From the NCBI GenBank assembly GCA_016795465.1, contig JAEUHK010000018.1, forward strand, positions 1-64,000: a stretch of 64,000 nucleotides of DNA, written 5' to 3'. Made by a program: the position numbers and the translations under genes. Under the pieces are notes generated by a model, which was not told where the DNA came from, ran no database searches, and worked only from the letters and a program-made list of their open reading frames with translations. Positions 1-64,000 of the stretch are shown one piece after another. The DNA is from Verrucomicrobiaceae bacterium. Lineage in GTDB: Bacteria; Verrucomicrobiota; Verrucomicrobiia; Verrucomicrobiales; Verrucomicrobiaceae. How positions within the stretch are numbered: position 1 is the first letter of the stretch; each line of letters begins with the position of its first letter.

Positions 1-975
1 TGGGAAGTGATGAAGCCCATCTTTGAATCCATCGCCGCGAAGGTCGATGGCGAGCCCTGCGTCATCCACATCGGCCCCGGCGGCGCCGGCCACTACGTGA
101 AGATGATCCACAACGGCATCGAATACGGCGACATGCAGCTCATCTGCGAAGCCTACAACATCTTCAAGCACGCCGGCTTCACCACTGACGAGATGGCCGC
201 CATCTTCAACGAGTGGAACGAGGGCGATCTCCTCAGCTACCTCATCCAGATCTCCGGCAAGGCTTTGGAGCAAAAAGACCCCGAAACCGGCAAGCCCGTC
301 GTCGAACTCATCGTCGATAAAGCCGGCCAGAAAGGCACCGGCCAGTGGACCCTGCTCAACGCCGCCGAAAATGCCGTCGTCATCAGCACCATCAACGCCG
401 CCGTCGAGGCCCGCATCCTCTCCAGCCAGAAGAAGCAACGCGTCGCCGCCAGCACCCAGCTCACCGGCCCGAAGGTCAACATCACCACCGACAAGAAAGA
501 GCTCGTCAAGAAGGTCCACGACGCCCTCTACGCCTCCAAGATCATCAGCTACGCCCAGGGTCTCGATTTGATCAAAACCATGGGCGAGAAGAAGAACTGG
601 GGCCTCGACCTCGGCCGCATCGCCGCCATCTGGCGCGGTGGTTGCATCATCCGCGCCCGCTTCCTCAACCGCATCACCGACGCCTACCGCACCAACCCGC
701 AGCTCGCGAACCTCATGCTCGACCCGTTCTTCAAAGACGTGCTCAGCAAGACCCAGCAGAGCTGGCGCGAAGTGGTGAGCATCGCCACCCTCAACGGCAT
801 CCCGGTGCCAGCCTTCAGCGCCTCCCTCGGCTACTACGACAGCTACCGCGCCGAGCGCCTCCCCGCCAACCTCCTCCAAGCCCAACGCGACTTCTTCGGT
901 GCCCACACCTACGAGCGCCTGGACAAACCCGAAGGCCAGTTCTTCCACACGGAGTGGCCCGAGGTGATTGGCTAA
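1..975 (+). CDS. gnd: 6-phosphogluconate dehydrogenase, decarboxylating (5' end outside window)
   Basis: Oxidative pentose-phosphate enzyme converting 6-phosphogluconate to ribulose 5-phosphate, CO2 and NAD(P)H in the cytoplasm. The frame is open from the first base, so the N-terminal NADP-binding domain (roughly 150 residues) lies outside the window and 324 residues are visible. The family signature GAGHYVKMIHNGIEYGDM gives the catalytic Lys and the His-Asn substrate contacts. The C-terminal all-helical domain ends with the typical QAQRDFFGAHTYERLD, which carries the Arg and His that reach the partner subunit's active site. A strong terminator follows. The last 84 bases recur at 1326-1409. 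Confidence 0.97.
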   Translation, partial: WEVMKPIFESIAAKVDGEPCVIHIGPGGAGHYVKMIHNGIEYGDMQLICEAYNIFKHAGFTTDEMAAIFNEWNEGDLLSYLIQISGKALEQKDPETGKPVVELIVDKAGQKGTGQWTLLNAAENAVVISTINAAVEARILSSQKKQRVAASTQLTGPKVNITTDKKELVKKVHDALYASKIISYAQGLDLIKTMGEKKNWGLDLGRIAAIWRGGCIIRARFLNRITDAYRTNPQLANLMLDPFFKDVLSKTQQSWREVVSIATLNGIPVPAFSASLGYYDSYRAERLPANLLQAQRDFFGAHTYERLDKPEGQFFHTEWPEVIG

Positions 976-1026
976 TGTGGTTCAGCCCTCCGGGCTGATC
1001 AGATGAGTCCAGAGGACTCAACCACA
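976..1026 (+). repeat. Three-way-junction palindrome after gnd
   Basis: Directly after the gnd stop, TGTGGTT (976-982) pairs with AACCACA (1020-1026). Inside are two perfect hairpins, CAGCCC-tcc-GGGCTG (983-997) and GAGTCC-aga-GGACTC (1005-1019). The whole 51 nt can fold as a cloverleaf-like junction using only Watson-Crick pairs. Its function is unknown: a REP-like dispersed element or an mRNA 3'-end stabiliser are both possible. Confidence 0.75.
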
Positions 1027-1043
1027 CTTCAAAACACTCGAAA

Positions 1044-1071
1044 GGCGGCTGGCACTCCCAGCCGCCTTTTT
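1044..1071 (+). terminator. Rho-independent terminator of gnd
   Basis: Nine-base-pair perfect stem GGCGGCTGG / CCAGCCGCC with loop CACTC, followed by TTTTT at 1067-1071. It is placed to end gnd transcription after the junction-shaped palindrome. Confidence 0.9.
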
Positions 1072-1083
1072 ATATCCTCCGGC

Positions 1084-1320
1084 ATGATTCGTCTTCGCCC
1101 TCAAATCCTCCACCAGAACGGCAAGCCTCAGTTTGCCGTGATTCCGTATGCCGACTTCCTCGCCATCGAGGAGGAACTCGAGGACGCCGCCTGCGTGCGG
1201 ATTCTGCGCAAGGCCAAGGCGATTGAAGGCAGAAGCACAACCTTGCCCCTGAACGCCGTCAAAGCGCGGCTCGGACTTGGAACGAGTCGTATTCGGTGGA
1301 CTTCGCGGCCAGTCGCTTAG
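1084..1320 (+). CDS. Orphan antitoxin-like protein (Phd/YefM type)
   Basis: A 78-residue protein starting MIRLRPQILHQNGKPQFAVI with PYADFLAIEEELEDA following. This is the usual opening of Phd/YefM-like or prevent-host-death-like antitoxins, which bind DNA with the N-terminus and neutralise a RelE/ParE-type toxin with the C-terminus. The later stretch PLNAVKARLGL also resembles the end of such antitoxins; the last ten residues (from TSRIRW) look like read-through into other sequence. No toxin gene follows: the next sequence is a relic of the gnd 3' end. ATG at 1084 is chosen because homologues start at this MIRL-type motif; the upstream in-frame codons overlap the terminator. It is probably a remnant of a toxin-antitoxin module. 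Confidence 0.6.
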   Translation: MIRLRPQILHQNGKPQFAVIPYADFLAIEEELEDAACVRILRKAKAIEGRSTTLPLNAVKARLGLGTSRIRWTSRPVA

Positions 1321-1325
1321 CACCG

Positions 1326-1409
1326 TTCTTCGGTGCCCACACCCACAAGCACACGAACAAACCCGAAGGGCAGTTCTTCCACACGGAATGGCCGAAGGTG
1401 ATTGGCTAA
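1326..1409 (+). pseudogene. Relic duplicate of the gnd 3' end
   Basis: These 84 bases align without gaps to 892-975, the last 27 codons plus stop of gnd, with 74 of 84 positions identical by eye. The relic still reads FFGAHTHKH and ends FFHTEWPKVIG-stop. It has no start codon and no upstream gnd sequence. A terminator-like hairpin follows it as it follows the real gene, so the copied unit was probably the gene end plus its terminator. Confidence 0.85.
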
Positions 1410-1418
1410 AGTAGCCTG

Positions 1419-1461
1419 GTTGCTGTGCAACTCGTGCATCCATCCCCCGTTGCACAGCAAC
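1419..1461 (+). repeat. 13-bp perfect inverted repeat after the gnd relic
   Basis: GTTGCTGTGCAAC (1419-1431) is the exact reverse complement of GTTGCACAGCAAC (1449-1461), with a 17-nt loop. It occupies the same relative position as the junction palindrome after the intact gnd, although the sequences are unrelated. Confidence 0.7.
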
Positions 1462-1475
1462 TGGACAACTTTAAA

Positions 1476-1504
1476 GGCGGCTGAGGCAATTCAGCTTCCT
1501 TTTT
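1476..1504 (+). terminator. Degraded terminator after the gnd relic
   Basis: GGCGGCTGA (1476-1484) can pair imperfectly with TCAGCTTCC (1491-1499), followed by a T run. The left arm is the same as in the terminator at 1044, preceded by AAA in both, which supports common origin. Confidence 0.5.
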
Positions 1505-1574
1505 CATAACGAAAGCAGAAGTCCGCTGAATTCATGCGATTGAAAAAGCGTGTCGCTTGGATTACACGAAGCAT

Positions 1575-2687
1575 ATGAATGATTTTTACGGCGGCATTTC
1601 ACCTAACGCAAAAGTCCGAATACTGACATCGGAAAAAAAGGTGGTTCATAGAAGGCTCTCTTCTCTGAAACCGGGTGAGAAGCTTGGACAGGCGGGGAGT
1701 CGGTGGTACTGCGCTGTTAATGAGGTTCGAATATGGAAGCGGCGGCTTCGTGGCTATGAGATCACCCTCGAAAGTGGAGAAAAGCTAGTGATGGCCGAAA
1801 ACACAATAACCTGTGGGCAATTTGGACCAAATCTGGTTCAAGAGACCGAAGGTGAGCTGCTCTGTTTTGTGATCATGAATAGTTCTGTCGCCTCCAGCGA
1901 TAGCCGCAGGACATTTGCGGTCGAATTTGTGGGTGGCGATAAGCACAAGAAGCTGATTGCCAGATTTTGCAGGGGAGCGTCACCGAACAAAAAACAGTTT
2001 TACCGCTTTTCCGAGGTTCTGAAGTTTCTTTCCAAACTCACAGATGCGCATCCTTCGGCAAGAATCGTCCCCTGCCTGGAAGTTAGCGCTCACTACAAAG
2101 GCAACTTATACGACTTCGCGACGAGCGTAAAACCTCACATGCCCTTCTTGCCTTTGATTCAAATGCAAAACCTGGGCACAGGATTGAGGCCACCTCAAAT
2201 TACTCCAATTGTATTAGCTTTCTGTGACCGCGATGAACATGTCACCACAAGAAAAGTTACTTCCTGCAAGTCAGTTAGTTTGGACGGTCCTTGGGCTTTC
2301 CCAATTTTCGACCGAGACCCAGATGATGCGACATCAACTCAACAACGTTTTTCTTGGACGGCTAATGGCGTTCCAATTTTCAATGCAGGCTCATTGTATG
2401 TGAACGACTGGGCGGCTGAACGCACGATTGCCAAAGAAGGCCAAGACGTATTGCCACCCATGCCGCTCGCTCAAGATTTTCGGTTCTATGGAGTTGGGAA
2501 CTCATACGAAACCCTTTTGGAGCATCTACAGCCGTCCATCGAAGGCGCTGTGAACGTTCAAGCCAAGCTGGACACGCTTTGGGCAGCACTGTTCGATTTG
2601 GCTCAAGCTGGAGTAGCAAAGTCTGACATTAGCAAACACCTCGTCGCCAAGATCAAGGATACTGTCGAGAATGCTGCTGCCCTTTGA
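1575..2687 (+). CDS. Orphan protein of unknown function, AT-richer than neighbours
   Basis: A 370-residue protein I do not recognise. There is no signal peptide or membrane segment. The ATG at 1575 (MNDFYGG) is chosen; a TTG at 1557 would add six residues. Residues about 10-80 have the rhythm of a Hint/intein-like beta fold: a VRIL strand, then LSSLKPGEKL (compare the usual EL-x-x-GD-x-V), then GYEITLESGEKLVMAEN (compare I-x-x-ENG-x-x-x-x-x-T). The Cys nucleophile and the terminal His-Asn are not evident, so this is only a hint. The rest is a mixed alpha/beta region ending in a charged helix. Base composition is visibly more AT-rich than the surrounding genes, which suggests acquisition by transfer. 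Confidence 0.7.
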   Translation: MNDFYGGISPNAKVRILTSEKKVVHRRLSSLKPGEKLGQAGSRWYCAVNEVRIWKRRLRGYEITLESGEKLVMAENTITCGQFGPNLVQETEGELLCFVIMNSSVASSDSRRTFAVEFVGGDKHKKLIARFCRGASPNKKQFYRFSEVLKFLSKLTDAHPSARIVPCLEVSAHYKGNLYDFATSVKPHMPFLPLIQMQNLGTGLRPPQITPIVLAFCDRDEHVTTRKVTSCKSVSLDGPWAFPIFDRDPDDATSTQQRFSWTANGVPIFNAGSLYVNDWAAERTIAKEGQDVLPPMPLAQDFRFYGVGNSYETLLEHLQPSIEGAVNVQAKLDTLWAALFDLAQAGVAKSDISKHLVAKIKDTVENAAAL

Positions 2688-3052
2688 CGTGGGTTCAAAG
2701 CTAGAATTGACGCAAAGCATCCCTTGTCAGATAATCCATCCATCGTGAATCCGAAAAAAAACAGTCCGCAGCCCGTCACGAAGGCCATTCGCTTGAAGCC
2801 TTCCGTGACCGACTACGCGACGTTTGTGGCCACCACCTCGAAGGTGCTGGGCACGACCGGGCCCGCCTCGCGAAAGACCAGGCCGAACCAGCGGTTGTTG
2901 TCGCTTATTCGCCCCAATCAAACGTCTGGAACGCTGGATTGCGCCGAATGAGGTATTTGGCGAAGCGGAACTGGACAATACCTGACTGCGGCCCAAGTCA
3001 CCGGGGCTAAAAATCAGGTTGGCATCACTCACCGGGCACCCCATCTTCGCGC
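2688..3052. other. Intergenic stretch, no convincing gene
   Basis: A weak plus-strand frame from GTG 2745 to 2951 (68 residues, lysine-rich start) is open, but it has no recognisable domain, ribosome-binding site or partner. The opposite-strand frames look like shadows. The stretch separates the orphan gene from the 52-aa/TIR-like cassette. Confidence 0.5.
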
Positions 3053-3211
3053 ATGGCCAAAACAATCGCTTCCGCGCCCACCCGCATCAAGATTGGCGGG
3101 GTTGAGATGATGCTGCGTCCGCAGCCGCAGAAGGGCACCATTCCTGAAAGCCGTTTGCGCCGGGCGGTGCAGAAAGCCGTCGCGTCCGAGCAACCTGCCC
3201 GCAAGAACTGA
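3053..3211 (+). CDS. Small basic 52-aa protein upstream of the TIR-like gene
   Basis: The ORF runs from ATG at 3053 to TGA at 3209-3211 and encodes 52 residues. It begins MAKTIASAPTRIKIGGVEMM and continues with an Arg/Lys-rich half ending QPARKN. It is strongly basic, with no membrane segment. The next gene starts two bases after this stop (ATG 3213), so the pair is probably translationally coupled. The size, charge and coupling resemble an antitoxin or regulatory partner placed ahead of an effector. I do not recognise the family. Confidence rests on the coupling and on consistent codon use. Confidence 0.6.
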   Translation: MAKTIASAPTRIKIGGVEMMLRPQPQKGTIPESRLRRAVQKAVASEQPARKN

Positions 3212-3212
3212 G

Positions 3213-3848
3213 ATGAAGGCGGAGCGCCGGAGACGCTACGCAAGGCAGGTGTTCATCAACTGTCCGTTTGATGGCGAGTATCTGCCCCTCATGCGCGCCA
3301 TCGTCTTTGTGCTCAAAGCCTGCGACTATGTGCCGCGATGCGCCTTGGAGGCAGACAGCGCCACGGAGGTGCGAGTGGAGAAAATCCTCCGAATCATCAA
3401 CGAATGCGCTTTGAGTGTCCATGACATCTCCCGCACTCAGATGGATCGCCAATCGAAGCTTCCTCGGTTCAACATGCCCTTCGAGTTGGGCTTGTTCATG
3501 GGCGCTGCAAAGCTCGGCGGTGCCCGCCAGAGGAAGAAAGGGGCTCTCATCCTCGATGTGGAGCCATACCGTTATCAGAAGTTTCTATCCGACATCGCCG
3601 GACAGGACATCCGGGCGCACCGAAACGACCCCGCCGCAGCCATCGGAGCCGTTCGGGAGTGGCTGAACACCCACCACGCGCAGAATCAGCCGCTGCCCGG
3701 CAAAACCGCCTTGGTGAACCTCTACAAAAGGTTTCAAAAACGCCTGCCGGTTATGTTGAAGGACCTTCAGCTCAAAGAGTCGGAAATCTCCTTCGTGGAC
3801 TGGTCGAAGCTGATCGGCATCTGGCTCGAAACCGTGGCCAAAGCCTGA
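3213..3848 (+). CDS. TIR/nucleotide-binding-like protein, candidate defence effector
   Basis: A 211-residue soluble protein. It starts with a basic tail and then VFINCPFDGEYLPLMRAI (residues 13-30), the first strand and helix of a Rossmann-like TIR/nucleoside-deoxyribosyltransferase fold. Next come a second strand (VPRCALE), a helix, SVHDIS, and then RFNMPFELGLFMG with Glu91. In TIR-like nucleotide-binding proteins the glutamate in FELG is the candidate NAD-glycohydrolase residue. The C-terminal third is helical and unassigned. Similar proteins are usually annotated as hypothetical or nucleotide-binding. It is coupled to the 52-aa gene upstream and lies beside a palindromic array, a typical accessory setting. 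The domain reading is from motif pattern only. Confidence 0.65.
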   Translation: MKAERRRRYARQVFINCPFDGEYLPLMRAIVFVLKACDYVPRCALEADSATEVRVEKILRIINECALSVHDISRTQMDRQSKLPRFNMPFELGLFMGAAKLGGARQRKKGALILDVEPYRYQKFLSDIAGQDIRAHRNDPAAAIGAVREWLNTHHAQNQPLPGKTALVNLYKRFQKRLPVMLKDLQLKESEISFVDWSKLIGIWLETVAKA

Positions 3849-3863
3849 CCAACCCGCCTCCCG

Positions 3864-4227
3864 ATTCTAGAGCCATAGTTTTCTGGAGGGAAAGGAAGGT
3901 CCGTAGGGCTCGGAAAACCCTTTTCTGGAGCCGGGGGAGACTCCCTGGGCCTCAGAAAACTCTTTTTTCTAGAATGACCACCTGACCTTGGCTGCGGACG
4001 ACTCTTTTCCGCACCCCGGACACCTTCCCCACCCCTGGCCCAACTCTTTTCCGAGGGTCGGGGAGATGGACTTGGTGCTGGAAAACTCTTTTTCAGCATC
4101 GGGGGAGACTCCCCTGGGTGCGGAAAACTCTTTTCCAGCCCGACGGGAGACTCCCCTAGCTGCGGAAAACTCTTTTCCGCACCCGCCGGACATTCCCCTC
4201 GGTGCGGAAAACTATTGGCTCTAGAAT
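3864..4227. repeat. Array of eight 42-bp palindromic units with inverted ends
   Basis: The core ACTCTTTT (variants ACCCTTTT and ACTATTGG) recurs at 3917, 3959, 4001, 4043, 4085, 4127, 4169 and 4211, exactly 42 bp apart each time and with no indels. Most units carry one palindrome like GCGGAAAACTCTTTTCCGC and a second like GGGGAGACTCCCC. The ends are near-perfect inverted repeats: ATTCTAGAGCCATAGTTTTC at 3864-3883 against its complement, with one extra base, at 4207-4227. An inner copy of TCTAGAATGA occurs near 3967. No clear target-site duplication is seen. Because 42 is 14 codons, both strands stay open as 14-residue repeats. Confidence 0.9.
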
Positions 4228-4452
4228 GAGGAGGTGGAGGCAGGTCTGGAAAAGCATCCATTCAGACCCGCAGGCGCAGTTTTTGTGGTGATTCGAGGCT
4301 CACGCCCATGGCCGACGGCCCAAAGACCAGCAGCAGCCTCAAGGACACAGATAAATGATCTCCAAGATTCGGGGCGGCCCACAGTTTGACTGAAATGGGA
4401 ATCTGTGGGCCTCCTTGAATCTTGTGGGAAAACTTGGATTGGGATCATATCC
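4228..4452. other. Intergenic stretch containing a long two-tier hairpin
   Basis: No gene seen. CAAGATTC (4363-4370) pairs with GAATCTTG (4417-4424), and inside it GGCCCACAG (4376-4384) pairs with CTGTGGGCC (4403-4411). The two stems are perfect and separated by a symmetrical 5x5 internal loop, with an 18-nt apical loop. It could be a structured RNA or a binding site for a dimeric protein. Confidence 0.6.
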
Positions 4453-4728
4453 ATGCCTCCGAAGTCAGGATGTCTGAGCCTGTTCTTCAACGACGCCCTG
4501 CCGCGAAACGGCTACCTGAAGGACGGAGACCTGCTGCCCTTCGACGTGATCCTTTGTCAGCCGGATGAGGAGTTGGAGGCGTTTCTTCGGCTTTACGCTC
4601 ACTCGGTCCACTGTGATCCATCACTACAGAGCTCAAAGCGCGGGCTGCTGCGAAGCCGCGAAGCGAATCCCGGACGACGAACGAGGAACCAAGAACGAAG
4701 AACCATTCATCCAACACTCCCGTTGTGA
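4453..4728 (+). CDS. Possible small gene of unknown function
   Basis: A 91-residue frame from ATG 4453. The first 60 residues (LSLFFNDALPRNGYLKDGD, then LLPFDVILCQPDEELEAFLR) have protein-like composition. The last 30 are Arg-rich and read like non-coding sequence, so the frame may be a truncated or decayed gene. No ribosome-binding site, no recognisable domain and no obvious operon partner. The next gene is convergent and ends at 4736. Confidence 0.3.
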   Translation: MPPKSGCLSLFFNDALPRNGYLKDGDLLPFDVILCQPDEELEAFLRLYAHSVHCDPSLQSSKRGLLRSREANPGRRTRNQERRTIHPTLPL

Positions 4729-4735
4729 ACCCCGC

Positions 4736-6301
4736 TCACGGGAGCCACTCGTAGCGGATGGCGAGGGTGCCGGGCTGGGCGGCGGTGACGAGGTTTGCGC
4801 CGACGAGGCGGGCGCCGGGGCAGGTGACGCGGAGTTTGGTGCCGCCTTCTTCGACGAGGAAGGCATCGCCCTGGGCGGTGACCTTGCCGGTGGCGAGGCG
4901 ATACCAGGCATTCGCGGGCACCTTGCCGGTAAACTGCACCGTGCGGATCAAGGCGGGAGTGCCATCGACTTTGTTGCCATCGCCGGAGCCGGTGAAGCTC
5001 TCGGTGACCTCGACCTCGTGCCAGGTGTAGCGGAAGGATGGGCTGCGCTTCGCATCGAGCGAGTAGCCCTTCCACTGGAAGCCTTCATAACGCTTCACCT
5101 TGTCCCAAACCGGCCACGGTGAGGCAGGATCGGTGGTGACGTGCAAGGCGGGCGTGACCTCGCCGGTGGGGCGGCAAACGCCGTAGCCCAGCGGGGGCTG
5201 ATGGCCGCCGCCGCGGGAGTTCCAGTGGCGGCTGGCATCGATGAAGGCTCCGCGCCAGAGCACGGCGAGATTCATGCTCTCGGCGCTCCACGCGATGTTC
5301 ACGCCACCTGGGTAGCCGACGCCGATGGCACGGTTGCCCGCGCCTTGGATGAAATTGCGGTAGATGACCGGCTCGTCCTTCACGACGAGCGGGATGGGAT
5401 CAAACTCCTTCTGCTTCTTGGCCCCGCCCTTCCAGTTCGGATGCAGCCATTTCGAGAGCGGGGTGACCTGTGAGGCGGCGGTTTTGTAGGCGGCGTAGAG
5501 CTCGATGTTCCCGGCGGCCTGGAAGTATTCGAGCCGAAAGTCATGCTCGCCCTTCTCCAGGTTCACCGAGCCTTCTTTGATGGTGCTGGCGGGATGGATG
5601 CCATCGCTCTCGACGACCATTTTGCCGTCGATGAGGATGCGAGCGCCGTCATCGCTGGCGAGGTAGAAGCGGTGGGAGCCTTTCTTCGGGGCGTTGAGCT
5701 TGCCGGTGAAGACCACGCCGAACTCGTTTTTGTAGTCGTCGAGCTTCACGGCGATCAGATTGTTCTCCACCTTGCCGGAGCGATGGGGCGTGAGTTTGGA
5801 GAACTCGGGCAGTTGCTTCCAATTTCCGAGGTAGAGGGCGAATTGCAGGTCTTTGAGGCCCTCGGCAGTCGGAGCCACCTTCAGCTCACCGCGCATCGTC
5901 ATCGCATGGCCGGGGAAGGTGCAGACGTAGGGGTAGGTGCCGGGCTTTTCCGGCGCGGTGAAGGTGAGTTCCTGCTTCTCATGCGGATTGAGCATCTTCG
6001 AGTGCGCCCAGATGCGTGGATCATCCGGCAGCCAGTTTCGCTTCAAGGCCTCGTCCGGCTTTTCCATCTGCTTCAGAGCCATCGCGGCCGTGTCGGTGCC
6101 CGGCTGGCAAAAGACGAGGTTGTGCGGCAGGTCATCGCCATTCTCGAAGACAATCTTCACCGGCTGCGAGGGCTCCACGAGCAACTCGGCGGTGTCATAC
6201 TTCATCTGCGCCGTCATCGTTTTGATCTTGAAGACAGCGGTCTCGGCGGCCGAAGCGGAGAAAACAGCGAGAAGGGTGAGGGCGAGGGCAGAGCGAATCA
6301 T
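4736..6301 (-). CDS. Secreted cupredoxin-PA14 protein
   Basis: A 521-residue exported protein. A signal peptide (residues 1-19, MIRSALALTLLAVFSASAA) is followed by an azurin/plastocyanin-like domain with candidate copper ligands His60, Cys127, His132 and Met136; the Cys-x4-His-x3-Met spacing matches azurin. Residues about 150-285 form a PA14-like beta sandwich (FYLASDDGARILIDG), usually a carbohydrate-binding or adhesion module. The remaining 230 residues (GVNIAWSAESMNLAVLWRGAF and onward) match the region seen in verrucomicrobial/planctomycete heme-associated secreted proteins. The start is set at the signal peptide rather than 98 codons upstream. It is likely periplasmic or surface-bound, either as an electron carrier or as part of an oxidoreductase system. 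The divergent gene at 6393 is unrelated. Confidence 0.85.
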   Translation of the reverse strand: MIRSALALTLLAVFSASAAETAVFKIKTMTAQMKYDTAELLVEPSQPVKIVFENGDDLPHNLVFCQPGTDTAAMALKQMEKPDEALKRNWLPDDPRIWAHSKMLNPHEKQELTFTAPEKPGTYPYVCTFPGHAMTMRGELKVAPTAEGLKDLQFALYLGNWKQLPEFSKLTPHRSGKVENNLIAVKLDDYKNEFGVVFTGKLNAPKKGSHRFYLASDDGARILIDGKMVVESDGIHPASTIKEGSVNLEKGEHDFRLEYFQAAGNIELYAAYKTAASQVTPLSKWLHPNWKGGAKKQKEFDPIPLVVKDEPVIYRNFIQGAGNRAIGVGYPGGVNIAWSAESMNLAVLWRGAFIDASRHWNSRGGGHQPPLGYGVCRPTGEVTPALHVTTDPASPWPVWDKVKRYEGFQWKGYSLDAKRSPSFRYTWHEVEVTESFTGSGDGNKVDGTPALIRTVQFTGKVPANAWYRLATGKVTAQGDAFLVEEGGTKLRVTCPGARLVGANLVTAAQPGTLAIRYEWLP

Positions 6302-6392
6302 CGGGGGCGTGACCAAACGAGCGGCGTGGAGGGAATTTTGCGCGTTTCCGTTTCTCCACTTGGCAGTTGGCGGCGTGGAAATACCTTCGGGC

Positions 6393-6938
6393 ATGAGCGC
6401 ACGCACTTGGTTTCTCCTCAAAGCCTCGGACAAGGAAGTCTTTGGCCCCACGGATCTCGACACGCTGAAGAGCTGGGCCGCGGAGGCGAAGATCTCCCCC
6501 CTCGACAAGATCTCGGCGGACAACCGGCAGACCTGGAGCCGGGCACCGATGATCCCGGAACTGCAGATGGATCTGCTCATCCAGATGCCGGACAACTACC
6601 TCTACGGCCCGACGAACGTGGCGACGATCCAGGAATTCCTCGCAACGGGCGAGATCGACGAGAACGTGACGATCATCAACTGCCTCGACAACACCGAGTC
6701 ACGCCTCGGCGAGCTGGGGTGGTTCCGTGCGAGCCCGCATCAGACCCGCAGCGCCACCACGACCTTCCAAGGCACGGGCTACGACCGCTCACCTGCCACC
6801 GATGATGCCGCGCAGCGCCGCATCGCCGCCCTCGAACGGCAGACGATGGAGTTGCAACGCGTCGTGGATGAATGGCAGCAGGCCTACCTGCGGCTGAAGC
6901 AGCAGTACATCGAGTCGGTGGGACGTGATCCGCTTTGA
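6393..6938 (+). CDS. GYF-like repeat protein with coiled-coil tail
   Basis: A 181-residue cytoplasmic protein. Two GYF_2-type repeats are visible: FGPTDLDTLKSWAAEAKISP near the N-terminus and YGPTNVATIQEFLATGEID near residue 75. In this family the repeats form a peptide-binding or scaffolding module. A Gln/Glu-rich heptad helix near residues 140-175 suggests dimerisation. The stop codon abuts the start of the clpS-like gene (TGA 6936-6938, ATG 6939), so the two are probably co-translated and may work together in substrate selection. That functional link is an inference. ATG at 6393 gives the first in-frame Met before the first repeat. Confidence 0.8.
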   Translation: MSARTWFLLKASDKEVFGPTDLDTLKSWAAEAKISPLDKISADNRQTWSRAPMIPELQMDLLIQMPDNYLYGPTNVATIQEFLATGEIDENVTIINCLDNTESRLGELGWFRASPHQTRSATTTFQGTGYDRSPATDDAAQRRIAALERQTMELQRVVDEWQQAYLRLKQQYIESVGRDPL

Positions 6939-7298
6939 ATGATGATGCCTTTCACGATGGAAACGATCCGCAGCGCCACGATCGCCCCGCCGCAACGGCA
7001 GGTGGCGCAGCCGCGCATGCTGCCAAAGCAGGAGCCGCCATGGCATGTGATCCTGCTCGATGATGATCATCACACCTTCCGCTACGTCGTTGAGATGCTG
7101 GAGGACATCTTTGGGCATTCCGTGGAGACGGGCTTCAAAATGGCCACGGAGGTCCATGAGAGCGGCCGCGTGATCGTGGCCACCGTGCACAAGGAACTGG
7201 CGGAACTGCGCCAGGAGCAAATTCATCTCTACAAGCCGCGGCAGCCTTACGCGGACTGCAAAGGGCAGATGAAGGCGGTGATCGAGCGGTCGGAGTGA
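6939..7298 (+). CDS. clpS: ATP-dependent Clp protease adaptor ClpS
   Basis: A 119-residue ClpS-fold adaptor that hands N-degron substrates to the ClpA/ClpC chaperone. The signature WHVILLDDDHHTFRYVVEML carries the acidic DDD-x-H-T segment of the N-end-residue pocket, and HKELAELRQEQIHLYK matches the second half of the fold. The N-terminal 30 residues are a flexible extension, as in known ClpS, where it enters the Clp ring. No clpA/clpC lies in this window. The gene directly follows the GYF-like gene. Several Met codons (6939, 6942, 6945, 6957) make the exact start uncertain. Confidence 0.9.
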   Translation: MMMPFTMETIRSATIAPPQRQVAQPRMLPKQEPPWHVILLDDDHHTFRYVVEMLEDIFGHSVETGFKMATEVHESGRVIVATVHKELAELRQEQIHLYKPRQPYADCKGQMKAVIERSE

Positions 7299-7304
7299 AC
7301 GGAC

Positions 7305-7329
7305 GGGGCAGGAATGCCCCGGATACGGG
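7305..7329. repeat. 25-bp dispersed palindromic repeat, copy 1
   Basis: Contains the hairpin GGGGCAGGAATGCCCC followed by GGATACGG. The same 25 bases occur at 49233-49257. It lies between the convergent clpS and ArsC-like genes and has no T run, so it is not a standard terminator. Confidence 0.75.
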
Positions 7330-7333
7330 CAGC

Positions 7334-7690
7334 TCAAGCCAGCGCTGCGGCCCATTCGGCTTCTTGGAAGCCGACGAGATGCACACCGGCCTTTGCATCG
7401 GCCAGCAGCGGACGCTTCACCAGATTCCCGTGCGTGGAAAGCAAGGTAAGCGCCGCATCGACGGACATGCCGGGGAGCTTTGATTTGATGTCCATGGCCC
7501 GATAATCCTGCCCGGAGGTGTTGAAGAGGGCGCGGAGATCACCGCCACGCGCCTTCAAGGTCGCGCGAAGCTCCGCCACGGTCGGCGGAGTCTCGCGGAT
7601 GGGCAGCACCTCCGCCTCAATGCCTTGGCTTTTAAGCCAAGACAGAGCTTTGCGGCAGGTGGAGCAGCCTTGGTAGGCGTAAACCTTCAT
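7334..7690 (-). CDS. ArsC/Spx-family thioredoxin-like protein
   Basis: A 118-residue protein of the ArsC/Spx/YffB family. It starts MKVYAYQGCSTCRKALSWLK: the CxxC at the start of the first helix matches the redox pair of glutaredoxin-dependent reductases. Residues 80-105 (LLSTHGNLVKRPLL) contain the family's NP-x-L-x-KRP-like segment. It could be an arsenate reductase or, as in many bacteria, a YffB/Spx-like protein of unknown substrate; no ars genes lie nearby. The start is ATG 7690, five bases from the purA stop codon, so the two genes are probably one transcript. Confidence 0.85.
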   Translation of the reverse strand: MKVYAYQGCSTCRKALSWLKSQGIEAEVLPIRETPPTVAELRATLKARGGDLRALFNTSGQDYRAMDIKSKLPGMSVDAALTLLSTHGNLVKRPLLADAKAGVHLVGFQEAEWAAALA

Positions 7691-7695
7691 CGGGC

Positions 7696-9060
<1,365 letters not shown>

Positions 9061-9084
9061 TCACGCATCGCTGCCGGCGGGGAA

Positions 9085-9582
9085 TCAGGCAAGCTGCGAG
9101 GCAAAGTAGATCGCCGCACCGCAGGCGAGCAGGCCGAGGATGCCCACGAAGATCAGACCACCGGAGCCGGAGCCTTTGGTGACGGTCTTCGGACCGAAAC
9201 CGGTGCGCCGGCTGCGGTCATAGGGACGGGAGGCGAAGGAGCCGCTGGAAACAGTGCGGGAGGCAGCGCCACGGGCAGGAGCGGCCGGAGCCTCTTCATC
9301 GCCGATGAACACGCACTCGACATCGCCGAGGCTGAAGGAGCCGCCGTGATCGAGCTGGAGGGCCTCGACGCGCTGACCATTGATCTTGGTGCCGTTGGTG
9401 GAGCCGAGGTCGGCGAATATCCAGGTGCTGCCGTCGAAGGAGACTTCCCCGTGATGGCTGGAGACGGAATCGTCCGAGATGATGAGCTGGTTGTCATCGG
9501 CGCGACCGAGAGACATGCGCTCGGCGGTGATTTCGAGAAGGCCGGAGGAGCCGCTGGGGGTGGTGAACTGGATGCTAGGCAT
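9085..9582 (-). CDS. FHA-domain protein with C-terminal membrane anchor
   Basis: 165 residues. An FHA phosphothreonine-binding domain covers about residues 10-95: SLGRADDNQLIISDDSVSSHH carries the conserved Gly-Arg and Ser-x-x-His, and DLGSTNGTKING the Asn-Gly turn. A Ser/Ala-rich linker follows, then a single hydrophobic helix near residues 143-162, so the domain faces the cytoplasm on a tail anchor. It could read the output of Ser/Thr kinases such as the one at 61955, though nothing here proves the pairing. MPSIQF at 9582 is the start that begins the FHA fold. Confidence 0.9.
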   Translation of the reverse strand: MPSIQFTTPSGSSGLLEITAERMSLGRADDNQLIISDDSVSSHHGEVSFDGSTWIFADLGSTNGTKINGQRVEALQLDHGGSFSLGDVECVFIGDEEAPAAPARGAASRTVSSGSFASRPYDRSRRTGFGPKTVTKGSGSGGLIFVGILGLLACGAAIYFASQLA

Positions 9583-9649
9583 GGCAGGGAGGTTTTTTAG
9601 CAAGAACGGGGCGTCTAGGCAAGATGCAATATGCTCCCCTGCCCGGCTC

Positions 9650-12600
9650 TCAGGCGACCGCACCGACCTCGGGCTGGCGCAAACGGACGAGGACCGCCGC
9701 CCGGCGGGCGAGGCGGGTCAGGTCATCGAGCACCATGTAGCACATGGGGACGAGGAAAAGGGTGATGACGGTGGCAAAGAGGCTGCCATAGCCCATGGCC
9801 ACGGACATCGGCGTGAGGAACTGGGCGCTGGTGGCCTGCGCGGTGCGGTTATCGCCAAAAATCCATTCGAGGATCTGCTTCACCACGGGCGGCGAGTGCT
9901 CCACCATGGGCCCTAGATTGAAGATGAGAGGGATGAGCCCCACGAAGGTCGTGATCTGCGTGAGGAAGATGGCGCGGAAACGGGACGCGCCGCCTTCCGT
10001 GACAGCGCCGGCCATGTCGCTGCCGTCATCGCGAAGCTCGTTGATGCGATCGACGAGCACGAGGGTGTCATTCACGATCACGCCGGAGACAGCCAGGATG
10101 CCGCACAGGCTCATGAGGCTTAGCGGCATCTCATGGAAAAGATGTCCCAGCGTGGCTCCGACGACGCCGAAGGGGATCAGGATGAGCACGATGAGGGGCT
10201 GCAGGTAGCTCTTTAGCGGGATGGCGATGAGGGCGTAGAGGCTGAAAAGCACCAGCAAGGAGGACACGAGCAGCGCTTGGGAGCTTTCCTTCTCGCCACG
10301 GGCCTCGCCTTCGAAGCTCCAGCCGATGTGCGCATGCTGGGACATGAGTTCTTCGAGGAAGGGCACGAGTGACTCGCGCACCACGCCGGGGTTGGTGGTG
10401 GCCTTGTTGACATCGGCGGTGATGTTGAGGGCACGGCGACGGTCCACGCGTTTGATCGAGGTGAAGCCCTTGCCGACTTTCGCCTCGGCGACGCGGTTGA
10501 AGGGGATTTCGAGGCCGTTGGCGGCACGCACGCGCATCGAGTCCAGAGTGGCGAGTGATTTGCGGTCCTCTTTCGGATAGCGAAGCATCACTTTGACCTC
10601 GTTGCGACCGCGTTGGATGCGCTGAACCTCGTCACCAAAGAACACAGCACGCACCTGGCGGGCGAGGTCGTTGACGGTGAAGCCGAACTGCTGGGCCTCG
10701 GGCTTCAAACGCAGTTGAATCTCGTTTCGACCCGAGTCGAGGCTGTCGGACACGTCGAAGACGCCGGCGATGGTGTTGAGCCGCTCTTTGATCTGATCGG
10801 ACAGGGCGAGCAACTCATCAGGATTCGTGCCCGTGAGCTGGATGTCGATCGGATCACCGCTGCGCATGATCTCCGCACGGAAGGTCAGTTCCTCGGCGCC
10901 CGGAATGCTTTTCGAGCCGTAGGCGGCTTCGATGCGCTTTCGCCAGTCGGCGGCCATGTCCACCGTGCTCACCTGCATGCTTCGCTCCTCGGGACCATAG
11001 GTCTCGATAGTCACCTCGCCGCGATGACTGCCGCTGCCGCCGGACGAGCCGCGTGAGCTGCTGGTGGAGCCTGAGTTTGAAATGATGCCGCGGATCACCG
11101 GACGGCCATCCGGGCCGACGTAGTCCTTCCGCATCTGCTCGGCGAGTTCGTAGATCTTCGCGATGTGGTTGTCTGTGGTCTCAAACGGCGTTCCATCCAG
11201 CATCGTCAGGCGGCATTCGATGCGCTCGGATGCCACGCGGGGGAAAAATGTCGTCGGAATGCGGTCGCTGAAGTAAATCGCGAACAGCACGCCCAGCCCG
11301 CCAAAGACCGCGGCAAGCACCGAGTAGCGAAAATGAATGCAAAAACGCAGCGAGGGCCGGTACACCTTCGTGACAAACTTCGCCAGCAGGCCCTCCGAAA
11401 AGCGATGAACCGGATCGAGAGCATCCGCCGCCGTGCTCAAAATCGGAAAACGATGCGCGAGATGGCTTGGAAGGATCAATTTGGTCTCCAGCAAGGCCAG
11501 CAGCATCACACTGATGAATATGATGGCGATGGGCTGGAACATCACACCGAAGTCACCAAAGCCCGCGGCCATCGGCGAGAAGGCAGCAATGGTGGTGAGC
11601 ACGCCGAAAGTGATGGGAGCCGCGAGACGCTGCACGCCCTCGATGGCGGCATCCAGCGCCGACCTTCCCTCTTGTTTAAAGGTGTCCACCTGTTCCGCGG
11701 TGACGATGCTGTCATCCACCACGATGCCGAGCACGAGGATGAAGCCGAAGACGGAGCTCAAATTGATCGAGAGATCGAACAGCGGCATCAACGCGAAGGC
11801 ACCGAGGAAGCTCATGCACATGCCGACGGCCACCCAGAACACCGCGTCGAAGCGCAGAAATAAGCCCACGCAGATGAAGACGAGGATGAGCGAGCTGCGG
11901 GCGTTTTGCAGCAGCAGCGTGATGCGCCCCTTCACGATCTTCGAGCGGTCGTTCCAGAACTCCAGACGCACGCCGTCCGGCAACTTGCTGCCCTTGGTAA
12001 GAATGTAATCCTTCACATTCTGGGCGATCTCGATGGCGTTCTGTGACTTTTCACGCATCACGGTGATGGAGACGCAGCGTTTGCCGTCGAGGCGGGAGAT
12101 CAGCATGTTCTCGTTGAAGCCGTCGGCGATCTTCGCCACCTCGCCGAGCGTGAGCTTGGTGCCGTCCGGCCGTGTGAGGATCACGACACGAGCATAATCG
12201 GCACCGCTGTAAGCGCGGCCACGCGTGCGAATGGAAACATCACCCGCTTCAGTCTGCACCACGCCGGCGGGCAGATCAATGGCGCTGCCGCGGATGGCGC
12301 TGCTGATTTGATCCAAGGTGAGGCCGTATTTCCGCAACGTGGCCTCGGGAATCTCGATGCTGATCTCATACGGCCGCACGCCGCTGAGATTCGCGTGCGA
12401 GATGCCGGGCAGCGAGGCGATCTCATCACGAATTTGTTCCCCCAAACGACGGAGGTCACGCTCCGCCATGTCCGCCGCCAGCATGACGCTGATCACCGAG
12501 TCGAGGTGGTCGTCCTGCTGGATGATGGGCCGTTCCGCGAGCGTGGGGAAGTTTGGAATGGCATCGACGCGGATTTTCAGCTCGTCGAGGATGTCGCGGG

Positions 12601-12901
12601 CCTGCTTGGCGTCATTGATCTCGATCATCACCATGCCGCCACTGGATGAGGCGGTCGAAACGATGCGCTTGATGCCCGTGACCTGCTGAATGGCCTCCTC
12701 GACGCGCAGCACGATGGTCTCCTCCACCTCCTCCGGCGTGGCGCCGGGATACGGCACCTGGATGGAAAGGAAGCGCGACGGCATGTCCGGGAACACCTCG
12801 AGCGGGATGCGCCCCGTAAGCAGCGTCCAAAGGCCAAGCCCCATGATGGCGAGCATCATGAGATTAGCGGCGACGGAGTTGCGGGCGAACCAGGAAATCA
12901 T
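9650..12901 (-). CDS. RND-family efflux transporter (AcrB/CzcA superfamily)
   Basis: A 1,083-residue inner-membrane proton-driven pump subunit. The N-terminus (MISWFARNSVAANLMMLAIM, then RIPLEVFPDMPS) is the usual first transmembrane segment and porter entry. Two repeats of six membrane helices with two large periplasmic loops are evident. In helix 4, GIVVDDSIVTAE near residue 395 carries the paired Asp of proton relay. The helix-10 counterpart reads GVIVNDTLVLVDRIN, lacking the Lys of AcrB, so it belongs to a different subgroup and its substrate is unknown. A Ser/Gly-rich insertion (SGSTSSSRGSSGGSGSH) sits in the second half of the pump. No adaptor or outer-membrane factor gene is adjacent; the HlyD-like gene at 29557 is 17 kb away and paired with an ABC ATPase. 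Confidence 0.93.
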   Translation of the reverse strand: MISWFARNSVAANLMMLAIMGLGLWTLLTGRIPLEVFPDMPSRFLSIQVPYPGATPEEVEETIVLRVEEAIQQVTGIKRIVSTASSSGGMVMIEINDAKQARDILDELKIRVDAIPNFPTLAERPIIQQDDHLDSVISVMLAADMAERDLRRLGEQIRDEIASLPGISHANLSGVRPYEISIEIPEATLRKYGLTLDQISSAIRGSAIDLPAGVVQTEAGDVSIRTRGRAYSGADYARVVILTRPDGTKLTLGEVAKIADGFNENMLISRLDGKRCVSITVMREKSQNAIEIAQNVKDYILTKGSKLPDGVRLEFWNDRSKIVKGRITLLLQNARSSLILVFICVGLFLRFDAVFWVAVGMCMSFLGAFALMPLFDLSINLSSVFGFILVLGIVVDDSIVTAEQVDTFKQEGRSALDAAIEGVQRLAAPITFGVLTTIAAFSPMAAGFGDFGVMFQPIAIIFISVMLLALLETKLILPSHLAHRFPILSTAADALDPVHRFSEGLLAKFVTKVYRPSLRFCIHFRYSVLAAVFGGLGVLFAIYFSDRIPTTFFPRVASERIECRLTMLDGTPFETTDNHIAKIYELAEQMRKDYVGPDGRPVIRGIISNSGSTSSSRGSSGGSGSHRGEVTIETYGPEERSMQVSTVDMAADWRKRIEAAYGSKSIPGAEELTFRAEIMRSGDPIDIQLTGTNPDELLALSDQIKERLNTIAGVFDVSDSLDSGRNEIQLRLKPEAQQFGFTVNDLARQVRAVFFGDEVQRIQRGRNEVKVMLRYPKEDRKSLATLDSMRVRAANGLEIPFNRVAEAKVGKGFTSIKRVDRRRALNITADVNKATTNPGVVRESLVPFLEELMSQHAHIGWSFEGEARGEKESSQALLVSSLLVLFSLYALIAIPLKSYLQPLIVLILIPFGVVGATLGHLFHEMPLSLMSLCGILAVSGVIVNDTLVLVDRINELRDDGSDMAGAVTEGGASRFRAIFLTQITTFVGLIPLIFNLGPMVEHSPPVVKQILEWIFGDNRTAQATSAQFLTPMSVAMGYGSLFATVITLFLVPMCYMVLDDLTRLARRAAVLVRLRQPEVGAVA

Positions 12902-12950
12902 GAGCGCATGGTCAAGAGGGCACGAGAGGGGTCAAGAATAGCGCGGCAAT

Positions 12951-12980
12951 AAAAAAGGCGGAGCGCTTTCACGCCCCGCC
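12951..12980 (-). terminator. Rho-independent terminator of the PQQ-like gene
   Basis: Read on the minus strand, GGCGGGGCG pairs with CGCTCCGCC (one mismatch) and is followed by TTTTTT (A run at 12951-12956 on the plus strand). It lies 27 bases beyond the stop of the gene at 13008. Confidence 0.85.
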
Positions 12981-13007
12981 CTGTGGATCAAAAGTCTCGT
13001 TTAACGA

Positions 13008-14633
13008 TCACTTCGCCGCCTTGGCACCTTCTTTGAAGCAGTAGAGGTGCGTGTGGGTGGTGATGTAGAGGGCTCCATTGGCGGCGACGACGCTGCTGAG
13101 GAGCGGGCTGGGGAATTCGACGGTCTTGACGGCTTTTTCGTCGAGTGTTTTGCCTTCGGGGAGGATGAAGAGTTCGCCTTCTTCGTTGCCGATCCAGACT
13201 TTGCCGTCGGCGACGAGCGGGCTGGCCCAGATGTGGCCCTTGGTGTCGAACTTCCAGTATTCCTTGCCGGTCTTGGCATCGAGGCAGAAGAGGCGGCCGG
13301 TGTAGTCGGCGGCGTAAACGAGGCCGTCTTTGACCGCGGGGGTCGAGATGGAGCGCTCGATGCCTTTGAAGGTCCACACGGCCTTGCCGGTGATGTCGCC
13401 CGTTCCTTTCGGATCAATGCAGCTCAGGCAGCCAAGGCCTTCGCCGTGCTCAGGGTCCTGGCCTATGGGCACGTAGATGAGGCCGTCGGCAACGGTGGGC
13501 GTGGCGATGATTTCGGAGGGGCCGTCGTATTCGACATACTTGATGGGCTCGCCAGAGGAGTTCTTGCGATACTCGGGCGGGTTGGCGTCATAGCGCCAGA
13601 ATTCCTTCAGGATGTCGAAGTCGTCCTTCTTCTCGGTTTCGGGGGCCATGGAATAGACCCAGCCGTCACCCGCAGCGAAGATGATTTGTTTTTTGCCGTT
13701 CACGTCGAGCGAGTTCGGGCTGGACCAGGAGCAGTGCAGCACGCGGCTGGAGGCGATGTGGTCCTGCTCTCCGAGGAGGGTGCCGTCTTCCGCATTCAGC
13801 ATGATGAAGCTGGGCGAATCGGGCGCGGGGATGTTGGTGTGGGTCCAATCGACGCCGTTGCAGGTGGGGACGAAGACCTTGCCATCGACGACGAGCGGGA
13901 AACCGGCGGTGGCGTTGTGCTGGAAGACGCCGAGCTCTTTGTACATGTCATACACCCAGAGGATGTCGGCATCGGTTTTGCCGGGCGTGATGGGCGGCGT
14001 GGTCTTGCCGTCCTTGTCGAGCGGGGCCATGAAGGTGGCCTCGTCCTGCATGCCCTGGTTGCCATCGCTGAGGCCCTTCACGTCGAAGCAGATGATCTGG
14101 CAGCGGTTGCCGGGAACGTAGGCCTTGTCGCCGACGACGGTGGGGCTGGCGCAGATGCCGAGGTATTCCCAATCGTTCACTTTGCCGGTGCCCATCTTCG
14201 GGGAGACAAGCTGCCACTTAAAGTCGCCGGTGTATTCGTCGAAAACCATGACGATGCCGCGGTCGCCGGTGTGCTTTTCATCGCGGGGCGATTCGTTGTT
14301 CGTGCCGACATAGACCTGGCCATTCGCGATCACGGGCGTGCCGTAGGTCTGGGAGCCGAGCTTGGCGACCCAGAGGCAGTTCTTCGTCGTGCTCATGTCG
14401 ATGTCCTCGGCACCAGGAGCCTTGTTGGCGGTCTCGGCGTTCGGGCGGAGGCGGCCGGCCTCTTTCGGCGCGGCCTTTGGGCCGTATTTCTTGCCAGGAT
14501 CAAAGTCGGTGGGCAGTCCTTTTTCATCGGACACCATGTTGCGCGTGTTGCCGCCGCCCCACTGGGAGTAGTCGGCAGCGTGAAGCGTGGCGGACAAGGC
14601 CAGCGCGAGGAGGAGGGTGGGTTTGGTGGTCAT
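13008..14633 (-). CDS. Secreted PQQ-like beta-propeller protein
   Basis: 541 residues with a signal peptide (MTTKPTLLLALALSATLHA). The mature part starts DYSQWGGGNTRNMVSDEKGL, the tryptophan-containing opening typical of quinoprotein-like WD/PQQ propellers. Repeated blades such as GTPVIANGQVYVGT, SPTVVGDKAYVPG and TPTVADGLIYVPIGQDP, and at the end SPLVADGKVWIGNEEGELFIL, show the eight-bladed pattern. Dehydrogenase active-site residues and a cytochrome domain are not evident, so it is more likely a scaffold or sensor than an alcohol dehydrogenase. It shares architecture and strand with the 759-aa protein upstream, 57 bases away, probably in one transcript. It has its own terminator. Confidence 0.85.
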   Translation of the reverse strand: MTTKPTLLLALALSATLHAADYSQWGGGNTRNMVSDEKGLPTDFDPGKKYGPKAAPKEAGRLRPNAETANKAPGAEDIDMSTTKNCLWVAKLGSQTYGTPVIANGQVYVGTNNESPRDEKHTGDRGIVMVFDEYTGDFKWQLVSPKMGTGKVNDWEYLGICASPTVVGDKAYVPGNRCQIICFDVKGLSDGNQGMQDEATFMAPLDKDGKTTPPITPGKTDADILWVYDMYKELGVFQHNATAGFPLVVDGKVFVPTCNGVDWTHTNIPAPDSPSFIMLNAEDGTLLGEQDHIASSRVLHCSWSSPNSLDVNGKKQIIFAAGDGWVYSMAPETEKKDDFDILKEFWRYDANPPEYRKNSSGEPIKYVEYDGPSEIIATPTVADGLIYVPIGQDPEHGEGLGCLSCIDPKGTGDITGKAVWTFKGIERSISTPAVKDGLVYAADYTGRLFCLDAKTGKEYWKFDTKGHIWASPLVADGKVWIGNEEGELFILPEGKTLDEKAVKTVEFPSPLLSSVVAANGALYITTHTHLYCFKEGAKAAK

Positions 14634-14690
14634 GGAAACGGGTGGCGAGGAGTCAGCGGTCAGATGTTAGAAGTCCGAGGTAAGAGGTGA

Positions 14691-16970
14691 TCAATTCTGC
14701 GTAACGCTGAGGTTGTCGATGTACATGCGGCGCTGGTTGAGCGGGGTGAAGCCGAAGAGGCCGGGGCTGCCGTTTTGATGCACGCGGGGGAGCTTCACGT
14801 CGATGGTCCAGGCTTCGGGCTCGGCGGCGCCTTTTTCCCACACCTTGGCCTGCACGGAGCCGGAGCCGTCTGCACTGCTGTTGACGCGGGTTTTGAAGGT
14901 GTACCACTTGTTGGCGGTGAGCTTGAAGGGCACTTCCTGCTTCAGACGCTCAAGGTTGGAGCTGACTTCCAGCTTGCCGGCATTGCCGCGGAGGCAGATG
15001 AGGTAGCGCTGATGGATGAAACCGATGTCGGACTTCGAGCGGGCATTGCCCTCGGTGAGCACGTCGGCCTGCATGGTGTAGTTCTTGAGATGCGCTGGGG
15101 CGAGGAAGACGCTGGCGCGTTGGAAGAGCAGGCGGTCAAAGCTCTTGCCGAAGACCTTGTTGCCGTCCTTTTCCATAACCTGGAATTTGAAGCGGGCACC
15201 GATCCAAGGGAGCGGCGGGTAGGCGAATTTGTAGGCGGGGTTGTTCTGCGGATCGACGGGGAATTCTTCGGTGAGCGTGTAGCCTTCGAAGTCCTCGGTG
15301 ATGGGCAGGTCTTTCAGCGCACGACCACGAATGGTGCCGAAGAGACCGTCGGGGGCGGTGCCTTTGAAGGCGCCGGCGCTGATCTTCGCGTCAGGCGCGA
15401 CGACGAGCTCGCCGGCATCGTTGAATTTGGCGTCCATGGTGGCTTTCACCTTCGCGGTCGGCGGGATGAAGGATTCCCACTTCACGCCTTTGATGTCATT
15501 TTCGACGACGAAGCCGTTGGCGTCGATGCTGCGGATGCGGAAGCCTTGTTTTTCACCGGCGAGAATGACGGTTTCCGCCGGAATGATCTGGAGGGCGACC
15601 GCTTTGCCTGCTTTTGGGATTTCAGCGACCGGCGCGGCGTCCACTTTGATGCCGCTGTTTGGAATCGGGAAGGTGTAGAGCTTTTCGGTCGTGGTGACGT
15701 AGAGCACGCCATCGCACACGGAAGGAGCGCCGAGGCATTCGCCTTCGAGAGCGATCTCCTGGACGACTTCACCGGCTTTTTCGCCGGGTTTGACGACGAA
15801 GAGCTTACCAGCCATCAGCGGACAATACAGCAGGCCATCGACGTAAAGCGGCGAGGAGTGCAGGTTGGCATTGGAGAGCTTCATCTTCCAAAGCTCAGCG
15901 CCGGTATTGGCGTTGATAGCGAAGAGCTCGCCGCCGTCGCTGAGCTGATAAATCGTGTCACCGACGACCACGGGCGAGGAACTCGTCGCGCCGATGGCGA
16001 AGCGCCAAAGCTCGGCGGAAGGCTCCAAAGTGGCCGATTCGGTGGCAGGCGGCACTGGAGGCGTGAGCTTCGTGGGGAGCTTCAGGGCGATCATGCGGCC
16101 TTTGTCGCTCGTATCGACGTTTTCGTCGTTGTGGATGGCGATGAGCTTGTCGCCGCCGTGGAGCACCACACTCGGATTGACGCCGTTTTTGCAGAAGGGG
16201 AACTTCCAGTAGGGTTTTCCGTTCCGCGTGTTCACGCAGACGATGTGGCCGCAGCCGGTAGTGAAGTAAGCAACGCGTTTGCCATCGCGAGTTTCGAGCA
16301 CCGGAGTCGAGAAGGAGCTATCGACGGGGGGCGAAACGCCGGGAAGCGTCCACCAGACGAGTTGGCCGGTCTTTTTGTCGAAACCGTAGATGCGGTCAGC
16401 GGCCGGGCCGTCCGCGCCCCAGTTGGAGAAGATGAAATGCACCAAAACGTTGTCGCCCTCGATGACGGGGCTGCCGACGCGGCTGTTCGGGAAGGTCATG
16501 CGGCCGAGGTCTTCCATGAGCGGCTTTTCGAAGACCAATTTGCCGTCGAACTCGAAGCAGTAGAAGGTGCCCGCGTTGCTGACGAGGTAGATGCGCTTCG
16601 TCTCGGGGTCGATGGTGGGAGCGCCGATGGAGTAGCGGTTGTAGATCGAGTCGCTCAGGTAGTCAGGCAGCTCATGCTCCCAGATTTTGGCCCCGGTTTT
16701 CGCATCGAGGCAGGTCAGCAGCTCGATGAGGTCGGTCGTTTCGCCTTTGTAACCCCAGAGGATGACCTTGCCGTCGCAGATGACCGGTGTGCCGCGGCTG
16801 CGGGCCGCGTAGGTCCACGCGGGCTTGTCGGCCAGTTTGCCAGCGCCGGTGTAATGCTCCAGCGAGACGCCGTTTTGCAGCGGACCGCGCCAGTTGGTCC
16901 AATCATTGGCAAAAAGAGCGGGCGAAAGCGCCAAAGCGGCGGCGAGGGTGAGGTGGAAGCGTGGTTGCAT
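14691..16970 (-). CDS. Large secreted PQQ-like propeller protein with a C-terminal beta domain
   Basis: 759 residues. Signal peptide MQPRFHLTLAAALALSPALFA, then WTNWRGPLQNGVS, the Trp-x-x-Trp-Arg-Gly-Pro opening of PQQ-like propellers common in Verrucomicrobiota and Planctomycetes. Propeller blades (GTPVICDGKVILWG, GSPVIEGDNVLVHFI, SSPVVVGDTIYQLSDGGELF, SSPLYVDGLLYCPLMAGKLF) run to about residue 450. An Ig-like linker and a C-terminal LamG/DUF1080-like sandwich (KNYTMQADVLTEG, NKWYTFKTRVNSS, GSPGLFGFTPLNQRRMYIDN) follow and may bind sugars. The start is set at the signal peptide; an upstream Met ten codons earlier is less likely. Substrate and cofactor are unknown. Confidence 0.85.
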   Translation of the reverse strand: MQPRFHLTLAAALALSPALFANDWTNWRGPLQNGVSLEHYTGAGKLADKPAWTYAARSRGTPVICDGKVILWGYKGETTDLIELLTCLDAKTGAKIWEHELPDYLSDSIYNRYSIGAPTIDPETKRIYLVSNAGTFYCFEFDGKLVFEKPLMEDLGRMTFPNSRVGSPVIEGDNVLVHFIFSNWGADGPAADRIYGFDKKTGQLVWWTLPGVSPPVDSSFSTPVLETRDGKRVAYFTTGCGHIVCVNTRNGKPYWKFPFCKNGVNPSVVLHGGDKLIAIHNDENVDTSDKGRMIALKLPTKLTPPVPPATESATLEPSAELWRFAIGATSSSPVVVGDTIYQLSDGGELFAINANTGAELWKMKLSNANLHSSPLYVDGLLYCPLMAGKLFVVKPGEKAGEVVQEIALEGECLGAPSVCDGVLYVTTTEKLYTFPIPNSGIKVDAAPVAEIPKAGKAVALQIIPAETVILAGEKQGFRIRSIDANGFVVENDIKGVKWESFIPPTAKVKATMDAKFNDAGELVVAPDAKISAGAFKGTAPDGLFGTIRGRALKDLPITEDFEGYTLTEEFPVDPQNNPAYKFAYPPLPWIGARFKFQVMEKDGNKVFGKSFDRLLFQRASVFLAPAHLKNYTMQADVLTEGNARSKSDIGFIHQRYLICLRGNAGKLEVSSNLERLKQEVPFKLTANKWYTFKTRVNSSADGSGSVQAKVWEKGAAEPEAWTIDVKLPRVHQNGSPGLFGFTPLNQRRMYIDNLSVTQN

Positions 16971-17158
16971 GAAGAGAATAGAGGAACGTGACAAGATCAA
17001 AAGGGCTGGCGGAGCGGCAACGCGTTTTTCATCCCGTTCTCACGGGAAGGGAACCCTCCGGCACGGAGGGAAAAGGCGGGGCTGGGCAAAACGGGCTGTC
17101 CTGAGAACCTCTTTCGAGCGAGGTTGCGCTGCTGATTGGCAGGGCCCCTCAACGTCTG

Positions 17159-17323
17159 TCAAAGCGTGGTTCGACGAACCAACACGACCAGAGCAATCAG
17201 CACTACGATGGGGAGGACCGCACATTGCAGGTAATGGAACGCATCGTCCCCGCTCGTCAGGCGGGTTATCTCACGGGCCTTTTGGGCCTCGTAGATGGAT
17301 GTGCTGATCAACTGGATATACAT
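17159..17323 (-). CDS. 54-aa single-span membrane peptide
   Basis: Start ATG at 17321-17323, stop TGA at 17159-17161. The 54-residue product has a polar N-terminal half (MYIQLISTSIYEAQKAREIT) and then the hydrophobic helix VLPIVVLIALVVLV followed by Arg-Arg-Thr-Thr-Leu. The positive charges after the helix favour the C-terminus inside. There are no close neighbours: about 190 bases separate it from the PQQ-like gene, and an AT-rich stretch lies upstream. The family is not recognised. Codon use is normal and the hydrophobic/charged pattern is unlikely by chance. Confidence 0.6.
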   Translation of the reverse strand: MYIQLISTSIYEAQKAREITRLTSGDDAFHYLQCAVLPIVVLIALVVLVRRTTL

Positions 17324-17570
17324 ACTCGCTTATAACAATACCAGTAAACGACTTAGACCATCCACAACTTTTCAAACCTAAATCCTAACATTCAAACCGA
17401 ATGTTAATTTTGAATTCATCAAAAAGCCTAGTTTATATCTCCTGCCACTATATAACCCACGTCACAGATGTGCAGATTGCGTTGGCAACTGGCGGCTTCG
17501 CGTCGTGTACCACGGCACTCGGTGCTCAGCCTGCGCTTCACACTGAAAGAAGATCGGCCCCAAACCGGCC
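17324..17570. other. AT-rich intergenic stretch
   Basis: About 250 bases that are clearly more AT-rich than the surroundings. No convincing frame on either strand. It probably holds the promoter of the 54-aa peptide gene on the minus strand. Confidence 0.5.
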
Positions 17571-17606
17571 AAAAAAGAAGCGGCGTCCCGGTGTGGGACG
17601 CCGCTT
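17571..17606 (-). terminator. Rho-independent terminator of the MFS gene
   Basis: On the minus strand AAGCGGCGTCCC pairs perfectly with GGGACGCCGCTT around a 5-nt loop, then CTTTTTT follows (A-rich run at 17571-17577 on the plus strand). It lies 19 bases past the MFS stop. Confidence 0.92.
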
Positions 17607-17624
17607 GGAGGTAATGGGCTTTGC

Positions 17625-19184
17625 TTAGGCTGCTTCGTCGATCTTTACGACCTTGTAGCCACCGATGCTCTTGAAGAACAGGAGAAGCAGAAGGTAGATC
17701 GCGGCCATGGTAGCAGGGATGTAAGCATCCGCCTTCAGCGTGGCACGGTCACCGGCCTGGTCGGCTTCGACGACAGCTTTCTGCTGCGGGGTCTTTTCCT
17801 TGGCTTCCTTGGCGGCGGCCAGCTTGGTGCCATCGAGGCCGAAGACCTCGGTGGACTTCAGGTTAAGGAAGGAGCTCGGCGTGGCGGCCTTGTATTCGGT
17901 GTAAAGAGCCGCGTCAGCCTTGTTGAGGGCCTCACCGGCAAAACGGTCCTTGCAGTAGCCGAGGCCAGGGCCGCCGATGATGCCGGCGGAGAGCATGCCG
18001 ATGCCACCCATGATGGACATGGCCACGGCACCGGACTGCGGGAAGCGGTCACCGACAACGGCGAGCATCGTGGGCCAGAAGAAGGTCTTGCCGACGGCAT
18101 AGATGCCGAGGGCGACGAGAGCCACCGTGAAGGTCTGCATGCTGCTGGCAAGCACGAGGCCGACGGTGGCGATCAAGGCGCAGACGAGGAGAAGGCCGAC
18201 GGGGGAGAGCTTGAGGGTGCTTTCGATCCAGTGGGCGCAGAAGCGCAGGCCGAACATGATGGCGGAGGTCCAGATGAAGAGGTACTTGCCCTGTTCGGAG
18301 GTGAAGAGGTTGCCGGTGATGTTCTGGATCCAGCCGTCGGTGCCGAGTTCGACCGCGCCAACGAGGGCGTGCGTCACAAACAGCACAAAAAGGATGAACG
18401 AGCCCAGGGAGAACTTCGTGAGCACCGCGACTGCGATGAGGAGGATGCCGCCGATGGCATAGCCGATGGCCTTGGCGTTGTCAGGAGAGAAGGCATTAAT
18501 GATGCCACCGAAGAAATTGGCGAGCAGGTAGCAGGCAACAAGGGCACCGAGGATGCCGACGGGCTTCAGCATGCTGACGAAGCTGGCACCTTTTTCGGCG
18601 GCTTCGGATTTCGGGAACTTCTGGCCCATGAACATGATCGCGTAGAGCACGGTGGGGACGAGGTAGAGGGCGAGCTGGGTCTTCCAGCCGACCTGCATCT
18701 TGTCATCGAGCACCCAGCCAGCGACGGAGCCGAGCACCATGCCAGCAGGCCAGGAGGCGTGCAGGATGTTCAGGTAGTGCGTGCGGTTTTCGGGGAAGAG
18801 GGTGGCCACCAGCGGATTGGCGACAGCTTCGAGCGTGCCGTTCGCATAGGCGAAGATGAACATGCCCCAGAACAGGAAGTTATAGGCGTTCTCAGGCGTG
18901 CTGGCACCAAAGGTGACGAAGGCAGAGAGGATGTGGCAGATGAGGGCGAGGGCGACGAGCTTGCCGTAGCCGATCTTGTCCACGATGAGACCGCCGAAGA
19001 TGATGCCGAAGCAGAAGCCGGAGAATCCAGCGCCACCGATGGCACCCAGCTGGGCACCCGTGAAGCCGAACTCCTTGCCCCAGTTATCAAAGATGCCGCC
19101 ACGGATGGCGAAGCCGACGCCGGCGGCCAGGATGGCCATGAATCCGGCCCATAGGAGTCTCATTCGATTGTTTTCGCTGCTCAT
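17625..19184 (-). CDS. Major facilitator superfamily transporter
   Basis: A 519-residue inner-membrane protein with about twelve hydrophobic helices. The N-terminal half reads [20 protein letters not shown] with [20 protein letters not shown] after it. The loop between helices 2 and 3 carries [14 protein letters not shown], the MFS G-x-x-x-D-x-x-G-x-x motif. Unusual is a long hydrophilic loop (about 100 residues, Ala/Lys/Glu-rich, roughly residues 390-490) before the last helix. The substrate is not evident; distant relatives carry sugars or nucleosides. It is a stand-alone transcript with its own terminator. The start ATG at 19184 leaves a short polar tail before helix 1. Confidence 0.88.
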
Positions 19185-19301
19185 AGAGGTGCGTTTGAGT
19201 GTGGTTGGTGTGTGTCTGTGTTAAGAGAGGTTCGGGAAAGCGCGTGTTTTAGGGGCCGCCTATCACCACGACAAGGAAAAAATACCCGGATTCGTGAACC
19301 G

Positions 19302-19318
19302 GAGGTAAAAGTTACCTC
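19302..19318. promoter_or_regulatory. Small perfect palindrome between divergent genes
   Basis: GAGGTAA-aag-TTACCTC, seven-base arms around a 3-nt centre, in the divergent region upstream of the MFS gene and the zinc-ribbon/Smr gene. It could be an operator; no regulator gene is adjacent. Confidence 0.35.
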
Positions 19319-19371
19319 TCTCGCCCGCGTCCGGGAGTGGACGCCGGGGCATTTTCCTTCATGAGTCAGGC

Positions 19372-19725
19372 ATGGAGTGCCCTCACTGCGAGTTTCCGCT
19401 CGATCCCGGCTCGAACCGCACCTGTCCGAAGTGCGGCACGGAGGTGCGTGGCATGATTTTCCAGGGCCTGCTGGAGGTGGATGTGGCCCACAGCGGCGAA
19501 ACGTGGGACGTGGCGCGGGAAAAAATCATCCGCGCCGTGAACCAAGCCATGCTCCACGGCCACAGCGGGGTGAAAATCATCCACGGCTGGGGGGCCAGCA
19601 CCGGCCGTTCGGTGCTTTCCGGTCTGGCGGTGACGCTTTTGCGCGGCTTTGCCCAGCGATACGGCGGCAGCCTCTCGCCGGACAAGCACAATCCCGGAGC
19701 GCATGTCCTTTGGCTCAATCGTTGA
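19372..19725 (+). CDS. Zinc-ribbon plus Smr-domain protein
   Basis: 117 residues. An N-terminal zinc ribbon has CPHC at residues 3-6 and CPKC near residue 19. The rest is a Smr (small MutS-related) domain: LEVDVAHSGETWDVAREKI replaces the usual L-D-L-H-G strand, and VKIIHGWGASTGRSVL matches the family's I-I-H-G-x-G-x-x-x-x-x-L loop. Smr domains act as nucleases on branched DNA or, in ribosome rescue, on mRNA. The first motif His is shifted (DVAH), so catalysis is uncertain. The gene's end overlaps the convergent peptidase gene by 11 bases. Confidence 0.8.
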   Translation: MECPHCEFPLDPGSNRTCPKCGTEVRGMIFQGLLEVDVAHSGETWDVAREKIIRAVNQAMLHGHSGVKIIHGWGASTGRSVLSGLAVTLLRGFAQRYGGSLSPDKHNPGAHVLWLNR

Positions 19726-20758
19726 GCCCCGCCATCAGCACGCGGCGTCGCTCGTCCTTGCCCAGCGGTTTGAGCTTCTCCACCGCGGCATAAAAAGCCT
19801 CCACGTCCCCGTGGTTCTCCCGGAGCAGCCGTTCAAAGCCCGGCACGAGGTCGTGGTAAGTGGCCAGCGTGTTCAGCCGGGCGTTGTTCCAGATGATCTT
19901 GAGCTCGTTACCGTTCTTCGCATCCACGGCCTTGTCCTTCACACCCATCGCGGCCAGCCGGGACTGCAGCCGCAGCAGCAACGCATTCTTCTGCTCCAGC
20001 GTGTGCCCCGGCGTGGCGTAGAGCTTTTTCAGCTCCGCCCGCGTGCTGAGAGCCGTCGAGATCATGGCGCGATCCCGCTTCACATGCGCCTCATACTCCC
20101 GCAGTTCCGCCAGCCGTCCCTTTGATCGCAACCATCGGCGCACCGCCGCCTCGGCATTCGCCGTGGCAAAGGCCTCATTAAAGTCCGTGTCACCAGGAAT
20201 GAAGAGCCGCGCATGCGTCAGTTCGTGGAAGATGAGCTCCGCAAACTCCGCCTCGCCGCGGTGGATGCAGGTGTTCAGCAGCGGATCTTTAAAGAATCCG
20301 AGCGTCGAGTAGGCCTCCACCCCCGCCGCGAAGACATCCTGCCCCTTCGCCTTCAGCGACAGCACCTCTTTGCGGGCATCCTCCTGGTCAAAGAAGCCGC
20401 GGTAGGCCAGCCGACCCACAAATGGATACCACCACTGCTTTGGCTCCACGCTGAAAGGCTCCGCTGCATACACCACCCACACCACATAGGGCCGCTTCAG
20501 GTCCGAGTAAGTGCCAAAACTCGCCGCAGGCAGCTTCAGCGTCGTCTTTGCATACGCACGCAGTTCGAGAGCGAGGCGCAGTTTGGCCTTCACGGCCTCT
20601 TTCTCCGCCGGATCGGCCAAAACAACCTCCACCGGCCGCTGGCGACGCCAGATCTCCGCCTGGCCGCGCATCGCCTGCGAGTAAAAACCCACCGTGCGGC
20701 ACGAGCAGAGCACCACGGCGCACGACAGCAGGGCATGCCTGAGAAGCGGAAAAGTCAT
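19715..20758 (-). CDS. Putative zinc aminopeptidase (PF10023 family)
   Basis: 347 residues. A hydrophobic N-terminus (LLRHALLSCAVVLCSC) looks like a lipoprotein-type signal, although the lipobox LCSC is atypical. The zinc site HELTH near residue 178, in AELIFHELTHARLFI, and the downstream NEAFAT glutamate fit the HExxH...E gluzincin pattern of the PF10023 putative aminopeptidases. The conserved stretch GFFDQEDARKEVLSLKAKGQ, then YSTLGFFKDPLLNT, is typical of that family. It is likely anchored in the periplasm. Start MTFPLL at 20758 is chosen because it begins the signal. Confidence 0.85.
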   Translation of the reverse strand: MTFPLLRHALLSCAVVLCSCRTVGFYSQAMRGQAEIWRRQRPVEVVLADPAEKEAVKAKLRLALELRAYAKTTLKLPAASFGTYSDLKRPYVVWVVYAAEPFSVEPKQWWYPFVGRLAYRGFFDQEDARKEVLSLKAKGQDVFAAGVEAYSTLGFFKDPLLNTCIHRGEAEFAELIFHELTHARLFIPGDTDFNEAFATANAEAAVRRWLRSKGRLAELREYEAHVKRDRAMISTALSTRAELKKLYATPGHTLEQKNALLLRLQSRLAAMGVKDKAVDAKNGNELKIIWNNARLNTLATYHDLVPGFERLLRENHGDVEAFYAAVEKLKPLGKDERRRVLMAGLND

Positions 20759-20826
20759 GCACCCATCGTAGAAGGCTGCCACGCAGTTGAAAAGGCTCTT
20801 GTGACCAGACCGTATCCCTTCCCGCC

Positions 20827-22236
20827 ATGAACGCCCCTGCCCCACTCAACCGCCGTGAGATGCTGCGCCAGTCCTGCGCGGGCTTTGGCATGCTGGCATT
20901 GCACGGTTTGCTCGGCTCGGAGGCCTCCGCGGCCTCGCTGAACCCGCTCGCGGCCAAGCAGCCGCACTTCCCGGCGAAGGCAAAACGCGTCATCTTCCTC
21001 CTGATGAAGGGCGGGCCGTCTCAGGTCGATACCTTTGACCCGAAACCGCTCCTCGACCGCGACCACGGCAAGCCGCCACCCTTTGCCCTGCCCCGCGTCA
21101 CCTTCGCCAAGACCGGCAACCTGCTCCGCTCGCCGTGGAAATTCCGCCAGTATGGCCAAAGCGGCCTGCCGGTCAGCGATCTCTTCCCGCATGTGGGCCA
21201 GTGCGTGGATGAGCTCTGCATCATCCGCTCCATGCACGGCACGAATCCCGCCCACGGCGGCGCCTTGCTGAAGCTCCACACTGGCAGCGACACCTTCGTG
21301 CGTCCCAGCATGGGCGCCTGGGTCAGCTACGGCCTCGGCACGGAAAACACCGACCTGCCTGCCTTCCTCACCATTTGCCCCACGCTCGCCCACGGCGGCG
21401 TGAACAACTGGGGCAGCGCTTTCCTTCCTGCGTGGTGCCAGGGCACCCCGCTGGGCAATGCCAGCGTCAGCGCCGAGCAGGCCGTCGTGCGTCACATCAA
21501 AAACACCCGCACACCCACGCCGCTGCAACGCCTGCAACTCGATCTCGCCTCCGATCTCAACCATCGCCATCTCGAAGCTGCGGGTACCAACGCCGCCCTC
21601 GAAGCCCGCATCGAGTCCTTCGAGCTCGCCTTCCGCATGCAAAGCAGCATGCCGGAGATCCAAGGCATCAAGGGCGAGACCGAGGCAACCAAGAAACTCT
21701 ACGGCCTCGACGATCCCGTCACGGCGAATTTTGGCCGCCAGTGCCTGATGGCACGTCGTTTCGCCGAGCGTGGCGTGCGCTTTATCCAGGTCACGCACAG
21801 CGACAGCTTCGTGCAGTGGGACCAGCATGGCGATCTGCTCAAAGGCCACACCAAAAACGCCGCGGAGGTGGACAAGCCCATCGCCGGCCTGCTCCGCGAC
21901 CTTCGCGCCCGAGGCCTGCTTGATGACACGCTCGTGCTGTGGGGCGGTGAGTTCGGCCGCACCCCTGTGGCGCAGGGCACCGATGGCCGCGATCACAACC
22001 CACACGGCTTCACCATGTGGATGGCCGGTGGCGGTGTGAAGGGCGGCATGGCCTACGGAGCCACCGACGACTACGGCTACTACGCCGCCGAAAACAAAGT
22101 CCACATCCACGACCTCCACGCCACCATCCTGCACCTGCTCGGCATGAACCACGAGAAGCTCACCTACCGCTACGCGGGTCGTGACTACAAGCTCACCGAC
22201 CTCGCGGGCAACGTGGTGAAGGACATCATCGCGTGA
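20827..22236 (+). CDS. DUF1501 protein (secreted, sulfatase-like fold)
   Basis: 469 residues. The twin-arginine signal NRREMLRQSCAGFGMLALHG marks folded export. Family landmarks are VIFLLMKGGPSQVDTFDPKP, the SMHGTNPAHGGA segment, GGEFGRTPVAQGTDGRDHNP with acidic and His metal ligands, and HIHDLHATILHLLGMNHEKL near the end. DUF1501 proteins have an alkaline-phosphatase/sulfatase-type fold and usually sit beside a DUF1549/DUF1553 cytochrome gene; none lies here, so it is a solitary copy. The catalytic role is unproven. Confidence 0.92.
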   Translation: MNAPAPLNRREMLRQSCAGFGMLALHGLLGSEASAASLNPLAAKQPHFPAKAKRVIFLLMKGGPSQVDTFDPKPLLDRDHGKPPPFALPRVTFAKTGNLLRSPWKFRQYGQSGLPVSDLFPHVGQCVDELCIIRSMHGTNPAHGGALLKLHTGSDTFVRPSMGAWVSYGLGTENTDLPAFLTICPTLAHGGVNNWGSAFLPAWCQGTPLGNASVSAEQAVVRHIKNTRTPTPLQRLQLDLASDLNHRHLEAAGTNAALEARIESFELAFRMQSSMPEIQGIKGETEATKKLYGLDDPVTANFGRQCLMARRFAERGVRFIQVTHSDSFVQWDQHGDLLKGHTKNAAEVDKPIAGLLRDLRARGLLDDTLVLWGGEFGRTPVAQGTDGRDHNPHGFTMWMAGGGVKGGMAYGATDDYGYYAAENKVHIHDLHATILHLLGMNHEKLTYRYAGRDYKLTDLAGNVVKDIIA

Positions 22237-22268
22237 TCAGATGAACCCAAGGAACCACGAGTAATCGC

Positions 22269-22298
22269 TTGCCAGTGTATCAGTTGTGCTGTTACAGT
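22269..22298 (+). promoter_or_regulatory. Candidate sigma70 promoter of the gntR-ABC operon
   Basis: TTGCCA (22269-22274), an 18-base spacer and TACAGT (22293-22298), ending 17 bases before the regulator's ATG. Both hexamers are good but not perfect matches. Confidence 0.45.
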
Positions 22299-22308
22299 AG
22301 TGACACAC
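22275..22308. promoter_or_regulatory. Operator-like inverted repeat over the gntR promoter
   Basis: GTGTATCA (22275-22282) and TGACACAC (22301-22308) are inverted repeats with seven of eight matching positions. They bracket the -10 region. YtrA-type regulators are known to bind GTGT...ACAC palindromes at their own promoters, so this is probably the autoregulatory site. Confidence 0.5.
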
Positions 22309-22315
22309 CTCGCTC

Positions 22316-22678
22316 ATGCTGCCTTTTTCCATCCAGCTCACCGATGGCACGCCCGTGTCCGACCAGATCCTGCTGGCGGTGCGGAAGGCATTGCTGACCG
22401 GGCAGATGAAGGCGGGGGATGAGTTCCCCAGCGTGCGCACGCTGAGCCAGGAGCTCAAAATCAGCCCCACCACGGCGCACAAGGTCGTGCTGCAGCTCAA
22501 AGACGCAGGATGGCTCAATTCACGGCCCGGCATCGGCATGGTCGTCACGGAGCCGGACCAGCCCGGACTCGCCGAGCGCCTCGCGCAGATCACGCCGGAG
22601 TGCCGTGCGCTGCTCAAAGAGGCCGCCGAGCTCAATCTCACGCTCAATCAAGTCATCCAGCACCTGAAAAGCCTATGA
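22316..22678 (+). CDS. GntR-family transcriptional regulator, YtrA type
   Basis: 120 residues. A winged-helix GntR domain covers residues 10-80: PVSDQILLAVRKALLTGQMK then AGDEFPSVRTLSQELKISPTTAHKVVLQL, the diagnostic recognition-helix region. A short C-terminal helical arm of about 40 residues, instead of a full ligand domain, marks the YtrA subfamily, which typically represses its own ABC-transporter operon and is released under cell-envelope stress. The stop overlaps the start of the ABC ATPase gene (ATGA at 22675). Confidence 0.93.
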   Translation: MLPFSIQLTDGTPVSDQILLAVRKALLTGQMKAGDEFPSVRTLSQELKISPTTAHKVVLQLKDAGWLNSRPGIGMVVTEPDQPGLAERLAQITPECRALLKEAAELNLTLNQVIQHLKSL

Positions 22679-23577
22679 TCACGATCTCCGATCTTCACAA
22701 ACGCTTCCGCAAAACCGAAGCCGTGGCCGGTTTGAGCCTCGAAGTGCCCGAAGGGCAGGTCACGGCCTTTTTGGGCCCGAACGGCGCAGGGAAGAGCACC
22801 ACCATCAAATGCCTGCTAAACCTCCATCGGCCCGATTCGGGCTCTGCGAGCATTTTGGGCACCGATTCGCGAAAACTCGGCCCCGCGCAGTTCACGCAGA
22901 TCGGTTACGTTTCCGAGAACATGGAACTGCCACTGTGGATGACAGTGAAGCAGTTCCTCGACTACTGCCGACCGCTCTATCCGAACTGGGACAAGGCCTT
23001 CGAGGCCCAATTGCTCACGCAGTTCGACCTTCCGCTCACCACCAAATTGAAGGACCTCTCCCGCGGCATGCGCATGAAGGCCGTGCTGCTCAGCAGCCTC
23101 GCGTATCGGCCGAAGCTCGTCGTGCTCGACGAACCCTTCAGCGGACTCGATCCGCTCGTGCGCGATGAATTCATCCGCGGCCTCCTCGAACTCACCGAGC
23201 AGGAAGGCTGGACCGTTTTTGTGTCCTCGCACGACATCGAAGAAGTCCAGCGCCTCGCCGACCGCATCGCCATCATCAATCGCGGAAAGCTCGCCCTCGA
23301 CGAAACGAGCGACAGCCTGCAAAGCCGCTTCCGCGCGGTCGAAGTCGTGCTCCCCGATCAATCGCGAGCTTCCGTGAGCCTTCCCACCGATTGGCTGCAC
23401 GCCGAGCAGGCCGGACGCACGCTTCGATTCACCGCGAGCCGCTTTCAAAACGACGCGCAGCTCGCCGCCGCACTCCGCGAGGCCATTCCGACCGCCTCCA
23501 CGCCCGAAATCCGTCCCATGAGCCTGCGCGAGATCTTCGTCGCGCTCGCCCGCGCCTACCGTCTCGAAGGGAAATGA
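22675..23577 (+). CDS. ABC transporter ATP-binding protein
   Basis: 300 residues. Walker A GPNGAGKST (near residue 33), Q-loop region IGYVSENMELPLWMTVKQFL, signature LSRGMRMK (variant of LSGGQ), Walker B LVVLDEPFSGLDPL and the switch His in VFVSSHDIEE are all present. The C-terminal 80 residues form an extra domain as in BcrA/YtrB-type exporters. It is energised together with the two membrane proteins that follow and is under the YtrA-type regulator. Start ATG overlaps the regulator's stop. Confidence 0.95.
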   Translation: MITISDLHKRFRKTEAVAGLSLEVPEGQVTAFLGPNGAGKSTTIKCLLNLHRPDSGSASILGTDSRKLGPAQFTQIGYVSENMELPLWMTVKQFLDYCRPLYPNWDKAFEAQLLTQFDLPLTTKLKDLSRGMRMKAVLLSSLAYRPKLVVLDEPFSGLDPLVRDEFIRGLLELTEQEGWTVFVSSHDIEEVQRLADRIAIINRGKLALDETSDSLQSRFRAVEVVLPDQSRASVSLPTDWLHAEQAGRTLRFTASRFQNDAQLAAALREAIPTASTPEIRPMSLREIFVALARAYRLEGK

Positions 23578-23580
23578 GCC

Positions 23581-26112
23581 ATGAACCTCGTCCTTCATCA
23601 TTTCGGCAAAGAGTTCCGCTACCTGCGTCTGCGCTGGCTCACGTTTCTCGTGCTGCTGGGCTTTGAACTCGCAGTCAACATGGAGTGGCTGCTGCCGATG
23701 CGTGCCGGAGAGGCTTCGCCGGGCTGGCTGGCGTATTTGAACGTGGTGGTGCTGCTCGTCGGACTGTCGTTGCTGTTTTCATGTCCTGAAGATCGCCCGG
23801 GTGACCGCAGCTTTATAAGCACGCGCCCGATGCCTCTGCGCGCCTACTGGCTGGCGCGTGTGATGATCTGGCTGCTGCTCATTGTGCTGCCGGTCGTTTT
23901 GCAAAACGGGCTCTACCTCGCGCTTTCAGGCCGGCCATTTGCCGATGTGCTGCGGGGAATGGGGGAGCGTCTTTGCTTCGCGGCCGGCTTCTCCGCGTGG
24001 CTGCTGCCCATGCTGGCCTTGTGGCAGCGGAAGGAAGTGTGGAAGCTGCTGCTGCCCCTCACGCTCACGCTCTTTGTCGCGTCGAAATTGCTCGATGTCG
24101 CGACGGCGGATTCGGGCACGATCAGTTTTTACCAGACCTGGCCAGCTCTAGCGCTGGGGTGGGGCCTGTTTGCCTTGTTGAGCAGTGCGCTGGTCTGGCG
24201 GCATCTCGTTCACGGCTATTCGTTTGGGCGACGCCTTGCGATGACCTCGCTGGCAGGCATGCTGGGTTTGTTTGCGGCACGATTCGGCTCCTGGGGCGAT
24301 TCGCTGCCGGTTTCGCAAGATGCGGCACTCGTTCAAAAACTCGCTCCACAGTTCCAAACGGCATTCGACCTCGCCGAAGCGCGATTCGAGGGCACGGAGC
24401 GTAGTTTTGGTCCGTCACTTCGCGGAAAGTTGCCGTCGGTCACGGGCATGAAGGACGTGCATGTGGTGCTGCGTCCGCTCAGCAGTGTTTTCACTCAGGC
24501 GGGTTCATCACGTCGTGTCGAGAGTGAGGAGAATCATCCGTATCGCCCCTCGCCCTATTTCACGCCGCATTGGGAAGTCTATCGCGGGAATCAGGTGCTG
24601 AGTAGCTTCTTCCCCAAGAGCACGCTGCTCATGCCCGATGATGAGTACATGCCCAAGTGGACGCTGAACGATCAGGCTCTCACTCCGCTGGCCGCTTTTT
24701 CCGCACCGCATCCGCGTTTCGACGAGCCGCTCGGCATTGAGACTGATTTCGTGGTGGACTGGTTCCAGCGTGATCTGGCGCTGGAAATGCCCGTCGCTGC
24801 AAATGCCAGTGCGGAGTGTGATGAAGTGCGCTGGAAAATCCTGCGCGTCAGTCCGGCGGAGGGACCAAAGCCTGGGGCGCTCACCCTTTTCCTGCATCAG
24901 GAATCGCGGGCGCATTGGGACGCGGAAAACGGGCAGGCCATCCTGCTGCATCTGCCCGCGCAGCGTCTCGTCAGGCTGGAGCCGACAAAGCAGACGATCG
25001 TCAGCCAGCGCGGTGATCACACGGGCTGGCGTCATTCGCTGCTGGAGCTGACTTGGAGCAACCTCCTCAACCATGCCGATGGCGAGCCGACCGGTGTCGA
25101 TCTCGCCGCCGCGCGGCTCATCCTGCTGCGCAGTCGTTTTCTCGGCCAGAGCCGCACGAGTTGGAAATCGCCTGAAATCCGTCTGGCAGACATTCCATCC
25201 AATTGGGGCAACGAACTCCGCTGGAGCGAGTCCAGGGTCCTCTATGGAGGTCGCGAGACAAAGGCTTTTCAGGAACGCCTCACCACGCTGAAACCGCCCT
25301 CCGCTGAAAGCAGCGAGAAGGAAGCTCGGCGCTATGTCTATGATCTCTTCTCTGCGGCATCCTGCACGCGGGCGGTCTATACGAATGCGGCTCATCCTAT
25401 CCTCACACAGGCCTTTGAGCCGCTGGGTCGGAATCATCTGCCGCTGCTGCTGGAGCTGCGCTCTCATGCATGGCCCGGCTGGTCCAACAAGCCGCCGAAC
25501 AACCTCCTCGAACGCTTTGTGACCGAGGATCAGCGTGAGGCGTTGGTCGAACGCGCCCCGAGTCACACCATGCTGGCCGATCTGGTCTTGCGCAAAGGCT
25601 GGGCGGAGACGGCGAAACGGCACAAGCCGCACCTCCTCGCCGCCCCCGTGCTGCCGCCAGGCGCGGAAACGCTGCTGCTGGCCTGGAAAGATGATCCTGA
25701 CGTGGCTGCAAGACTCATGAAGGGAGCCCGGCATGACTTCAACGGCGAAATCATCCGCGCCCTGGATAAACAACCGGAAACACGGCCGCAGATCGAGACC
25801 GTGGTGAAGGAGGAGTTCGAGGACACGGTGCTGCTGATGCAATCCATGCAGTCAAACCGCCGTGTGGAGCGTGCGGCGGAGTTTGGCTCGGTGGAGGCTT
25901 TCGAGCTCTGCCTGCGGTGGTTGGGACTCGATGGCGATATGACCCGTGAAGTGTCGGGCCCTCCCTATCCATCCCTATTGAATGCGGATGGCAGCGACTT
26001 TTGGCACAAACGCATGCCCGAGCACGAGCGGCGTCCCTTCTTCCGCCGCCTGAAGCTGAGCGATTTTGTTTATGTGCCTGAAAAACGAGCCTGGAGGTTT
26101 CTGAAGCCATGA
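23581..26112 (+). CDS. Large ABC-exporter membrane protein (first of pair)
   Basis: 843 residues. The first 240 hold about six transmembrane helices (LRWLTFLVLLGFELAVNMEW, VVVLLVGLSLLF, MIWLLLIVLPVV, and so on) like ABC-2-type permeases. The remaining 600 residues are hydrophilic and probably face one side of the membrane as a large domain that I cannot assign; near the end, repeated helical segments resemble HEAT-like repeats. It starts four bases after the ATPase stop and its own stop overlaps the next start. Much longer than ordinary ABC-2 permeases (250-400 residues). Confidence 0.75.
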   Translation: MNLVLHHFGKEFRYLRLRWLTFLVLLGFELAVNMEWLLPMRAGEASPGWLAYLNVVVLLVGLSLLFSCPEDRPGDRSFISTRPMPLRAYWLARVMIWLLLIVLPVVLQNGLYLALSGRPFADVLRGMGERLCFAAGFSAWLLPMLALWQRKEVWKLLLPLTLTLFVASKLLDVATADSGTISFYQTWPALALGWGLFALLSSALVWRHLVHGYSFGRRLAMTSLAGMLGLFAARFGSWGDSLPVSQDAALVQKLAPQFQTAFDLAEARFEGTERSFGPSLRGKLPSVTGMKDVHVVLRPLSSVFTQAGSSRRVESEENHPYRPSPYFTPHWEVYRGNQVLSSFFPKSTLLMPDDEYMPKWTLNDQALTPLAAFSAPHPRFDEPLGIETDFVVDWFQRDLALEMPVAANASAECDEVRWKILRVSPAEGPKPGALTLFLHQESRAHWDAENGQAILLHLPAQRLVRLEPTKQTIVSQRGDHTGWRHSLLELTWSNLLNHADGEPTGVDLAAARLILLRSRFLGQSRTSWKSPEIRLADIPSNWGNELRWSESRVLYGGRETKAFQERLTTLKPPSAESSEKEARRYVYDLFSAASCTRAVYTNAAHPILTQAFEPLGRNHLPLLLELRSHAWPGWSNKPPNNLLERFVTEDQREALVERAPSHTMLADLVLRKGWAETAKRHKPHLLAAPVLPPGAETLLLAWKDDPDVAARLMKGARHDFNGEIIRALDKQPETRPQIETVVKEEFEDTVLLMQSMQSNRRVERAAEFGSVEAFELCLRWLGLDGDMTREVSGPPYPSLLNADGSDFWHKRMPEHERRPFFRRLKLSDFVYVPEKRAWRFLKP

Positions 26113-27809
26113 CTGCCGCGCCTTTCTTCACTCGTGTCATCCATCAATGCCGTGTCGAGTGGCGGCATCAGCGGTTCATGGTGCTGTTGTGGTTGCTCGT
26201 GCTTGTCCTGCGCCAGTGGCAGCAGGTTTTTGAGACAAGAACTCGAACCTCTCTGACCTCCTATTGGGACCTCGATCTCTTGCTGGCGGTCACGCCAGTG
26301 CTGATGGCAGCCGCAGTCGTGTGGCGCTGCGTCAGCGCGGACTCCCCCTCAAACACCGATACCTTCAGCCTCACGCGACCGGTGGGACAGGCGGTGCTGT
26401 GGTGCGGGAAGCTTCTTTTCGTCGTCACCGCCGTGATGCTGCCGCTGCTGCTCGTGCTGAGCCAAGGGTGGCGCGGTTTTGACCTCGGTGCGGCTCAATG
26501 GGCGGCCATGAGCGGAGCGGTGCTGCTCGCGGGTGGTCTGCTCTGCGCCCTGGCAGGCGGAGTGACTGCGCTGGCCTCGTCCTCGCGTCAGGTGATCGCT
26601 CTCGCTGTGCTCTCGCTCGTCGGTGCGGGCGTGTGGCTGGCCATGCAGGAGAGATGGTCCGTGCCGGAGTTCATGACGCCCGAAACACAGCGCGTGCAGC
26701 TTTGCGGCAGTCTCGTCGCAGGCGTTTTGGCCTTCGCAGGCATCATGGCGGCCTGGTGGTGCGCCACGGTGCCAAGGCGGCGATTCTCCGCGGCGGGCTT
26801 GCTGCTCGCCACGCTGCTGGTTTCGCGTTGGATCGCCGAGACATGGAGTGCTGAGTGGCTCACGCGTCCCGAGAAGGAATACGCCAAGGCCTCCAAACTC
26901 GCTTTAAAGTTCGGCAAGGCTGATCCGGCAGACAAAACGCCCGGACGCGGCCTCTGGCCCACGCTACGCATCACCGGCCTCGGTAAAGATGAAGTCGCCA
27001 CCATCCTCGAATTCGCTCCCGTCCGTGAAAACGAGCCCTGGCCGCCCGAAGGCAGCCACACAGACACCCCGAGCACCGAACGCGGCTACGGCTCCTGGCT
27101 GCATCACGACCACACGCGAGCGCTTTTCAAGCACTACCCCGCCACCACTCTCTGGCAGGATCGAATCCATAACGATGCAGTGTACAACGGCCGCAAGACG
27201 CTCGATGCGCTGCTGCAAAGCATGCGTCTAAAACGCGAGGATGCCATCCAGCGCCCCTGGCGGCTGCGGATCGTCGTGCATGAGATGAAACGCATCGCAT
27301 CCATGCCCTACCGGCAGCTTTGGACCCAGGAAAACGCCTTTCTCATCCGTCCCGGCATGCGATTGGAGCTCAACGCCTTCGCCTGGCTGCGCGATGCATG
27401 GGAGATGCACGGCCGCGTTCATCGCCTAGCATCCGCCGTGCTTCCCATTGATGCCTTCCGCCATGCCACCACGCGGAAGCATGAACTGGACGACGACTTC
27501 TTCCTCGTGCTCGAAGACAAAGAGCTGCGCGAAAACGAAGCCCACAGTCTCGGTCTCGTCTGCCGCGATCCACGTCTCGCGATTTGGGCAGATCACAGCG
27601 GCCTCTGGCTCCATGAAGAGAACCAGGGCTTCGAAGTCCGCCTTTGGCATCCGCGAGAGCAGCAGGTGATCCTCCAGCGCAACCTCGACGAATGGATCGA
27701 CCAGCAAGACGCCAGCCTCTGGCATGCCGAGGAGCGCGGCATCGTGGAACTGGAACTCACGCCTGAGCAGATGGCCCAGGTGTTGCCGGAACCGCTGAAG
27801 AAGCCGTGA
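26109..27809 (+). CDS. ABC-exporter membrane protein (second of pair)
   Basis: 566 residues with the same layout as the preceding protein but shorter: N-terminal helices (FMVLLWLLVLVLRQW, LLLAVTPVLMAAAVVW, LLFVVTAVMLPLLLVLS, LALAVLSLVG-like and AGVLAFAGIMAAWWC) in the first 250 residues and a 300-residue soluble C-terminal region. Its start ATGA overlaps the upstream stop, so expression is coupled. The two proteins probably form a heterodimeric permease with the ATPase at 22675. No substrate can be inferred; antimicrobial-peptide or lipid export is typical of YtrA-linked transporters. Confidence 0.75.
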   Translation: MTAAPFFTRVIHQCRVEWRHQRFMVLLWLLVLVLRQWQQVFETRTRTSLTSYWDLDLLLAVTPVLMAAAVVWRCVSADSPSNTDTFSLTRPVGQAVLWCGKLLFVVTAVMLPLLLVLSQGWRGFDLGAAQWAAMSGAVLLAGGLLCALAGGVTALASSSRQVIALAVLSLVGAGVWLAMQERWSVPEFMTPETQRVQLCGSLVAGVLAFAGIMAAWWCATVPRRRFSAAGLLLATLLVSRWIAETWSAEWLTRPEKEYAKASKLALKFGKADPADKTPGRGLWPTLRITGLGKDEVATILEFAPVRENEPWPPEGSHTDTPSTERGYGSWLHHDHTRALFKHYPATTLWQDRIHNDAVYNGRKTLDALLQSMRLKREDAIQRPWRLRIVVHEMKRIASMPYRQLWTQENAFLIRPGMRLELNAFAWLRDAWEMHGRVHRLASAVLPIDAFRHATTRKHELDDDFFLVLEDKELRENEAHSLGLVCRDPRLAIWADHSGLWLHEENQGFEVRLWHPREQQVILQRNLDEWIDQQDASLWHAEERGIVELELTPEQMAQVLPEPLKKP

Positions 27810-27841
27810 GGAATCACGTGCGTCCATCGTTAACTCCGGCC

Positions 27842-28846
27842 ATGAAACGACGCTCCTTTTTCCTCGCCTGTGGCTCGGCGGCTCTCGCCGCGAATGTGCC
27901 GTCTCGTTTGCGCATCGGCCAGATCGGCACGGAGCATGCGCATGCAGCCGGGAAAATGGCGGCGATGCGATCGTTGACGGATCTGTGGGACGTGGTCGGC
28001 GTGACGGGGCCGAAGGGCTACGACGGTGTGAAGTCCATGAGCGTGGAGGAACTGCTGGCGGTGCCGGATTTGAAGGCGGTGGCGGTGGAGACGACGCTGG
28101 AGGCCTCGTGCGCGATGGCGCGGCGGTGCATCGAGGCGGGCAAGCATGTGCATCTGGACAAGCCGGGTGCGGTGAATCACGACGAGTTCAAGGCGATGCG
28201 CATGGAAGCGGAGAAACGCGGGCTGACGGTGCAGATGGGTTACATGCTGCGCTACAATCCAGCCTTCACTTTGCTCTTCCAAGCCGTGCGCGAGGGCTGG
28301 CTGGGTGAGATCACGGAGATCGACGCGGCGATGGGCAAGCTGGCGGATGCAGGCACGCGGAACAAGATCGGCGCTTTGGAGGGTGGCGGCTTGTTTGAGC
28401 TGGGCTGTCATGTGATCGACGCGGTGCTGACGATCCTCGGCAAGCCCTCGGCGGTCACTGCTTTCTCGACACCGACCGGCAGCGATGGCGTGAAGGACAA
28501 TCAAATGGCCGTGCTGCAATACGCGAAGGCCACGGCGGTGATCCGCTGCAATCACGCGGACCCGTTTGGCGGCCCGCGAAGGCGTTTCAATGTCAGCGGC
28601 ACGGAGGGGACATTGGAGATTGTGCCGTTGGAGAGCGGTCAGGTGACTCTTTCGCTCACGAAGGCCCGTGCCAGTTACAAGAAGGGCACGCAGAAAATCG
28701 AGCTTCAGGTGCCGAAAGGCCGCTATGACCTCGAATTTGTCGATCTGGCGAAAATCGTGCGTGGTGAGAAAAAGCTGGCGTGGGACGCGGCGCACGACAT
28801 GGCGGTGCATGAGACCGTGCTGCGTGCCGCCGGGATCTGGAAGTGA
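27842..28846 (+). CDS. Gfo/Idh/MocA-family oxidoreductase
   Basis: 334 residues. The N-terminus MKRRSFFLACGSAALAANVPS looks like a Tat signal (Arg-Arg before a hydrophobic stretch), common for this family in Verrucomicrobiota. Then RIGQIGTEHAHAAGKM opens a Rossmann fold. HVHLDKPGAVNHDEFKAM carries the family Glu/Asp-Lys-Pro motif (here DKP), and GGGLFELGCHVIDAVLTILG the C-terminal catalytic-domain His. It probably acts on a sugar or cyclitol with NAD(P). It is located between an ABC exporter operon and an ABC ATPase gene only two bases downstream. Confidence 0.88.
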   Translation: MKRRSFFLACGSAALAANVPSRLRIGQIGTEHAHAAGKMAAMRSLTDLWDVVGVTGPKGYDGVKSMSVEELLAVPDLKAVAVETTLEASCAMARRCIEAGKHVHLDKPGAVNHDEFKAMRMEAEKRGLTVQMGYMLRYNPAFTLLFQAVREGWLGEITEIDAAMGKLADAGTRNKIGALEGGGLFELGCHVIDAVLTILGKPSAVTAFSTPTGSDGVKDNQMAVLQYAKATAVIRCNHADPFGGPRRRFNVSGTEGTLEIVPLESGQVTLSLTKARASYKKGTQKIELQVPKGRYDLEFVDLAKIVRGEKKLAWDAAHDMAVHETVLRAAGIWK

Positions 28847-28848
28847 CC

Positions 28849-29508
28849 ATGAGCGCCCTGACCATCCAAGACCTCGCCTTTGCCTACCCGGGAGATTCGT
28901 TCCGCCTGGCGGTGCCATCGCTCGATGTGGCCGCGGGCTCCACGCTGGCTCTCGCGGGTGCGAGCGGTGGTGGAAAGACCACGCTGCTGCGCCTGATGAC
29001 CGGCTTGCTACGTCCTGAACGCGGCGAGGTGCGCCTCGGCGATCAAAACTTGGCCTCGATGAGCCGCGAGGAGCTGCGTGCGTTTCGTTTGAAGAACATC
29101 GGGCTGGTGTTTCAGGACTTTGCACTGCTCGATTACCTGACGGTGGAGGAAAATATCCTCATTCCGCACCAGTTCAGCGGCAGCACGCTGGCCACGGCCC
29201 GCACAAACCTCCCTTCCCTGCTCGAACGCCTGCAAATCGATGGTTACCGCCACAAACGTGTGAGCCAGCTTTCGCAAGGTGAGCGCCAGCGGGTGGCCAT
29301 CGCGAGGGCACTGGCTCATGAGCCGAGGTTTTTGTTCGCTGACGAGCCGACGGCGTCGCTCGACCCGGTGCGCACGCGAGCGGTGACTGATCTCATGATC
29401 GAAGATGCGAAGCGGCGAAATGCCGCGCTGGTCGTGGTGACGCACGATCATGCCCTGCTGCCGAGTTTTGATGCCACACGGCGCATGGATGACTTCACCG
29501 GAAGGTGA
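28849..29508 (+). CDS. ABC ATPase, LolD/MacB type
   Basis: 219 residues. Walker A GASGGGKTTLL, IGLVFQDFALLDYLTVEENI (the Q-loop of LolD/MacB/FtsE-like ATPases), signature LSQGERQRVAIARAL, Walker B FLFADEPTASLDP and HDHALL. These ATPases normally drive mechanotransmission through an FtsX-like permease with a HlyD-like adaptor; the adaptor gene follows, but no permease is adjacent. ATG 28849 is chosen; a GTG at 28843 overlapping the previous stop would add two residues and cannot be ruled out. Confidence 0.92.
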   Translation: MSALTIQDLAFAYPGDSFRLAVPSLDVAAGSTLALAGASGGGKTTLLRLMTGLLRPERGEVRLGDQNLASMSREELRAFRLKNIGLVFQDFALLDYLTVEENILIPHQFSGSTLATARTNLPSLLERLQIDGYRHKRVSQLSQGERQRVAIARALAHEPRFLFADEPTASLDPVRTRAVTDLMIEDAKRRNAALVVVTHDHALLPSFDATRRMDDFTGR

Positions 29509-29556
29509 AAAATCACCTGCGAAGAGGCTCGTGGCGGGCATGATGGCCACGCCCCC

Positions 29557-30819
29557 ATGTCTGATGCCAAAAGCCCAAGCCCCGCCTCCTCGACGACCGC
29601 GCCGTGGGAGGCCAAACGTCCACCGCGTGGCCGCGGCCTTCTGCGCAAGCTTTTCACCCTGCTCATCATCGGCGGCCTAATAGCCCTCGTGGTGCAGGCG
29701 ATGAGCCCGCGACCCGTCGAAGTCGAGGTCGGCGTGGTGAAGCCGGGTCCGCTGACGGTTTTCGTGAGCGAGGAAGGCAAGACTCGCATCCGCAATCGCT
29801 ACATCGTCGCCGCTCCGGTAGCCGGCAGCATGCAGCGGGTGACTTTGAAGCCAGGCGATGCGGTGAAGGCAGGCGAGACGATCCTCACCCGCATCGAACC
29901 GGTGATGGCTCCTCTGCTGGATGCCCGCACAAAGGCGCAGGCGCTGGCCCGTGTGAATGCTGGCACCGCGACGCAAAGCCGTGCGCAGGAAGCGCTCGAG
30001 ATGGCCCGCACCGGCCTGAAATACGCGCAGACGAATTGGGACCGCATTAAGAACAACACGGACAAGGGCACGATCAGCGACACGGACCGCGACACCTTCG
30101 AACGCGAGGCGGAGATGAAGGCCCGCGAGGTGCGTTCGGCGGAATTTGCGCTGCAAGTGGCGGAGTTTGAACTGGCTCAAGCGAAGGCCGCCCTGCTTCA
30201 ACTCGAAAAGCCGGAGAGCGGCGGCGCGGTGATCGATTTGAAGGCTCCGGTGAATGGCGTGGTGCTGCGAGTGCAGCAGGAAAGTGCCACGATCGTGTCT
30301 CCGGGCACGCCGATTATCGAACTCGGCGATCCCACGGACCTCGAAGTGGAGGCAGAGATCCTTTCTCGCGATGCCGTGAACATCCAGACCGGTGCGGAAG
30401 TCTTGATCGAGCAATGGGGCGGCAAGCCCGTGCCGGCTCGCGTGCGCCGCATCGAGCCTGCGGCTTTCACGAAGGTATCGGCTCTCGGTGTCGAGGAGCA
30501 GCGTGTGCTGGTGCTGAGTGACTTCGCGAAGGACTCCCCTGCCCTGAAGATGCTCGGCGATCGTTTTCGCGTGGAGGTGCGTGTGGCCGTCTGGCATAGC
30601 GATGAGACCTTGCTGGTGCCCGCTGGAGCTCTTTTCCGCGAAGGCAGCGAGTGGAAGACCTTTCTCTTTGATCACGGCAAGGCCCGCACGGTCACTGTCG
30701 AGGCCGGACGCACCGATGGAAAGCTCACTCAAGTCCTCGGCGGCATCAAAGCGGGCGATGAAGTGCTTTTACACCCGCCTGACAGTGTCAAAGAAGGCAG
30801 CGAGGTGGTGAAGCGCTGA
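29557..30819 (+). CDS. HlyD-family periplasmic adaptor protein
   Basis: 420 residues. A basic cytoplasmic tail and one membrane helix (KLFTLLIIGGLIALVVQAM) anchor it. The periplasmic part has a lipoyl/barrel-sandwich half motif (YIVAAPVAGSMQRVTLKPGD), a long alpha-helical hairpin (about residues 140-220, rich in Ala/Glu/Arg) and the second lipoyl half (LKAPVNGVVLRVQQESATIV), ending with a beta-barrel region. It fits the adaptor of a MacAB- or RND-type efflux system. The ATPase gene is 48 bases upstream. Its stop touches the stop of the convergent M48-like gene. Confidence 0.9.
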   Translation: MSDAKSPSPASSTTAPWEAKRPPRGRGLLRKLFTLLIIGGLIALVVQAMSPRPVEVEVGVVKPGPLTVFVSEEGKTRIRNRYIVAAPVAGSMQRVTLKPGDAVKAGETILTRIEPVMAPLLDARTKAQALARVNAGTATQSRAQEALEMARTGLKYAQTNWDRIKNNTDKGTISDTDRDTFEREAEMKAREVRSAEFALQVAEFELAQAKAALLQLEKPESGGAVIDLKAPVNGVVLRVQQESATIVSPGTPIIELGDPTDLEVEAEILSRDAVNIQTGAEVLIEQWGGKPVPARVRRIEPAAFTKVSALGVEEQRVLVLSDFAKDSPALKMLGDRFRVEVRVAVWHSDETLLVPAGALFREGSEWKTFLFDHGKARTVTVEAGRTDGKLTQVLGGIKAGDEVLLHPPDSVKEGSEVVKR

Positions 30820-33114
30820 TCACGCGGTGGCCTTTTGCTGGCCCTGACGCCAGGCGGCGATCTCGTTGGGATTACCCTGCTTCATGCCGATCTTTTGCGT
30901 TGTGAACTCCTCGGGCAGCAGCACCTCGGTGTTCGATCCCATCGTGAGCGGGCCCAGGAAATGGATCTCGACACGCTCCGCGGCCTCGCAGAGCCAGCCA
31001 AAGGCACGGTGATACAATTCGAGGAAGGCATCGACATACGGCGCGATGCAGTCGGAGGCATCGGAGGCCATTTTGAGCGCGGTTCCCTTCAAATTGTTCG
31101 CATCGGTGGATTCGACGGAGACGCTCGGCATCTGCGGCAGCGGCTTGGGCAGCAGGTAATCATTCAAGGCCACCGGCATGCCGCTTTCGGTGAAGGGAAA
31201 CATCGCTCCATCCATGGTGGAGATGATCTGGCGCACGAGATTGAGCATCTTTGGCACCACGGTTTGCAACGCGGCAAGGAGGGCGCTGGGATCATCGACG
31301 TTCGCAAACTTCGCGCCGAGCGTCTGGAAGGCAAAGAAGGTCGTGAGCAGCTCGCGGAAGGAAGGCAGCGCACCGGCCATCGCCTCATAAACAGCCACCC
31401 AGCCGGGCAGATCACGTCGGCGGAACTGGAGGAACTCGTCGAGTTGAGCGGGCTCCGACCACCACAAAAGACCAAGAGCGGAGGCAAAGCGGCTTTCGAG
31501 CATGATCTCCTTTTCGACGAGCGGACCTTCCATGTGCTCCATGACCATGCGCTGCCGGGAGGCCTCTGCCCGCAGCGTGCCGGGACTCACATCCTCGAGG
31601 CCAAACTGGATGCGTGACACGGTGAAGCCCGCGAGGCTGAGCACGGCGGCGGCTTCGAGATCACGACGACGCTGCCACGCGATGTTCCACTCCTGCAGCG
31701 CCACTTTGAGCTGCGGACCCCATTGAATAACCTCATCGCGAATGGTGAGGATGGTGCGCTGCAATTCCACTCGTCCCGGCGAGGTGGCCGGCGTGGCACC
31801 TAGGCCGCACAAGCAGCGCTCGGGATGAGCGAGGCCGTGGAAGTAGCGGCGGATGGCCACGAGCGAGGCTTCATCGCGTCGGTTTTGATGAATGACCTCC
31901 TCATCGGCGACGAGCCGGTGCTCGACGAGATTGATCTCGAGCTCGTGCTGGTAGTAAAAGTAGGTCACCTGACGCGAGAGATCGACGAACTGCCTCATCA
32001 ACACCGCCGCGGGCTGGCCGGGCGAGAGATGAGCGACGATTTCCGCACCAACGGGAGGTTGGGCAGCGCTGACGGTCTCGGGTTGAGGTGGTCGCCCATC
32101 GGCTTTCGCGGCCGATTTGTCCGCCACGGCCTTTGCCACATGACGGGAGATCAGCAGCGAGAGGTTTTCAGGGATGCGATGCTGTTTCACACCTCGATCG
32201 ATTTCCTGTGAGGCCGATTCCCAAGCCTTGCGAAGGTGCGAGAGCTTGCGGTTCATCCGCGCATACTCGTCCTTGCCGATCACATTTTCCGCGCAGCCAT
32301 CCGCGGTGCGGTCCATGGCCCAAATCGCGAGCAGGCTGGCACTGCGTGCGACAAGGGCGATGAGCATGAAGGGCACCTTGGCAATCCACATCCAGCCGCG
32401 CACGATGAAGCGGCCCACCTTGTGCCACTGCGTCTCGCGCTTGGGTGCCTTGCGCAGATCGAGCTCCCATGGGTCACGTTCCAAAACAGCACGGTAGAAC
32501 CACAGGTTCATCTCCCTCAGCGTGTGCACAAACAGGGTGCCGAGGCCGCCGGCGCCGTAGCCGAGCTCGCGTGCCAGCAGACCACCGAGCTCCCGCGCGG
32601 AGACCACGGAGATCACGGGCATGCCGATGTGCATGACGGTTTCGCCGGAGAGGATGCCATTCAGGCCGCCTTTCATCGTCGAACGCACGGAGATGGTCGT
32701 ATCAAGCCACACTTGGGCCGGCGGCGGCATTTTGAGATGCCAGCAAAGGGTGTGGATGATCTCAAAAAGCTGGGGCTGCGTGCCCTGCATTACTTGTATA
32801 GCCACCCGCGTGGATGGCGGTCTCGGCCGCAGCGGACGCAGCATGAACACCCACGTGATGCCCAGCGCGAGGAAAAGCAGCCAGTCCTTCATGAGGTTCC
32901 AATGCAGGACGCCGTTGATGGCCATGGTCTTCGTGATGGCGTGCAGTTCCACGCCGATCCACACGAAGGTGAGCGCCACCAGCAGGATGTAGGTGAGCAG
33001 CAAACAGACCGCCACCGTGGCCGACGAGATCAGCAGCAGGAAATGCAGCGGACCGCGCCAGGGCGCGATGCGGATGCATTTGAGTGGTGCTTCGGATGCG
33101 TGGGCCGATGACAT
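30820..33114 (-). CDS. Membrane protein related to M48 peptidases, catalytic histidines lost
   Basis: 764 residues. Two hydrophobic helices lie near residues 22-48 and 66-86. The stretch GGLNGILSGETVMHIGMP followed by ISVVSARELGGLLARELGYG (about residues 150-185) parallels the M48 family pattern in which a strand precedes V-L-A-HE-F-G-H-F and then INMWF-x-R-x-x-x-ERD. Here NLWFYRAVLERDPWEL follows at the expected distance, but the zinc motif reads RELGY: both His are replaced and only Glu remains. The C-terminal 500 residues are helical and unassigned. It is probably a non-peptidase membrane protein. The ATG at 33114 is chosen over one 12 codons upstream. Confidence 0.7.
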   Translation of the reverse strand: MSSAHASEAPLKCIRIAPWRGPLHFLLLISSATVAVCLLLTYILLVALTFVWIGVELHAITKTMAINGVLHWNLMKDWLLFLALGITWVFMLRPLRPRPPSTRVAIQVMQGTQPQLFEIIHTLCWHLKMPPPAQVWLDTTISVRSTMKGGLNGILSGETVMHIGMPVISVVSARELGGLLARELGYGAGGLGTLFVHTLREMNLWFYRAVLERDPWELDLRKAPKRETQWHKVGRFIVRGWMWIAKVPFMLIALVARSASLLAIWAMDRTADGCAENVIGKDEYARMNRKLSHLRKAWESASQEIDRGVKQHRIPENLSLLISRHVAKAVADKSAAKADGRPPQPETVSAAQPPVGAEIVAHLSPGQPAAVLMRQFVDLSRQVTYFYYQHELEINLVEHRLVADEEVIHQNRRDEASLVAIRRYFHGLAHPERCLCGLGATPATSPGRVELQRTILTIRDEVIQWGPQLKVALQEWNIAWQRRRDLEAAAVLSLAGFTVSRIQFGLEDVSPGTLRAEASRQRMVMEHMEGPLVEKEIMLESRFASALGLLWWSEPAQLDEFLQFRRRDLPGWVAVYEAMAGALPSFRELLTTFFAFQTLGAKFANVDDPSALLAALQTVVPKMLNLVRQIISTMDGAMFPFTESGMPVALNDYLLPKPLPQMPSVSVESTDANNLKGTALKMASDASDCIAPYVDAFLELYHRAFGWLCEAAERVEIHFLGPLTMGSNTEVLLPEEFTTQKIGMKQGNPNEIAAWRQGQQKATA

Positions 33115-33265
33115 GAGGAAAACAGGGGAGAGCCGTGCCCCGGAGAGCACGACCGGGGGAAAGTTAAGGCTCCATTTATGGTAATTCTAGTTAATTATTC
33201 CTATTTCAGGATGTTCAGGCTCGGAAAACCGGCCAAATCGCCCCTGTTCAGCCCGTTTGGAGGCC

Positions 33266-34660
33266 ATGCGCCTCCCTTTTGCCCTCTTCGGCTTCGCTTT
33301 GGCCTCCGCTGCCGCGAAACCGGTGAACCTCGTTTTCATCCTCACGGACAACCAGGGTGCCTGGACGCTCGGCTGCTACGGTAACCCGGACATCCGCACG
33401 CCACACATCGATCGCATGGCCGCCGAGGGTATTCGCTTCACCCGGGCCCTGAGCAGCAATCCGGTCTGCTCGCCAACGCGGGCGACGTTTTTGACCGGTC
33501 TGATCCCGTCGCAGCATGGCGTGCATTCCTTCCTCGACCCGAAATACATGATGGGGCCGGAGGCCTACAACACGCTGCAGGAATTCACCTCCCTCGGCGA
33601 GGTGCTTCATGATGCGGGCTACACCTGCGGCCTCAGCGGCAAATGGCACCTCGGGGCGAACATGACTCCCAGCGAGGGGTTCACGACCTGGACGACCAAA
33701 CCGGACGGGAGCACGCAGGAGTTTTACGATCAAAAAATCATCGAGAATGGCGAACTCCGCATCGAGGCGGGCTACACCACGGACTTTTGGACGCGGAAAG
33801 GCATTGAGTTCATCCAGCAGAACAGGGAGCGGCCGTTTTTCCTCTACCTCGCCTACAACGGCCCTTACTCGCTCGGCAACCTCATGACCCAGCCGGCCCG
33901 CAACCGGCATGCCGAATACTATGCCGACAAGCCGCTGCACTCCTTTCCCCGCGATGCGATGCATCCCTGGCAGCATGCTAACAAGCAATTCCACAACACC
34001 GATGCCGGCCGCCGCCGCATGGCCGCCGAATGCAGCGGCGTGGATGATGGCGTGGGTGGAATCCTCGCGGCGCTGAAAGCCAACGGCCTCGATGAAAACA
34101 CGCTCGTGGTCTATTCCAGCGATCAAGGCTGGATGGGCGGTCAAAACGGCATGTGGGGCATGGGAGACCACTTTGTGCCCACCGGTGCCCACGAGCTGAT
34201 GATGCAGATCCCGCTGATTTTCCGTCATCCTGGGCAAATTCATGCCGCGCAGACCTGTGATGCCATCGTGAGCAATTATGACTTCATGCCGAGCGTGCTC
34301 GCCTACCTCGGCCAGCCGATGCCGAAGAGCCCCAAATCACCCGGGCGTGACTTTTCACCGGCTCTGCGAGGTCAAAAGCTCGACAACTGGGACAACACGA
34401 TCTTCTACGAAATGGAGACCACGCGAGCGATCCGCAGCGAGCGTTGGAAATTCGTCTCACGGCATCCGGACGGACCTTGCGAGCTCTACGACATGCAGGC
34501 CGATCCGCAGGAACGCTTCAATCAATATGGCCAGCCGGGAACCGATGTGATTCGAGCCGATCTTGCGAAGCAGCTCGATGCTTTCTTCAACCAATACGCC
34601 GACCCCAAATGGGACATCTGGAAAGGCGGAGGCTCAAAAGCGAAGCTGCACACGAAGTGA
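33266..34660 (+). CDS. Sulfatase (formylglycine type), secreted
   Basis: 464 residues. A short signal peptide (MRLPFALFGFALASAAA) is followed by NLVFILTDNQGAW: Asp28 is the first calcium ligand, and the usual second Asp is Asn29. CSPTRATFLTG starts at Cys68, which is converted to formylglycine. GLSGKWHLG and YSSDQGW hold further active-site Lys, His and Asp residues. One of the few starts here with a good ribosome-binding site, GGAGG at 33259-33263. The substrate is not known. It lies in a divergent promoter region shared with the M48-like gene. Confidence 0.93.
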   Translation: MRLPFALFGFALASAAAKPVNLVFILTDNQGAWTLGCYGNPDIRTPHIDRMAAEGIRFTRALSSNPVCSPTRATFLTGLIPSQHGVHSFLDPKYMMGPEAYNTLQEFTSLGEVLHDAGYTCGLSGKWHLGANMTPSEGFTTWTTKPDGSTQEFYDQKIIENGELRIEAGYTTDFWTRKGIEFIQQNRERPFFLYLAYNGPYSLGNLMTQPARNRHAEYYADKPLHSFPRDAMHPWQHANKQFHNTDAGRRRMAAECSGVDDGVGGILAALKANGLDENTLVVYSSDQGWMGGQNGMWGMGDHFVPTGAHELMMQIPLIFRHPGQIHAAQTCDAIVSNYDFMPSVLAYLGQPMPKSPKSPGRDFSPALRGQKLDNWDNTIFYEMETTRAIRSERWKFVSRHPDGPCELYDMQADPQERFNQYGQPGTDVIRADLAKQLDAFFNQYADPKWDIWKGGGSKAKLHTK

Positions 34661-34669
34661 CCTGCCACT

Positions 34670-37000
34670 TCACTTCCCACCGCGATACGGAACGGCTTTG
34701 GGAATGTTCTGCAGACGCGGGCTGCTAAACTCGAGAGCCTCTTCATAGAGATTTGAGCGGCCGTTTTCGATCCGGTTCGGACCATCGAGGCTGTCGGTGG
34801 CCTTCATGATGTGCGGCTGGATGAAGATGAGCAGTTCCTCCCGAGTGCTGGACTTTTCCGTGGCACCGAACAGGTGCTTCACGATGGGGATGCGGCGCAG
34901 GAAGATCCCGCCGCGGGCGCTGTCATTCACACGCTCGGTGATAAGACCGCCGAGCACGACGCTGGCACCATCCTTCACCGCCACCTCGGTGACGAGCTCC
35001 TGCGTGCCAATCGTAGGCAGGGTATTGCCGGAGATGGTCTGGGTGCCGACGATGTTGTCGTTGATCTGAGCGATCCGGAGGGTGACCTCGTCATCGGAGT
35101 TGATGAGAGGGATGACTTCGAGCTTCAGGAGCACATCACGGTATTCGACGCTGACACTGTTGCTGGCCACGCCGCCGGCAAAAGCGCCATTGCTGAGGAT
35201 GGAGGCGGGCACAGCGATCTTTTGACCGCTCTGGATGACGGCCTTCGATGCGTTTTTGGCATACACGCTGGGTGTGGCGAGCACTTTGAAGTTCCGGTTG
35301 CCATCGACGAGCTTGATGTAATCGCCAAGTGGTCCGACTTGGCCGTAGAAGTTGAGCTTGTTGTAGGCGAACTCTTTGAAATTGGCCGGGAAGGAGATCG
35401 TGCCGGTGGTGGCGACCCCCGCGGCGGCTGAGGCAGCGTCACGCATGCTGAAATCATCGAGCAGGCGGAGGAAATCGAAGCCGTAGTTGAACTCCGTGCC
35501 AAGGTTCAACTGGCCGATGATGGCGGAGATGTAGATCTGCTGCGGACGGGTATCCATTTCCTCGAGGAGCTGCTCGATGCGCTGAATGTGCTCCGGTGAA
35601 CCCGAGACGATGAGGCTGTTCGATTGCGGATCGGCGATGAGCAGTGTCTTGCCGACGATGATGGACTCCGGCGCCCCGACGCCCTCTGGATCATCGAGCA
35701 GCGAGCGGTTGGCATTCCCTGTGCCGTTCATGCCCGTGCCGAAGCCGGAATTGAAGCCACTGTTGTTGAGACCGGAACGCGAATTATCGGTCGGCGTGGT
35801 GGCGGCGGTGTCATTGCTGCGGCCCACGGTCTGGCGGCTGCGGCCGTCACGACGTCCCCCACCGGAGCTCGCACCGCCGCTTTCGCTCTGAATGTCGGTG
35901 TCACGAGCCAGTGTGTCGCGGGCAGATGCGAGGAAGTCGGAGACGCTGAGGTAATTGAGCCGGAATTTCCGGAACGTGTCGCCATCGTCCTGCTTGTCGA
36001 GCTTCTCGACGAGGCTGCGGATGTAGGCGATGTCCACCGGACGGGCGCGGACGATGAGTTCGTTCGTGCGGCGGTAAGGGATGACCTTTACTTTCGTGGC
36101 TCCGCGATCAGCGCTGGAGGTGCTGGCAGCCGTGTTCACCGGGGTGGCCGTGCCAGCGGGCAATTGACCTCGAGGGGCCGCAACGGCCTGTGTGGGCGCG
36201 GTGGCGGCGGGCTGGGCCGGACTGCCTTCCTCGTCCTCCTCGAACATTTCATTGATGATCTCCGCCACGATCTCCACATCGGCCCGCTGGAGCTTGATCG
36301 TCTCATTCGCCGTCTGGGCAGGTGGCACGTCAATGATCTGGGCGATGCGGACGATGCTGCGGATCGTGGTGCTGTTCTCGGTGATGAGCAGCGCTGTGTC
36401 GTTCGCCACAGGCATGAGAGCACCGTAGGTGTGCGGCTTGATCACCTCGGTGAAGGCCTTCGCGGCATCGCTGGCGGTCACATACTGCAAAGGCAGCACG
36501 AAATGGCAGATTTCCTCAGTCAGAGGCAGCTCGGTGAGGGTGTTGTAAACCGGAAGACCAGCCGCGGGGACGTTCGCATTGGCTCCGTGGTTGATGAGCT
36601 TGGACGTGGTGGCGTCCATGTGGATGAACGTGTAGCCGTTGAGCAGCAAAGTGGACTCGATGTAGGCGACAGCCTCCTGCCGGGTGAGCAGGTGCGGCGA
36701 AATGATGCGCAGCGGGTTGCCGGCGAGGTTCGAGTCGAGGATCAGTTTCCGGCCAGTGAGCTCCTGATAGAACGGAATGATGGCCTGGATCGGGGCACTG
36801 GGAAAATTCACCTTGATCGAGGCACCTTCTCCCAGCGGTTTGTAGGCCGCCGGCGCAGCGGAAACCTGCTCGGCGGGCGGTGGGACAGCTGGCTGGAGAG
36901 TAGGTGCCTGGCCACGGGCATGACGGATGCAGAACAGGAGCACCGTGAGAACGCAGGCGAGCCTGAGCCGTGCCTGAATGCTGGAAGGGGATGTTGGCAT
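34670..37000 (-). CDS. gspD: GspD/PilQ-type secretin
   Basis: 776 residues with a signal peptide. Residues about 55-110 form the N0 (STN-like) domain (ASIKVNFPSAPIQAIIPFYQ), followed by N1-N3 ring domains (VLPLQYVTASDAAKAFTEVI; VEIVAEIINEMFEE), each interrupted by Ala/Pro- or Gly/Ser-rich linkers. The C-terminal beta-barrel gate is marked by LVTEVAVKDGASVVLGGLI and by IPIVKHLFGATEKSSTREEL with LLIFIQPHI following. It forms the outer-membrane channel of a type II secretion or type IV pilus machine. No other secretion genes are in the window, which is usual for Verrucomicrobiota secretins. A strong sigma70-like promoter lies just upstream. Confidence 0.93.
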   Translation of the reverse strand: MPTSPSSIQARLRLACVLTVLLFCIRHARGQAPTLQPAVPPPAEQVSAAPAAYKPLGEGASIKVNFPSAPIQAIIPFYQELTGRKLILDSNLAGNPLRIISPHLLTRQEAVAYIESTLLLNGYTFIHMDATTSKLINHGANANVPAAGLPVYNTLTELPLTEEICHFVLPLQYVTASDAAKAFTEVIKPHTYGALMPVANDTALLITENSTTIRSIVRIAQIIDVPPAQTANETIKLQRADVEIVAEIINEMFEEDEEGSPAQPAATAPTQAVAAPRGQLPAGTATPVNTAASTSSADRGATKVKVIPYRRTNELIVRARPVDIAYIRSLVEKLDKQDDGDTFRKFRLNYLSVSDFLASARDTLARDTDIQSESGGASSGGGRRDGRSRQTVGRSNDTAATTPTDNSRSGLNNSGFNSGFGTGMNGTGNANRSLLDDPEGVGAPESIIVGKTLLIADPQSNSLIVSGSPEHIQRIEQLLEEMDTRPQQIYISAIIGQLNLGTEFNYGFDFLRLLDDFSMRDAASAAAGVATTGTISFPANFKEFAYNKLNFYGQVGPLGDYIKLVDGNRNFKVLATPSVYAKNASKAVIQSGQKIAVPASILSNGAFAGGVASNSVSVEYRDVLLKLEVIPLINSDDEVTLRIAQINDNIVGTQTISGNTLPTIGTQELVTEVAVKDGASVVLGGLITERVNDSARGGIFLRRIPIVKHLFGATEKSSTREELLIFIQPHIMKATDSLDGPNRIENGRSNLYEEALEFSSPRLQNIPKAVPYRGGK

Positions 37001-37019
37001 GATTTTGGTAATTATGGCA

Positions 37020-37047
37020 AGTATATTAAAATTTGTGAAGATAACAA
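37020..37047 (-). promoter_or_regulatory. Sigma70-like promoter of gspD
   Basis: On the minus strand TTGTTA (37042-37047) and TATACT (37020-37025) are separated by 16 bases inside an AT-rich stretch of about 90 bases. Transcription would begin about 13 bases before the gspD ATG, giving a very short leader. The same AT-rich region lies upstream of the divergent ykuD-type gene. Confidence 0.55.
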
Positions 37048-37143
37048 TCTTTTAGTTAAATATTATTAAAATTAAGCAAAGTCAGCCTTTAAACCCCCAG
37101 CTAGCGCTTGCGCATCCCCGAGGGGCACGCCAAAAGGCCGCCC

Positions 37144-37800
37144 ATGCTCCGTCGAAGTGCTTTTTCCCTGCTCTGGCTCACCGCGACTCTCGCCCTCTCT
37201 CACTGCAATACGATGCAAACGGCCGGGACGAGCATGCAGAGAGCGGGCTCGAATGGCTTCCGCTTTGCCCACCGGGTGGTCGCCGGGGAGATTCCCCGCG
37301 CCACACGCTTCGTGACAGGCAAGGTGAAGCGCATGTTCCGCATGGACGGCTCGTTTTGGAACGCCGACGAGGTCCGCGGGAAGCCCTCCGTCTTGATCTC
37401 GCTCGGCGAGCAGATGGTTTATTTGTTCAAAGGCGGCCAACTAGCGGGTGGCTCACCCATTTCCTCGGGCTCGGAAGGCTACGATACGCGTCCTGGACGC
37501 TATCGCATCATCGAAAAGGACATCGACCACCTGTCCTCGATCTACGGGGACTACATCGACTCCCAGGGCAACATCCTCGCCACCAACATCGACAACCGCA
37601 AAGACCGGCGCCCGCCCGGAGCGAAGTTCGATGGGGCGAAGATGTATTATTTCATGCGGATCTACAATGGCGTGGGCATGCACCAAGGCTATCTGCCCGG
37701 CTATCCGGCCTCACACGGTTGCATCCGTTTACCAGGCCACATGGCTGAAAAGTTCTTCCAAGAAGTCTCGGTGGGCACTCCGGTCGAGATCGTGCCCTGA
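37144..37800 (+). CDS. L,D-transpeptidase (YkuD domain)
   Basis: 218 residues. N-terminal hydrophobic signal (LLWLTATLALSHC), perhaps a lipoprotein although the lipobox is poor. The YkuD domain spans about residues 85-215. VLISLGEQMVYLFKGG opens it, and the catalytic segment SHGCIRLPGH begins at Ser190 with Cys193 as nucleophile and His191 and Arg195 as partners. It makes 3-3 cross-links in peptidoglycan or attaches lipoproteins to it. It is divergent from gspD, with an AT-rich region of about 140 bases between them. Confidence 0.93.
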   Translation: MLRRSAFSLLWLTATLALSHCNTMQTAGTSMQRAGSNGFRFAHRVVAGEIPRATRFVTGKVKRMFRMDGSFWNADEVRGKPSVLISLGEQMVYLFKGGQLAGGSPISSGSEGYDTRPGRYRIIEKDIDHLSSIYGDYIDSQGNILATNIDNRKDRRPPGAKFDGAKMYYFMRIYNGVGMHQGYLPGYPASHGCIRLPGHMAEKFFQEVSVGTPVEIVP

Positions 37801-37826
37801 GGCCGATAACGGCAGAGGATCAGATT

Positions 37827-38831
37827 TTACCAAACGCGGTCCAAAACGCGGCCGACGAGCCCGCGAGAGGCTCCGGTGCGGAAACGGCGCTTGTCGCCTT
37901 CGCCGCTGAGCGTACTCATCGGGCCTTTTTGGTCCACCACACGGACGGAATCGACCTCGATGCGGGCCACCGGGCAGTCGTTGCTGTCCACGGGCATCTT
38001 TGCGATGTGCTGGAGCACATCCATGCCTGACACCACCTGGCCAAAGACCGTATACTTGCCATCGAGCGAGCCATAGTTCCCCAGCGAGATATAGAACTGG
38101 GAGCCATTCGACTTGCGGGAAGGGTTCACGCTGTCGCCACGACGTGCCATTGCGACGGCTCCGGTGCGGTGAGGGCGTTTGATCTCGGCCGGAACGCTGC
38201 GGTCTTCACCACCGGTGCCCCATTGGTCACGCTTGTCCTCATCGGATGTGAGCGGATCACCCGTCTGCACGAGGAAGTTCTGGATCGCGCGGTGGAAGGC
38301 CAAACCGTCGTAAAACTTGCTCTCGCAAAGGTCGATGAAGTTCGCCACGGTCTGCGGGGCATCGTTGGGGAACAATTCGATCACGACAGACTCCGTGGTG
38401 GAACCAAAAGAGATGTCCATGATCGCCAGCTTGTGCACGGAATCACGAGACCACAGGGCCGGATCGTCCTGACGAGGCAGAGCGGCCGCAGGCGTGGTGA
38501 ATGTGCCACCGCCGCTACGAGTCGTGATGCGGGCTGCCGGTGCGCCGGCTGCCGGCAACTGTGTGACGCCTTGTGGAAGTGTCATCGGACCTCCGCTGGA
38601 GGCCGCCTCACCTGCCCCGCCCTTCGCCGCGGCGTCAAAAACAGCCTTCTGGGCTTGTGCGGCCAGCTTGTCCAGATCCTCCTGTGTGGGCACCGAGGAA
38701 GGCGGAGCCGTGGGCTGCACCGAAGAAGGCACCGAAGGCTGCACACTGGATGGAACCGGCAGGGTCTGCGCCACAGCAGGACCGGAGGCCAGAAGGAGAA
38801 ACAGGAGGCAGGAGAGTAGCGGTGTCTTCAC
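37827..38831 (-). CDS. Exported cyclophilin-type peptidyl-prolyl isomerase
   Basis: 334 residues. Signal peptide MKTPLLSCLLFLLLASGPAVA, then a Pro/Ser/Ala-rich linker of about 100 residues and the cyclophilin domain from about residue 135. VVIELFPNDAPQTVANFIDL, LAFHRAIQNFLVQTGDP (catalytic Arg; the usual Phe-x-x-Gln-x-Gly-Asp site), and GSQFYISLGNYGSLDGKYTVFG are present. The long low-complexity linker is unusual for cyclophilins. It probably folds proteins outside the inner membrane. The 107-aa lipoprotein gene upstream, 62 bases away on the same strand, may be co-transcribed. Confidence 0.93.
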   Translation of the reverse strand: MKTPLLSCLLFLLLASGPAVAQTLPVPSSVQPSVPSSVQPTAPPSSVPTQEDLDKLAAQAQKAVFDAAAKGGAGEAASSGGPMTLPQGVTQLPAAGAPAARITTRSGGGTFTTPAAALPRQDDPALWSRDSVHKLAIMDISFGSTTESVVIELFPNDAPQTVANFIDLCESKFYDGLAFHRAIQNFLVQTGDPLTSDEDKRDQWGTGGEDRSVPAEIKRPHRTGAVAMARRGDSVNPSRKSNGSQFYISLGNYGSLDGKYTVFGQVVSGMDVLQHIAKMPVDSNDCPVARIEVDSVRVVDQKGPMSTLSGEGDKRRFRTGASRGLVGRVLDRVW

Positions 38832-38893
38832 AAGCGTTCAGAGTAAATGAATGGCAATCAGCAGCCAGGCTCAGCAGCATTTCCCGGGCCTGC

Positions 38894-39217
38894 TTAGCGC
38901 AGGTTCGCAGGCACATTGACAGAAGGCTGGGGCGCAGCAGGAGCCGGAGCGGCGGGTGCGGCAGGCGCTGCGGGGGCTGAAGCCGCCGGAGCAGAAGCAG
39001 CAGGAGCGTCATCCGTGAAACCTGCCGCAGCGGCAGCGGTCGAGCGGGACTGGAAGAACTGCTTCGGACCACCACGAGTCTTGCGGCGCTCGAGTCCCCA
39101 ACTCACATCCATGTCATCGGCCTGCTGCACGGTAGGATATTTCAAATCAGCTTGGTGTCCGCAGGACACGAGAACCAGGGCGGTGAGCAAAAAGAGAAAT
39201 TGACGGGCGATGGACAT
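38894..39217 (-). CDS. Small lipoprotein with Ala/Pro-rich tail
   Basis: 107 residues. MSIARQFLFLLTALVLVSCG is a signal peptide ending in a lipobox (LVSC). A short charged segment (KYPTVQQADDMDVSWGLERR) follows, then an Ala/Pro-rich tail of about 45 residues containing repeated AAPAAP units. Such tails usually span the periplasm or cell wall. The family is not recognised. It lies directly upstream of the cyclophilin gene and shares its Ala/Pro-linker style, which suggests a common location. Confidence 0.75.
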   Translation of the reverse strand: MSIARQFLFLLTALVLVSCGHQADLKYPTVQQADDMDVSWGLERRKTRGGPKQFFQSRSTAAAAAGFTDDAPAASAPAASAPAAPAAPAAPAPAAPQPSVNVPANLR

Positions 39218-39317
39218 GGTTAACGAGGATTAGAATCTTACCGGTTGGGAGCGGCCGATAGTATGCCGCTGGCTTCTGGCTGGCAACTGCGAATCCCAAG
39301 GGGACCGCGAACGACCT

Positions 39318-40067
39318 TCAGAGCGCCTCCTGGATGCGCCGCTTCCACATTTCCGCTCGTTGGGCAAAGGTCTTGTCCTCGTCTTGATACAAGATGCCGC
39401 GGGACACATTCACCAGCAGAGGTGCCTGTCGGCCACAGCCCTTCAAAGCGGCCAGATCGCCACCTTGCGCCCCCAGTCCGGGAATGAGCAAAGGCACATC
39501 CGGGATGCGCGACAGCACATCAGGGGCCGCATTCGTCAAACCGACCACCAAACCGGCCTCCGCCTGGCCTTTCGTCATATCGGCCACGAGTTCATAAATG
39601 TGCCGCTCGCCGCTCTTTTGCAGTTCGATGTCCTTCGCACCCGGATTCGAGGTCACGCCGAGCAGGTACATCCCCTTTCCGGTGTATTTCAAAAACGGCT
39701 CCAGCGTGTCGCGGCCCATGTAGGGGTTCAAAGTCACCGCGTCTGCATTCAGCACATCAAAGCAAGCCTTCGCGTAGTAGCCCTGCGTCTCGCCGATGTC
39801 GCCACGCTTCACGTCGAGCACGGTGGGAATGTCCGACGGTATCGCCGCCATGATCTCCTCCAGCATTTTCACGCCCTGCCAGCCCAGCGCCTCGAAATAG
39901 GCCGCGTTGGGCTTGAAAGCCGCCGCGTGCGGAGCCGTCTGCTCGATCACATCGAGGATCCAACGCTTCGTGGCCTCGCTCGCATCTGCCGCACGGACAT
40001 CGAGTCCGACGCAGAGATTGGAACCAGTGGCGGCGATACGGGAACGGAGCTTGGCGGTGAAAGACAT
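39318..40067 (-). CDS. pyrF: Orotidine 5'-phosphate decarboxylase, type 2
   Basis: 249 residues. Decarboxylates OMP to UMP, the last step of de novo pyrimidine synthesis. [17 protein letters not shown] is the first strand, and [19 protein letters not shown] is the catalytic Lys-x-Asp-x-x-x-x-x region of the type-2 (longer) PyrF family. TVNP-like [15 protein letters not shown], and [13 protein letters not shown] near the phosphate-binding end, complete the barrel. Start MSFTAK at 40067 is preferred; an in-frame ATG at 40079 would add four residues. It is divergent from purE with only 102 bases between the starts, a nucleotide-synthesis pair. Confidence 0.95.
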
Positions 40068-40169
40068 GACCGCCTGCATGGCACAGGAATGCGCCGGAGC
40101 AAATCGAAGATGCACCCGCGGCACCCGCCGGTTGACGCCCCTGCCCTGCCGTCCATCCTCGCCCCTCAC

Positions 40170-40691
40170 ATGAGCAGTTCCGCCGCCTCTCCACAGCCCG
40201 TCGTGGGCATCATCATGGGCTCCAGTTCCGACTGGCCCACCATGCAAAACGCCGCCCAAGTGCTCGAAGACTTCGGCATTCCCTTTGAAAAGAAAGTCGT
40301 CAGCGCCCACCGCACCCCTGGCCTGCTCTATGAATACGCCACCACCGCCGCCCAGCGGGGCCTGAAGATCATCATCGCCGGCGCCGGTGGTGCCGCGCAC
40401 CTCCCCGGCATGACCGCCAGCATGACCACCCTGCCCGTGCTCGGCGTGCCGGTGCAGAGCCGCGCCCTCAGCGGCGTGGACAGCCTCTACTCCATCGTGC
40501 AGATGCCCGGCGGCGTCCCCGTTGCCACCTTTGCCATCGGCAATGCCGGAGCGCTCAATGCCGGCCTCTTTGCCGTCTCGATGCTCGCGAATGGCGATCC
40601 AGCGCTCGCCCAAAAGCTCCAGGCCTTCCGCGACCGCCAGACCCAAAAGGTCCTCGACAGCCAAAACGAGCTCGAAGCCCCCGCGAAGTAG
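40170..40691 (+). CDS. purE: N5-carboxyaminoimidazole ribonucleotide mutase
   Basis: 173 residues, the usual length of class I PurE. It moves the carboxyl group in purine synthesis. [22 protein letters not shown] is the signature N-terminal Gly-Ser-Ser-Ser-Asp substrate loop; [15 protein letters not shown] carries the catalytic His; [20 protein letters not shown] closes the site. No purK lies next to it. It is divergent from pyrF. Confidence 0.97.
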
Positions 40692-40755
40692 CTCTTTGCC
40701 ACGCGATGATCTTTTTCGCGGAAGCATGCCAAATGCATGCTAGCCATGCCCGCTC

Positions 40756-41628
40756 ATGAGCAAACCTCTCAGCGGACAAAAAATCGGATTCGTCGGCCTC
40801 GGCAACATGGGCCGGGCCAATGCACGCCACCTCCATGAAAACGGCGCGGAAGTCATCGTGTGGAATCGCAGCCCCGGACCAGCCGAAGAGGCCGTGAAAC
40901 TCGGCATGCGTCGTGCCGCCTCGCTGCCGGACCTCGCCCGCGAGATCGGCCCCGGCATCATTTGCATCAATTTGACCATGACCGACGTCGTCGAGCAGGT
41001 CGTCTTTGGCCCCGGCGGCCTCATCGAGGGCCTGCATCCCGATGCACTCATCATCGACTTCGGCACCACCGGCGTGCCGCAGACGAAGGAGTTCGCCAAA
41101 AAGGTCCACTGGGTCGATGCGCCCGTCTCCGGTGGCCAGGTCGGTGCCGAAGCCGCCACGCTCACCATCATGGCCGGCGGCACCGAGGCCGATTTTCAGC
41201 GTGCGCTGCCCGTTTTTCAGGCCTGCGGCAAAAACATCACCCACATGGGCCCCAGCGGCAGCGGCCAGGTCGCCAAGCTCGCTAACCAGCTCATCGTCGC
41301 GCAGACTATCGATGCCGTCGCGCAGGCTCTCCGCATGGCCGAACTCTCCGGCGTCGATCCCGCGCTCGTGCGCAAGGCTCTGCTCGGTGGCTTTGCCGAG
41401 AGCCGCATCCTTGATCTGCATGGCAGCCGCATGGTCCGCCGCGACTTCGCGCCCGGCGGCCGAGCCACGCTCCAGCTCAAAGACGTGCGCCTCATGTGCG
41501 AACTCGCCGACAGCGTCGGCCTCGACTCCCCCACCCTCCGCAACTCGCTCGCCCAGTGGGAAAAATTCGTCCACGAAAAAGGCCTCGGCGACCTCGACCA
41601 CAGCGGCCTCTTCCGCCTCTACGAGTAA
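40756..41628 (+). CDS. NAD-dependent beta-hydroxyacid dehydrogenase (HIBADH/GarR family)
   Basis: 290 residues. IGFVGLGNMGRANARHLHEN is the Rossmann nucleotide loop; DAPVSGGQVGAEAATLTIMAGG is the family's substrate loop; and GSGQVAKLANQLI carries the catalytic Lys. A C-terminal all-alpha domain follows. Members act on 3-hydroxyisobutyrate, tartronate semialdehyde or related acids; the sequence does not tell which. The next gene starts 24 bases later, so they are probably co-transcribed, although the functional relation is unclear. Confidence 0.92.
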   Translation: MSKPLSGQKIGFVGLGNMGRANARHLHENGAEVIVWNRSPGPAEEAVKLGMRRAASLPDLAREIGPGIICINLTMTDVVEQVVFGPGGLIEGLHPDALIIDFGTTGVPQTKEFAKKVHWVDAPVSGGQVGAEAATLTIMAGGTEADFQRALPVFQACGKNITHMGPSGSGQVAKLANQLIVAQTIDAVAQALRMAELSGVDPALVRKALLGGFAESRILDLHGSRMVRRDFAPGGRATLQLKDVRLMCELADSVGLDSPTLRNSLAQWEKFVHEKGLGDLDHSGLFRLYE

Positions 41629-41652
41629 CCCTTCGTCATTCGTCATTCCCAC

Positions 41653-42432
41653 ATGCCCTCTCCTGTCCTCGAAGTCACCGATCTCACCTTCCGCCGCGGT
41701 CGTCCCATCCTCAAAGGCATCTCCTGGCGAGTCGATCCCGGCCAGCACTGGTGCATCCTCGGCCCGAACGGCTGCGGCAAGACCTCGCTCATCAATCTCA
41801 TCACCGGTTACGACAGCGCCACCGATGGCGTCATGCGCATCGGCGACAGCGTCTTCGGCGATGACGACTGGCGTGAAGTGCGCCGTCGAGTCGGCCTCGT
41901 CACGAACACCCTCACCACCTACCTCGAAAGCGGCGAGCCCGTGCTCGATGTCATTGCCAGCGGTCGCGAGGCCAAATTGAACCTCATCGACCTCCCCGGC
42001 CCCGCCGTCTTCCGCGAAGCCGCGAAGCTGCTGAAGCAAGTCGGCTGCGAATACCTTCGCGAAGCCCTTTGGGGACCGCTTTCACAGGGAGAGAAGCAGA
42101 AGGTGCTCATCTGCCGTGCCTTGATGGCCAGATTTGCCGTGCTCATCCTCGACGAACCGTGCGCCGGACTCGATCCCGTGGCCCGCGAGCACTACCTGCA
42201 ATGGATGCAAACCCTCGCTGCGAGACCGAACAGCCCCTCGCTCGTCATGGTCACCCATCACGTCGAGGAAATCCTCCCCGCCATCACCCACTGCCTCCTC
42301 CTCAAAGACGGCCGCGTCTTCGCCTCCGGCCCCAAACACAACATCCTCACCAGCGCCAACCTCAGCTCCATCTACGGCTCCCCCGTGAAACTCACGCGAC
42401 ACGGTGAGAGGTATGCTTTGAGGCTTGGGTAA
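41653..42432 (+). CDS. Stand-alone ABC ATPase (ModF/YtcA-like)
   Basis: 259 residues. Walker A LGPNGCGKTSL (near residue 37), Q-loop VGLVTNTLTTYLESGEPVLD, signature LSQGEKQKVLICRAL, Walker B LILDEPCAGLDPVAREHYL and switch His THHVEEIL. The short Q-loop and the HHVEE segment resemble the ATPases of the ModF/PhrA-like soluble group. No membrane partner is adjacent. It may act in regulation or DNA/RNA metabolism instead of transport, as some stand-alone ABC proteins do. Confidence 0.85.
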   Translation: MPSPVLEVTDLTFRRGRPILKGISWRVDPGQHWCILGPNGCGKTSLINLITGYDSATDGVMRIGDSVFGDDDWREVRRRVGLVTNTLTTYLESGEPVLDVIASGREAKLNLIDLPGPAVFREAAKLLKQVGCEYLREALWGPLSQGEKQKVLICRALMARFAVLILDEPCAGLDPVAREHYLQWMQTLAARPNSPSLVMVTHHVEEILPAITHCLLLKDGRVFASGPKHNILTSANLSSIYGSPVKLTRHGERYALRLG

Positions 42433-42480
42433 GCCAAACAGCTCTTGCCTTCTGCTCATGCCTTGCGGCAAGATTTGCTC

Positions 42481-44415
42481 ATGCAAATGAGTCTTTGGAG
42501 CAAGGTTTTGATCATGGCGGCCACCTCTCAGGTAGCCGCAGCCCAGGACATCCAGATCGGCTCCGGGAGCTTGCTGGATCTGCTGCTCGAGCCGGCATGT
42601 TACGGACACTTTGCATCGGCTGAGATTGGCAAAGAGGGGTGCAAGGCCGTGTTCGTGCGGGATGATGGTCGGACGATGCAGTTCGCATCGTGGCCGACGG
42701 TGCCTGCCGAGATGGAATTCATCAGCCAGGTCAAAATCGGTCGCCGGTATGCCTTCCCACAATGCTTCTTTGATTTCCTCGATGCCGAGCAGATCTACGA
42801 ATGCGTGCGGACGCTGCCCGCGGAGCACTCGTTCGAAGAGATCGAGGATCATGCGCCTTTCCGAGCCACCGTGCTCGACCAGGCCATCGGCAGGCTCACC
42901 TACTCCATCATCCTCCGCGAGCCCGGTGGACGCGTGCATCACCTGCGGGGCCTGTTGAGCGCAGGAAATGCACGCCAGAGGGCCGAACTGCTTTGGAAGG
43001 GGGCCTCCTACGAGTTTCCCGCCATCCTGCGGGATGCCGGCCTGCTGGCACAAGTCCGCGAGGCCAAAAAAACGCCCAAGTCACGCATGGAAGAGGTTTT
43101 GAGCCGTTACATTGGCGTGTGGAAAGGCCGCACCGAGGCCGTCTCTTATATCACGCTACGCATGCGTTGCGACTGGCAGGCGGATGGACAAGGCATCTGG
43201 CGCGAGATCACCTACGAGCATGGTCCTGATGTGACCCCGCCGCCCGCGGATGTAGCCCGTGTCGCCTACAGCGAGGCATCCAAGTGCTACCTGTCATGGA
43301 ATCCAGCCACGGACGCCTTGAAGTTCCGCATTCAATGGGATGAGAAGACCAAGACCTTCACCACGCTCCTGCCACCCGATGAAGAAGGTGTGGAGCGCTA
43401 CAACACCGCCACCTTTGTGGATGACGACCACATCGAGTGGAAGACCTTTTCCAAGCTGGCGGATGGACGCGTGCTGGAGATGAACTCCGGCAGCTATGAA
43501 CGGCTGAGTCGTGAGCCAAACATTCTCTTCTCACAGGCACCGCCACCTCGCGCCATCGATGTGCTGGGCCGCCAGATTCATGATTTCGCCAAACAGGACC
43601 AAGAAATGAATGCTCCGCTGCCCGGGGGACAACGATTGACTTGGAACACACCTGCTTACCGGCCCGCACCCAATCGCCCTGATGTCCCGACTTTTGACAA
43701 ACCCTCGGACACACCTGTCATTGAGGTCGTGGATGCCACGCTCGCGGGCTTGGAGGCCAGTTTGCCGTTTCGGGCCAAGATCGTCTCCAAGTCCATCCAG
43801 CCGCACAACATCACGCTCCAGCTCCAGCACACCGGCGGCAACCTCCAAACCATCGAGGCGGCGGACTTCAAGCTCGCCGAGAAGCCCGTCGCTCTCGCTT
43901 TGGCCAAATTGAAGGAGGGAGAGGTGCATGAGTTTCCGCACTGTCTTTCTTCCAAGCCATCCAACACCGCTCTTTCACCCGCGATGAGTCGTTTGCAGCC
44001 GTTCATCGGCTCGTGGAGCCAGACGATTCGCGGGCGCGATGGCGTCGAAGAACCTCTTCCATGCCTTATCCGCTACTTTGCCTCCGCTGATGGCTCTGGG
44101 CTTTGGCATGAGGTGGAGATGAGCGGCCGTCAAAAGCTGGAGCGCCTGGTGTTTGATGAAGTTTCCGGCAGCTACTCGATGGCAGCCGAGCATGCGCCGC
44201 CGGAGGTGAAGACTCTCCAAGGTCACTGGGATGAGCCGACACGCACCCTGAAGCTGGTGAAGTCCTTCACGAACGCTCCGCCCGGTGCCGTGCGTGAGGA
44301 AAGCACCTTTCAGATCATCTCCGCCACGCAGATTCACTGGCGCACCCGCCTCATTGCAGCCGACGAATCCGTGGTGCGTGAGCGCACGGGCACGATGAAT
44401 CGCGTGGAGCCATGA
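42481..44415 (+). CDS. Secreted protein with internal two-fold repeat, paralogue A
   Basis: 644 residues of unknown function. A signal-like N-terminus (VLIMAATSQVAAAQ) suggests export. Two halves repeat the same order. Module 1, a small beta domain, begins FRATVLDQAIGRLTYSIIL near residue 126 and FRAKIVSKSIQPHNITLQLQ near 430. Module 2 begins YIGVWKGRTEAV near 210 and FIGSWSQTIRGRD near 508. Module 2 has a lipocalin-like beta-barrel rhythm (opening F/Y-I-G-x-W, closing G-x-Y-x-R) reminiscent of DUF1579-type proteins; that is my reading of the pattern. Tandem with paralogue B, 43 bases away. Confidence 0.75.
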   Translation: MQMSLWSKVLIMAATSQVAAAQDIQIGSGSLLDLLLEPACYGHFASAEIGKEGCKAVFVRDDGRTMQFASWPTVPAEMEFISQVKIGRRYAFPQCFFDFLDAEQIYECVRTLPAEHSFEEIEDHAPFRATVLDQAIGRLTYSIILREPGGRVHHLRGLLSAGNARQRAELLWKGASYEFPAILRDAGLLAQVREAKKTPKSRMEEVLSRYIGVWKGRTEAVSYITLRMRCDWQADGQGIWREITYEHGPDVTPPPADVARVAYSEASKCYLSWNPATDALKFRIQWDEKTKTFTTLLPPDEEGVERYNTATFVDDDHIEWKTFSKLADGRVLEMNSGSYERLSREPNILFSQAPPPRAIDVLGRQIHDFAKQDQEMNAPLPGGQRLTWNTPAYRPAPNRPDVPTFDKPSDTPVIEVVDATLAGLEASLPFRAKIVSKSIQPHNITLQLQHTGGNLQTIEAADFKLAEKPVALALAKLKEGEVHEFPHCLSSKPSNTALSPAMSRLQPFIGSWSQTIRGRDGVEEPLPCLIRYFASADGSGLWHEVEMSGRQKLERLVFDEVSGSYSMAAEHAPPEVKTLQGHWDEPTRTLKLVKSFTNAPPGAVREESTFQIISATQIHWRTRLIAADESVVRERTGTMNRVEP

Positions 44416-44458
44416 AACGCTCTTTTGGATACCCAACCAGCCACCAACCTTTCCCAGC

Positions 44459-46378
44459 ATGACTTCACGCCTTTGGTTCGCCGCCTGCCTGCTTTCATCC
44501 TGTCCGGTCTTGGCTCAGAACGATGCCTCGTTTCCGCCTCAACCGGGGCTTTTCAGCGCGCTGTTTGAAGAACCTCACATTGTGGAGGTCAGGCAGATCA
44601 CCTCGGACCCGGATGGACTCTACTTCATACTGTCGCTTGCCGACGGAAGTGAGATGACGTTTTCGGGAAATGCGTCCGTAACTTTCCAGGCTTCTCGCGC
44701 CGACGGAAGTGGGTTGAGCTTCTCCCACAACACTTCCGTGCCAACGAACGATTCGAAATTCGCCTCCCGTCTCAAAGCAGGACAGCGTTATCTGTTTCCT
44801 CATTGTGTGATCGACATGCTCGGACTGGAGGCGACGATCCCAATTATCCGAATGCATGCCGGGAAGCCATTAGGCTCGCTCAGCGGCAGCAAACCCTTTC
44901 GTGCGGTCGTGCTGGACCAAGCCATCGGCGAGAGCACTTACTCGATCATTCTTCAGGAGGCAGGCGGACGTATTCACCATCTGCAAGGACGCTTCGATGA
45001 ATACCGAGACGTGCGAGCAGTCGCCCTTCATCTCTCCCGTGGACGCAGCGTGGAATTCCCAGCGGTGCTGGAGGATGCCCTCCTGACCAAAGAGCAGCGT
45101 GTGAAACGTGCCAGGCCTGAAAATGAGGCCACGGCGGCGCTTTATCGCTACCTAGGTGAGTGGCGTGGGCGGATGGACAGCAATCCCAAAGCCAAAATCG
45201 AGATGGTCTGTCATGCCCGCTCGGATGGCAGCGGCATCTGGCGTGAGATTACGTTTCGTGATGGCGGCGAGGACGTGCCCGCTTTGCCGGACATCAACAT
45301 CGTCGAGTATGACCGAGCAAGTCAGGTCTATCTGGCGGGCAGTCTTGCGCCTGGCAGTCCGCCTGCATTACGAAGCACCTGGGACGAGAAGACACGCACC
45401 TTCACCACCACACTGCCCGCGAATGAAGGCGGCATCCAGCGGGTGAACACCGCCACCTTTTCCCGCGAGGATCGAATCGACTGGACAACCACCTCGCGAG
45501 ATCAAAACGGCCAGGTCGTTTCGACAAGCAGCGGGCATTACGACCGGGTTCATCGCCCTTGGAATGAGGAGGATGTCCATCAAGTGCAAACACCGCTTTT
45601 GGAGGCGATGGTGAGCCCTCAAGCCGCCCAATCGCTCGCACCACCGTCCTTCACGGGCACGGTGGAAAAGCTTGCCTCGTGTCATCCATTCCGCGCCAAG
45701 GTCATTTCCATTGAAGTCCAAAACGACGAGATCACGATCGAGCTTTTGCACACCAGTGGTGACCAAAAGAAGCTCTTTGAAAAGATTCCGGGGCTCGGCG
45801 CGTGTGATCTCGGCAAGGCGCTGTCTGCTTTGAAACAGGGCGAAACCTATGAGTTCCCCTTTTGCATCCAGCATGCGGGCCAGACGCCTGCTGGAAAGCC
45901 AGCCACACCGGAAATGAAAGCGCTGGAGCCTTTCATCGGAAACTGGAAGGCCTTCGCCAAACAGCAAGACGGGAGCTTCACGCCGCGTGGAACCAGCGCC
46001 CGCTATTTCTGGTCGGCGGATGGCACCGCTCTTTGGCGGGAGATGACTTATCCGAAGGTCGATCCACTAACCGGAAGGCCGCTCTCCGGACCCACCACCA
46101 AACATCTCGATCTCATCACCTATGACGCCGGGGCCAAGTGCTACGTCGAAAGCGAGGAGCATGCTCTTCCGTCTGTCCGCGAGCGTCTGGCTAAGTGGGA
46201 CGCGGCACAGAAAAGCTACCACTGGCAATCGGAGGTCTTGAACAGACTTCCTCGCAAAGCTGAGGGAGTTCGCCGGATCGTTTCTGCGGATCGAATCGAT
46301 TACGTTTCACGGAGCCTGGCCGTGAATGGTGCATTGGACGGCGAGGAAACCGGCTACTACGAGCGTATCAAAGACTGA
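44459..46378 (+). CDS. Secreted protein with internal two-fold repeat, paralogue B
   Basis: 639 residues. Signal peptide MTSRLWFAACLLSSCPVLAQ. Same architecture as paralogue A: module 1 near residues 147 (FRAVVLDQAIGESTYSIILQ) and 411 (FRAKVISIEVQNDEITIELL), and module 2 near 231 (YLGEWRGRMDSNPKA) and 492 (FIGNWKAFAKQQ). A 60-bp tandem duplication at 44639-44758 adds a 20-residue repeat (ADGSEMTFSGNASV, ADGSGLSFSHNTSV) absent from paralogue A. The next gene, a PfkB kinase, starts 7 bases later. Function unknown. Confidence 0.75.
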   Translation: MTSRLWFAACLLSSCPVLAQNDASFPPQPGLFSALFEEPHIVEVRQITSDPDGLYFILSLADGSEMTFSGNASVTFQASRADGSGLSFSHNTSVPTNDSKFASRLKAGQRYLFPHCVIDMLGLEATIPIIRMHAGKPLGSLSGSKPFRAVVLDQAIGESTYSIILQEAGGRIHHLQGRFDEYRDVRAVALHLSRGRSVEFPAVLEDALLTKEQRVKRARPENEATAALYRYLGEWRGRMDSNPKAKIEMVCHARSDGSGIWREITFRDGGEDVPALPDINIVEYDRASQVYLAGSLAPGSPPALRSTWDEKTRTFTTTLPANEGGIQRVNTATFSREDRIDWTTTSRDQNGQVVSTSSGHYDRVHRPWNEEDVHQVQTPLLEAMVSPQAAQSLAPPSFTGTVEKLASCHPFRAKVISIEVQNDEITIELLHTSGDQKKLFEKIPGLGACDLGKALSALKQGETYEFPFCIQHAGQTPAGKPATPEMKALEPFIGNWKAFAKQQDGSFTPRGTSARYFWSADGTALWREMTYPKVDPLTGRPLSGPTTKHLDLITYDAGAKCYVESEEHALPSVRERLAKWDAAQKSYHWQSEVLNRLPRKAEGVRRIVSADRIDYVSRSLAVNGALDGEETGYYERIKD

Positions 46379-46385
46379 TCACCTC

Positions 46386-47384
46386 ATGACTCGCACCGGC
46401 ATCCTCGCGGGAGGAAACTTCATCATCGACCACGTCAAGCTCATCGACCGTTACCCGGAGCAGGACATGCTGGCTTTCATTGCCAGCGAGACCTCGTCGA
46501 ACGGCGGCGGACCTTACAACGTGCTCAAAGACCTGGCGGCGATGCAGGTGGGCTATCCGCTGGAGGCTGCCGGCCTTGTTGGCACAGATGCCAATGGTGA
46601 TTGGATCATGCGAGACTGTGCCGCTGCGGGCATCGACACGGCTCAATTGCATCAAACCGCTGCCGCACCCACCAGCTACACCGATGCGATGACGGTCACG
46701 AGCACCGGAAGGCGCACGTTTTTTCATCAACTCGGTGCCAATGCCATCCTTGGGGAGCCACACTTCGATTTCAGCCGCACACGGGCCAAAATCTTCCATC
46801 TCGGCTATTTGATGTTGTTGAGCGAAATGGACCGCAGGCTCGAAAACGGGCGCACGGTGGCCTCACGCGTGCTGGAGGCCGCACAAGCCGCCGGGTTGCG
46901 GACAAGCGTGGATCTCGTGAGTGCGGAGAATGAGCACTTTCGAGCCATCACGGAGGCTTCCCTGCCCTTCACGGACTATCTGATCGTGAACGAGATCGAG
47001 GCCGGCAAGGTCGTGGAAGAAGATTTGAAGTCCGCACATGCCGACATCCCACGCATGCAGGCTGCCGCGGCAAAGCTGCTGGAGCTTGGCGTGCGTCGCG
47101 AAGTGATCATTCACTTCGAAGCCGGTGCCGTGGTGGCTGAAAAGAATGGTGCGAGGCATCATCAGGCTTCTTTGAGACTGCCGCCCGGATTCATCGCCGG
47201 AGCCACCGGGGCAGGGGATGCCTTCGCGGCCGGTTATCTGCATGGCACGCACGAAGATTGGCCCATCGCCGAGCGTCTGCGCCTCGCCGTTTGCACTGCC
47301 GCGGCCTGTTTGACGCATCCCACGCCATCGCAAGGTCTGCGTCCCGTGAGCGAGTGCCTGGAGCTGATGAGCAAACACGGCTAG
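46386..47384 (+). CDS. PfkB-family carbohydrate kinase
   Basis: 332 residues. Signature 1 is approximated by GGGPYNVLKDLAAMQVG and signature 2 is intact: GATGAGDAFAAGYLHGT, with the catalytic Asp of the anion hole. Members phosphorylate ribose, fructose, adenosine or related sugars; no residue set here identifies the substrate. It follows the two secreted paralogues and precedes a GDP-fucose-synthase-like gene, which is compatible with sugar metabolism. ATG at 46386 is chosen, 20 codons inside the frame; upstream codons overlap the previous gene. Confidence 0.9.
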   Translation: MTRTGILAGGNFIIDHVKLIDRYPEQDMLAFIASETSSNGGGPYNVLKDLAAMQVGYPLEAAGLVGTDANGDWIMRDCAAAGIDTAQLHQTAAAPTSYTDAMTVTSTGRRTFFHQLGANAILGEPHFDFSRTRAKIFHLGYLMLLSEMDRRLENGRTVASRVLEAAQAAGLRTSVDLVSAENEHFRAITEASLPFTDYLIVNEIEAGKVVEEDLKSAHADIPRMQAAAAKLLELGVRREVIIHFEAGAVVAEKNGARHHQASLRLPPGFIAGATGAGDAFAAGYLHGTHEDWPIAERLRLAVCTAAACLTHPTPSQGLRPVSECLELMSKHG

Positions 47385-47415
47385 ACATCGCCATCGTGTC
47401 AGCTATCAGCCGGGG

Positions 47416-48360
47416 ATGTCCTCCAACGGCAAAAAGATTTTCATTTCCGGTCACAATGGTCTCGTCGGTCGTGCGCTGATGAAGCTCTACTCAGGCAAGC
47501 CCGAGTGGCAGATCATCACACGCACCAAGGCCGAGCTCGATCTGCGTGATCCGCATGCCACGGACGCCTTCTTTGCCGCTGAAAAGCCCGAATATGTCAT
47601 CCTGGCCGCGGCGACGGTGGGCGGCATCAAGGCCAGCTACACGCACCCGGTCGATTTCCTGCTGAACAACCTGCAAATCCAAAACGCCGTCATGGATGCG
47701 GCACATCGCTTCGACGTGAAGAAGCTGCTCTTCCTCGGCAGCACCTGCATCTATCCCAAAGTCGTCGAGATGCCGATCCGTGAGGACAGCCTCATGAGCG
47801 GGCCGATGGAGGAAACGAACGCACCGTATGGCGTGGCGAAGATCGCTGGCATCAAGCTCTGCCAGGGTTACCGCCATCAGCATGGCCGTGATTTCATCTG
47901 CGGCATGCCGGCGAATCTTTACGGCCCGTATGACAACTTCGACCCGGAGCACAGCCACGTGCTGCCGTCGCTCATCCGCCGCTTTCACGAGGCCAAGCTG
48001 GCGAATGCACCGCAAGTCACGCTGTGGGGCAGCGGCACGCCGCGGCGCGAGTTCCTCTTCGTGGAGGACTTGGCGGATGCCTGCCACTTCCTGCTCGAAA
48101 ACTACAGCAGCCCCGAGATCATCAACATCGGCAACGGTTGGGAAATCAGCATCAAAGAGGCCGCGGAGGTCATCCGCGAGATCGTCGGCTACCAAGGCGA
48201 GATCCGCTGGGATACCAATCAGCCGGATGGCAACCCGCGTCGCCTCCTCGATGTGAGCCGCCTCACGAATCTCGGCTGGAAAGCGAAGACGAATTTCCGC
48301 GAAGGCGTCGAGAAGACCTATCGCTGGTTCCTCGACAATCGTGCGATTGCTCGCGCTTAA
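47416..48360 (+). CDS. fcl: GDP-L-fucose synthase-like NAD-dependent epimerase/reductase
   Basis: 314 residues, matching the family (about 310-320). ISGHNGLVGRALM is the nucleotide-binding Gly-x-x-Gly-x-x-Gly. LFLGSTCIYPK holds the catalytic Ser/Cys region, and NAPYGVAKIAG the Tyr-x-x-x-Lys pair. NLYGPYDNFDPEHSHVLPSL followed by LWGSGTPRREFLFVEDLADA is the GDP-sugar binding segment of WcaG/Fcl. It makes GDP-L-fucose, or a related deoxysugar, for surface polysaccharides. No gmd gene is adjacent. Its stop overlaps the stop of the convergent DUF5069 gene. Confidence 0.92.
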   Translation: MSSNGKKIFISGHNGLVGRALMKLYSGKPEWQIITRTKAELDLRDPHATDAFFAAEKPEYVILAAATVGGIKASYTHPVDFLLNNLQIQNAVMDAAHRFDVKKLLFLGSTCIYPKVVEMPIREDSLMSGPMEETNAPYGVAKIAGIKLCQGYRHQHGRDFICGMPANLYGPYDNFDPEHSHVLPSLIRRFHEAKLANAPQVTLWGSGTPRREFLFVEDLADACHFLLENYSSPEIINIGNGWEISIKEAAEVIREIVGYQGEIRWDTNQPDGNPRRLLDVSRLTNLGWKAKTNFREGVEKTYRWFLDNRAIARA

Positions 48361-48887
48361 GCCTGTCGCGATGATTTCACCCAGTCGATGATCTTCCGGT
48401 CGTCGTCACCGGCAGCCCAGGTGACGCGGAGGAAGTCCGCCGGATGGATGCGATGCTCGCGGAAGAAGCCGCGGTCACCACCGCAGCCATACATCGTGTC
48501 CGGGTCCATCTCGCCACGCAGCTTGGCACGGGCTTTGACGATCAAACGCGGCAGCCACGGGATGCCATCGACAGCCTGCGGCTTCGGCGGCAGCTCGGAA
48601 GGCGGAATGGTCTTGCCGGTGAATTTGCCGCCCATGATCACTTTGAAGTAGTCACGACGCACCGCGGCGATGAGCAGCGATGTTTCGAGCGTCGGCCCTT
48701 CGTTGCCGTAACGGCAGTGGTCATCGACAAAGTCGAAAAACTCCTGCGCGGTGTAGCCGATGGAGGTCAGGAAGGCCTTGTCGGCATCGGTGAACCATTT
48801 CTCGGCACGCGTATCGCCCGCACGATGGAGTTTGGCGCAACGTTCAAAAAGCTCGCAGAAGGTGGTGTCCCAGTTGAGGTCGTTCAT
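48357..48887 (-). CDS. DUF5069 domain protein
   Basis: 176 residues. A soluble protein made almost entirely of one domain: MNDLNWDTTFCELFERCAKL, then GIPWLPRLIVKARAKLRGEM, CGGDRGFFREHRIHPADFLR and VTWAAGDDDRKIIDWVKSS. These match the DUF5069 family of unknown function, frequent in Verrucomicrobiota. Its start region (GGCACC ATG AAC GAC) lies inside an 80-bp direct repeat whose other copy is 49332-49410. Confidence 0.85.
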   Translation of the reverse strand: MNDLNWDTTFCELFERCAKLHRAGDTRAEKWFTDADKAFLTSIGYTAQEFFDFVDDHCRYGNEGPTLETSLLIAAVRRDYFKVIMGGKFTGKTIPPSELPPKPQAVDGIPWLPRLIVKARAKLRGEMDPDTMYGCGGDRGFFREHRIHPADFLRVTWAAGDDDRKIIDWVKSSRQA

Positions 48888-48955
48888 GGTGCCTGCTGCA
48901 TAGCCAGCCGTTGAGCGGCGGGCAAAGTGAAATCATGAAAAAGGCTCACTTCACC
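48876..48955. repeat. Direct repeat copy 1 spanning the DUF5069 start
   Basis: Covers the first codons of the DUF5069 gene, its upstream region and the last codons of the 70-aa gene. A 32-bp core (48902-48933) is identical to 49357-49388. The flanks are diverged but alignable with few indels. Confidence 0.85.
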
Positions 48956-49158
48956 AAGGCAGAACTCTCCAGCTTCCCGGCTTTGGCTTTCCGCCTGATC
49001 GATGCGTTCCAAAGGGCGATGAACAGTGCGAATCCTCCTCCAACCCAGCAAGCACTCCAAAGTGCTAACTTGGGGTCACGGCTCAAAGCGACGATAAAGA
49101 GACCGCAGTTGAACGCGATCATCGCAGCAAGCCTGTAACTGATGGGATGCGAACTCAT
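48946..49158 (-). CDS. 70-aa membrane protein
   Basis: 70 residues starting MSSHPISYRLAAMIAFNCGL. Two hydrophobic stretches (LAAMIAFNCGLFIVAL and ALWSACWVGGGFALFIALW) are separated by a short basic loop (SRDPKL), so it is probably a two-helix inner-membrane protein. The Lys-rich end SIRRKAKAGKLESSALVK is cytosolic by the positive-inside rule. The family is unrecognised. The gene lies between the two copies of a direct repeat, so it looks inserted. ATG at 49158 is chosen because upstream codons run into a dispersed repeat. Confidence 0.65.
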   Translation of the reverse strand: MSSHPISYRLAAMIAFNCGLFIVALSRDPKLALWSACWVGGGFALFIALWNASIRRKAKAGKLESSALVK

Positions 49159-49232
49159 TTCGAGGACAGTTTGGGCTTCTGATGAGTTAGGCAACTCAAA
49201 ATTTCCAGACTCGACAACAGCTCGGAACTCAA

Positions 49233-49257
49233 CGGGGCAGGAATGCCCCGGATACGG
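49233..49257. repeat. 25-bp dispersed palindromic repeat, copy 2
   Basis: Identical to 7305-7329, with hairpin GGGGCAGGAATGCCCC. It lies upstream of the 70-aa gene within the inserted segment. Confidence 0.75.
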
Positions 49258-49331
49258 CGAGCATTCACTCAAGCCCGAGTTCTTTGCAGACGGAAGACGA
49301 GTGCGCCAAAGAGGAAGGTGCTGACTCAGAT

Positions 49332-49410
49332 GAGATCATTCATGGTGCTTCCGCACAGCCAGCCGTTGAGCGGCGGGCAAAGTGAAATGCTGGAAAAGCC
49401 TCACTTCGCC
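49332..49410. repeat. Direct repeat copy 2 with a truncated DUF5069 start
   Basis: On the minus strand the duplicated ATG AAT GAT CTC reads Met-Asn-Asp-Leu-Ile and then stops at once, so it is a dead copy of the DUF5069 start. The other end overlaps the last codons of the sulfatase gene. Confidence 0.85.
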
Positions 49411-50783
49411 GCTTCGACGATGCCTTCGAGCTGGTTCGGCACGTCTTTGACCGTGGCGAGGTGTTTTTCGACAGCGGCGCGGATGTTCGCGATGATCTCT
49501 GGATGCTTCTCGGCGACGTTGCGACTTTCAGAAGGATCTTGTTCGACATTGTAGAGTTCGGGAACCTCATGCGTGACCGGCTTGTCGGGGCCGTAGGAGC
49601 TGCGGGTGATGAAGTGAGCCTTCCACGGGCCGACTCGTGCGGCGTAGAGCTGCTGGCCGCGGTAGTAGCAGAAGACCTCGCGCTCGACTTTGCCCTCGCC
49701 GAAGAGCAGCGGTGAAATGTCTTTGCCATCGATGGCGCGATCGGATGGAATTTCAGCGCCGGCGAGCTTCGCGGCGGTGGTGAAGAGATCCATCGTGCAG
49801 GCCACTTCGCGGCAGACGGCGGGCTTCACCTTGCCCGGCCACCAGGCGATGCCGGGGACACGCATGCCACCTTCCCAAGTGCTGCCCTTCCCTTCTCTCA
49901 ACAATCCTGCGCTGCCGCCGGTCTCGCCCATGAGCGTCCACGGGCCGTTGTCGCTGCTGAAGACCACAAGCGTATTCTCTGCGAGGCCGCTCTCACGCAG
50001 CGTGTCGAGCACGCGGCCGACGCTCCAGTCGAGTTCCTCGACCACATCGCCATACAGTCCGCGGCGGCTTTTGTCTTTGAACGCGGGTGACGCAAACAGC
50101 GGCGTGTGCGGAAAGGTATGCGGGAAGTAGAGGAAGAAGGGTTTCGACTTGTTCGCGGTGATGAATTGGACTGCTTCCTCGGTGTAGCGGCGGGTGAGCG
50201 TGCTTTGATCCGCGGGACGTTCGATGAGTTCCAACCCGCGATAGAGCGGTGCGTTCCAGTATTCGGCTTTTTGATCGGCGAGAGCGTTGGCGAGCTTCGG
50301 ATTGCCCGCGTTCGGGTCCATGTCGTTCGAGTGCGGCAGGCCGAAGTGGAAGTCAAAACCGTGATTCTGCGGATGATGCGCCGGATTGAGGCTCCACACG
50401 CCCAGATGCCATTTTCCGACGAGACCGGTGGTGTAGCCTTTTTCCTTCAAAAGCTCCGCGAGGGTGATTTCCTCCTTCGGCAGGCCTCCGCTCGAAAAAC
50501 GACGCAGCACACGCATCTGGTCATGGCACATGCCACTTCGCACCGGATAGCGACCCGTGAGCAAGGCGGCACGACTCGGTGTACACACCTCCGCCGCCGA
50601 ATAGAATTGCGTGAACCTCACGCCCTCCGCGGCCATGCGGTCGAGGTTCGGCGTGCGGATCGTGGGATGCCCGTAGCAGCCCAGATCGCCATAACCGAGG
50701 TCATCCGCGTAGATGATGACGATGTTCGGAGCGGCGTAAAGAGGGGTTCCAAAAAGGAAAAGAAGGAGAAAGAAGGCACGCAT
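49401..50783 (-). CDS. Arylsulfatase (formylglycine type), secreted
   Basis: 460 residues. Signal peptide MRAFFLLLFLFGTPLYA. NIVIIYADDLGYGDLGCYG contains the Asp27-Asp28 calcium ligands; VCTPSRAALLTG contains Cys67, the formylglycine precursor; GLVGKWHLGVW and FSSDNGPW supply further Lys, His, Asp and Asn residues. GRYPVRSGM and KPFFLYFPHTFPHTPL are typical of family S1. It differs from the 33266 sulfatase in having the canonical Asp-Asp pair. It is followed downstream by the repeat-flanked 70-aa gene and preceded by the giant gene. Confidence 0.95.
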   Translation of the reverse strand: MRAFFLLLFLFGTPLYAAPNIVIIYADDLGYGDLGCYGHPTIRTPNLDRMAAEGVRFTQFYSAAEVCTPSRAALLTGRYPVRSGMCHDQMRVLRRFSSGGLPKEEITLAELLKEKGYTTGLVGKWHLGVWSLNPAHHPQNHGFDFHFGLPHSNDMDPNAGNPKLANALADQKAEYWNAPLYRGLELIERPADQSTLTRRYTEEAVQFITANKSKPFFLYFPHTFPHTPLFASPAFKDKSRRGLYGDVVEELDWSVGRVLDTLRESGLAENTLVVFSSDNGPWTLMGETGGSAGLLREGKGSTWEGGMRVPGIAWWPGKVKPAVCREVACTMDLFTTAAKLAGAEIPSDRAIDGKDISPLLFGEGKVEREVFCYYRGQQLYAARVGPWKAHFITRSSYGPDKPVTHEVPELYNVEQDPSESRNVAEKHPEIIANIRAAVEKHLATVKDVPNQLEGIVEAAK

Positions 50784-50834
50784 GCACGGGGGCAACGAAT
50801 CGCCCCTGGCAATCTTTCCCCCGCGTCCTTGGCG

Positions 50835-53800
50835 CTACAATCGCGTGAACTGGTAAAAGCGGCGGTCTTTGCCGGCGACAGTGCCATCGGTGAAGCGGAG
50901 GGTGCCGGTGGCATCAGGAGAGGCGTTGCCGCGATTTTGCCAGCTTTGCAGGTCGTCGGAGGCCTCGACGCGGTAGGTGCCGTTGGGCACGTCGGGCACT
51001 TCGAGGGTGAGGCTGCCTGCGACGGGTGGCGTGATGGCGGTGGGCTGGAAGAGGTATTCGGCCGCAGGCACGACACGCATGGTGACCTGACCGGTGGCGC
51101 TGCCGGGTCCGGCGGTGACGGTGTAGCTGAAGGTATCCGTGCCGGTGAAGCCGGCGGGCGGGGTGTAGGTGACGACTCCGGCGCTGGCGGTGACGGTGCC
51201 GCCTGCGGTGGTGACACCGGAGGGCAGGCTGAGCGTGAGGCTTTCGCCATCCGGGTCGCGGTCGTTGCGGAGGAGATGACTGAGGTGGATGGAGGCATCG
51301 ACGATGGTGGTGTGCGTGTCCGCTCCAGCGATGGGCGTGTCCTCCTGCGGAATGACCTGGATGAGACGAGTGGCAGGAAGGCTGCTGCCGTTGTCACCAT
51401 CGGTGAGCATGATGGACAGCGTGCGTGGCGAGGTCGCGGGGGCATCGCTGTCGCAGACGAAGGTCACATGGCGCAGGAGGCGGGTGATGAGGGCGGGGGT
51501 GGCTCCGCTGCCCATGGAAAGGGTGAAGCTGGTGTCGCTGAGCGTGTTCAGCAGGCCGACGGGAGTGCCATCGACATTCACGGCGTTGCCAGCGAGCGTG
51601 ACGGTGCCGGCACCGTCGATCGCACCGGGGGTGATGACGAGGCTGTCGCCCTCGCTGGCACCGGCGGAGAGGTTGACGGTGAGCAGGCCGTTGTTGAGGT
51701 GCGGCGAGTCGGCATCGGTGACGAGTGCATCGGCGGCCACGGGCATCGGCGGGGCTCCTTCTTCGTAGTCGAGCATGGTGCTGGAAAGAGTGAGCACGGG
51801 GGCGGTGCTGGTTTCGACGATGCGGAGGATGACCTGGCCGGAGGTGGCAAGCGGCGGGGAGCCTGCGTCGGTGACGGTGTAGTTGAAGACGATCTCCGTG
51901 GTGTCCTCGACGCTGGGGGTGGTCCAGCTCACGGTGCCGAGAGCGGGGGCGAGCACGGCACCGGAGGGCACGGTGCCGGTGAGCGACCAGGTGAGCGTTT
52001 GGTTGGGCACATCGGCGTCCTGACCGGGCAGTTCAAAGCTGATCGGAGTGCGCTCGGGGAAGGTGTAGAACATCGGTGTGGCAATCGTGGGGGCGCTGTT
52101 TTGCTCCTGGACCTGGATGGTGAAGCTGCGGCTGGCCGTGCCTTCGGGGAAGGAATTGTCGGAGGCCACGACGGTGACGGTGTGGGTGACGCCGCCGTCG
52201 TTTTCACCGCTGACCCAGGTGAGCAGGCCGGTGGTGGGATCGACGAAAATGCCAGCGGGGCTGCCTGCGGCGAGGGCGTAGCTGATCGGGCCGCTGGCGT
52301 CGGGGTCATCGGCATGGAGTTGCAGGGTGAAAAGAGCGCCCTCGGTGGTCACCTGCGGTGGCACGAGGTCGAGCACGGGCGCTTGATTCAGCACGCTGGT
52401 GGTGGTGCTGGCATCGGCGAGGCCGGGAGCAGCCTCGGCATTGCCGCTGCTGTCGATGGCCACGCTGTAAAAGGCGTAGGTTTGGCCCGAAGTGCCAAGG
52501 AAGAGGGCGCTGGTGAGCTCGGTGCCTTCGAGCCACTTGGTGTAGGGGCTGCCGTTCGTGGAGACAAAGATGTCGTAGCGGCTCACCGCGACGTCATCGG
52601 TGCCGCTCCAGCTCACGCTGAAGCCCTGGCGGCTCTGCGCGGGCAAAGCGGCCACGCTGCTGGCGGGCGCGGTGGTGTCCGGTGCGGCCAGGGAGGCATA
52701 ATGAAGCGTGTAGGAGCCGGTGCTGTCGTGATCGAGCAGATGGAGGACGTTTTCACGCACGGGCCGCACGCCGAAGCCGATGAAGGTGCGGTCGGTGACC
52801 CAGGCATTCGTGTTCATGAGGATGACTTTGCCATCGCTGCGGGTGATGCCGGTGAGCTGGTAGGCTCCGTTCGCCGGATCGAGGATGCGCAAGTAAGCCC
52901 AGCCGGCGGGCATGGTGGCGGTGAGAGGCACATGGAGCTGACCGGGGGCGGGCGCGGTGCTGCTGCCGGGTGTGAGCACGACGCTGACCAGTTCGGTGCC
53001 GCCGGTGCTGAGGTGCAGCGTGTCGGGCATGTCGGCGATGTCAGGCACGTCATTGACGAGGAAATCCGGCTGGCTGTCATCGGTGACGCGATCCGCCCGC
53101 ACCTGGCGGATCATTTCGTGGATCTCCGTGGTGGTAATGAGCGGCGGACGCTCCTGCCCTTTCGGGTTGATGTGCTGCATCTCGGCTTTGTAGTCGATGA
53201 AATGACCGTGCAGGCTGCTGGAGAGGAGCCAGCGGCCGGTTTTCCGCTGTCCGGCGGCCACGGTGCCAAAATCGGCCCGCAAACCGGGCAGTTGGCCCAC
53301 GCCGTCCACCTCGGTGGAGAGGATGTTGAAGTCGATGAGCAGGCCTTTTTCGTTTTCGATGATCTTCGGCTGGCTGCTTTCGATTTGGAGGTCGCTGGCG
53401 GCTCCTGCGCCGGTGTTTTCCACCATGACGGCGAGACTGAAAGGGATGCTCGGCTCCACAGCGGGCGTGTGCGGATCATCGGAGAAGACATCCCGCTGCA
53501 TGAAGTATTTCAGCGCCAGCTCGGGGATGGGCCGGGCGGTGATCGCGGCGGTTTCCACCTCCACGGTGACCAGCTCGCCGCCTTTCACATACAAGATGGT
53601 GCCGCTGATGAGGTAGGGCGTGTCTGTGGTCGGGGCCGCTTGATCCGTGGGAATGAGCGTCCAGTCAAAGGTGCCGGTGCCTCCTGCGGCGAGGGTGTTC
53701 ACATTGGGGCCGGTGAATCCACCGGTGGCGGGGGCCTCGATGATGAAGCGGCCGCTCCCGGCGGGCGTGCCATCGGGATTCAGCACCTTCAGGAAGACGG

Positions 53801-56800
53801 TCACGTTTTCGAGCGGCTCTTCGGAGAGGTTGTTGAGGGCGAGGCTGGCGTGGAAGGCATCCCGGCTGAGCACGGCATCCTGGTCGATTTGCAGCTTCAC
53901 GCGGGCGCAAACGCCACCGCCCTCGGTGAGGAAGGCATAGACCTGCGACTCGGTCACGTCGAAGCCATCGAAGGGAGTTTCATAACCGGCCAGCTCGGCG
54001 CAGTCATAGGCGTCGATGACGTCCTGGCCGAGGTTTTGCAGCACATCGAAGGTGATGAAGTCCGTGCTGTCGCCCGGAGGCACCTCGGCGAGACTGCCGA
54101 TATCGGCCTCCCAGTAGGCGATGCTGCGATTCCAACGCTGGAGGAAGGCGGTCACCTGGGCGGGGGAGACGCCGGTGGGCGGCGTCAGGGCCTGCAGGAA
54201 GGCGATCTCTGCGGTGGAGAGGCTTTCCTGCTCCTCGCTGGCAGGCTGGATGCGGTCATAAAAGGCCTGCATGAAGGTGAAGAAGCTCTGATCCGGCACG
54301 CGGGCCGTCCACACCGGATCACCAAAGAGGTGCTCGTAGAGCTCACGCACCGTGCGGGTGTTGCCGTTCCATTTTTCGAGCAGGACGAGCGGTGAGACGC
54401 CCACCACATTTCCAGGCACACAGCACGGCGGCGTGCCGGTGCCGCCACCAAAGGCCAGCGTCAGCTCGTCATCGTAAATCGACTCCCCGAGGCCGATCTC
54501 GTCCTCAAACCGGATCAACGCCCAAAGGTCGAGAGCGTAGCGTTTCCGGCGTCCCTCCTTCGGCCGCAGATCGATGAGGTAGCCCCATTCGATAAATTTC
54601 GGCGGGCGGATGTATTCTCCATGCAGGCGGTGATCCGGGAGTCCACCATCATCGTCATCCCCACCCGGCCCTCCACCGACTTGTGGCAGGGGCGAGCAGG
54701 AAACGTTCGTGGCATAGCCAGAAGCCGCGCCGCCATTGCTGCCGAGCGAACCGCCGCTGGCCAAGGCGAACAACGGGAAGCCCGGGCAGTTGCCAGGCTC
54801 ACCACTGAAGGCCACCGGGGCGGCTCCACTCTGGGTGCCGCCACATGGATAGGTGTAACTAGCACCGCCATAGATGGAGGGGCAGCCCGAGGATGCAGGA
54901 GACGAAAAACTGGTCACGACGGCGCCGCCGCCACTTTCACTGCTCGCCGCTTCGCCAGCTTCGCCTTCGCCTTCGCTGCTCGCAGATGCCTCACCACCTC
55001 CACAGCAGGCGGCGGGGGCGGGTGCGGAGGGATTGTAGCGGATGATCGCGGGCACCACGATGCTCGTTTTCGCCGCGAGATCCCCCAGATCGGGACTGAG
55101 CACCTCGACGCTCCAGGCGCCTGAGCCGGTGAACTCCAGCTTCACATCATCCGCCCGGATCAGGCCGTGATTGGTCACGGTGAAGTTCACCTGCCGCTCC
55201 GGCGGGTCATTGGAGCTCAGTTGGATGAGGTTCGGCTCCACGGTGACGACGGGCTTCGGCACATTGGTCTCGAAGGTGGTGGTCAGCGTGACCTTCGTGA
55301 CATCCGGCACCTTCGTGGGCAGCACATTCCAAGTGTAGGTCACGGCGGTGAAGGGCAGAAACACCGTCTTCATCATCTCCGTGCCCGCCGGAATGACCAC
55401 GGTCTGGCGGGAGGAGCTGTGCTGCGGTGCGGAGACATCCAGGAGGTAAACCCCGGGCTGCAAACCGCTCAGCGTGCAGACGCCGGTGGCTCCGCTGCTG
55501 CCTGAGGCCACGGTGCTGCCGGTCTGCGTGTTCAGCAGCTTCACGACCGCGTTTTGCACCAAAGGATTGCCCTGGGAGTAGTAGGTGCCCTCATCCTCAC
55601 AGCGCACGGCGAGGCTGCTGGTGACATTCGTGGTCACTTCGATGTCAAAAGGCACGCTCAGGTCCGACTGCGCCCCGCGGAGGACGAGATTGCCCGTGTG
55701 ATGACCCAAGGTCGTGCCCGCAGGCGGGGCGATTTGGAAGGAAATCTCCATCTCTCCGCCAGAGGCCAGCGCCGCCGCAGGCATGGCCGTAAGCGGAGTA
55801 AACCACGGCATGGAGCCCGGCATGAGCACGCTGACCGGCCCGGTGGCCTGGCTGCCGATGTTGCTGATGTCCAGGCTCACGATGGTCTGCTGGCCACGCA
55901 GGGCGGTGGAACTCAACTGCACCGGATCGGCCGCGAGCTGGCTGAAAACGGGCATTTTCGTCACCTTCACCGGAAGGTCCAAAAGGGCTCCTTCCGAGCT
56001 GGTGAGGCGCAAATTCATCTCCGCGGTCTCCGGAGCCGCTGCGGTCACGCTGAGGCTCAAATTCACCGTGGTGCTGCTGAGGCCGGGAAGCGTGCCGTTG
56101 ATCACATTCGCGGTCGCGGTGACACCTGCGGGCACATTTTGCATCTGCGCCGTCACGCCGGTGAGCTGCGTGTCACCCGCATTCCGCAGGCTGATGGCCT
56201 GGAGGTGCGCCGGAGCGTCCACGATGAGGCGATGCGCCACCGCTTGCTCGTCCGTGGCAAAGCCCACGAGCGTGAACTGATCCTGCACCGGGGCATCTCC
56301 GGGCTCTCCGGGATGCTTTGCACCGAGGGTGTAAAGGCCAGCCTCTCCTGGCAGCGGCGTCCAAACGTGGCTGAAGGCCCCCGCGGCATCCGTGAGCACG
56401 GAAACGATGCGTGAGGTGTCACGCACGCGGATTTGCACATCCACCAGCGACGAAGCCGCCGGGCCGCCCGCTGTCCGCGTGGCGCTGCCCGTGAAGGTGA
56501 TCGGCTGCCCCATGCGCTCCACCGTGCTCGCGGTGGACACCACCGCCGTGTAGGCCGGCTGACAAACCACGGGCGCGGTGGAAAGACGTGTGTTGTTGGA
56601 CTCCACCAGCTCCTCCACGCTGTCCGCCGGGTCCGCCACGACGATGACCCAGTAGTCGCCGGAGGCTCTTGGCAGGCGCAGATTTTCCGTGCGGGTAAAT
56701 GTGCCATTCACCGCCATGCCCGCGTCGTAGGTGAAGGAGCCCACATAGTCGTCATCACCCGGCTCCGCATCCTCGGAAAGGTAGGTGCGCACTTGCACCG

Positions 56801-59800
56801 GACCGGCGTGAGGCAGCAGGCCGGCATTTCTCAGCGTCCAGGTGACCTGCAGCACATCCTCCGTGCCTGCGGTGGTGGCATGGGTGAGGCTGGTGAAGGT
56901 GAAATCCGGCAGCAACTCATCCGTCACGGCCAGCACGGCCTGGGCGTTTTGATAACCGGCCCCGCTGGCACTCAGCGTGATGTTTTGCGCCCCATCCGCC
57001 ACGCCGTCATCCGTGCCCGTCACGGTGAAGCTCACGCTGGCCTGGTTCGCGGGAATGGTGACCTGCGCCGGCAGGGAAATCTGGCCTGCAGGCGAAGGTG
57101 TGAGCGTCACGAGCACCGCGGAGGCCGTCACCGGCGCACGACTGACCGTGGCCGTCACGCCCAGCCCCTCACGCACGAACGCAGCGGCAAAACCGAGGCT
57201 CAACTGCGGTCCCTCATCATCCGTGATGGACAGCGTGCGCACCGGACTCTGCGCCAGCAGGGCTCCGTTCGCCGAAAGCAGCCTCGCCTGGAGCGTCACA
57301 GTCTGTGCCCCATCCACCAAGGCGTCATCGATCACACTCAGCGGCACCTGAGTGCCCGGCGAAAGGGCGGGAATCGTCACCGTGGCAGGCACGGAGAGAG
57401 CACCGGCGGCTCCGGTGGCCACGATTTGCAGCGTCAGTGCCTCCGCATTCAGCGGACTGCGGGTGAAGGTGGCCGTCACCGCCCCTGCGCCCGCGTTTTC
57501 CGGCACCTCGGTCAGGCTCAGCAGCAGGTCGAGAGCCGGAGCGTCATCATCATTCACGGTGAGCAGACGGGTGGCAGGCTCCACGCCGGTGGCCGTCGCC
57601 GAGAGCGTGAAGGTCTTCACCGGCTCGATGACGGTGTCCTGCACGGCTGTCAGCGTGAAGGAAGCACTCGTCTGGCCCGCCAGCACGGTGACAAACTCCG
57701 GGTAGTCCAGCTCCACATCCGTCCCGGCATTCAGCTCCACGGTTTTGTTGCTCGTGGGAGCCTGGCTGAGCGTCACGGTGATCGTCGTGCTCTGACCTTC
57801 CGTCAGCGTGACCTCGGCAGGCAAGATGGAAAGCAACGGCGGCGTGGGCTGCTGCGTCACCTTCACCGGGAAGGAGAACTGACTGGAGCCACCGCGGTTC
57901 GTGGAGCGCAGGGTGAAGATGTTGTCCGCTCCGGCCAGCAAGGCGGCACTGAGGCTGAAGCTGCCATTCACATCCACGACCACGCCGCCATCGACCTCCA
58001 CGCCGTTGCGGAACAGCGCCAGCGTCGCGTCTGCACTGGCCGTGCCGGAAAGCGTGATGGTTTCATTCGTCGTCACCGTGCCATCCGCCGGGCTGGTGAT
58101 CACCGGACGGATCGGCGGTGCCAGCGACACCGTGACCGCTCGCGTGACCTCCACCGGCGTCGGCTGGCTGTCATAAACCCGCGCGATCAGCGTCATCGCA
58201 CCATCCGGCGTGCTCAGCAGCGACCACGGCACCTGGATGCCATCGCCGAAGTGAGTGTCCTCGCCGATCAGCACCGGCGTGTCCGTGCCCGTCTGGCGCA
58301 GGAAACTCACTTTCTGCACCGATTCCGTGCTAACCAGCTCCACTGAGAGGCTTCCGCTCCGGGTAAAGCCATCGCCAGGCCTCACCGGGCTGCCATTGAA
58401 CAAAACCTCCGCCACCAGCGGTGCCGGGCGGATGTCATAGACATAGGTCACCACCTCGCTGTCCGTCAGACCGGCCGCGGAGGCCCGCGTGCGCAGCACC
58501 GTCGCCGTGGTGAAGGTCAGCGGACCTGCATAAACGGCGGACGTGGCATCCGGCGGGCTGCCATCCGTGGTGTAGCGCACGACAGCAGACGGCGTGCTGC
58601 TGCTCAGCGTCACGGTGATGCTGCGATCATGAGCTCCAGCGGGCACATCGGCCAAAGCGGGTGCGGCTTGGCCGGGCGTGGCACTGTCATGCTCCACCAC
58701 GAATGAAAAGGCCCCGAAAATGCCGCCCCCAGGAGCCTCGCGATTATCAAACCACAGGGCCTGACGACCCGACATGCGCTGAGCGAGCTGCAAGTGATGC
58801 TCATCGCCGCCGCCGTTGTTTGGTTCACCCGAAATCCAGTCTGTGAAGCCAAAGACGCCCTCGCCATTCACCCAGGTCCAGCCTCCCGCTGGCTCGACGG
58901 AGCCTACGGGCTGGTAACCACCCACAAACGGCCCATGCCCCGCAAACGGCGTGAATGCCCCCGCTGTGAGCAACGAAAGCTGGTAAACATGCTCGTTTTC
59001 ACCCGCCGAGGTCAAAGTGGCCAGATGACCGCCTCGCGACTGCGCAATGGCACTGGCCTGATTCCACGTGACCGGCGATGAGAAGGCGAAAACCTCGTAT
59101 TGATGCCCTGAACCGCCTTCCGAAGGATGCCAGATGCCCGTCCGCGCCGGCTCCATCCGGATCTGGTAAAACGCATCCGCCGTGCTGCCATCCACGGAGC
59201 CTGACTTGAAGGCCCGCACCCGCAGCAGCGTGTCCGCCGTGACATTCAGCGGCGCGGAAAATTCCGCACTCGCCGCCGTCGGCACACTGCCATCCGTCGT
59301 GTAGCGCAGCGTGACGCCGCTGGTGACATGGCTGGCTGTCACACTCACCGGCCCGGAGTAGCTGCCCGGAGGCGGAGAGAAGGTAGGCAGGTCGAGCGCA
59401 CCGGAACCCGTGGTGTAGCGAGCCGCCAGATAAGCCTCCACGGACTGCCTTTCCGTGTCATCCAGCGCACGGTCATACACGATCACCTCCGCGATCTGCT
59501 GCATCATCGGATCGATGGCCTGCCCTTCCCCGCCGCCCAGCGCCAGCCTGCCCGGCACACCCGCCGTGTGCGTGGCCGTGGTGGTCACATTCACGCCATT
59601 CGCATGCACCGTGGTCCCGGTGGCGCTGTTCGTCATCACCGCCACGGTTTCGGCACCACGCTGGATCTCCTCATTCCGCACCCAATCGCCGCTGTGATAG
59701 CCATCACTACGGATGAACCAATGCGGCCCGGCGCTGTTCTGGGTGACGTAACCGCCCTCCGCATAGAAATCGAAGCTCTGCGCCCTCTCAAACACCACAA

Positions 59801-61919
59801 ACACCGTCGAAGGCCGCTGAAAGTCCATCAACCCACCGCCCAGCATCCCATCCTGCCCGCCATCGAACTGCAAAGCCGGCTGACCATGAAAAGAGGCCTG
59901 CTGGCGGTCCGGACGACGCTCCGGGATGCCCTGGAACAAATCATTCCCATGCCCGCTGCGGTCTCCCCAGCGCTCCACCGCACCGCTGGCATCCAGCGTG
60001 AGCCCTTGATCCGCCCGCACCCACATTTTCAGCCCGCTGGCCACCGGCGGAGCTGCCGCCGCCGCGGTGTAAACCGCATCCACCACCGCGCTGGATGCCC
60101 GACCGGCCTTGAAAGCCCGCGCCCGCACCGTGGTGCCTGCCGCCGCGCTGAAACTGCCGCTGTAAAGCGTGCTCGTCGCCGTCGGCTCGCTGCCATCCGT
60201 GGTGTAGCGCAGCTCCGCACCGCTGGTCGCGGAGGTCATTGTCACCGTGGTGCTGCCGCTCACGATCTGGCTCACCGGGCTGATCACCGGTGCCGCCGTG
60301 CGCACGCCGCTGAGGCCATAACGCTGCGCCAGATAGGCCTCCACCGCGTCCCGCTCTGAATCCGTCAGCGCATCGCTGAAGGCGATCACCTCCGCCACCC
60401 GCACCGCCACCGGTTCCAACTCACCGCCGCTGCCACCGCCCAGCGCCAGCCTGCCGGGCGCTCCCGTTGTCGCCGAGGCATCGTGAGTCCAGTCCGCTCC
60501 ATCCACATGCACCCGCGTGAAGGAGGGCGAATTCGTCATCACCGCCAAACTGCGGCGATTCCGCCCCGGGAAGGCATTTCGCAGCGTCGTCCCGCCCGAT
60601 GAAAAGCCCCCCGTGTTCATCACCCAGCGTGGTGAGGCGCTGTTTTGCAGCACCGTGCCGTTTCCGATGTAAAAATCGTCGTTGGCCTCCCGCTCGAAGA
60701 CCATGAAGACCGTCGAAGGCCGCCCCAGATTCATGCCCGCTGGTGCTTGGAGACCATCGTCCGAGCCATCAAAGGCAATCGAGGTCTGCCCGCCGAGCGA
60801 TCCGGCCTTCACCTGCGGCTGAAGCTGCGGCGTGGACTGCGTGAAATGATTCCCCGCTCCGCTCAGATCCTGCCAGACCTCCACCGCCCCGGAGGAATCC
60901 GTCGTCACCCCCATGTCCGCCCGGCTCCACAGCACCAGGCCGCTGCTCGGGAAAGGCATCGCCGAGCCCAGCGTGTAAATCCCATGCGCCAGACCGCTGC
61001 TGGGACGGCCCGTTTTAAACGCCCGCGCCTTCACCGTGGTGCCCGCCGGCACCGTGAAAGCCCCGCTGTAAAGCGTGCTCGTGGCGGAGGGCTCCGTGCC
61101 GTCCGTGGTGTAGCGGATCACCGCGCCCGACGTGCTCACGCTCATGGTCACATTCACCGGAGCGCTCGCGATCTGGCTCGCTGGCGAGATCACCGGCACC
61201 GCCACCGGCGGAGCCGGAAAGGCATAACGCTGCGCCAGATAAGCCTCCACCTCCTGCCTTTCACCGTCCGACAGCTCCCGGTCATACACGATCACCTCCG
61301 CGATCTGCTGGCTCATCGGGTCAAAACCATGCCCTTCCCCGCCACCGAGCCCCAGCCGACCCGGCGCTCCCGTGACCTGCGAGGCATCGTGCGTCCAGTC
61401 ATGACCATTCACATGCACCCGCGTCCCGGTGGCCGACGAGGTCATCACCGCCAGCGATTCCTCTCCCACGCCGGGAAACATCCCGTAACGCACCCACGAG
61501 CCCGAGTGAAATCCATCGCTGCGGACGAACCAATGCGGCTCCGCACTGCTTTGCAGCACATAGCCGCCATTTCGGAAAACATCGCCCGTGTCCACACGCT
61601 CGAAGACCACAAACACCGTCGATGGCCGGGCAAAATTCATCCCACTGGCCCCCAGCAGCCCGTCATCCGTGCCATCAAACCGCAGCGACGCCTGCCCGCC
61701 GATGCCCAGCGAGACCAGCGCCGGCCGTTTGTTCACATCCGACTGCGCAAAATGCCGCCCATTGCCCGACTGGTCCTGCCATTCCTGCACCCTCCCCGAA
61801 GCATCCGTCACCACGCCCACATCCGCCCGCCACCAGCCCGCATAACCGGACACCGGCGGCATCTGCGCCTGGGCAAAAGTGACGAACAAAACAAGGAACA
61901 GGATCGAAAAAGGCTTCAT
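50835..61919 (-). CDS. Giant multidomain extracellular protein, 3,694 residues
   Basis: Signal peptide MKPFSILFLVLFVTFAQA. Three similar units (about residues 20-320, 325-625 and 628-925) each combine a LamG-like sandwich (WWRADVGVVTDASGRVQEWQ-type start, IAEVIVYDRELSDGERQ end) with a chitobiase/hexosaminidase-C-terminal-like module (YTTDGTEPSATSTLYSGAF). A C-type-lectin-like domain follows (about 927-1080: VTWNQASAIAQSRGGHLATL, WISGEPNNGGGDEHH), then a fourth chitobiase-like module, Calx-beta-like repeats (about 1360-1650), a CARDB-like repeat (about 1672-1780), a carboxypeptidase-regulatory-like turn (about 2125-2177) and a Cys/Gly/Glu-rich low-complexity stretch (about 2300-2420). After an unassigned region come cadherin-like repeats (about 3197-3277, 3534-3614). 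It ends in a short beta segment (YRVEASDDLQSWQNRGNA) that is typical of verrucomicrobial surface proteins and may be a sorting tag. Residue numbers are approximate. Confidence 0.9.
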   Translation of the reverse strand: MKPFSILFLVLFVTFAQAQMPPVSGYAGWWRADVGVVTDASGRVQEWQDQSGNGRHFAQSDVNKRPALVSLGIGGQASLRFDGTDDGLLGASGMNFARPSTVFVVFERVDTGDVFRNGGYVLQSSAEPHWFVRSDGFHSGSWVRYGMFPGVGEESLAVMTSSATGTRVHVNGHDWTHDASQVTGAPGRLGLGGGEGHGFDPMSQQIAEVIVYDRELSDGERQEVEAYLAQRYAFPAPPVAVPVISPASQIASAPVNVTMSVSTSGAVIRYTTDGTEPSATSTLYSGAFTVPAGTTVKARAFKTGRPSSGLAHGIYTLGSAMPFPSSGLVLWSRADMGVTTDSSGAVEVWQDLSGAGNHFTQSTPQLQPQVKAGSLGGQTSIAFDGSDDGLQAPAGMNLGRPSTVFMVFEREANDDFYIGNGTVLQNSASPRWVMNTGGFSSGGTTLRNAFPGRNRRSLAVMTNSPSFTRVHVDGADWTHDASATTGAPGRLALGGGSGGELEPVAVRVAEVIAFSDALTDSERDAVEAYLAQRYGLSGVRTAAPVISPVSQIVSGSTTVTMTSATSGAELRYTTDGSEPTATSTLYSGSFSAAAGTTVRARAFKAGRASSAVVDAVYTAAAAAPPVASGLKMWVRADQGLTLDASGAVERWGDRSGHGNDLFQGIPERRPDRQQASFHGQPALQFDGGQDGMLGGGLMDFQRPSTVFVVFERAQSFDFYAEGGYVTQNSAGPHWFIRSDGYHSGDWVRNEEIQRGAETVAVMTNSATGTTVHANGVNVTTTATHTAGVPGRLALGGGEGQAIDPMMQQIAEVIVYDRALDDTERQSVEAYLAARYTTGSGALDLPTFSPPPGSYSGPVSVTASHVTSGVTLRYTTDGSVPTAASAEFSAPLNVTADTLLRVRAFKSGSVDGSTADAFYQIRMEPARTGIWHPSEGGSGHQYEVFAFSSPVTWNQASAIAQSRGGHLATLTSAGENEHVYQLSLLTAGAFTPFAGHGPFVGGYQPVGSVEPAGGWTWVNGEGVFGFTDWISGEPNNGGGDEHHLQLAQRMSGRQALWFDNREAPGGGIFGAFSFVVEHDSATPGQAAPALADVPAGAHDRSITVTLSSSTPSAVVRYTTDGSPPDATSAVYAGPLTFTTATVLRTRASAAGLTDSEVVTYVYDIRPAPLVAEVLFNGSPVRPGDGFTRSGSLSVELVSTESVQKVSFLRQTGTDTPVLIGEDTHFGDGIQVPWSLLSTPDGAMTLIARVYDSQPTPVEVTRAVTVSLAPPIRPVITSPADGTVTTNETITLSGTASADATLALFRNGVEVDGGVVVDVNGSFSLSAALLAGADNIFTLRSTNRGGSSQFSFPVKVTQQPTPPLLSILPAEVTLTEGQSTTITVTLSQAPTSNKTVELNAGTDVELDYPEFVTVLAGQTSASFTLTAVQDTVIEPVKTFTLSATATGVEPATRLLTVNDDDAPALDLLLSLTEVPENAGAGAVTATFTRSPLNAEALTLQIVATGAAGALSVPATVTIPALSPGTQVPLSVIDDALVDGAQTVTLQARLLSANGALLAQSPVRTLSITDDEGPQLSLGFAAAFVREGLGVTATVSRAPVTASAVLVTLTPSPAGQISLPAQVTIPANQASVSFTVTGTDDGVADGAQNITLSASGAGYQNAQAVLAVTDELLPDFTFTSLTHATTAGTEDVLQVTWTLRNAGLLPHAGPVQVRTYLSEDAEPGDDDYVGSFTYDAGMAVNGTFTRTENLRLPRASGDYWVIVVADPADSVEELVESNNTRLSTAPVVCQPAYTAVVSTASTVERMGQPITFTGSATRTAGGPAASSLVDVQIRVRDTSRIVSVLTDAAGAFSHVWTPLPGEAGLYTLGAKHPGEPGDAPVQDQFTLVGFATDEQAVAHRLIVDAPAHLQAISLRNAGDTQLTGVTAQMQNVPAGVTATANVINGTLPGLSSTTVNLSLSVTAAAPETAEMNLRLTSSEGALLDLPVKVTKMPVFSQLAADPVQLSSTALRGQQTIVSLDISNIGSQATGPVSVLMPGSMPWFTPLTAMPAAALASGGEMEISFQIAPPAGTTLGHHTGNLVLRGAQSDLSVPFDIEVTTNVTSSLAVRCEDEGTYYSQGNPLVQNAVVKLLNTQTGSTVASGSSGATGVCTLSGLQPGVYLLDVSAPQHSSSRQTVVIPAGTEMMKTVFLPFTAVTYTWNVLPTKVPDVTKVTLTTTFETNVPKPVVTVEPNLIQLSSNDPPERQVNFTVTNHGLIRADDVKLEFTGSGAWSVEVLSPDLGDLAAKTSIVVPAIIRYNPSAPAPAACCGGGEASASSEGEGEAGEAASSESGGGAVVTSFSSPASSGCPSIYGGASYTYPCGGTQSGAAPVAFSGEPGNCPGFPLFALASGGSLGSNGGAASGYATNVSCSPLPQVGGGPGGDDDDGGLPDHRLHGEYIRPPKFIEWGYLIDLRPKEGRRKRYALDLWALIRFEDEIGLGESIYDDELTLAFGGGTGTPPCCVPGNVVGVSPLVLLEKWNGNTRTVRELYEHLFGDPVWTARVPDQSFFTFMQAFYDRIQPASEEQESLSTAEIAFLQALTPPTGVSPAQVTAFLQRWNRSIAYWEADIGSLAEVPPGDSTDFITFDVLQNLGQDVIDAYDCAELAGYETPFDGFDVTESQVYAFLTEGGGVCARVKLQIDQDAVLSRDAFHASLALNNLSEEPLENVTVFLKVLNPDGTPAGSGRFIIEAPATGGFTGPNVNTLAAGGTGTFDWTLIPTDQAAPTTDTPYLISGTILYVKGGELVTVEVETAAITARPIPELALKYFMQRDVFSDDPHTPAVEPSIPFSLAVMVENTGAGAASDLQIESSQPKIIENEKGLLIDFNILSTEVDGVGQLPGLRADFGTVAAGQRKTGRWLLSSSLHGHFIDYKAEMQHINPKGQERPPLITTTEIHEMIRQVRADRVTDDSQPDFLVNDVPDIADMPDTLHLSTGGTELVSVVLTPGSSTAPAPGQLHVPLTATMPAGWAYLRILDPANGAYQLTGITRSDGKVILMNTNAWVTDRTFIGFGVRPVRENVLHLLDHDSTGSYTLHYASLAAPDTTAPASSVAALPAQSRQGFSVSWSGTDDVAVSRYDIFVSTNGSPYTKWLEGTELTSALFLGTSGQTYAFYSVAIDSSGNAEAAPGLADASTTTSVLNQAPVLDLVPPQVTTEGALFTLQLHADDPDASGPISYALAAGSPAGIFVDPTTGLLTWVSGENDGGVTHTVTVVASDNSFPEGTASRSFTIQVQEQNSAPTIATPMFYTFPERTPISFELPGQDADVPNQTLTWSLTGTVPSGAVLAPALGTVSWTTPSVEDTTEIVFNYTVTDAGSPPLATSGQVILRIVETSTAPVLTLSSTMLDYEEGAPPMPVAADALVTDADSPHLNNGLLTVNLSAGASEGDSLVITPGAIDGAGTVTLAGNAVNVDGTPVGLLNTLSDTSFTLSMGSGATPALITRLLRHVTFVCDSDAPATSPRTLSIMLTDGDNGSSLPATRLIQVIPQEDTPIAGADTHTTIVDASIHLSHLLRNDRDPDGESLTLSLPSGVTTAGGTVTASAGVVTYTPPAGFTGTDTFSYTVTAGPGSATGQVTMRVVPAAEYLFQPTAITPPVAGSLTLEVPDVPNGTYRVEASDDLQSWQNRGNASPDATGTLRFTDGTVAGKDRRFYQFTRL

Positions 61920-61954
61920 GACCTCCTCGCATCCCCGGTCCGTGAAACCTTGTT

Positions 61955-63895
61955 TCAGTCAGCCGCGGACTTTTTTGCCGCAGGCAGTTCCGGCACCACC
62001 AGCACGCAGCGAAAGCCGATGCAGCTCTCGCGAAGATTCGGGCGCTCGAAGCGGCGGAAGTCCACGCGGAGCTGGCCGGGATACCCGCCATCCACCCAGG
62101 AGCCGCCGCGCAGTGTTTTTTCCACGGAAATGACGTTCGGCGATGAATCGCACCACTCCCACACATTGCCCCACACATCGAAAAGACCTGTTTCACTCGC
62201 GGGGAAGCTGCCCACGGGCGCGGTGCGTGGGAAGGCATCCTGGCTTCCCGGCAGCGAAAGCCATGTCTCGGGCCAGTTTTCATCGCGGGCCTCGGTTCCG
62301 GCATAGTTGGCAAAATCGGCCGGTGGAGGCCAGATCTCGCCCCACGGATGGGCGGTGCCTTTTCGCGCCAGATGGCGCTTTTCCACCAACGGCTCCGTCT
62401 CGGGTGCCAGCCCTGCGGCGAGGCTCCACTCATCATCCGTCGGCAGCCGGTAATACTCACCCACCTGCAGCCGCCCCTCGCGCTGCTCACGCCAGGTCAG
62501 CCACGCGCAGAAACGCTGCGCCATGGCATGATTGATGCCGCTCGCCGCGGCCTTCGGGCCCAGTTTGAGGAGATTCAGTGCCTCCTGCAAACCACCTGCG
62601 CGGGACTCCACCGGCTCCCAACCGGATGGACGCACATCCTTCAACCGGCTGCGTATCGCATTCTCACCGCCGAACGCCTCCAACCACTCCTGGCGTTCCA
62701 GCTCGCTGCTCATGAGCGACGCCAAAAAATCCTGCACCCGCGTCTCGTGCTGGCAGACGAGCAGACCGCCCAGCCCCGGCACCGGGATGAAGCTCATCTC
62801 CAGGCTGTTTTTCCACGGCTCCGCCCTCGTGGCAGCGGCAGGATTGGCGAAACCTTTCGCGTTCAGACGCGGCGGTGGCGGCACCGGCGGCAGCGGACGC
62901 GGAATGAGATAACCGATGAGCCCCGCAAGCATCACCGAGGCCGCGATGCCGCCAATGAGCTTCCACCGGTGCTTTCGCAATCGCGCCGCCAGCTCTCCGC
63001 GCCGCAGCGCGTCGATCTGCGCCAGGCTTTTGAGCACGCTCTCCGCGCTCGCCGGCCGTTTCGATGGTTCCTCAGCGAGCAAAGACTCGATCAAGCGATC
63101 CACCTCGCGTGGCAGATCGCCTTTCTCCGACACCCGCGCAAAGCGACCCGCCGGAGGTGCCCCCGTGAGCATCTCGTAAAGCATCACACCCAGCGCATAC
63201 AGATCCACCGAGACCGTCGCAGGCTCTCCGCGCATCACTTCCGGTGCCAGGTAGTAAGGCGTGCCAAAGGTGATGCCCTCCCGCGTCATGGTGATCTTCT
63301 TTGCCGCGTCCAAATCGCGAGCCAGCGAGAAATCCGCCAGCTTCACCGCACCATCGCGACCAATCAGCACATTCGCCGGCTTCAAATCGCGATGCACCAG
63401 CCCCCGCTCATGCGCATGAGCCACCGCCTCCGTCACCCGCGTCACGATTTCCAGCGCGCGATCCGTCGTGAGCCGCTGCGCCTGCATCAGCCGCTGCAAA
63501 TCGCAGCCCTCGACGAATTCGGTAATGACATAAAAACGCTCGTCCTCCGTCTCCCCACAATCGAGCACACGCACGATGCCCGGATGCTCCAGACTGCGCA
63601 GCGCCGCCGCCTCCGACTCCATCCGCACCGCGCTCTCCACCTCCTGCGTGCGAAAAACCTTCACCGCACCCAGCGCATCATCTTCCAACCTCACCGCCCG
63701 CCACACGATCCCCTGCCCGCCAGCCCCGACAGGCTCCAAAACATCCCAACCGGGCAAAACAGGCCTCTCACCGCGATTTGCCTCCTGCACCGGCGGAAGC
63801 GAAAAATGCTCTTCGAGCGATCTCGCCACGCAGCGCGGACACAGCCCCGCCACCGCATTCGCGGGCAACTCGGCATGGCATTCAGGGCAAATCAT
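61955..63895 (-). CDS. Ser/Thr protein kinase fused to a formylglycine-generating-enzyme-like domain
   Basis: 646 residues. An N-terminal zinc ribbon (CPEC at 3-6, CPRC at 19-22) precedes a Hanks-type kinase (about 49-310): Gly-loop GAGGQGIVWRAV, Lys in LGAVKVF, VHRDLKPANVL, and then ADFSLARD instead of DFG (the metal-binding Asp remains). A membrane helix (about 313-333) and a Pro-rich linker lead to an FGE/SUMF-like domain (about 355-635: YYRLPTDDEWSLAAGL, GLFDVWGNVWEWCDSS, LRGGSWVDGG, GFRCVLVV). The extracytoplasmic FGE-like part may be a ligand-binding sensor; the true enzyme needs two Cys, which I cannot place. It lies just upstream of the giant surface protein. Confidence 0.9.
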   Translation of the reverse strand: MICPECHAELPANAVAGLCPRCVARSLEEHFSLPPVQEANRGERPVLPGWDVLEPVGAGGQGIVWRAVRLEDDALGAVKVFRTQEVESAVRMESEAAALRSLEHPGIVRVLDCGETEDERFYVITEFVEGCDLQRLMQAQRLTTDRALEIVTRVTEAVAHAHERGLVHRDLKPANVLIGRDGAVKLADFSLARDLDAAKKITMTREGITFGTPYYLAPEVMRGEPATVSVDLYALGVMLYEMLTGAPPAGRFARVSEKGDLPREVDRLIESLLAEEPSKRPASAESVLKSLAQIDALRRGELAARLRKHRWKLIGGIAASVMLAGLIGYLIPRPLPPVPPPPRLNAKGFANPAAATRAEPWKNSLEMSFIPVPGLGGLLVCQHETRVQDFLASLMSSELERQEWLEAFGGENAIRSRLKDVRPSGWEPVESRAGGLQEALNLLKLGPKAAASGINHAMAQRFCAWLTWREQREGRLQVGEYYRLPTDDEWSLAAGLAPETEPLVEKRHLARKGTAHPWGEIWPPPADFANYAGTEARDENWPETWLSLPGSQDAFPRTAPVGSFPASETGLFDVWGNVWEWCDSSPNVISVEKTLRGGSWVDGGYPGQLRVDFRRFERPNLRESCIGFRCVLVVPELPAAKKSAAD

Positions 63896-63932
63896 GGATC
63901 AAAGAAGCATTCCCAGTGCGGCCTCGCTTGTT

Positions 63933-64000
63933 TCACTGCGCGTGCGCGATCACACCGATGAGGTAGCGCACCTCCTCATCCGCCTGCGCCGCATCCTCCA
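63933..64000 (-). CDS. C-terminal end of a further gene, possibly an ECF sigma factor
   Basis: Only the last 21 codons and the stop (63933-63935) are inside the window: EDAAQADEEVRYLIGVIAHA then Gln-stop. The acidic E-E-V-R-Y-L-I-G-V ending resembles the tails of ECF sigma factors that often precede Ser/Thr kinase genes in Verrucomicrobiota and Planctomycetes. The gene order (regulator, kinase, surface protein) fits, but the identification is only suggestive. Confidence 0.45.
   Translation of the reverse strand, partial: EDAAQADEEVRYLIGVIAHAQ

Follow-up and report, generated by a model that had tools for sequence, protein, structure and literature searches.

The array described here shares with BIME/REP sequences (PMC3733652) its extragenic palindromes, the alternation of palindrome types within a cluster, and use as an insertion target for IS elements. 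MITEs and fold-back elements resemble it in being short and non-coding, with inverted ends and dispersed copies. CRISPR arrays likewise contain evenly spaced palindromic repeats, with cas9 next to two homes of the array and cas12b next to two. Iteron and centromere-type arrays also consist of tandem symmetric sites in helical phase. In a literature search, neither the element nor the gene-linked (FN3-array) locus to which its relatives belong was found to have been described.

The window (the whole 64,000-nucleotide stretch of Verrucomicrobiaceae DNA that was analysed) carries one such element. We regard the chances as evenly balanced that it represents a non-coding type of array found in Prosthecobacter-type Verrucomicrobiaceae, present here as a dispersed, solitary copy, and that this array is a helically phased series of palindromes acting at the level of DNA.

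The palindrome array in the window

The element occupies positions 3854–4237 of the window (plus strand, 384 bp) and comprises nine palindromic slots at a 42-bp step; its orientation is set by the left end, which is conserved among relatives. The earlier note had described a regular 42-bp palindrome array with eight cores at 3864–4227. Such an array is indeed present, well above chance, with wider limits and with nine slots once both end slots are counted. Identity at a lag of 42 bp, in 300-bp stretches across the 64 kb, reaches its maximum of 0.61 at the array, versus 0.42 for the next best stretch and a mean of 0.30. The sequence GGAAAACTCTTTTCC is matched at ≤3 mismatches 10 times in the window versus 1.3 times expected by chance, and nine of these ten matches fall inside the array (two of the nine being the same sites read on the second strand).

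Palindromes that pair at five or more of six positions are centred at 3919, 3961/3962, 4087, 4108, 4129, 4150 and 4171, the last five spaced by exactly 21 bp. Well-kept units contain two palindromes, as had been proposed: P, rich in A/T (GGAAAACTCTTTTCC type), and Q, rich in G/C (GGGGAGACTCCCC type), with their centres 21 bp apart. The nine dyad-symmetric slots are positioned four helical turns from one another, with intermediate palindromes at two turns.

The left terminal inverted repeat (CCGCCTCCCGATTCTAGAGCCA, 3854–3875, plus strand), an end that relatives keep, pairs with the right one (TGGCTCTAGAATGAGGAGGTGG, 4216–4237, minus strand) at 19 of 22 positions, a good match that falls short of the near-perfect inversion first claimed; model R1 also matches the right repeat as an inverted left end (G000:C40:4173-4237:-). 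The slots themselves are all read on the plus strand. Slot 0 (3867–3907) is formed by CTAGAGCC-ATAGTTTTCTGG and the half-slot GGGAAAGGAAGGTCC, and is one base short (AGAGCC-ATAG versus AGAGCCAATAG in relatives); the complete lack of indels reported earlier holds from slot 1 onward. Slot 1 (3908–3949) contains P centred at 3919 (GGAAAACCCTTTTCT) and Q at 3940 (GGGGAGACTCCC), and slot 2 (3950–3991) contains P centred at 3961 and an internal recurrence of the end motif (TCTAGAATGACC, ~3969–3980). Diverged P palindromes are found in slots 3 (3992–4033, GGACGACTCTTTTCC) and 4 (4034–4075, GCCCAACTCTTTTCC). They are followed by slot 5 (4076–4117; P at 4087, Q at 4108), slot 6 (4118–4159; P at 4129, GGAAAACTCTTTTCC, and Q at 4150) and slot 7 (4160–4201; P at 4171), whose half-slot GGACATTCCCC mirrors that of slot 0. 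Slot 8 (4202–4237, GCGGAAAACTATTGGCTCTAGAAT) is the right end slot, and it and slot 0 are mutual inverted copies. The predicted fold of the entire element is a single long hairpin.

The gene at 3213–3848 (plus strand), outside the element, had been called TIR-like and noted next to the array, a proximity that seems incidental. It has zero Pfam, NCBIfam or PADLOC matches, and its homologues in G002, G012 and G076 end at the stop codon with the array absent there; the gene was rejected as part of the element. Two other dispersed repeats are found in the window: a different repeat at 4354–4482, with inverted arms at 4363–4387 and 4400–4424 and with 83–90% identical copies in G000, G011 and G031, and a short one at 4623–4705 (the AGCGCGGGCTGCTGCGAAGCCGCGAAGCG region) with matches across many genus members.

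The possibility had also been raised that the minus-strand frame at 3767–4261 is a gene encoding a low-complexity protein of 14-residue repeats. That frame is open in the window and in nine of 16 family arrays, and is broken by stops in the other seven. Single-base deletions occur in the family (five copies other than the window's carry them), and a sister class of arrays has a period of 41 bp. In the proposed comparison of synonymous and non-synonymous change, substitutions were scattered over the codon positions, with no consistent dN/dS signal of purifying selection in any frame. Because 7 of 16 arrays contain stops in this frame, no consistent codon signal is present and three does not divide 41, we conclude that the array is non-coding. 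Protein coding in any of the six frames was rejected on the stops and the absent codon signal; the repeat protein is already refuted as a property of the family, and such a gene in the window is extremely improbable.

Copies and movement

The family to which the array belongs (family A) has three more places in the same genome: two arrays of nine slots and a remnant of two. The core, at ≤1 mismatch, is matched 12 times in 6.8 Mb, all within four arrays, indicating a low copy number. The suggested search of related genomes for arrays with the same core, conducted with the exact core and a left-end model, showed that 10 of the 48 genus members carry family A, one of them (G004) as a fragment only. 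That fragment (L104, G004:C186) passes into another short repeat (CCATCCGACCGATGGTTTGCT...). Nine is the usual number of slots, seen in 11 of the 15 arrays that were taken to be complete; the remaining arrays have 4, 8, 10 and 11. A subfamily B, present twice in G000 and also in G043, has cores unrelated to those of A and shares its end, register and architecture. One B array (L245, G000:C1) lies 355 bp from a phage/integron-type integrase gene and has an FN3 gene fragment on its opposite side. DNA resembling an insertion sequence starts within the array in L066 (near 2320) and in L062 (near 2274).

The copy in the window is a solitary, dispersed representative of the family. It is 94% identical over 294 bp to L062, from another species; leftward, the homology extends (to within two bases) as far as 3854, where the inverted repeat begins, and the left flanks beyond are unrelated. 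Since the left homology stops at the edge of the inverted repeat, the copies have therefore moved. The right side of L062 is interrupted by an insertion, leaving the right boundary of the movement defined by the window copy alone.

Several of these properties would be accounted for if the array were simply a selfish element of MITE-like or BIME-like kind, non-autonomous, mobilised in trans by a transposase and of no function to the host: the inverted ends (19/22), the end of L062 homology at the inverted repeat, the dispersed and low-copy occurrence, and the folding of the window element into one long hairpin. Against this explanation, a clean right repeat is absent or degenerate in most relatives (as seen in unit alignments), no target-site duplication is visible by inspection at 3854/4237, and, RAYT proteins aside, no associated transposase was found. 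An empty site, the comparison proposed earlier, was sought among relatives and was not found. An origin from a virus, phage or plasmid was rejected, as the array has no match of that kind. The positions and periods of the gene-linked arrays described below would be unexpected for a selfish element, which we consider an unlikely alternative.

Arrays upstream of coiled-coil/FN3 genes

The flank of one array, used as a query, identified 26 loci containing a gene whose product is predicted to form a long helical hairpin followed by a C-terminal FN3 domain (a moderate-confidence model, mean pLDDT 65). In this sample, which is non-random because every locus was picked for its resemblance to a flank that carries an array, a 42- or 41-bp array is located directly upstream of the FN3 gene at 22 of 26 loci (L245 having a gene fragment only); of the other four, L254 displays an 83-bp periodicity, another is interrupted by an insertion, and the last two lack an array. 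A collagen-like gene often lies downstream of the FN3 gene, and an HTH gene often lies on the far side of the array. In these Verrucomicrobia such arrays are normally at home in the intergenic stretch before genes of this structural-protein family. Arrays of family A also occur away from this home, in unrelated contexts.

The unit sequences of arrays at FN3 loci are wholly different from one another. Despite this turnover, the array period tracks the FN3 gene tree (three labels, 2 changes versus 9.5 when shuffled, 0/200), with the 41-bp loci forming a single FN3 clade (100/99). Arrays of 41-bp period (L227–L237 and L288) are found 5' of this second clade of FN3 genes, including in one genome of another family, G059, where the FN3 homologue has a 41-bp array. 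The agreement between period and gene tree is the strongest sign that spacing is the conserved property. The earlier suggestion of selection on spacing is backed more firmly than the window alone allowed, as the period is conserved across arrays of unrelated sequence. The spacing itself probably matters, the letters of the units changing completely, and its conservation could partly reflect plain descent of the arrays rather than selection.

An HTH gene adjoins the array at C5, G036:C305, G009:C96, G032:C1, L225, L226 and L239, and the cores are homogeneous within many arrays and different between arrays. Both observations would be expected if the array were a set of operators for a neighbouring XRE-type HTH regulator, in which the P palindromes are bound and core and recognition helix evolve together. 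However, no genome other than G000, G009 and G036 yielded the family-A HTH gene, and six further genomes have A arrays and no detectable A-type HTH gene; the window copy itself has no HTH neighbour. In addition, L226 and L231 have near-identical HTH coding sequences and different cores (the L231 HTH gene carrying a stop), which argues against simple co-evolution. A regular-expression search for HTH motifs beside arrays returned nothing. The HTH gene was rejected as an obligatory partner on the basis of the A arrays in genomes that have no A-type HTH gene; it is an attractive candidate partner and not a required one, and the operator explanation is very unlikely.

Many arrays have defence genes as neighbours, among them those for Cas9, Cas12b, Hachiman and restriction systems. 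Applied to the neighbours of 24 array loci, PADLOC returned specific defence matches at nine (Cas9, PDC-S31, a methyltransferase, a TIR/ThsB-like protein, TIR with PDC-M28B, HamA/HamB, a type II restriction pair, a type IIG enzyme and a type I R subunit), versus two generic matches (kinase-like and ATPase-like) among 19 window genes used as a control; some candidates were chosen for their defence-like appearance and all control genes belong to a single region, and the nearness of arrays to defence genes should therefore be read as a lead rather than as an enrichment that has been measured. Three further array loci have Cas12b or Cas9, the Cas9 of L226 being assigned solely by its resemblance to that of L221. 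At L221 (G000:C5:62000-80000) a type II CRISPR locus, comprising a repeat array, cas2, cas1 and cas9 (with cas1, cas2 and the repeats named from sequence only), lies beside an HTH gene, a family-A array and an FN3 gene. Genes resembling cas12b adjoin FN3-linked 42-bp arrays at L239 and L231, in G016 and G032.

DNA or RNA action, and comparison with known systems

Comparison of stems between subfamilies A and B (which are related sequences) gave 57 cells changed on both sides versus 28 ± 4 when shuffled (0/500), exceeding every slid register. As judged from these alignments, the palindromes are kept through two-sided changes between subfamilies, and the spacing is kept while unit sequences are replaced. 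Most A and B arrays also have plus-strand folding energies below those of column permutations (z from −4 to −10, with G37 an exception); several 41-bp arrays are weakly better than their permutations, and some, like G37, are no better.

The covarying stems, the folding of most A and B arrays, and the position of the arrays upstream of FN3 start codons are each compatible with an RNA device, in which transcription of the array would yield a string of hairpins (a leader, attenuator or sponge RNA) before the FN3 and collagen-like genes. The two strands fold about equally, however, and no consistent excess of G-U over A-C pairs is seen overall (43 GT versus 36 AC). The best Rfam result is a chance match of 13.9 bits against a gathering score of 45, and a known structured RNA family was rejected on that score. 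A hairpin RNA also offers no obvious cause for a limit of 41 or 42 bp across unrelated sequences, and we judge such a device decidedly unlikely. Action at the level of DNA is preferred because of the 41/42-bp period in unrelated sequences, the lack of a strand preference in wobble pairs and the similar folding of both strands. The earlier suggestion of a mobile or regulatory hairpin array is supported by the dispersed copies, the left boundary at the inverted repeat, the position upstream of one gene family and the covarying stems.

We believe that the array may work as DNA, as a phased series of symmetric sites that would form a nucleoprotein or cruciform array. It likely acts in cis, and the phased array may shape expression of the gene behind it. 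Recombination would homogenise the units within an array, such that the core drifts between arrays while selection maintains the helical phase. Solitary copies, that in the window included, would be moved or duplicated arrays bounded by terminal inverted repeats, often residing in islands rich in defence genes and perhaps having lost their function. More tentatively, and with somewhat less than an even chance of being correct, the arrays may constitute an undescribed class of cis-element: gene-linked arrays with an inherited and selected 41/42-bp spacing and units that turn over, controlling coiled-coil/FN3 and collagen-like genes that often border defence systems. Arrays that are unrelated in sequence and yet keep exactly the same spacing, in different species and also in a second family, offer a natural way to test whether selection acts on the geometry of DNA rather than on its sequence. 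That they are frequently close to CRISPR-Cas, Hachiman and restriction genes may also be of use in marking the limits of verrucomicrobial defence islands.

The known systems introduced above differ from the array in distinct ways. No recognised replicon or partition genes, as would accompany iterons or centromere-type sites, are found among the neighbour genes inspected. CRISPR arrays have unique spacers, which are absent here, the half-slots being themselves repeated palindromes in register; the true CRISPR array at the C5 locus is separate from the palindrome array. With respect to MITEs and fold-back elements, terminal inverted repeats are present in the window copy and degenerate in most relatives, and unrelated flanks are seen on the left sides of the window copy and L062 (the right side of the latter being cut by the insertion). 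The array differs from such elements in its internal regularity and in its recurrent gene-linked home, and no target duplication was seen. The GTAG or CGTC tag at the foot of REP/BIME palindromes is not conserved in the unit alignments (by inspection), and 12 core matches in 6.8 Mb fall short of their high copy number. Compared to BIMEs, the array is of low copy, usually has nine slots with conserved end slots in an exact 41/42-bp phase, and is linked to one gene family. These palindrome arrays resemble satellite DNA, yet they are bacterial and tied to genes.
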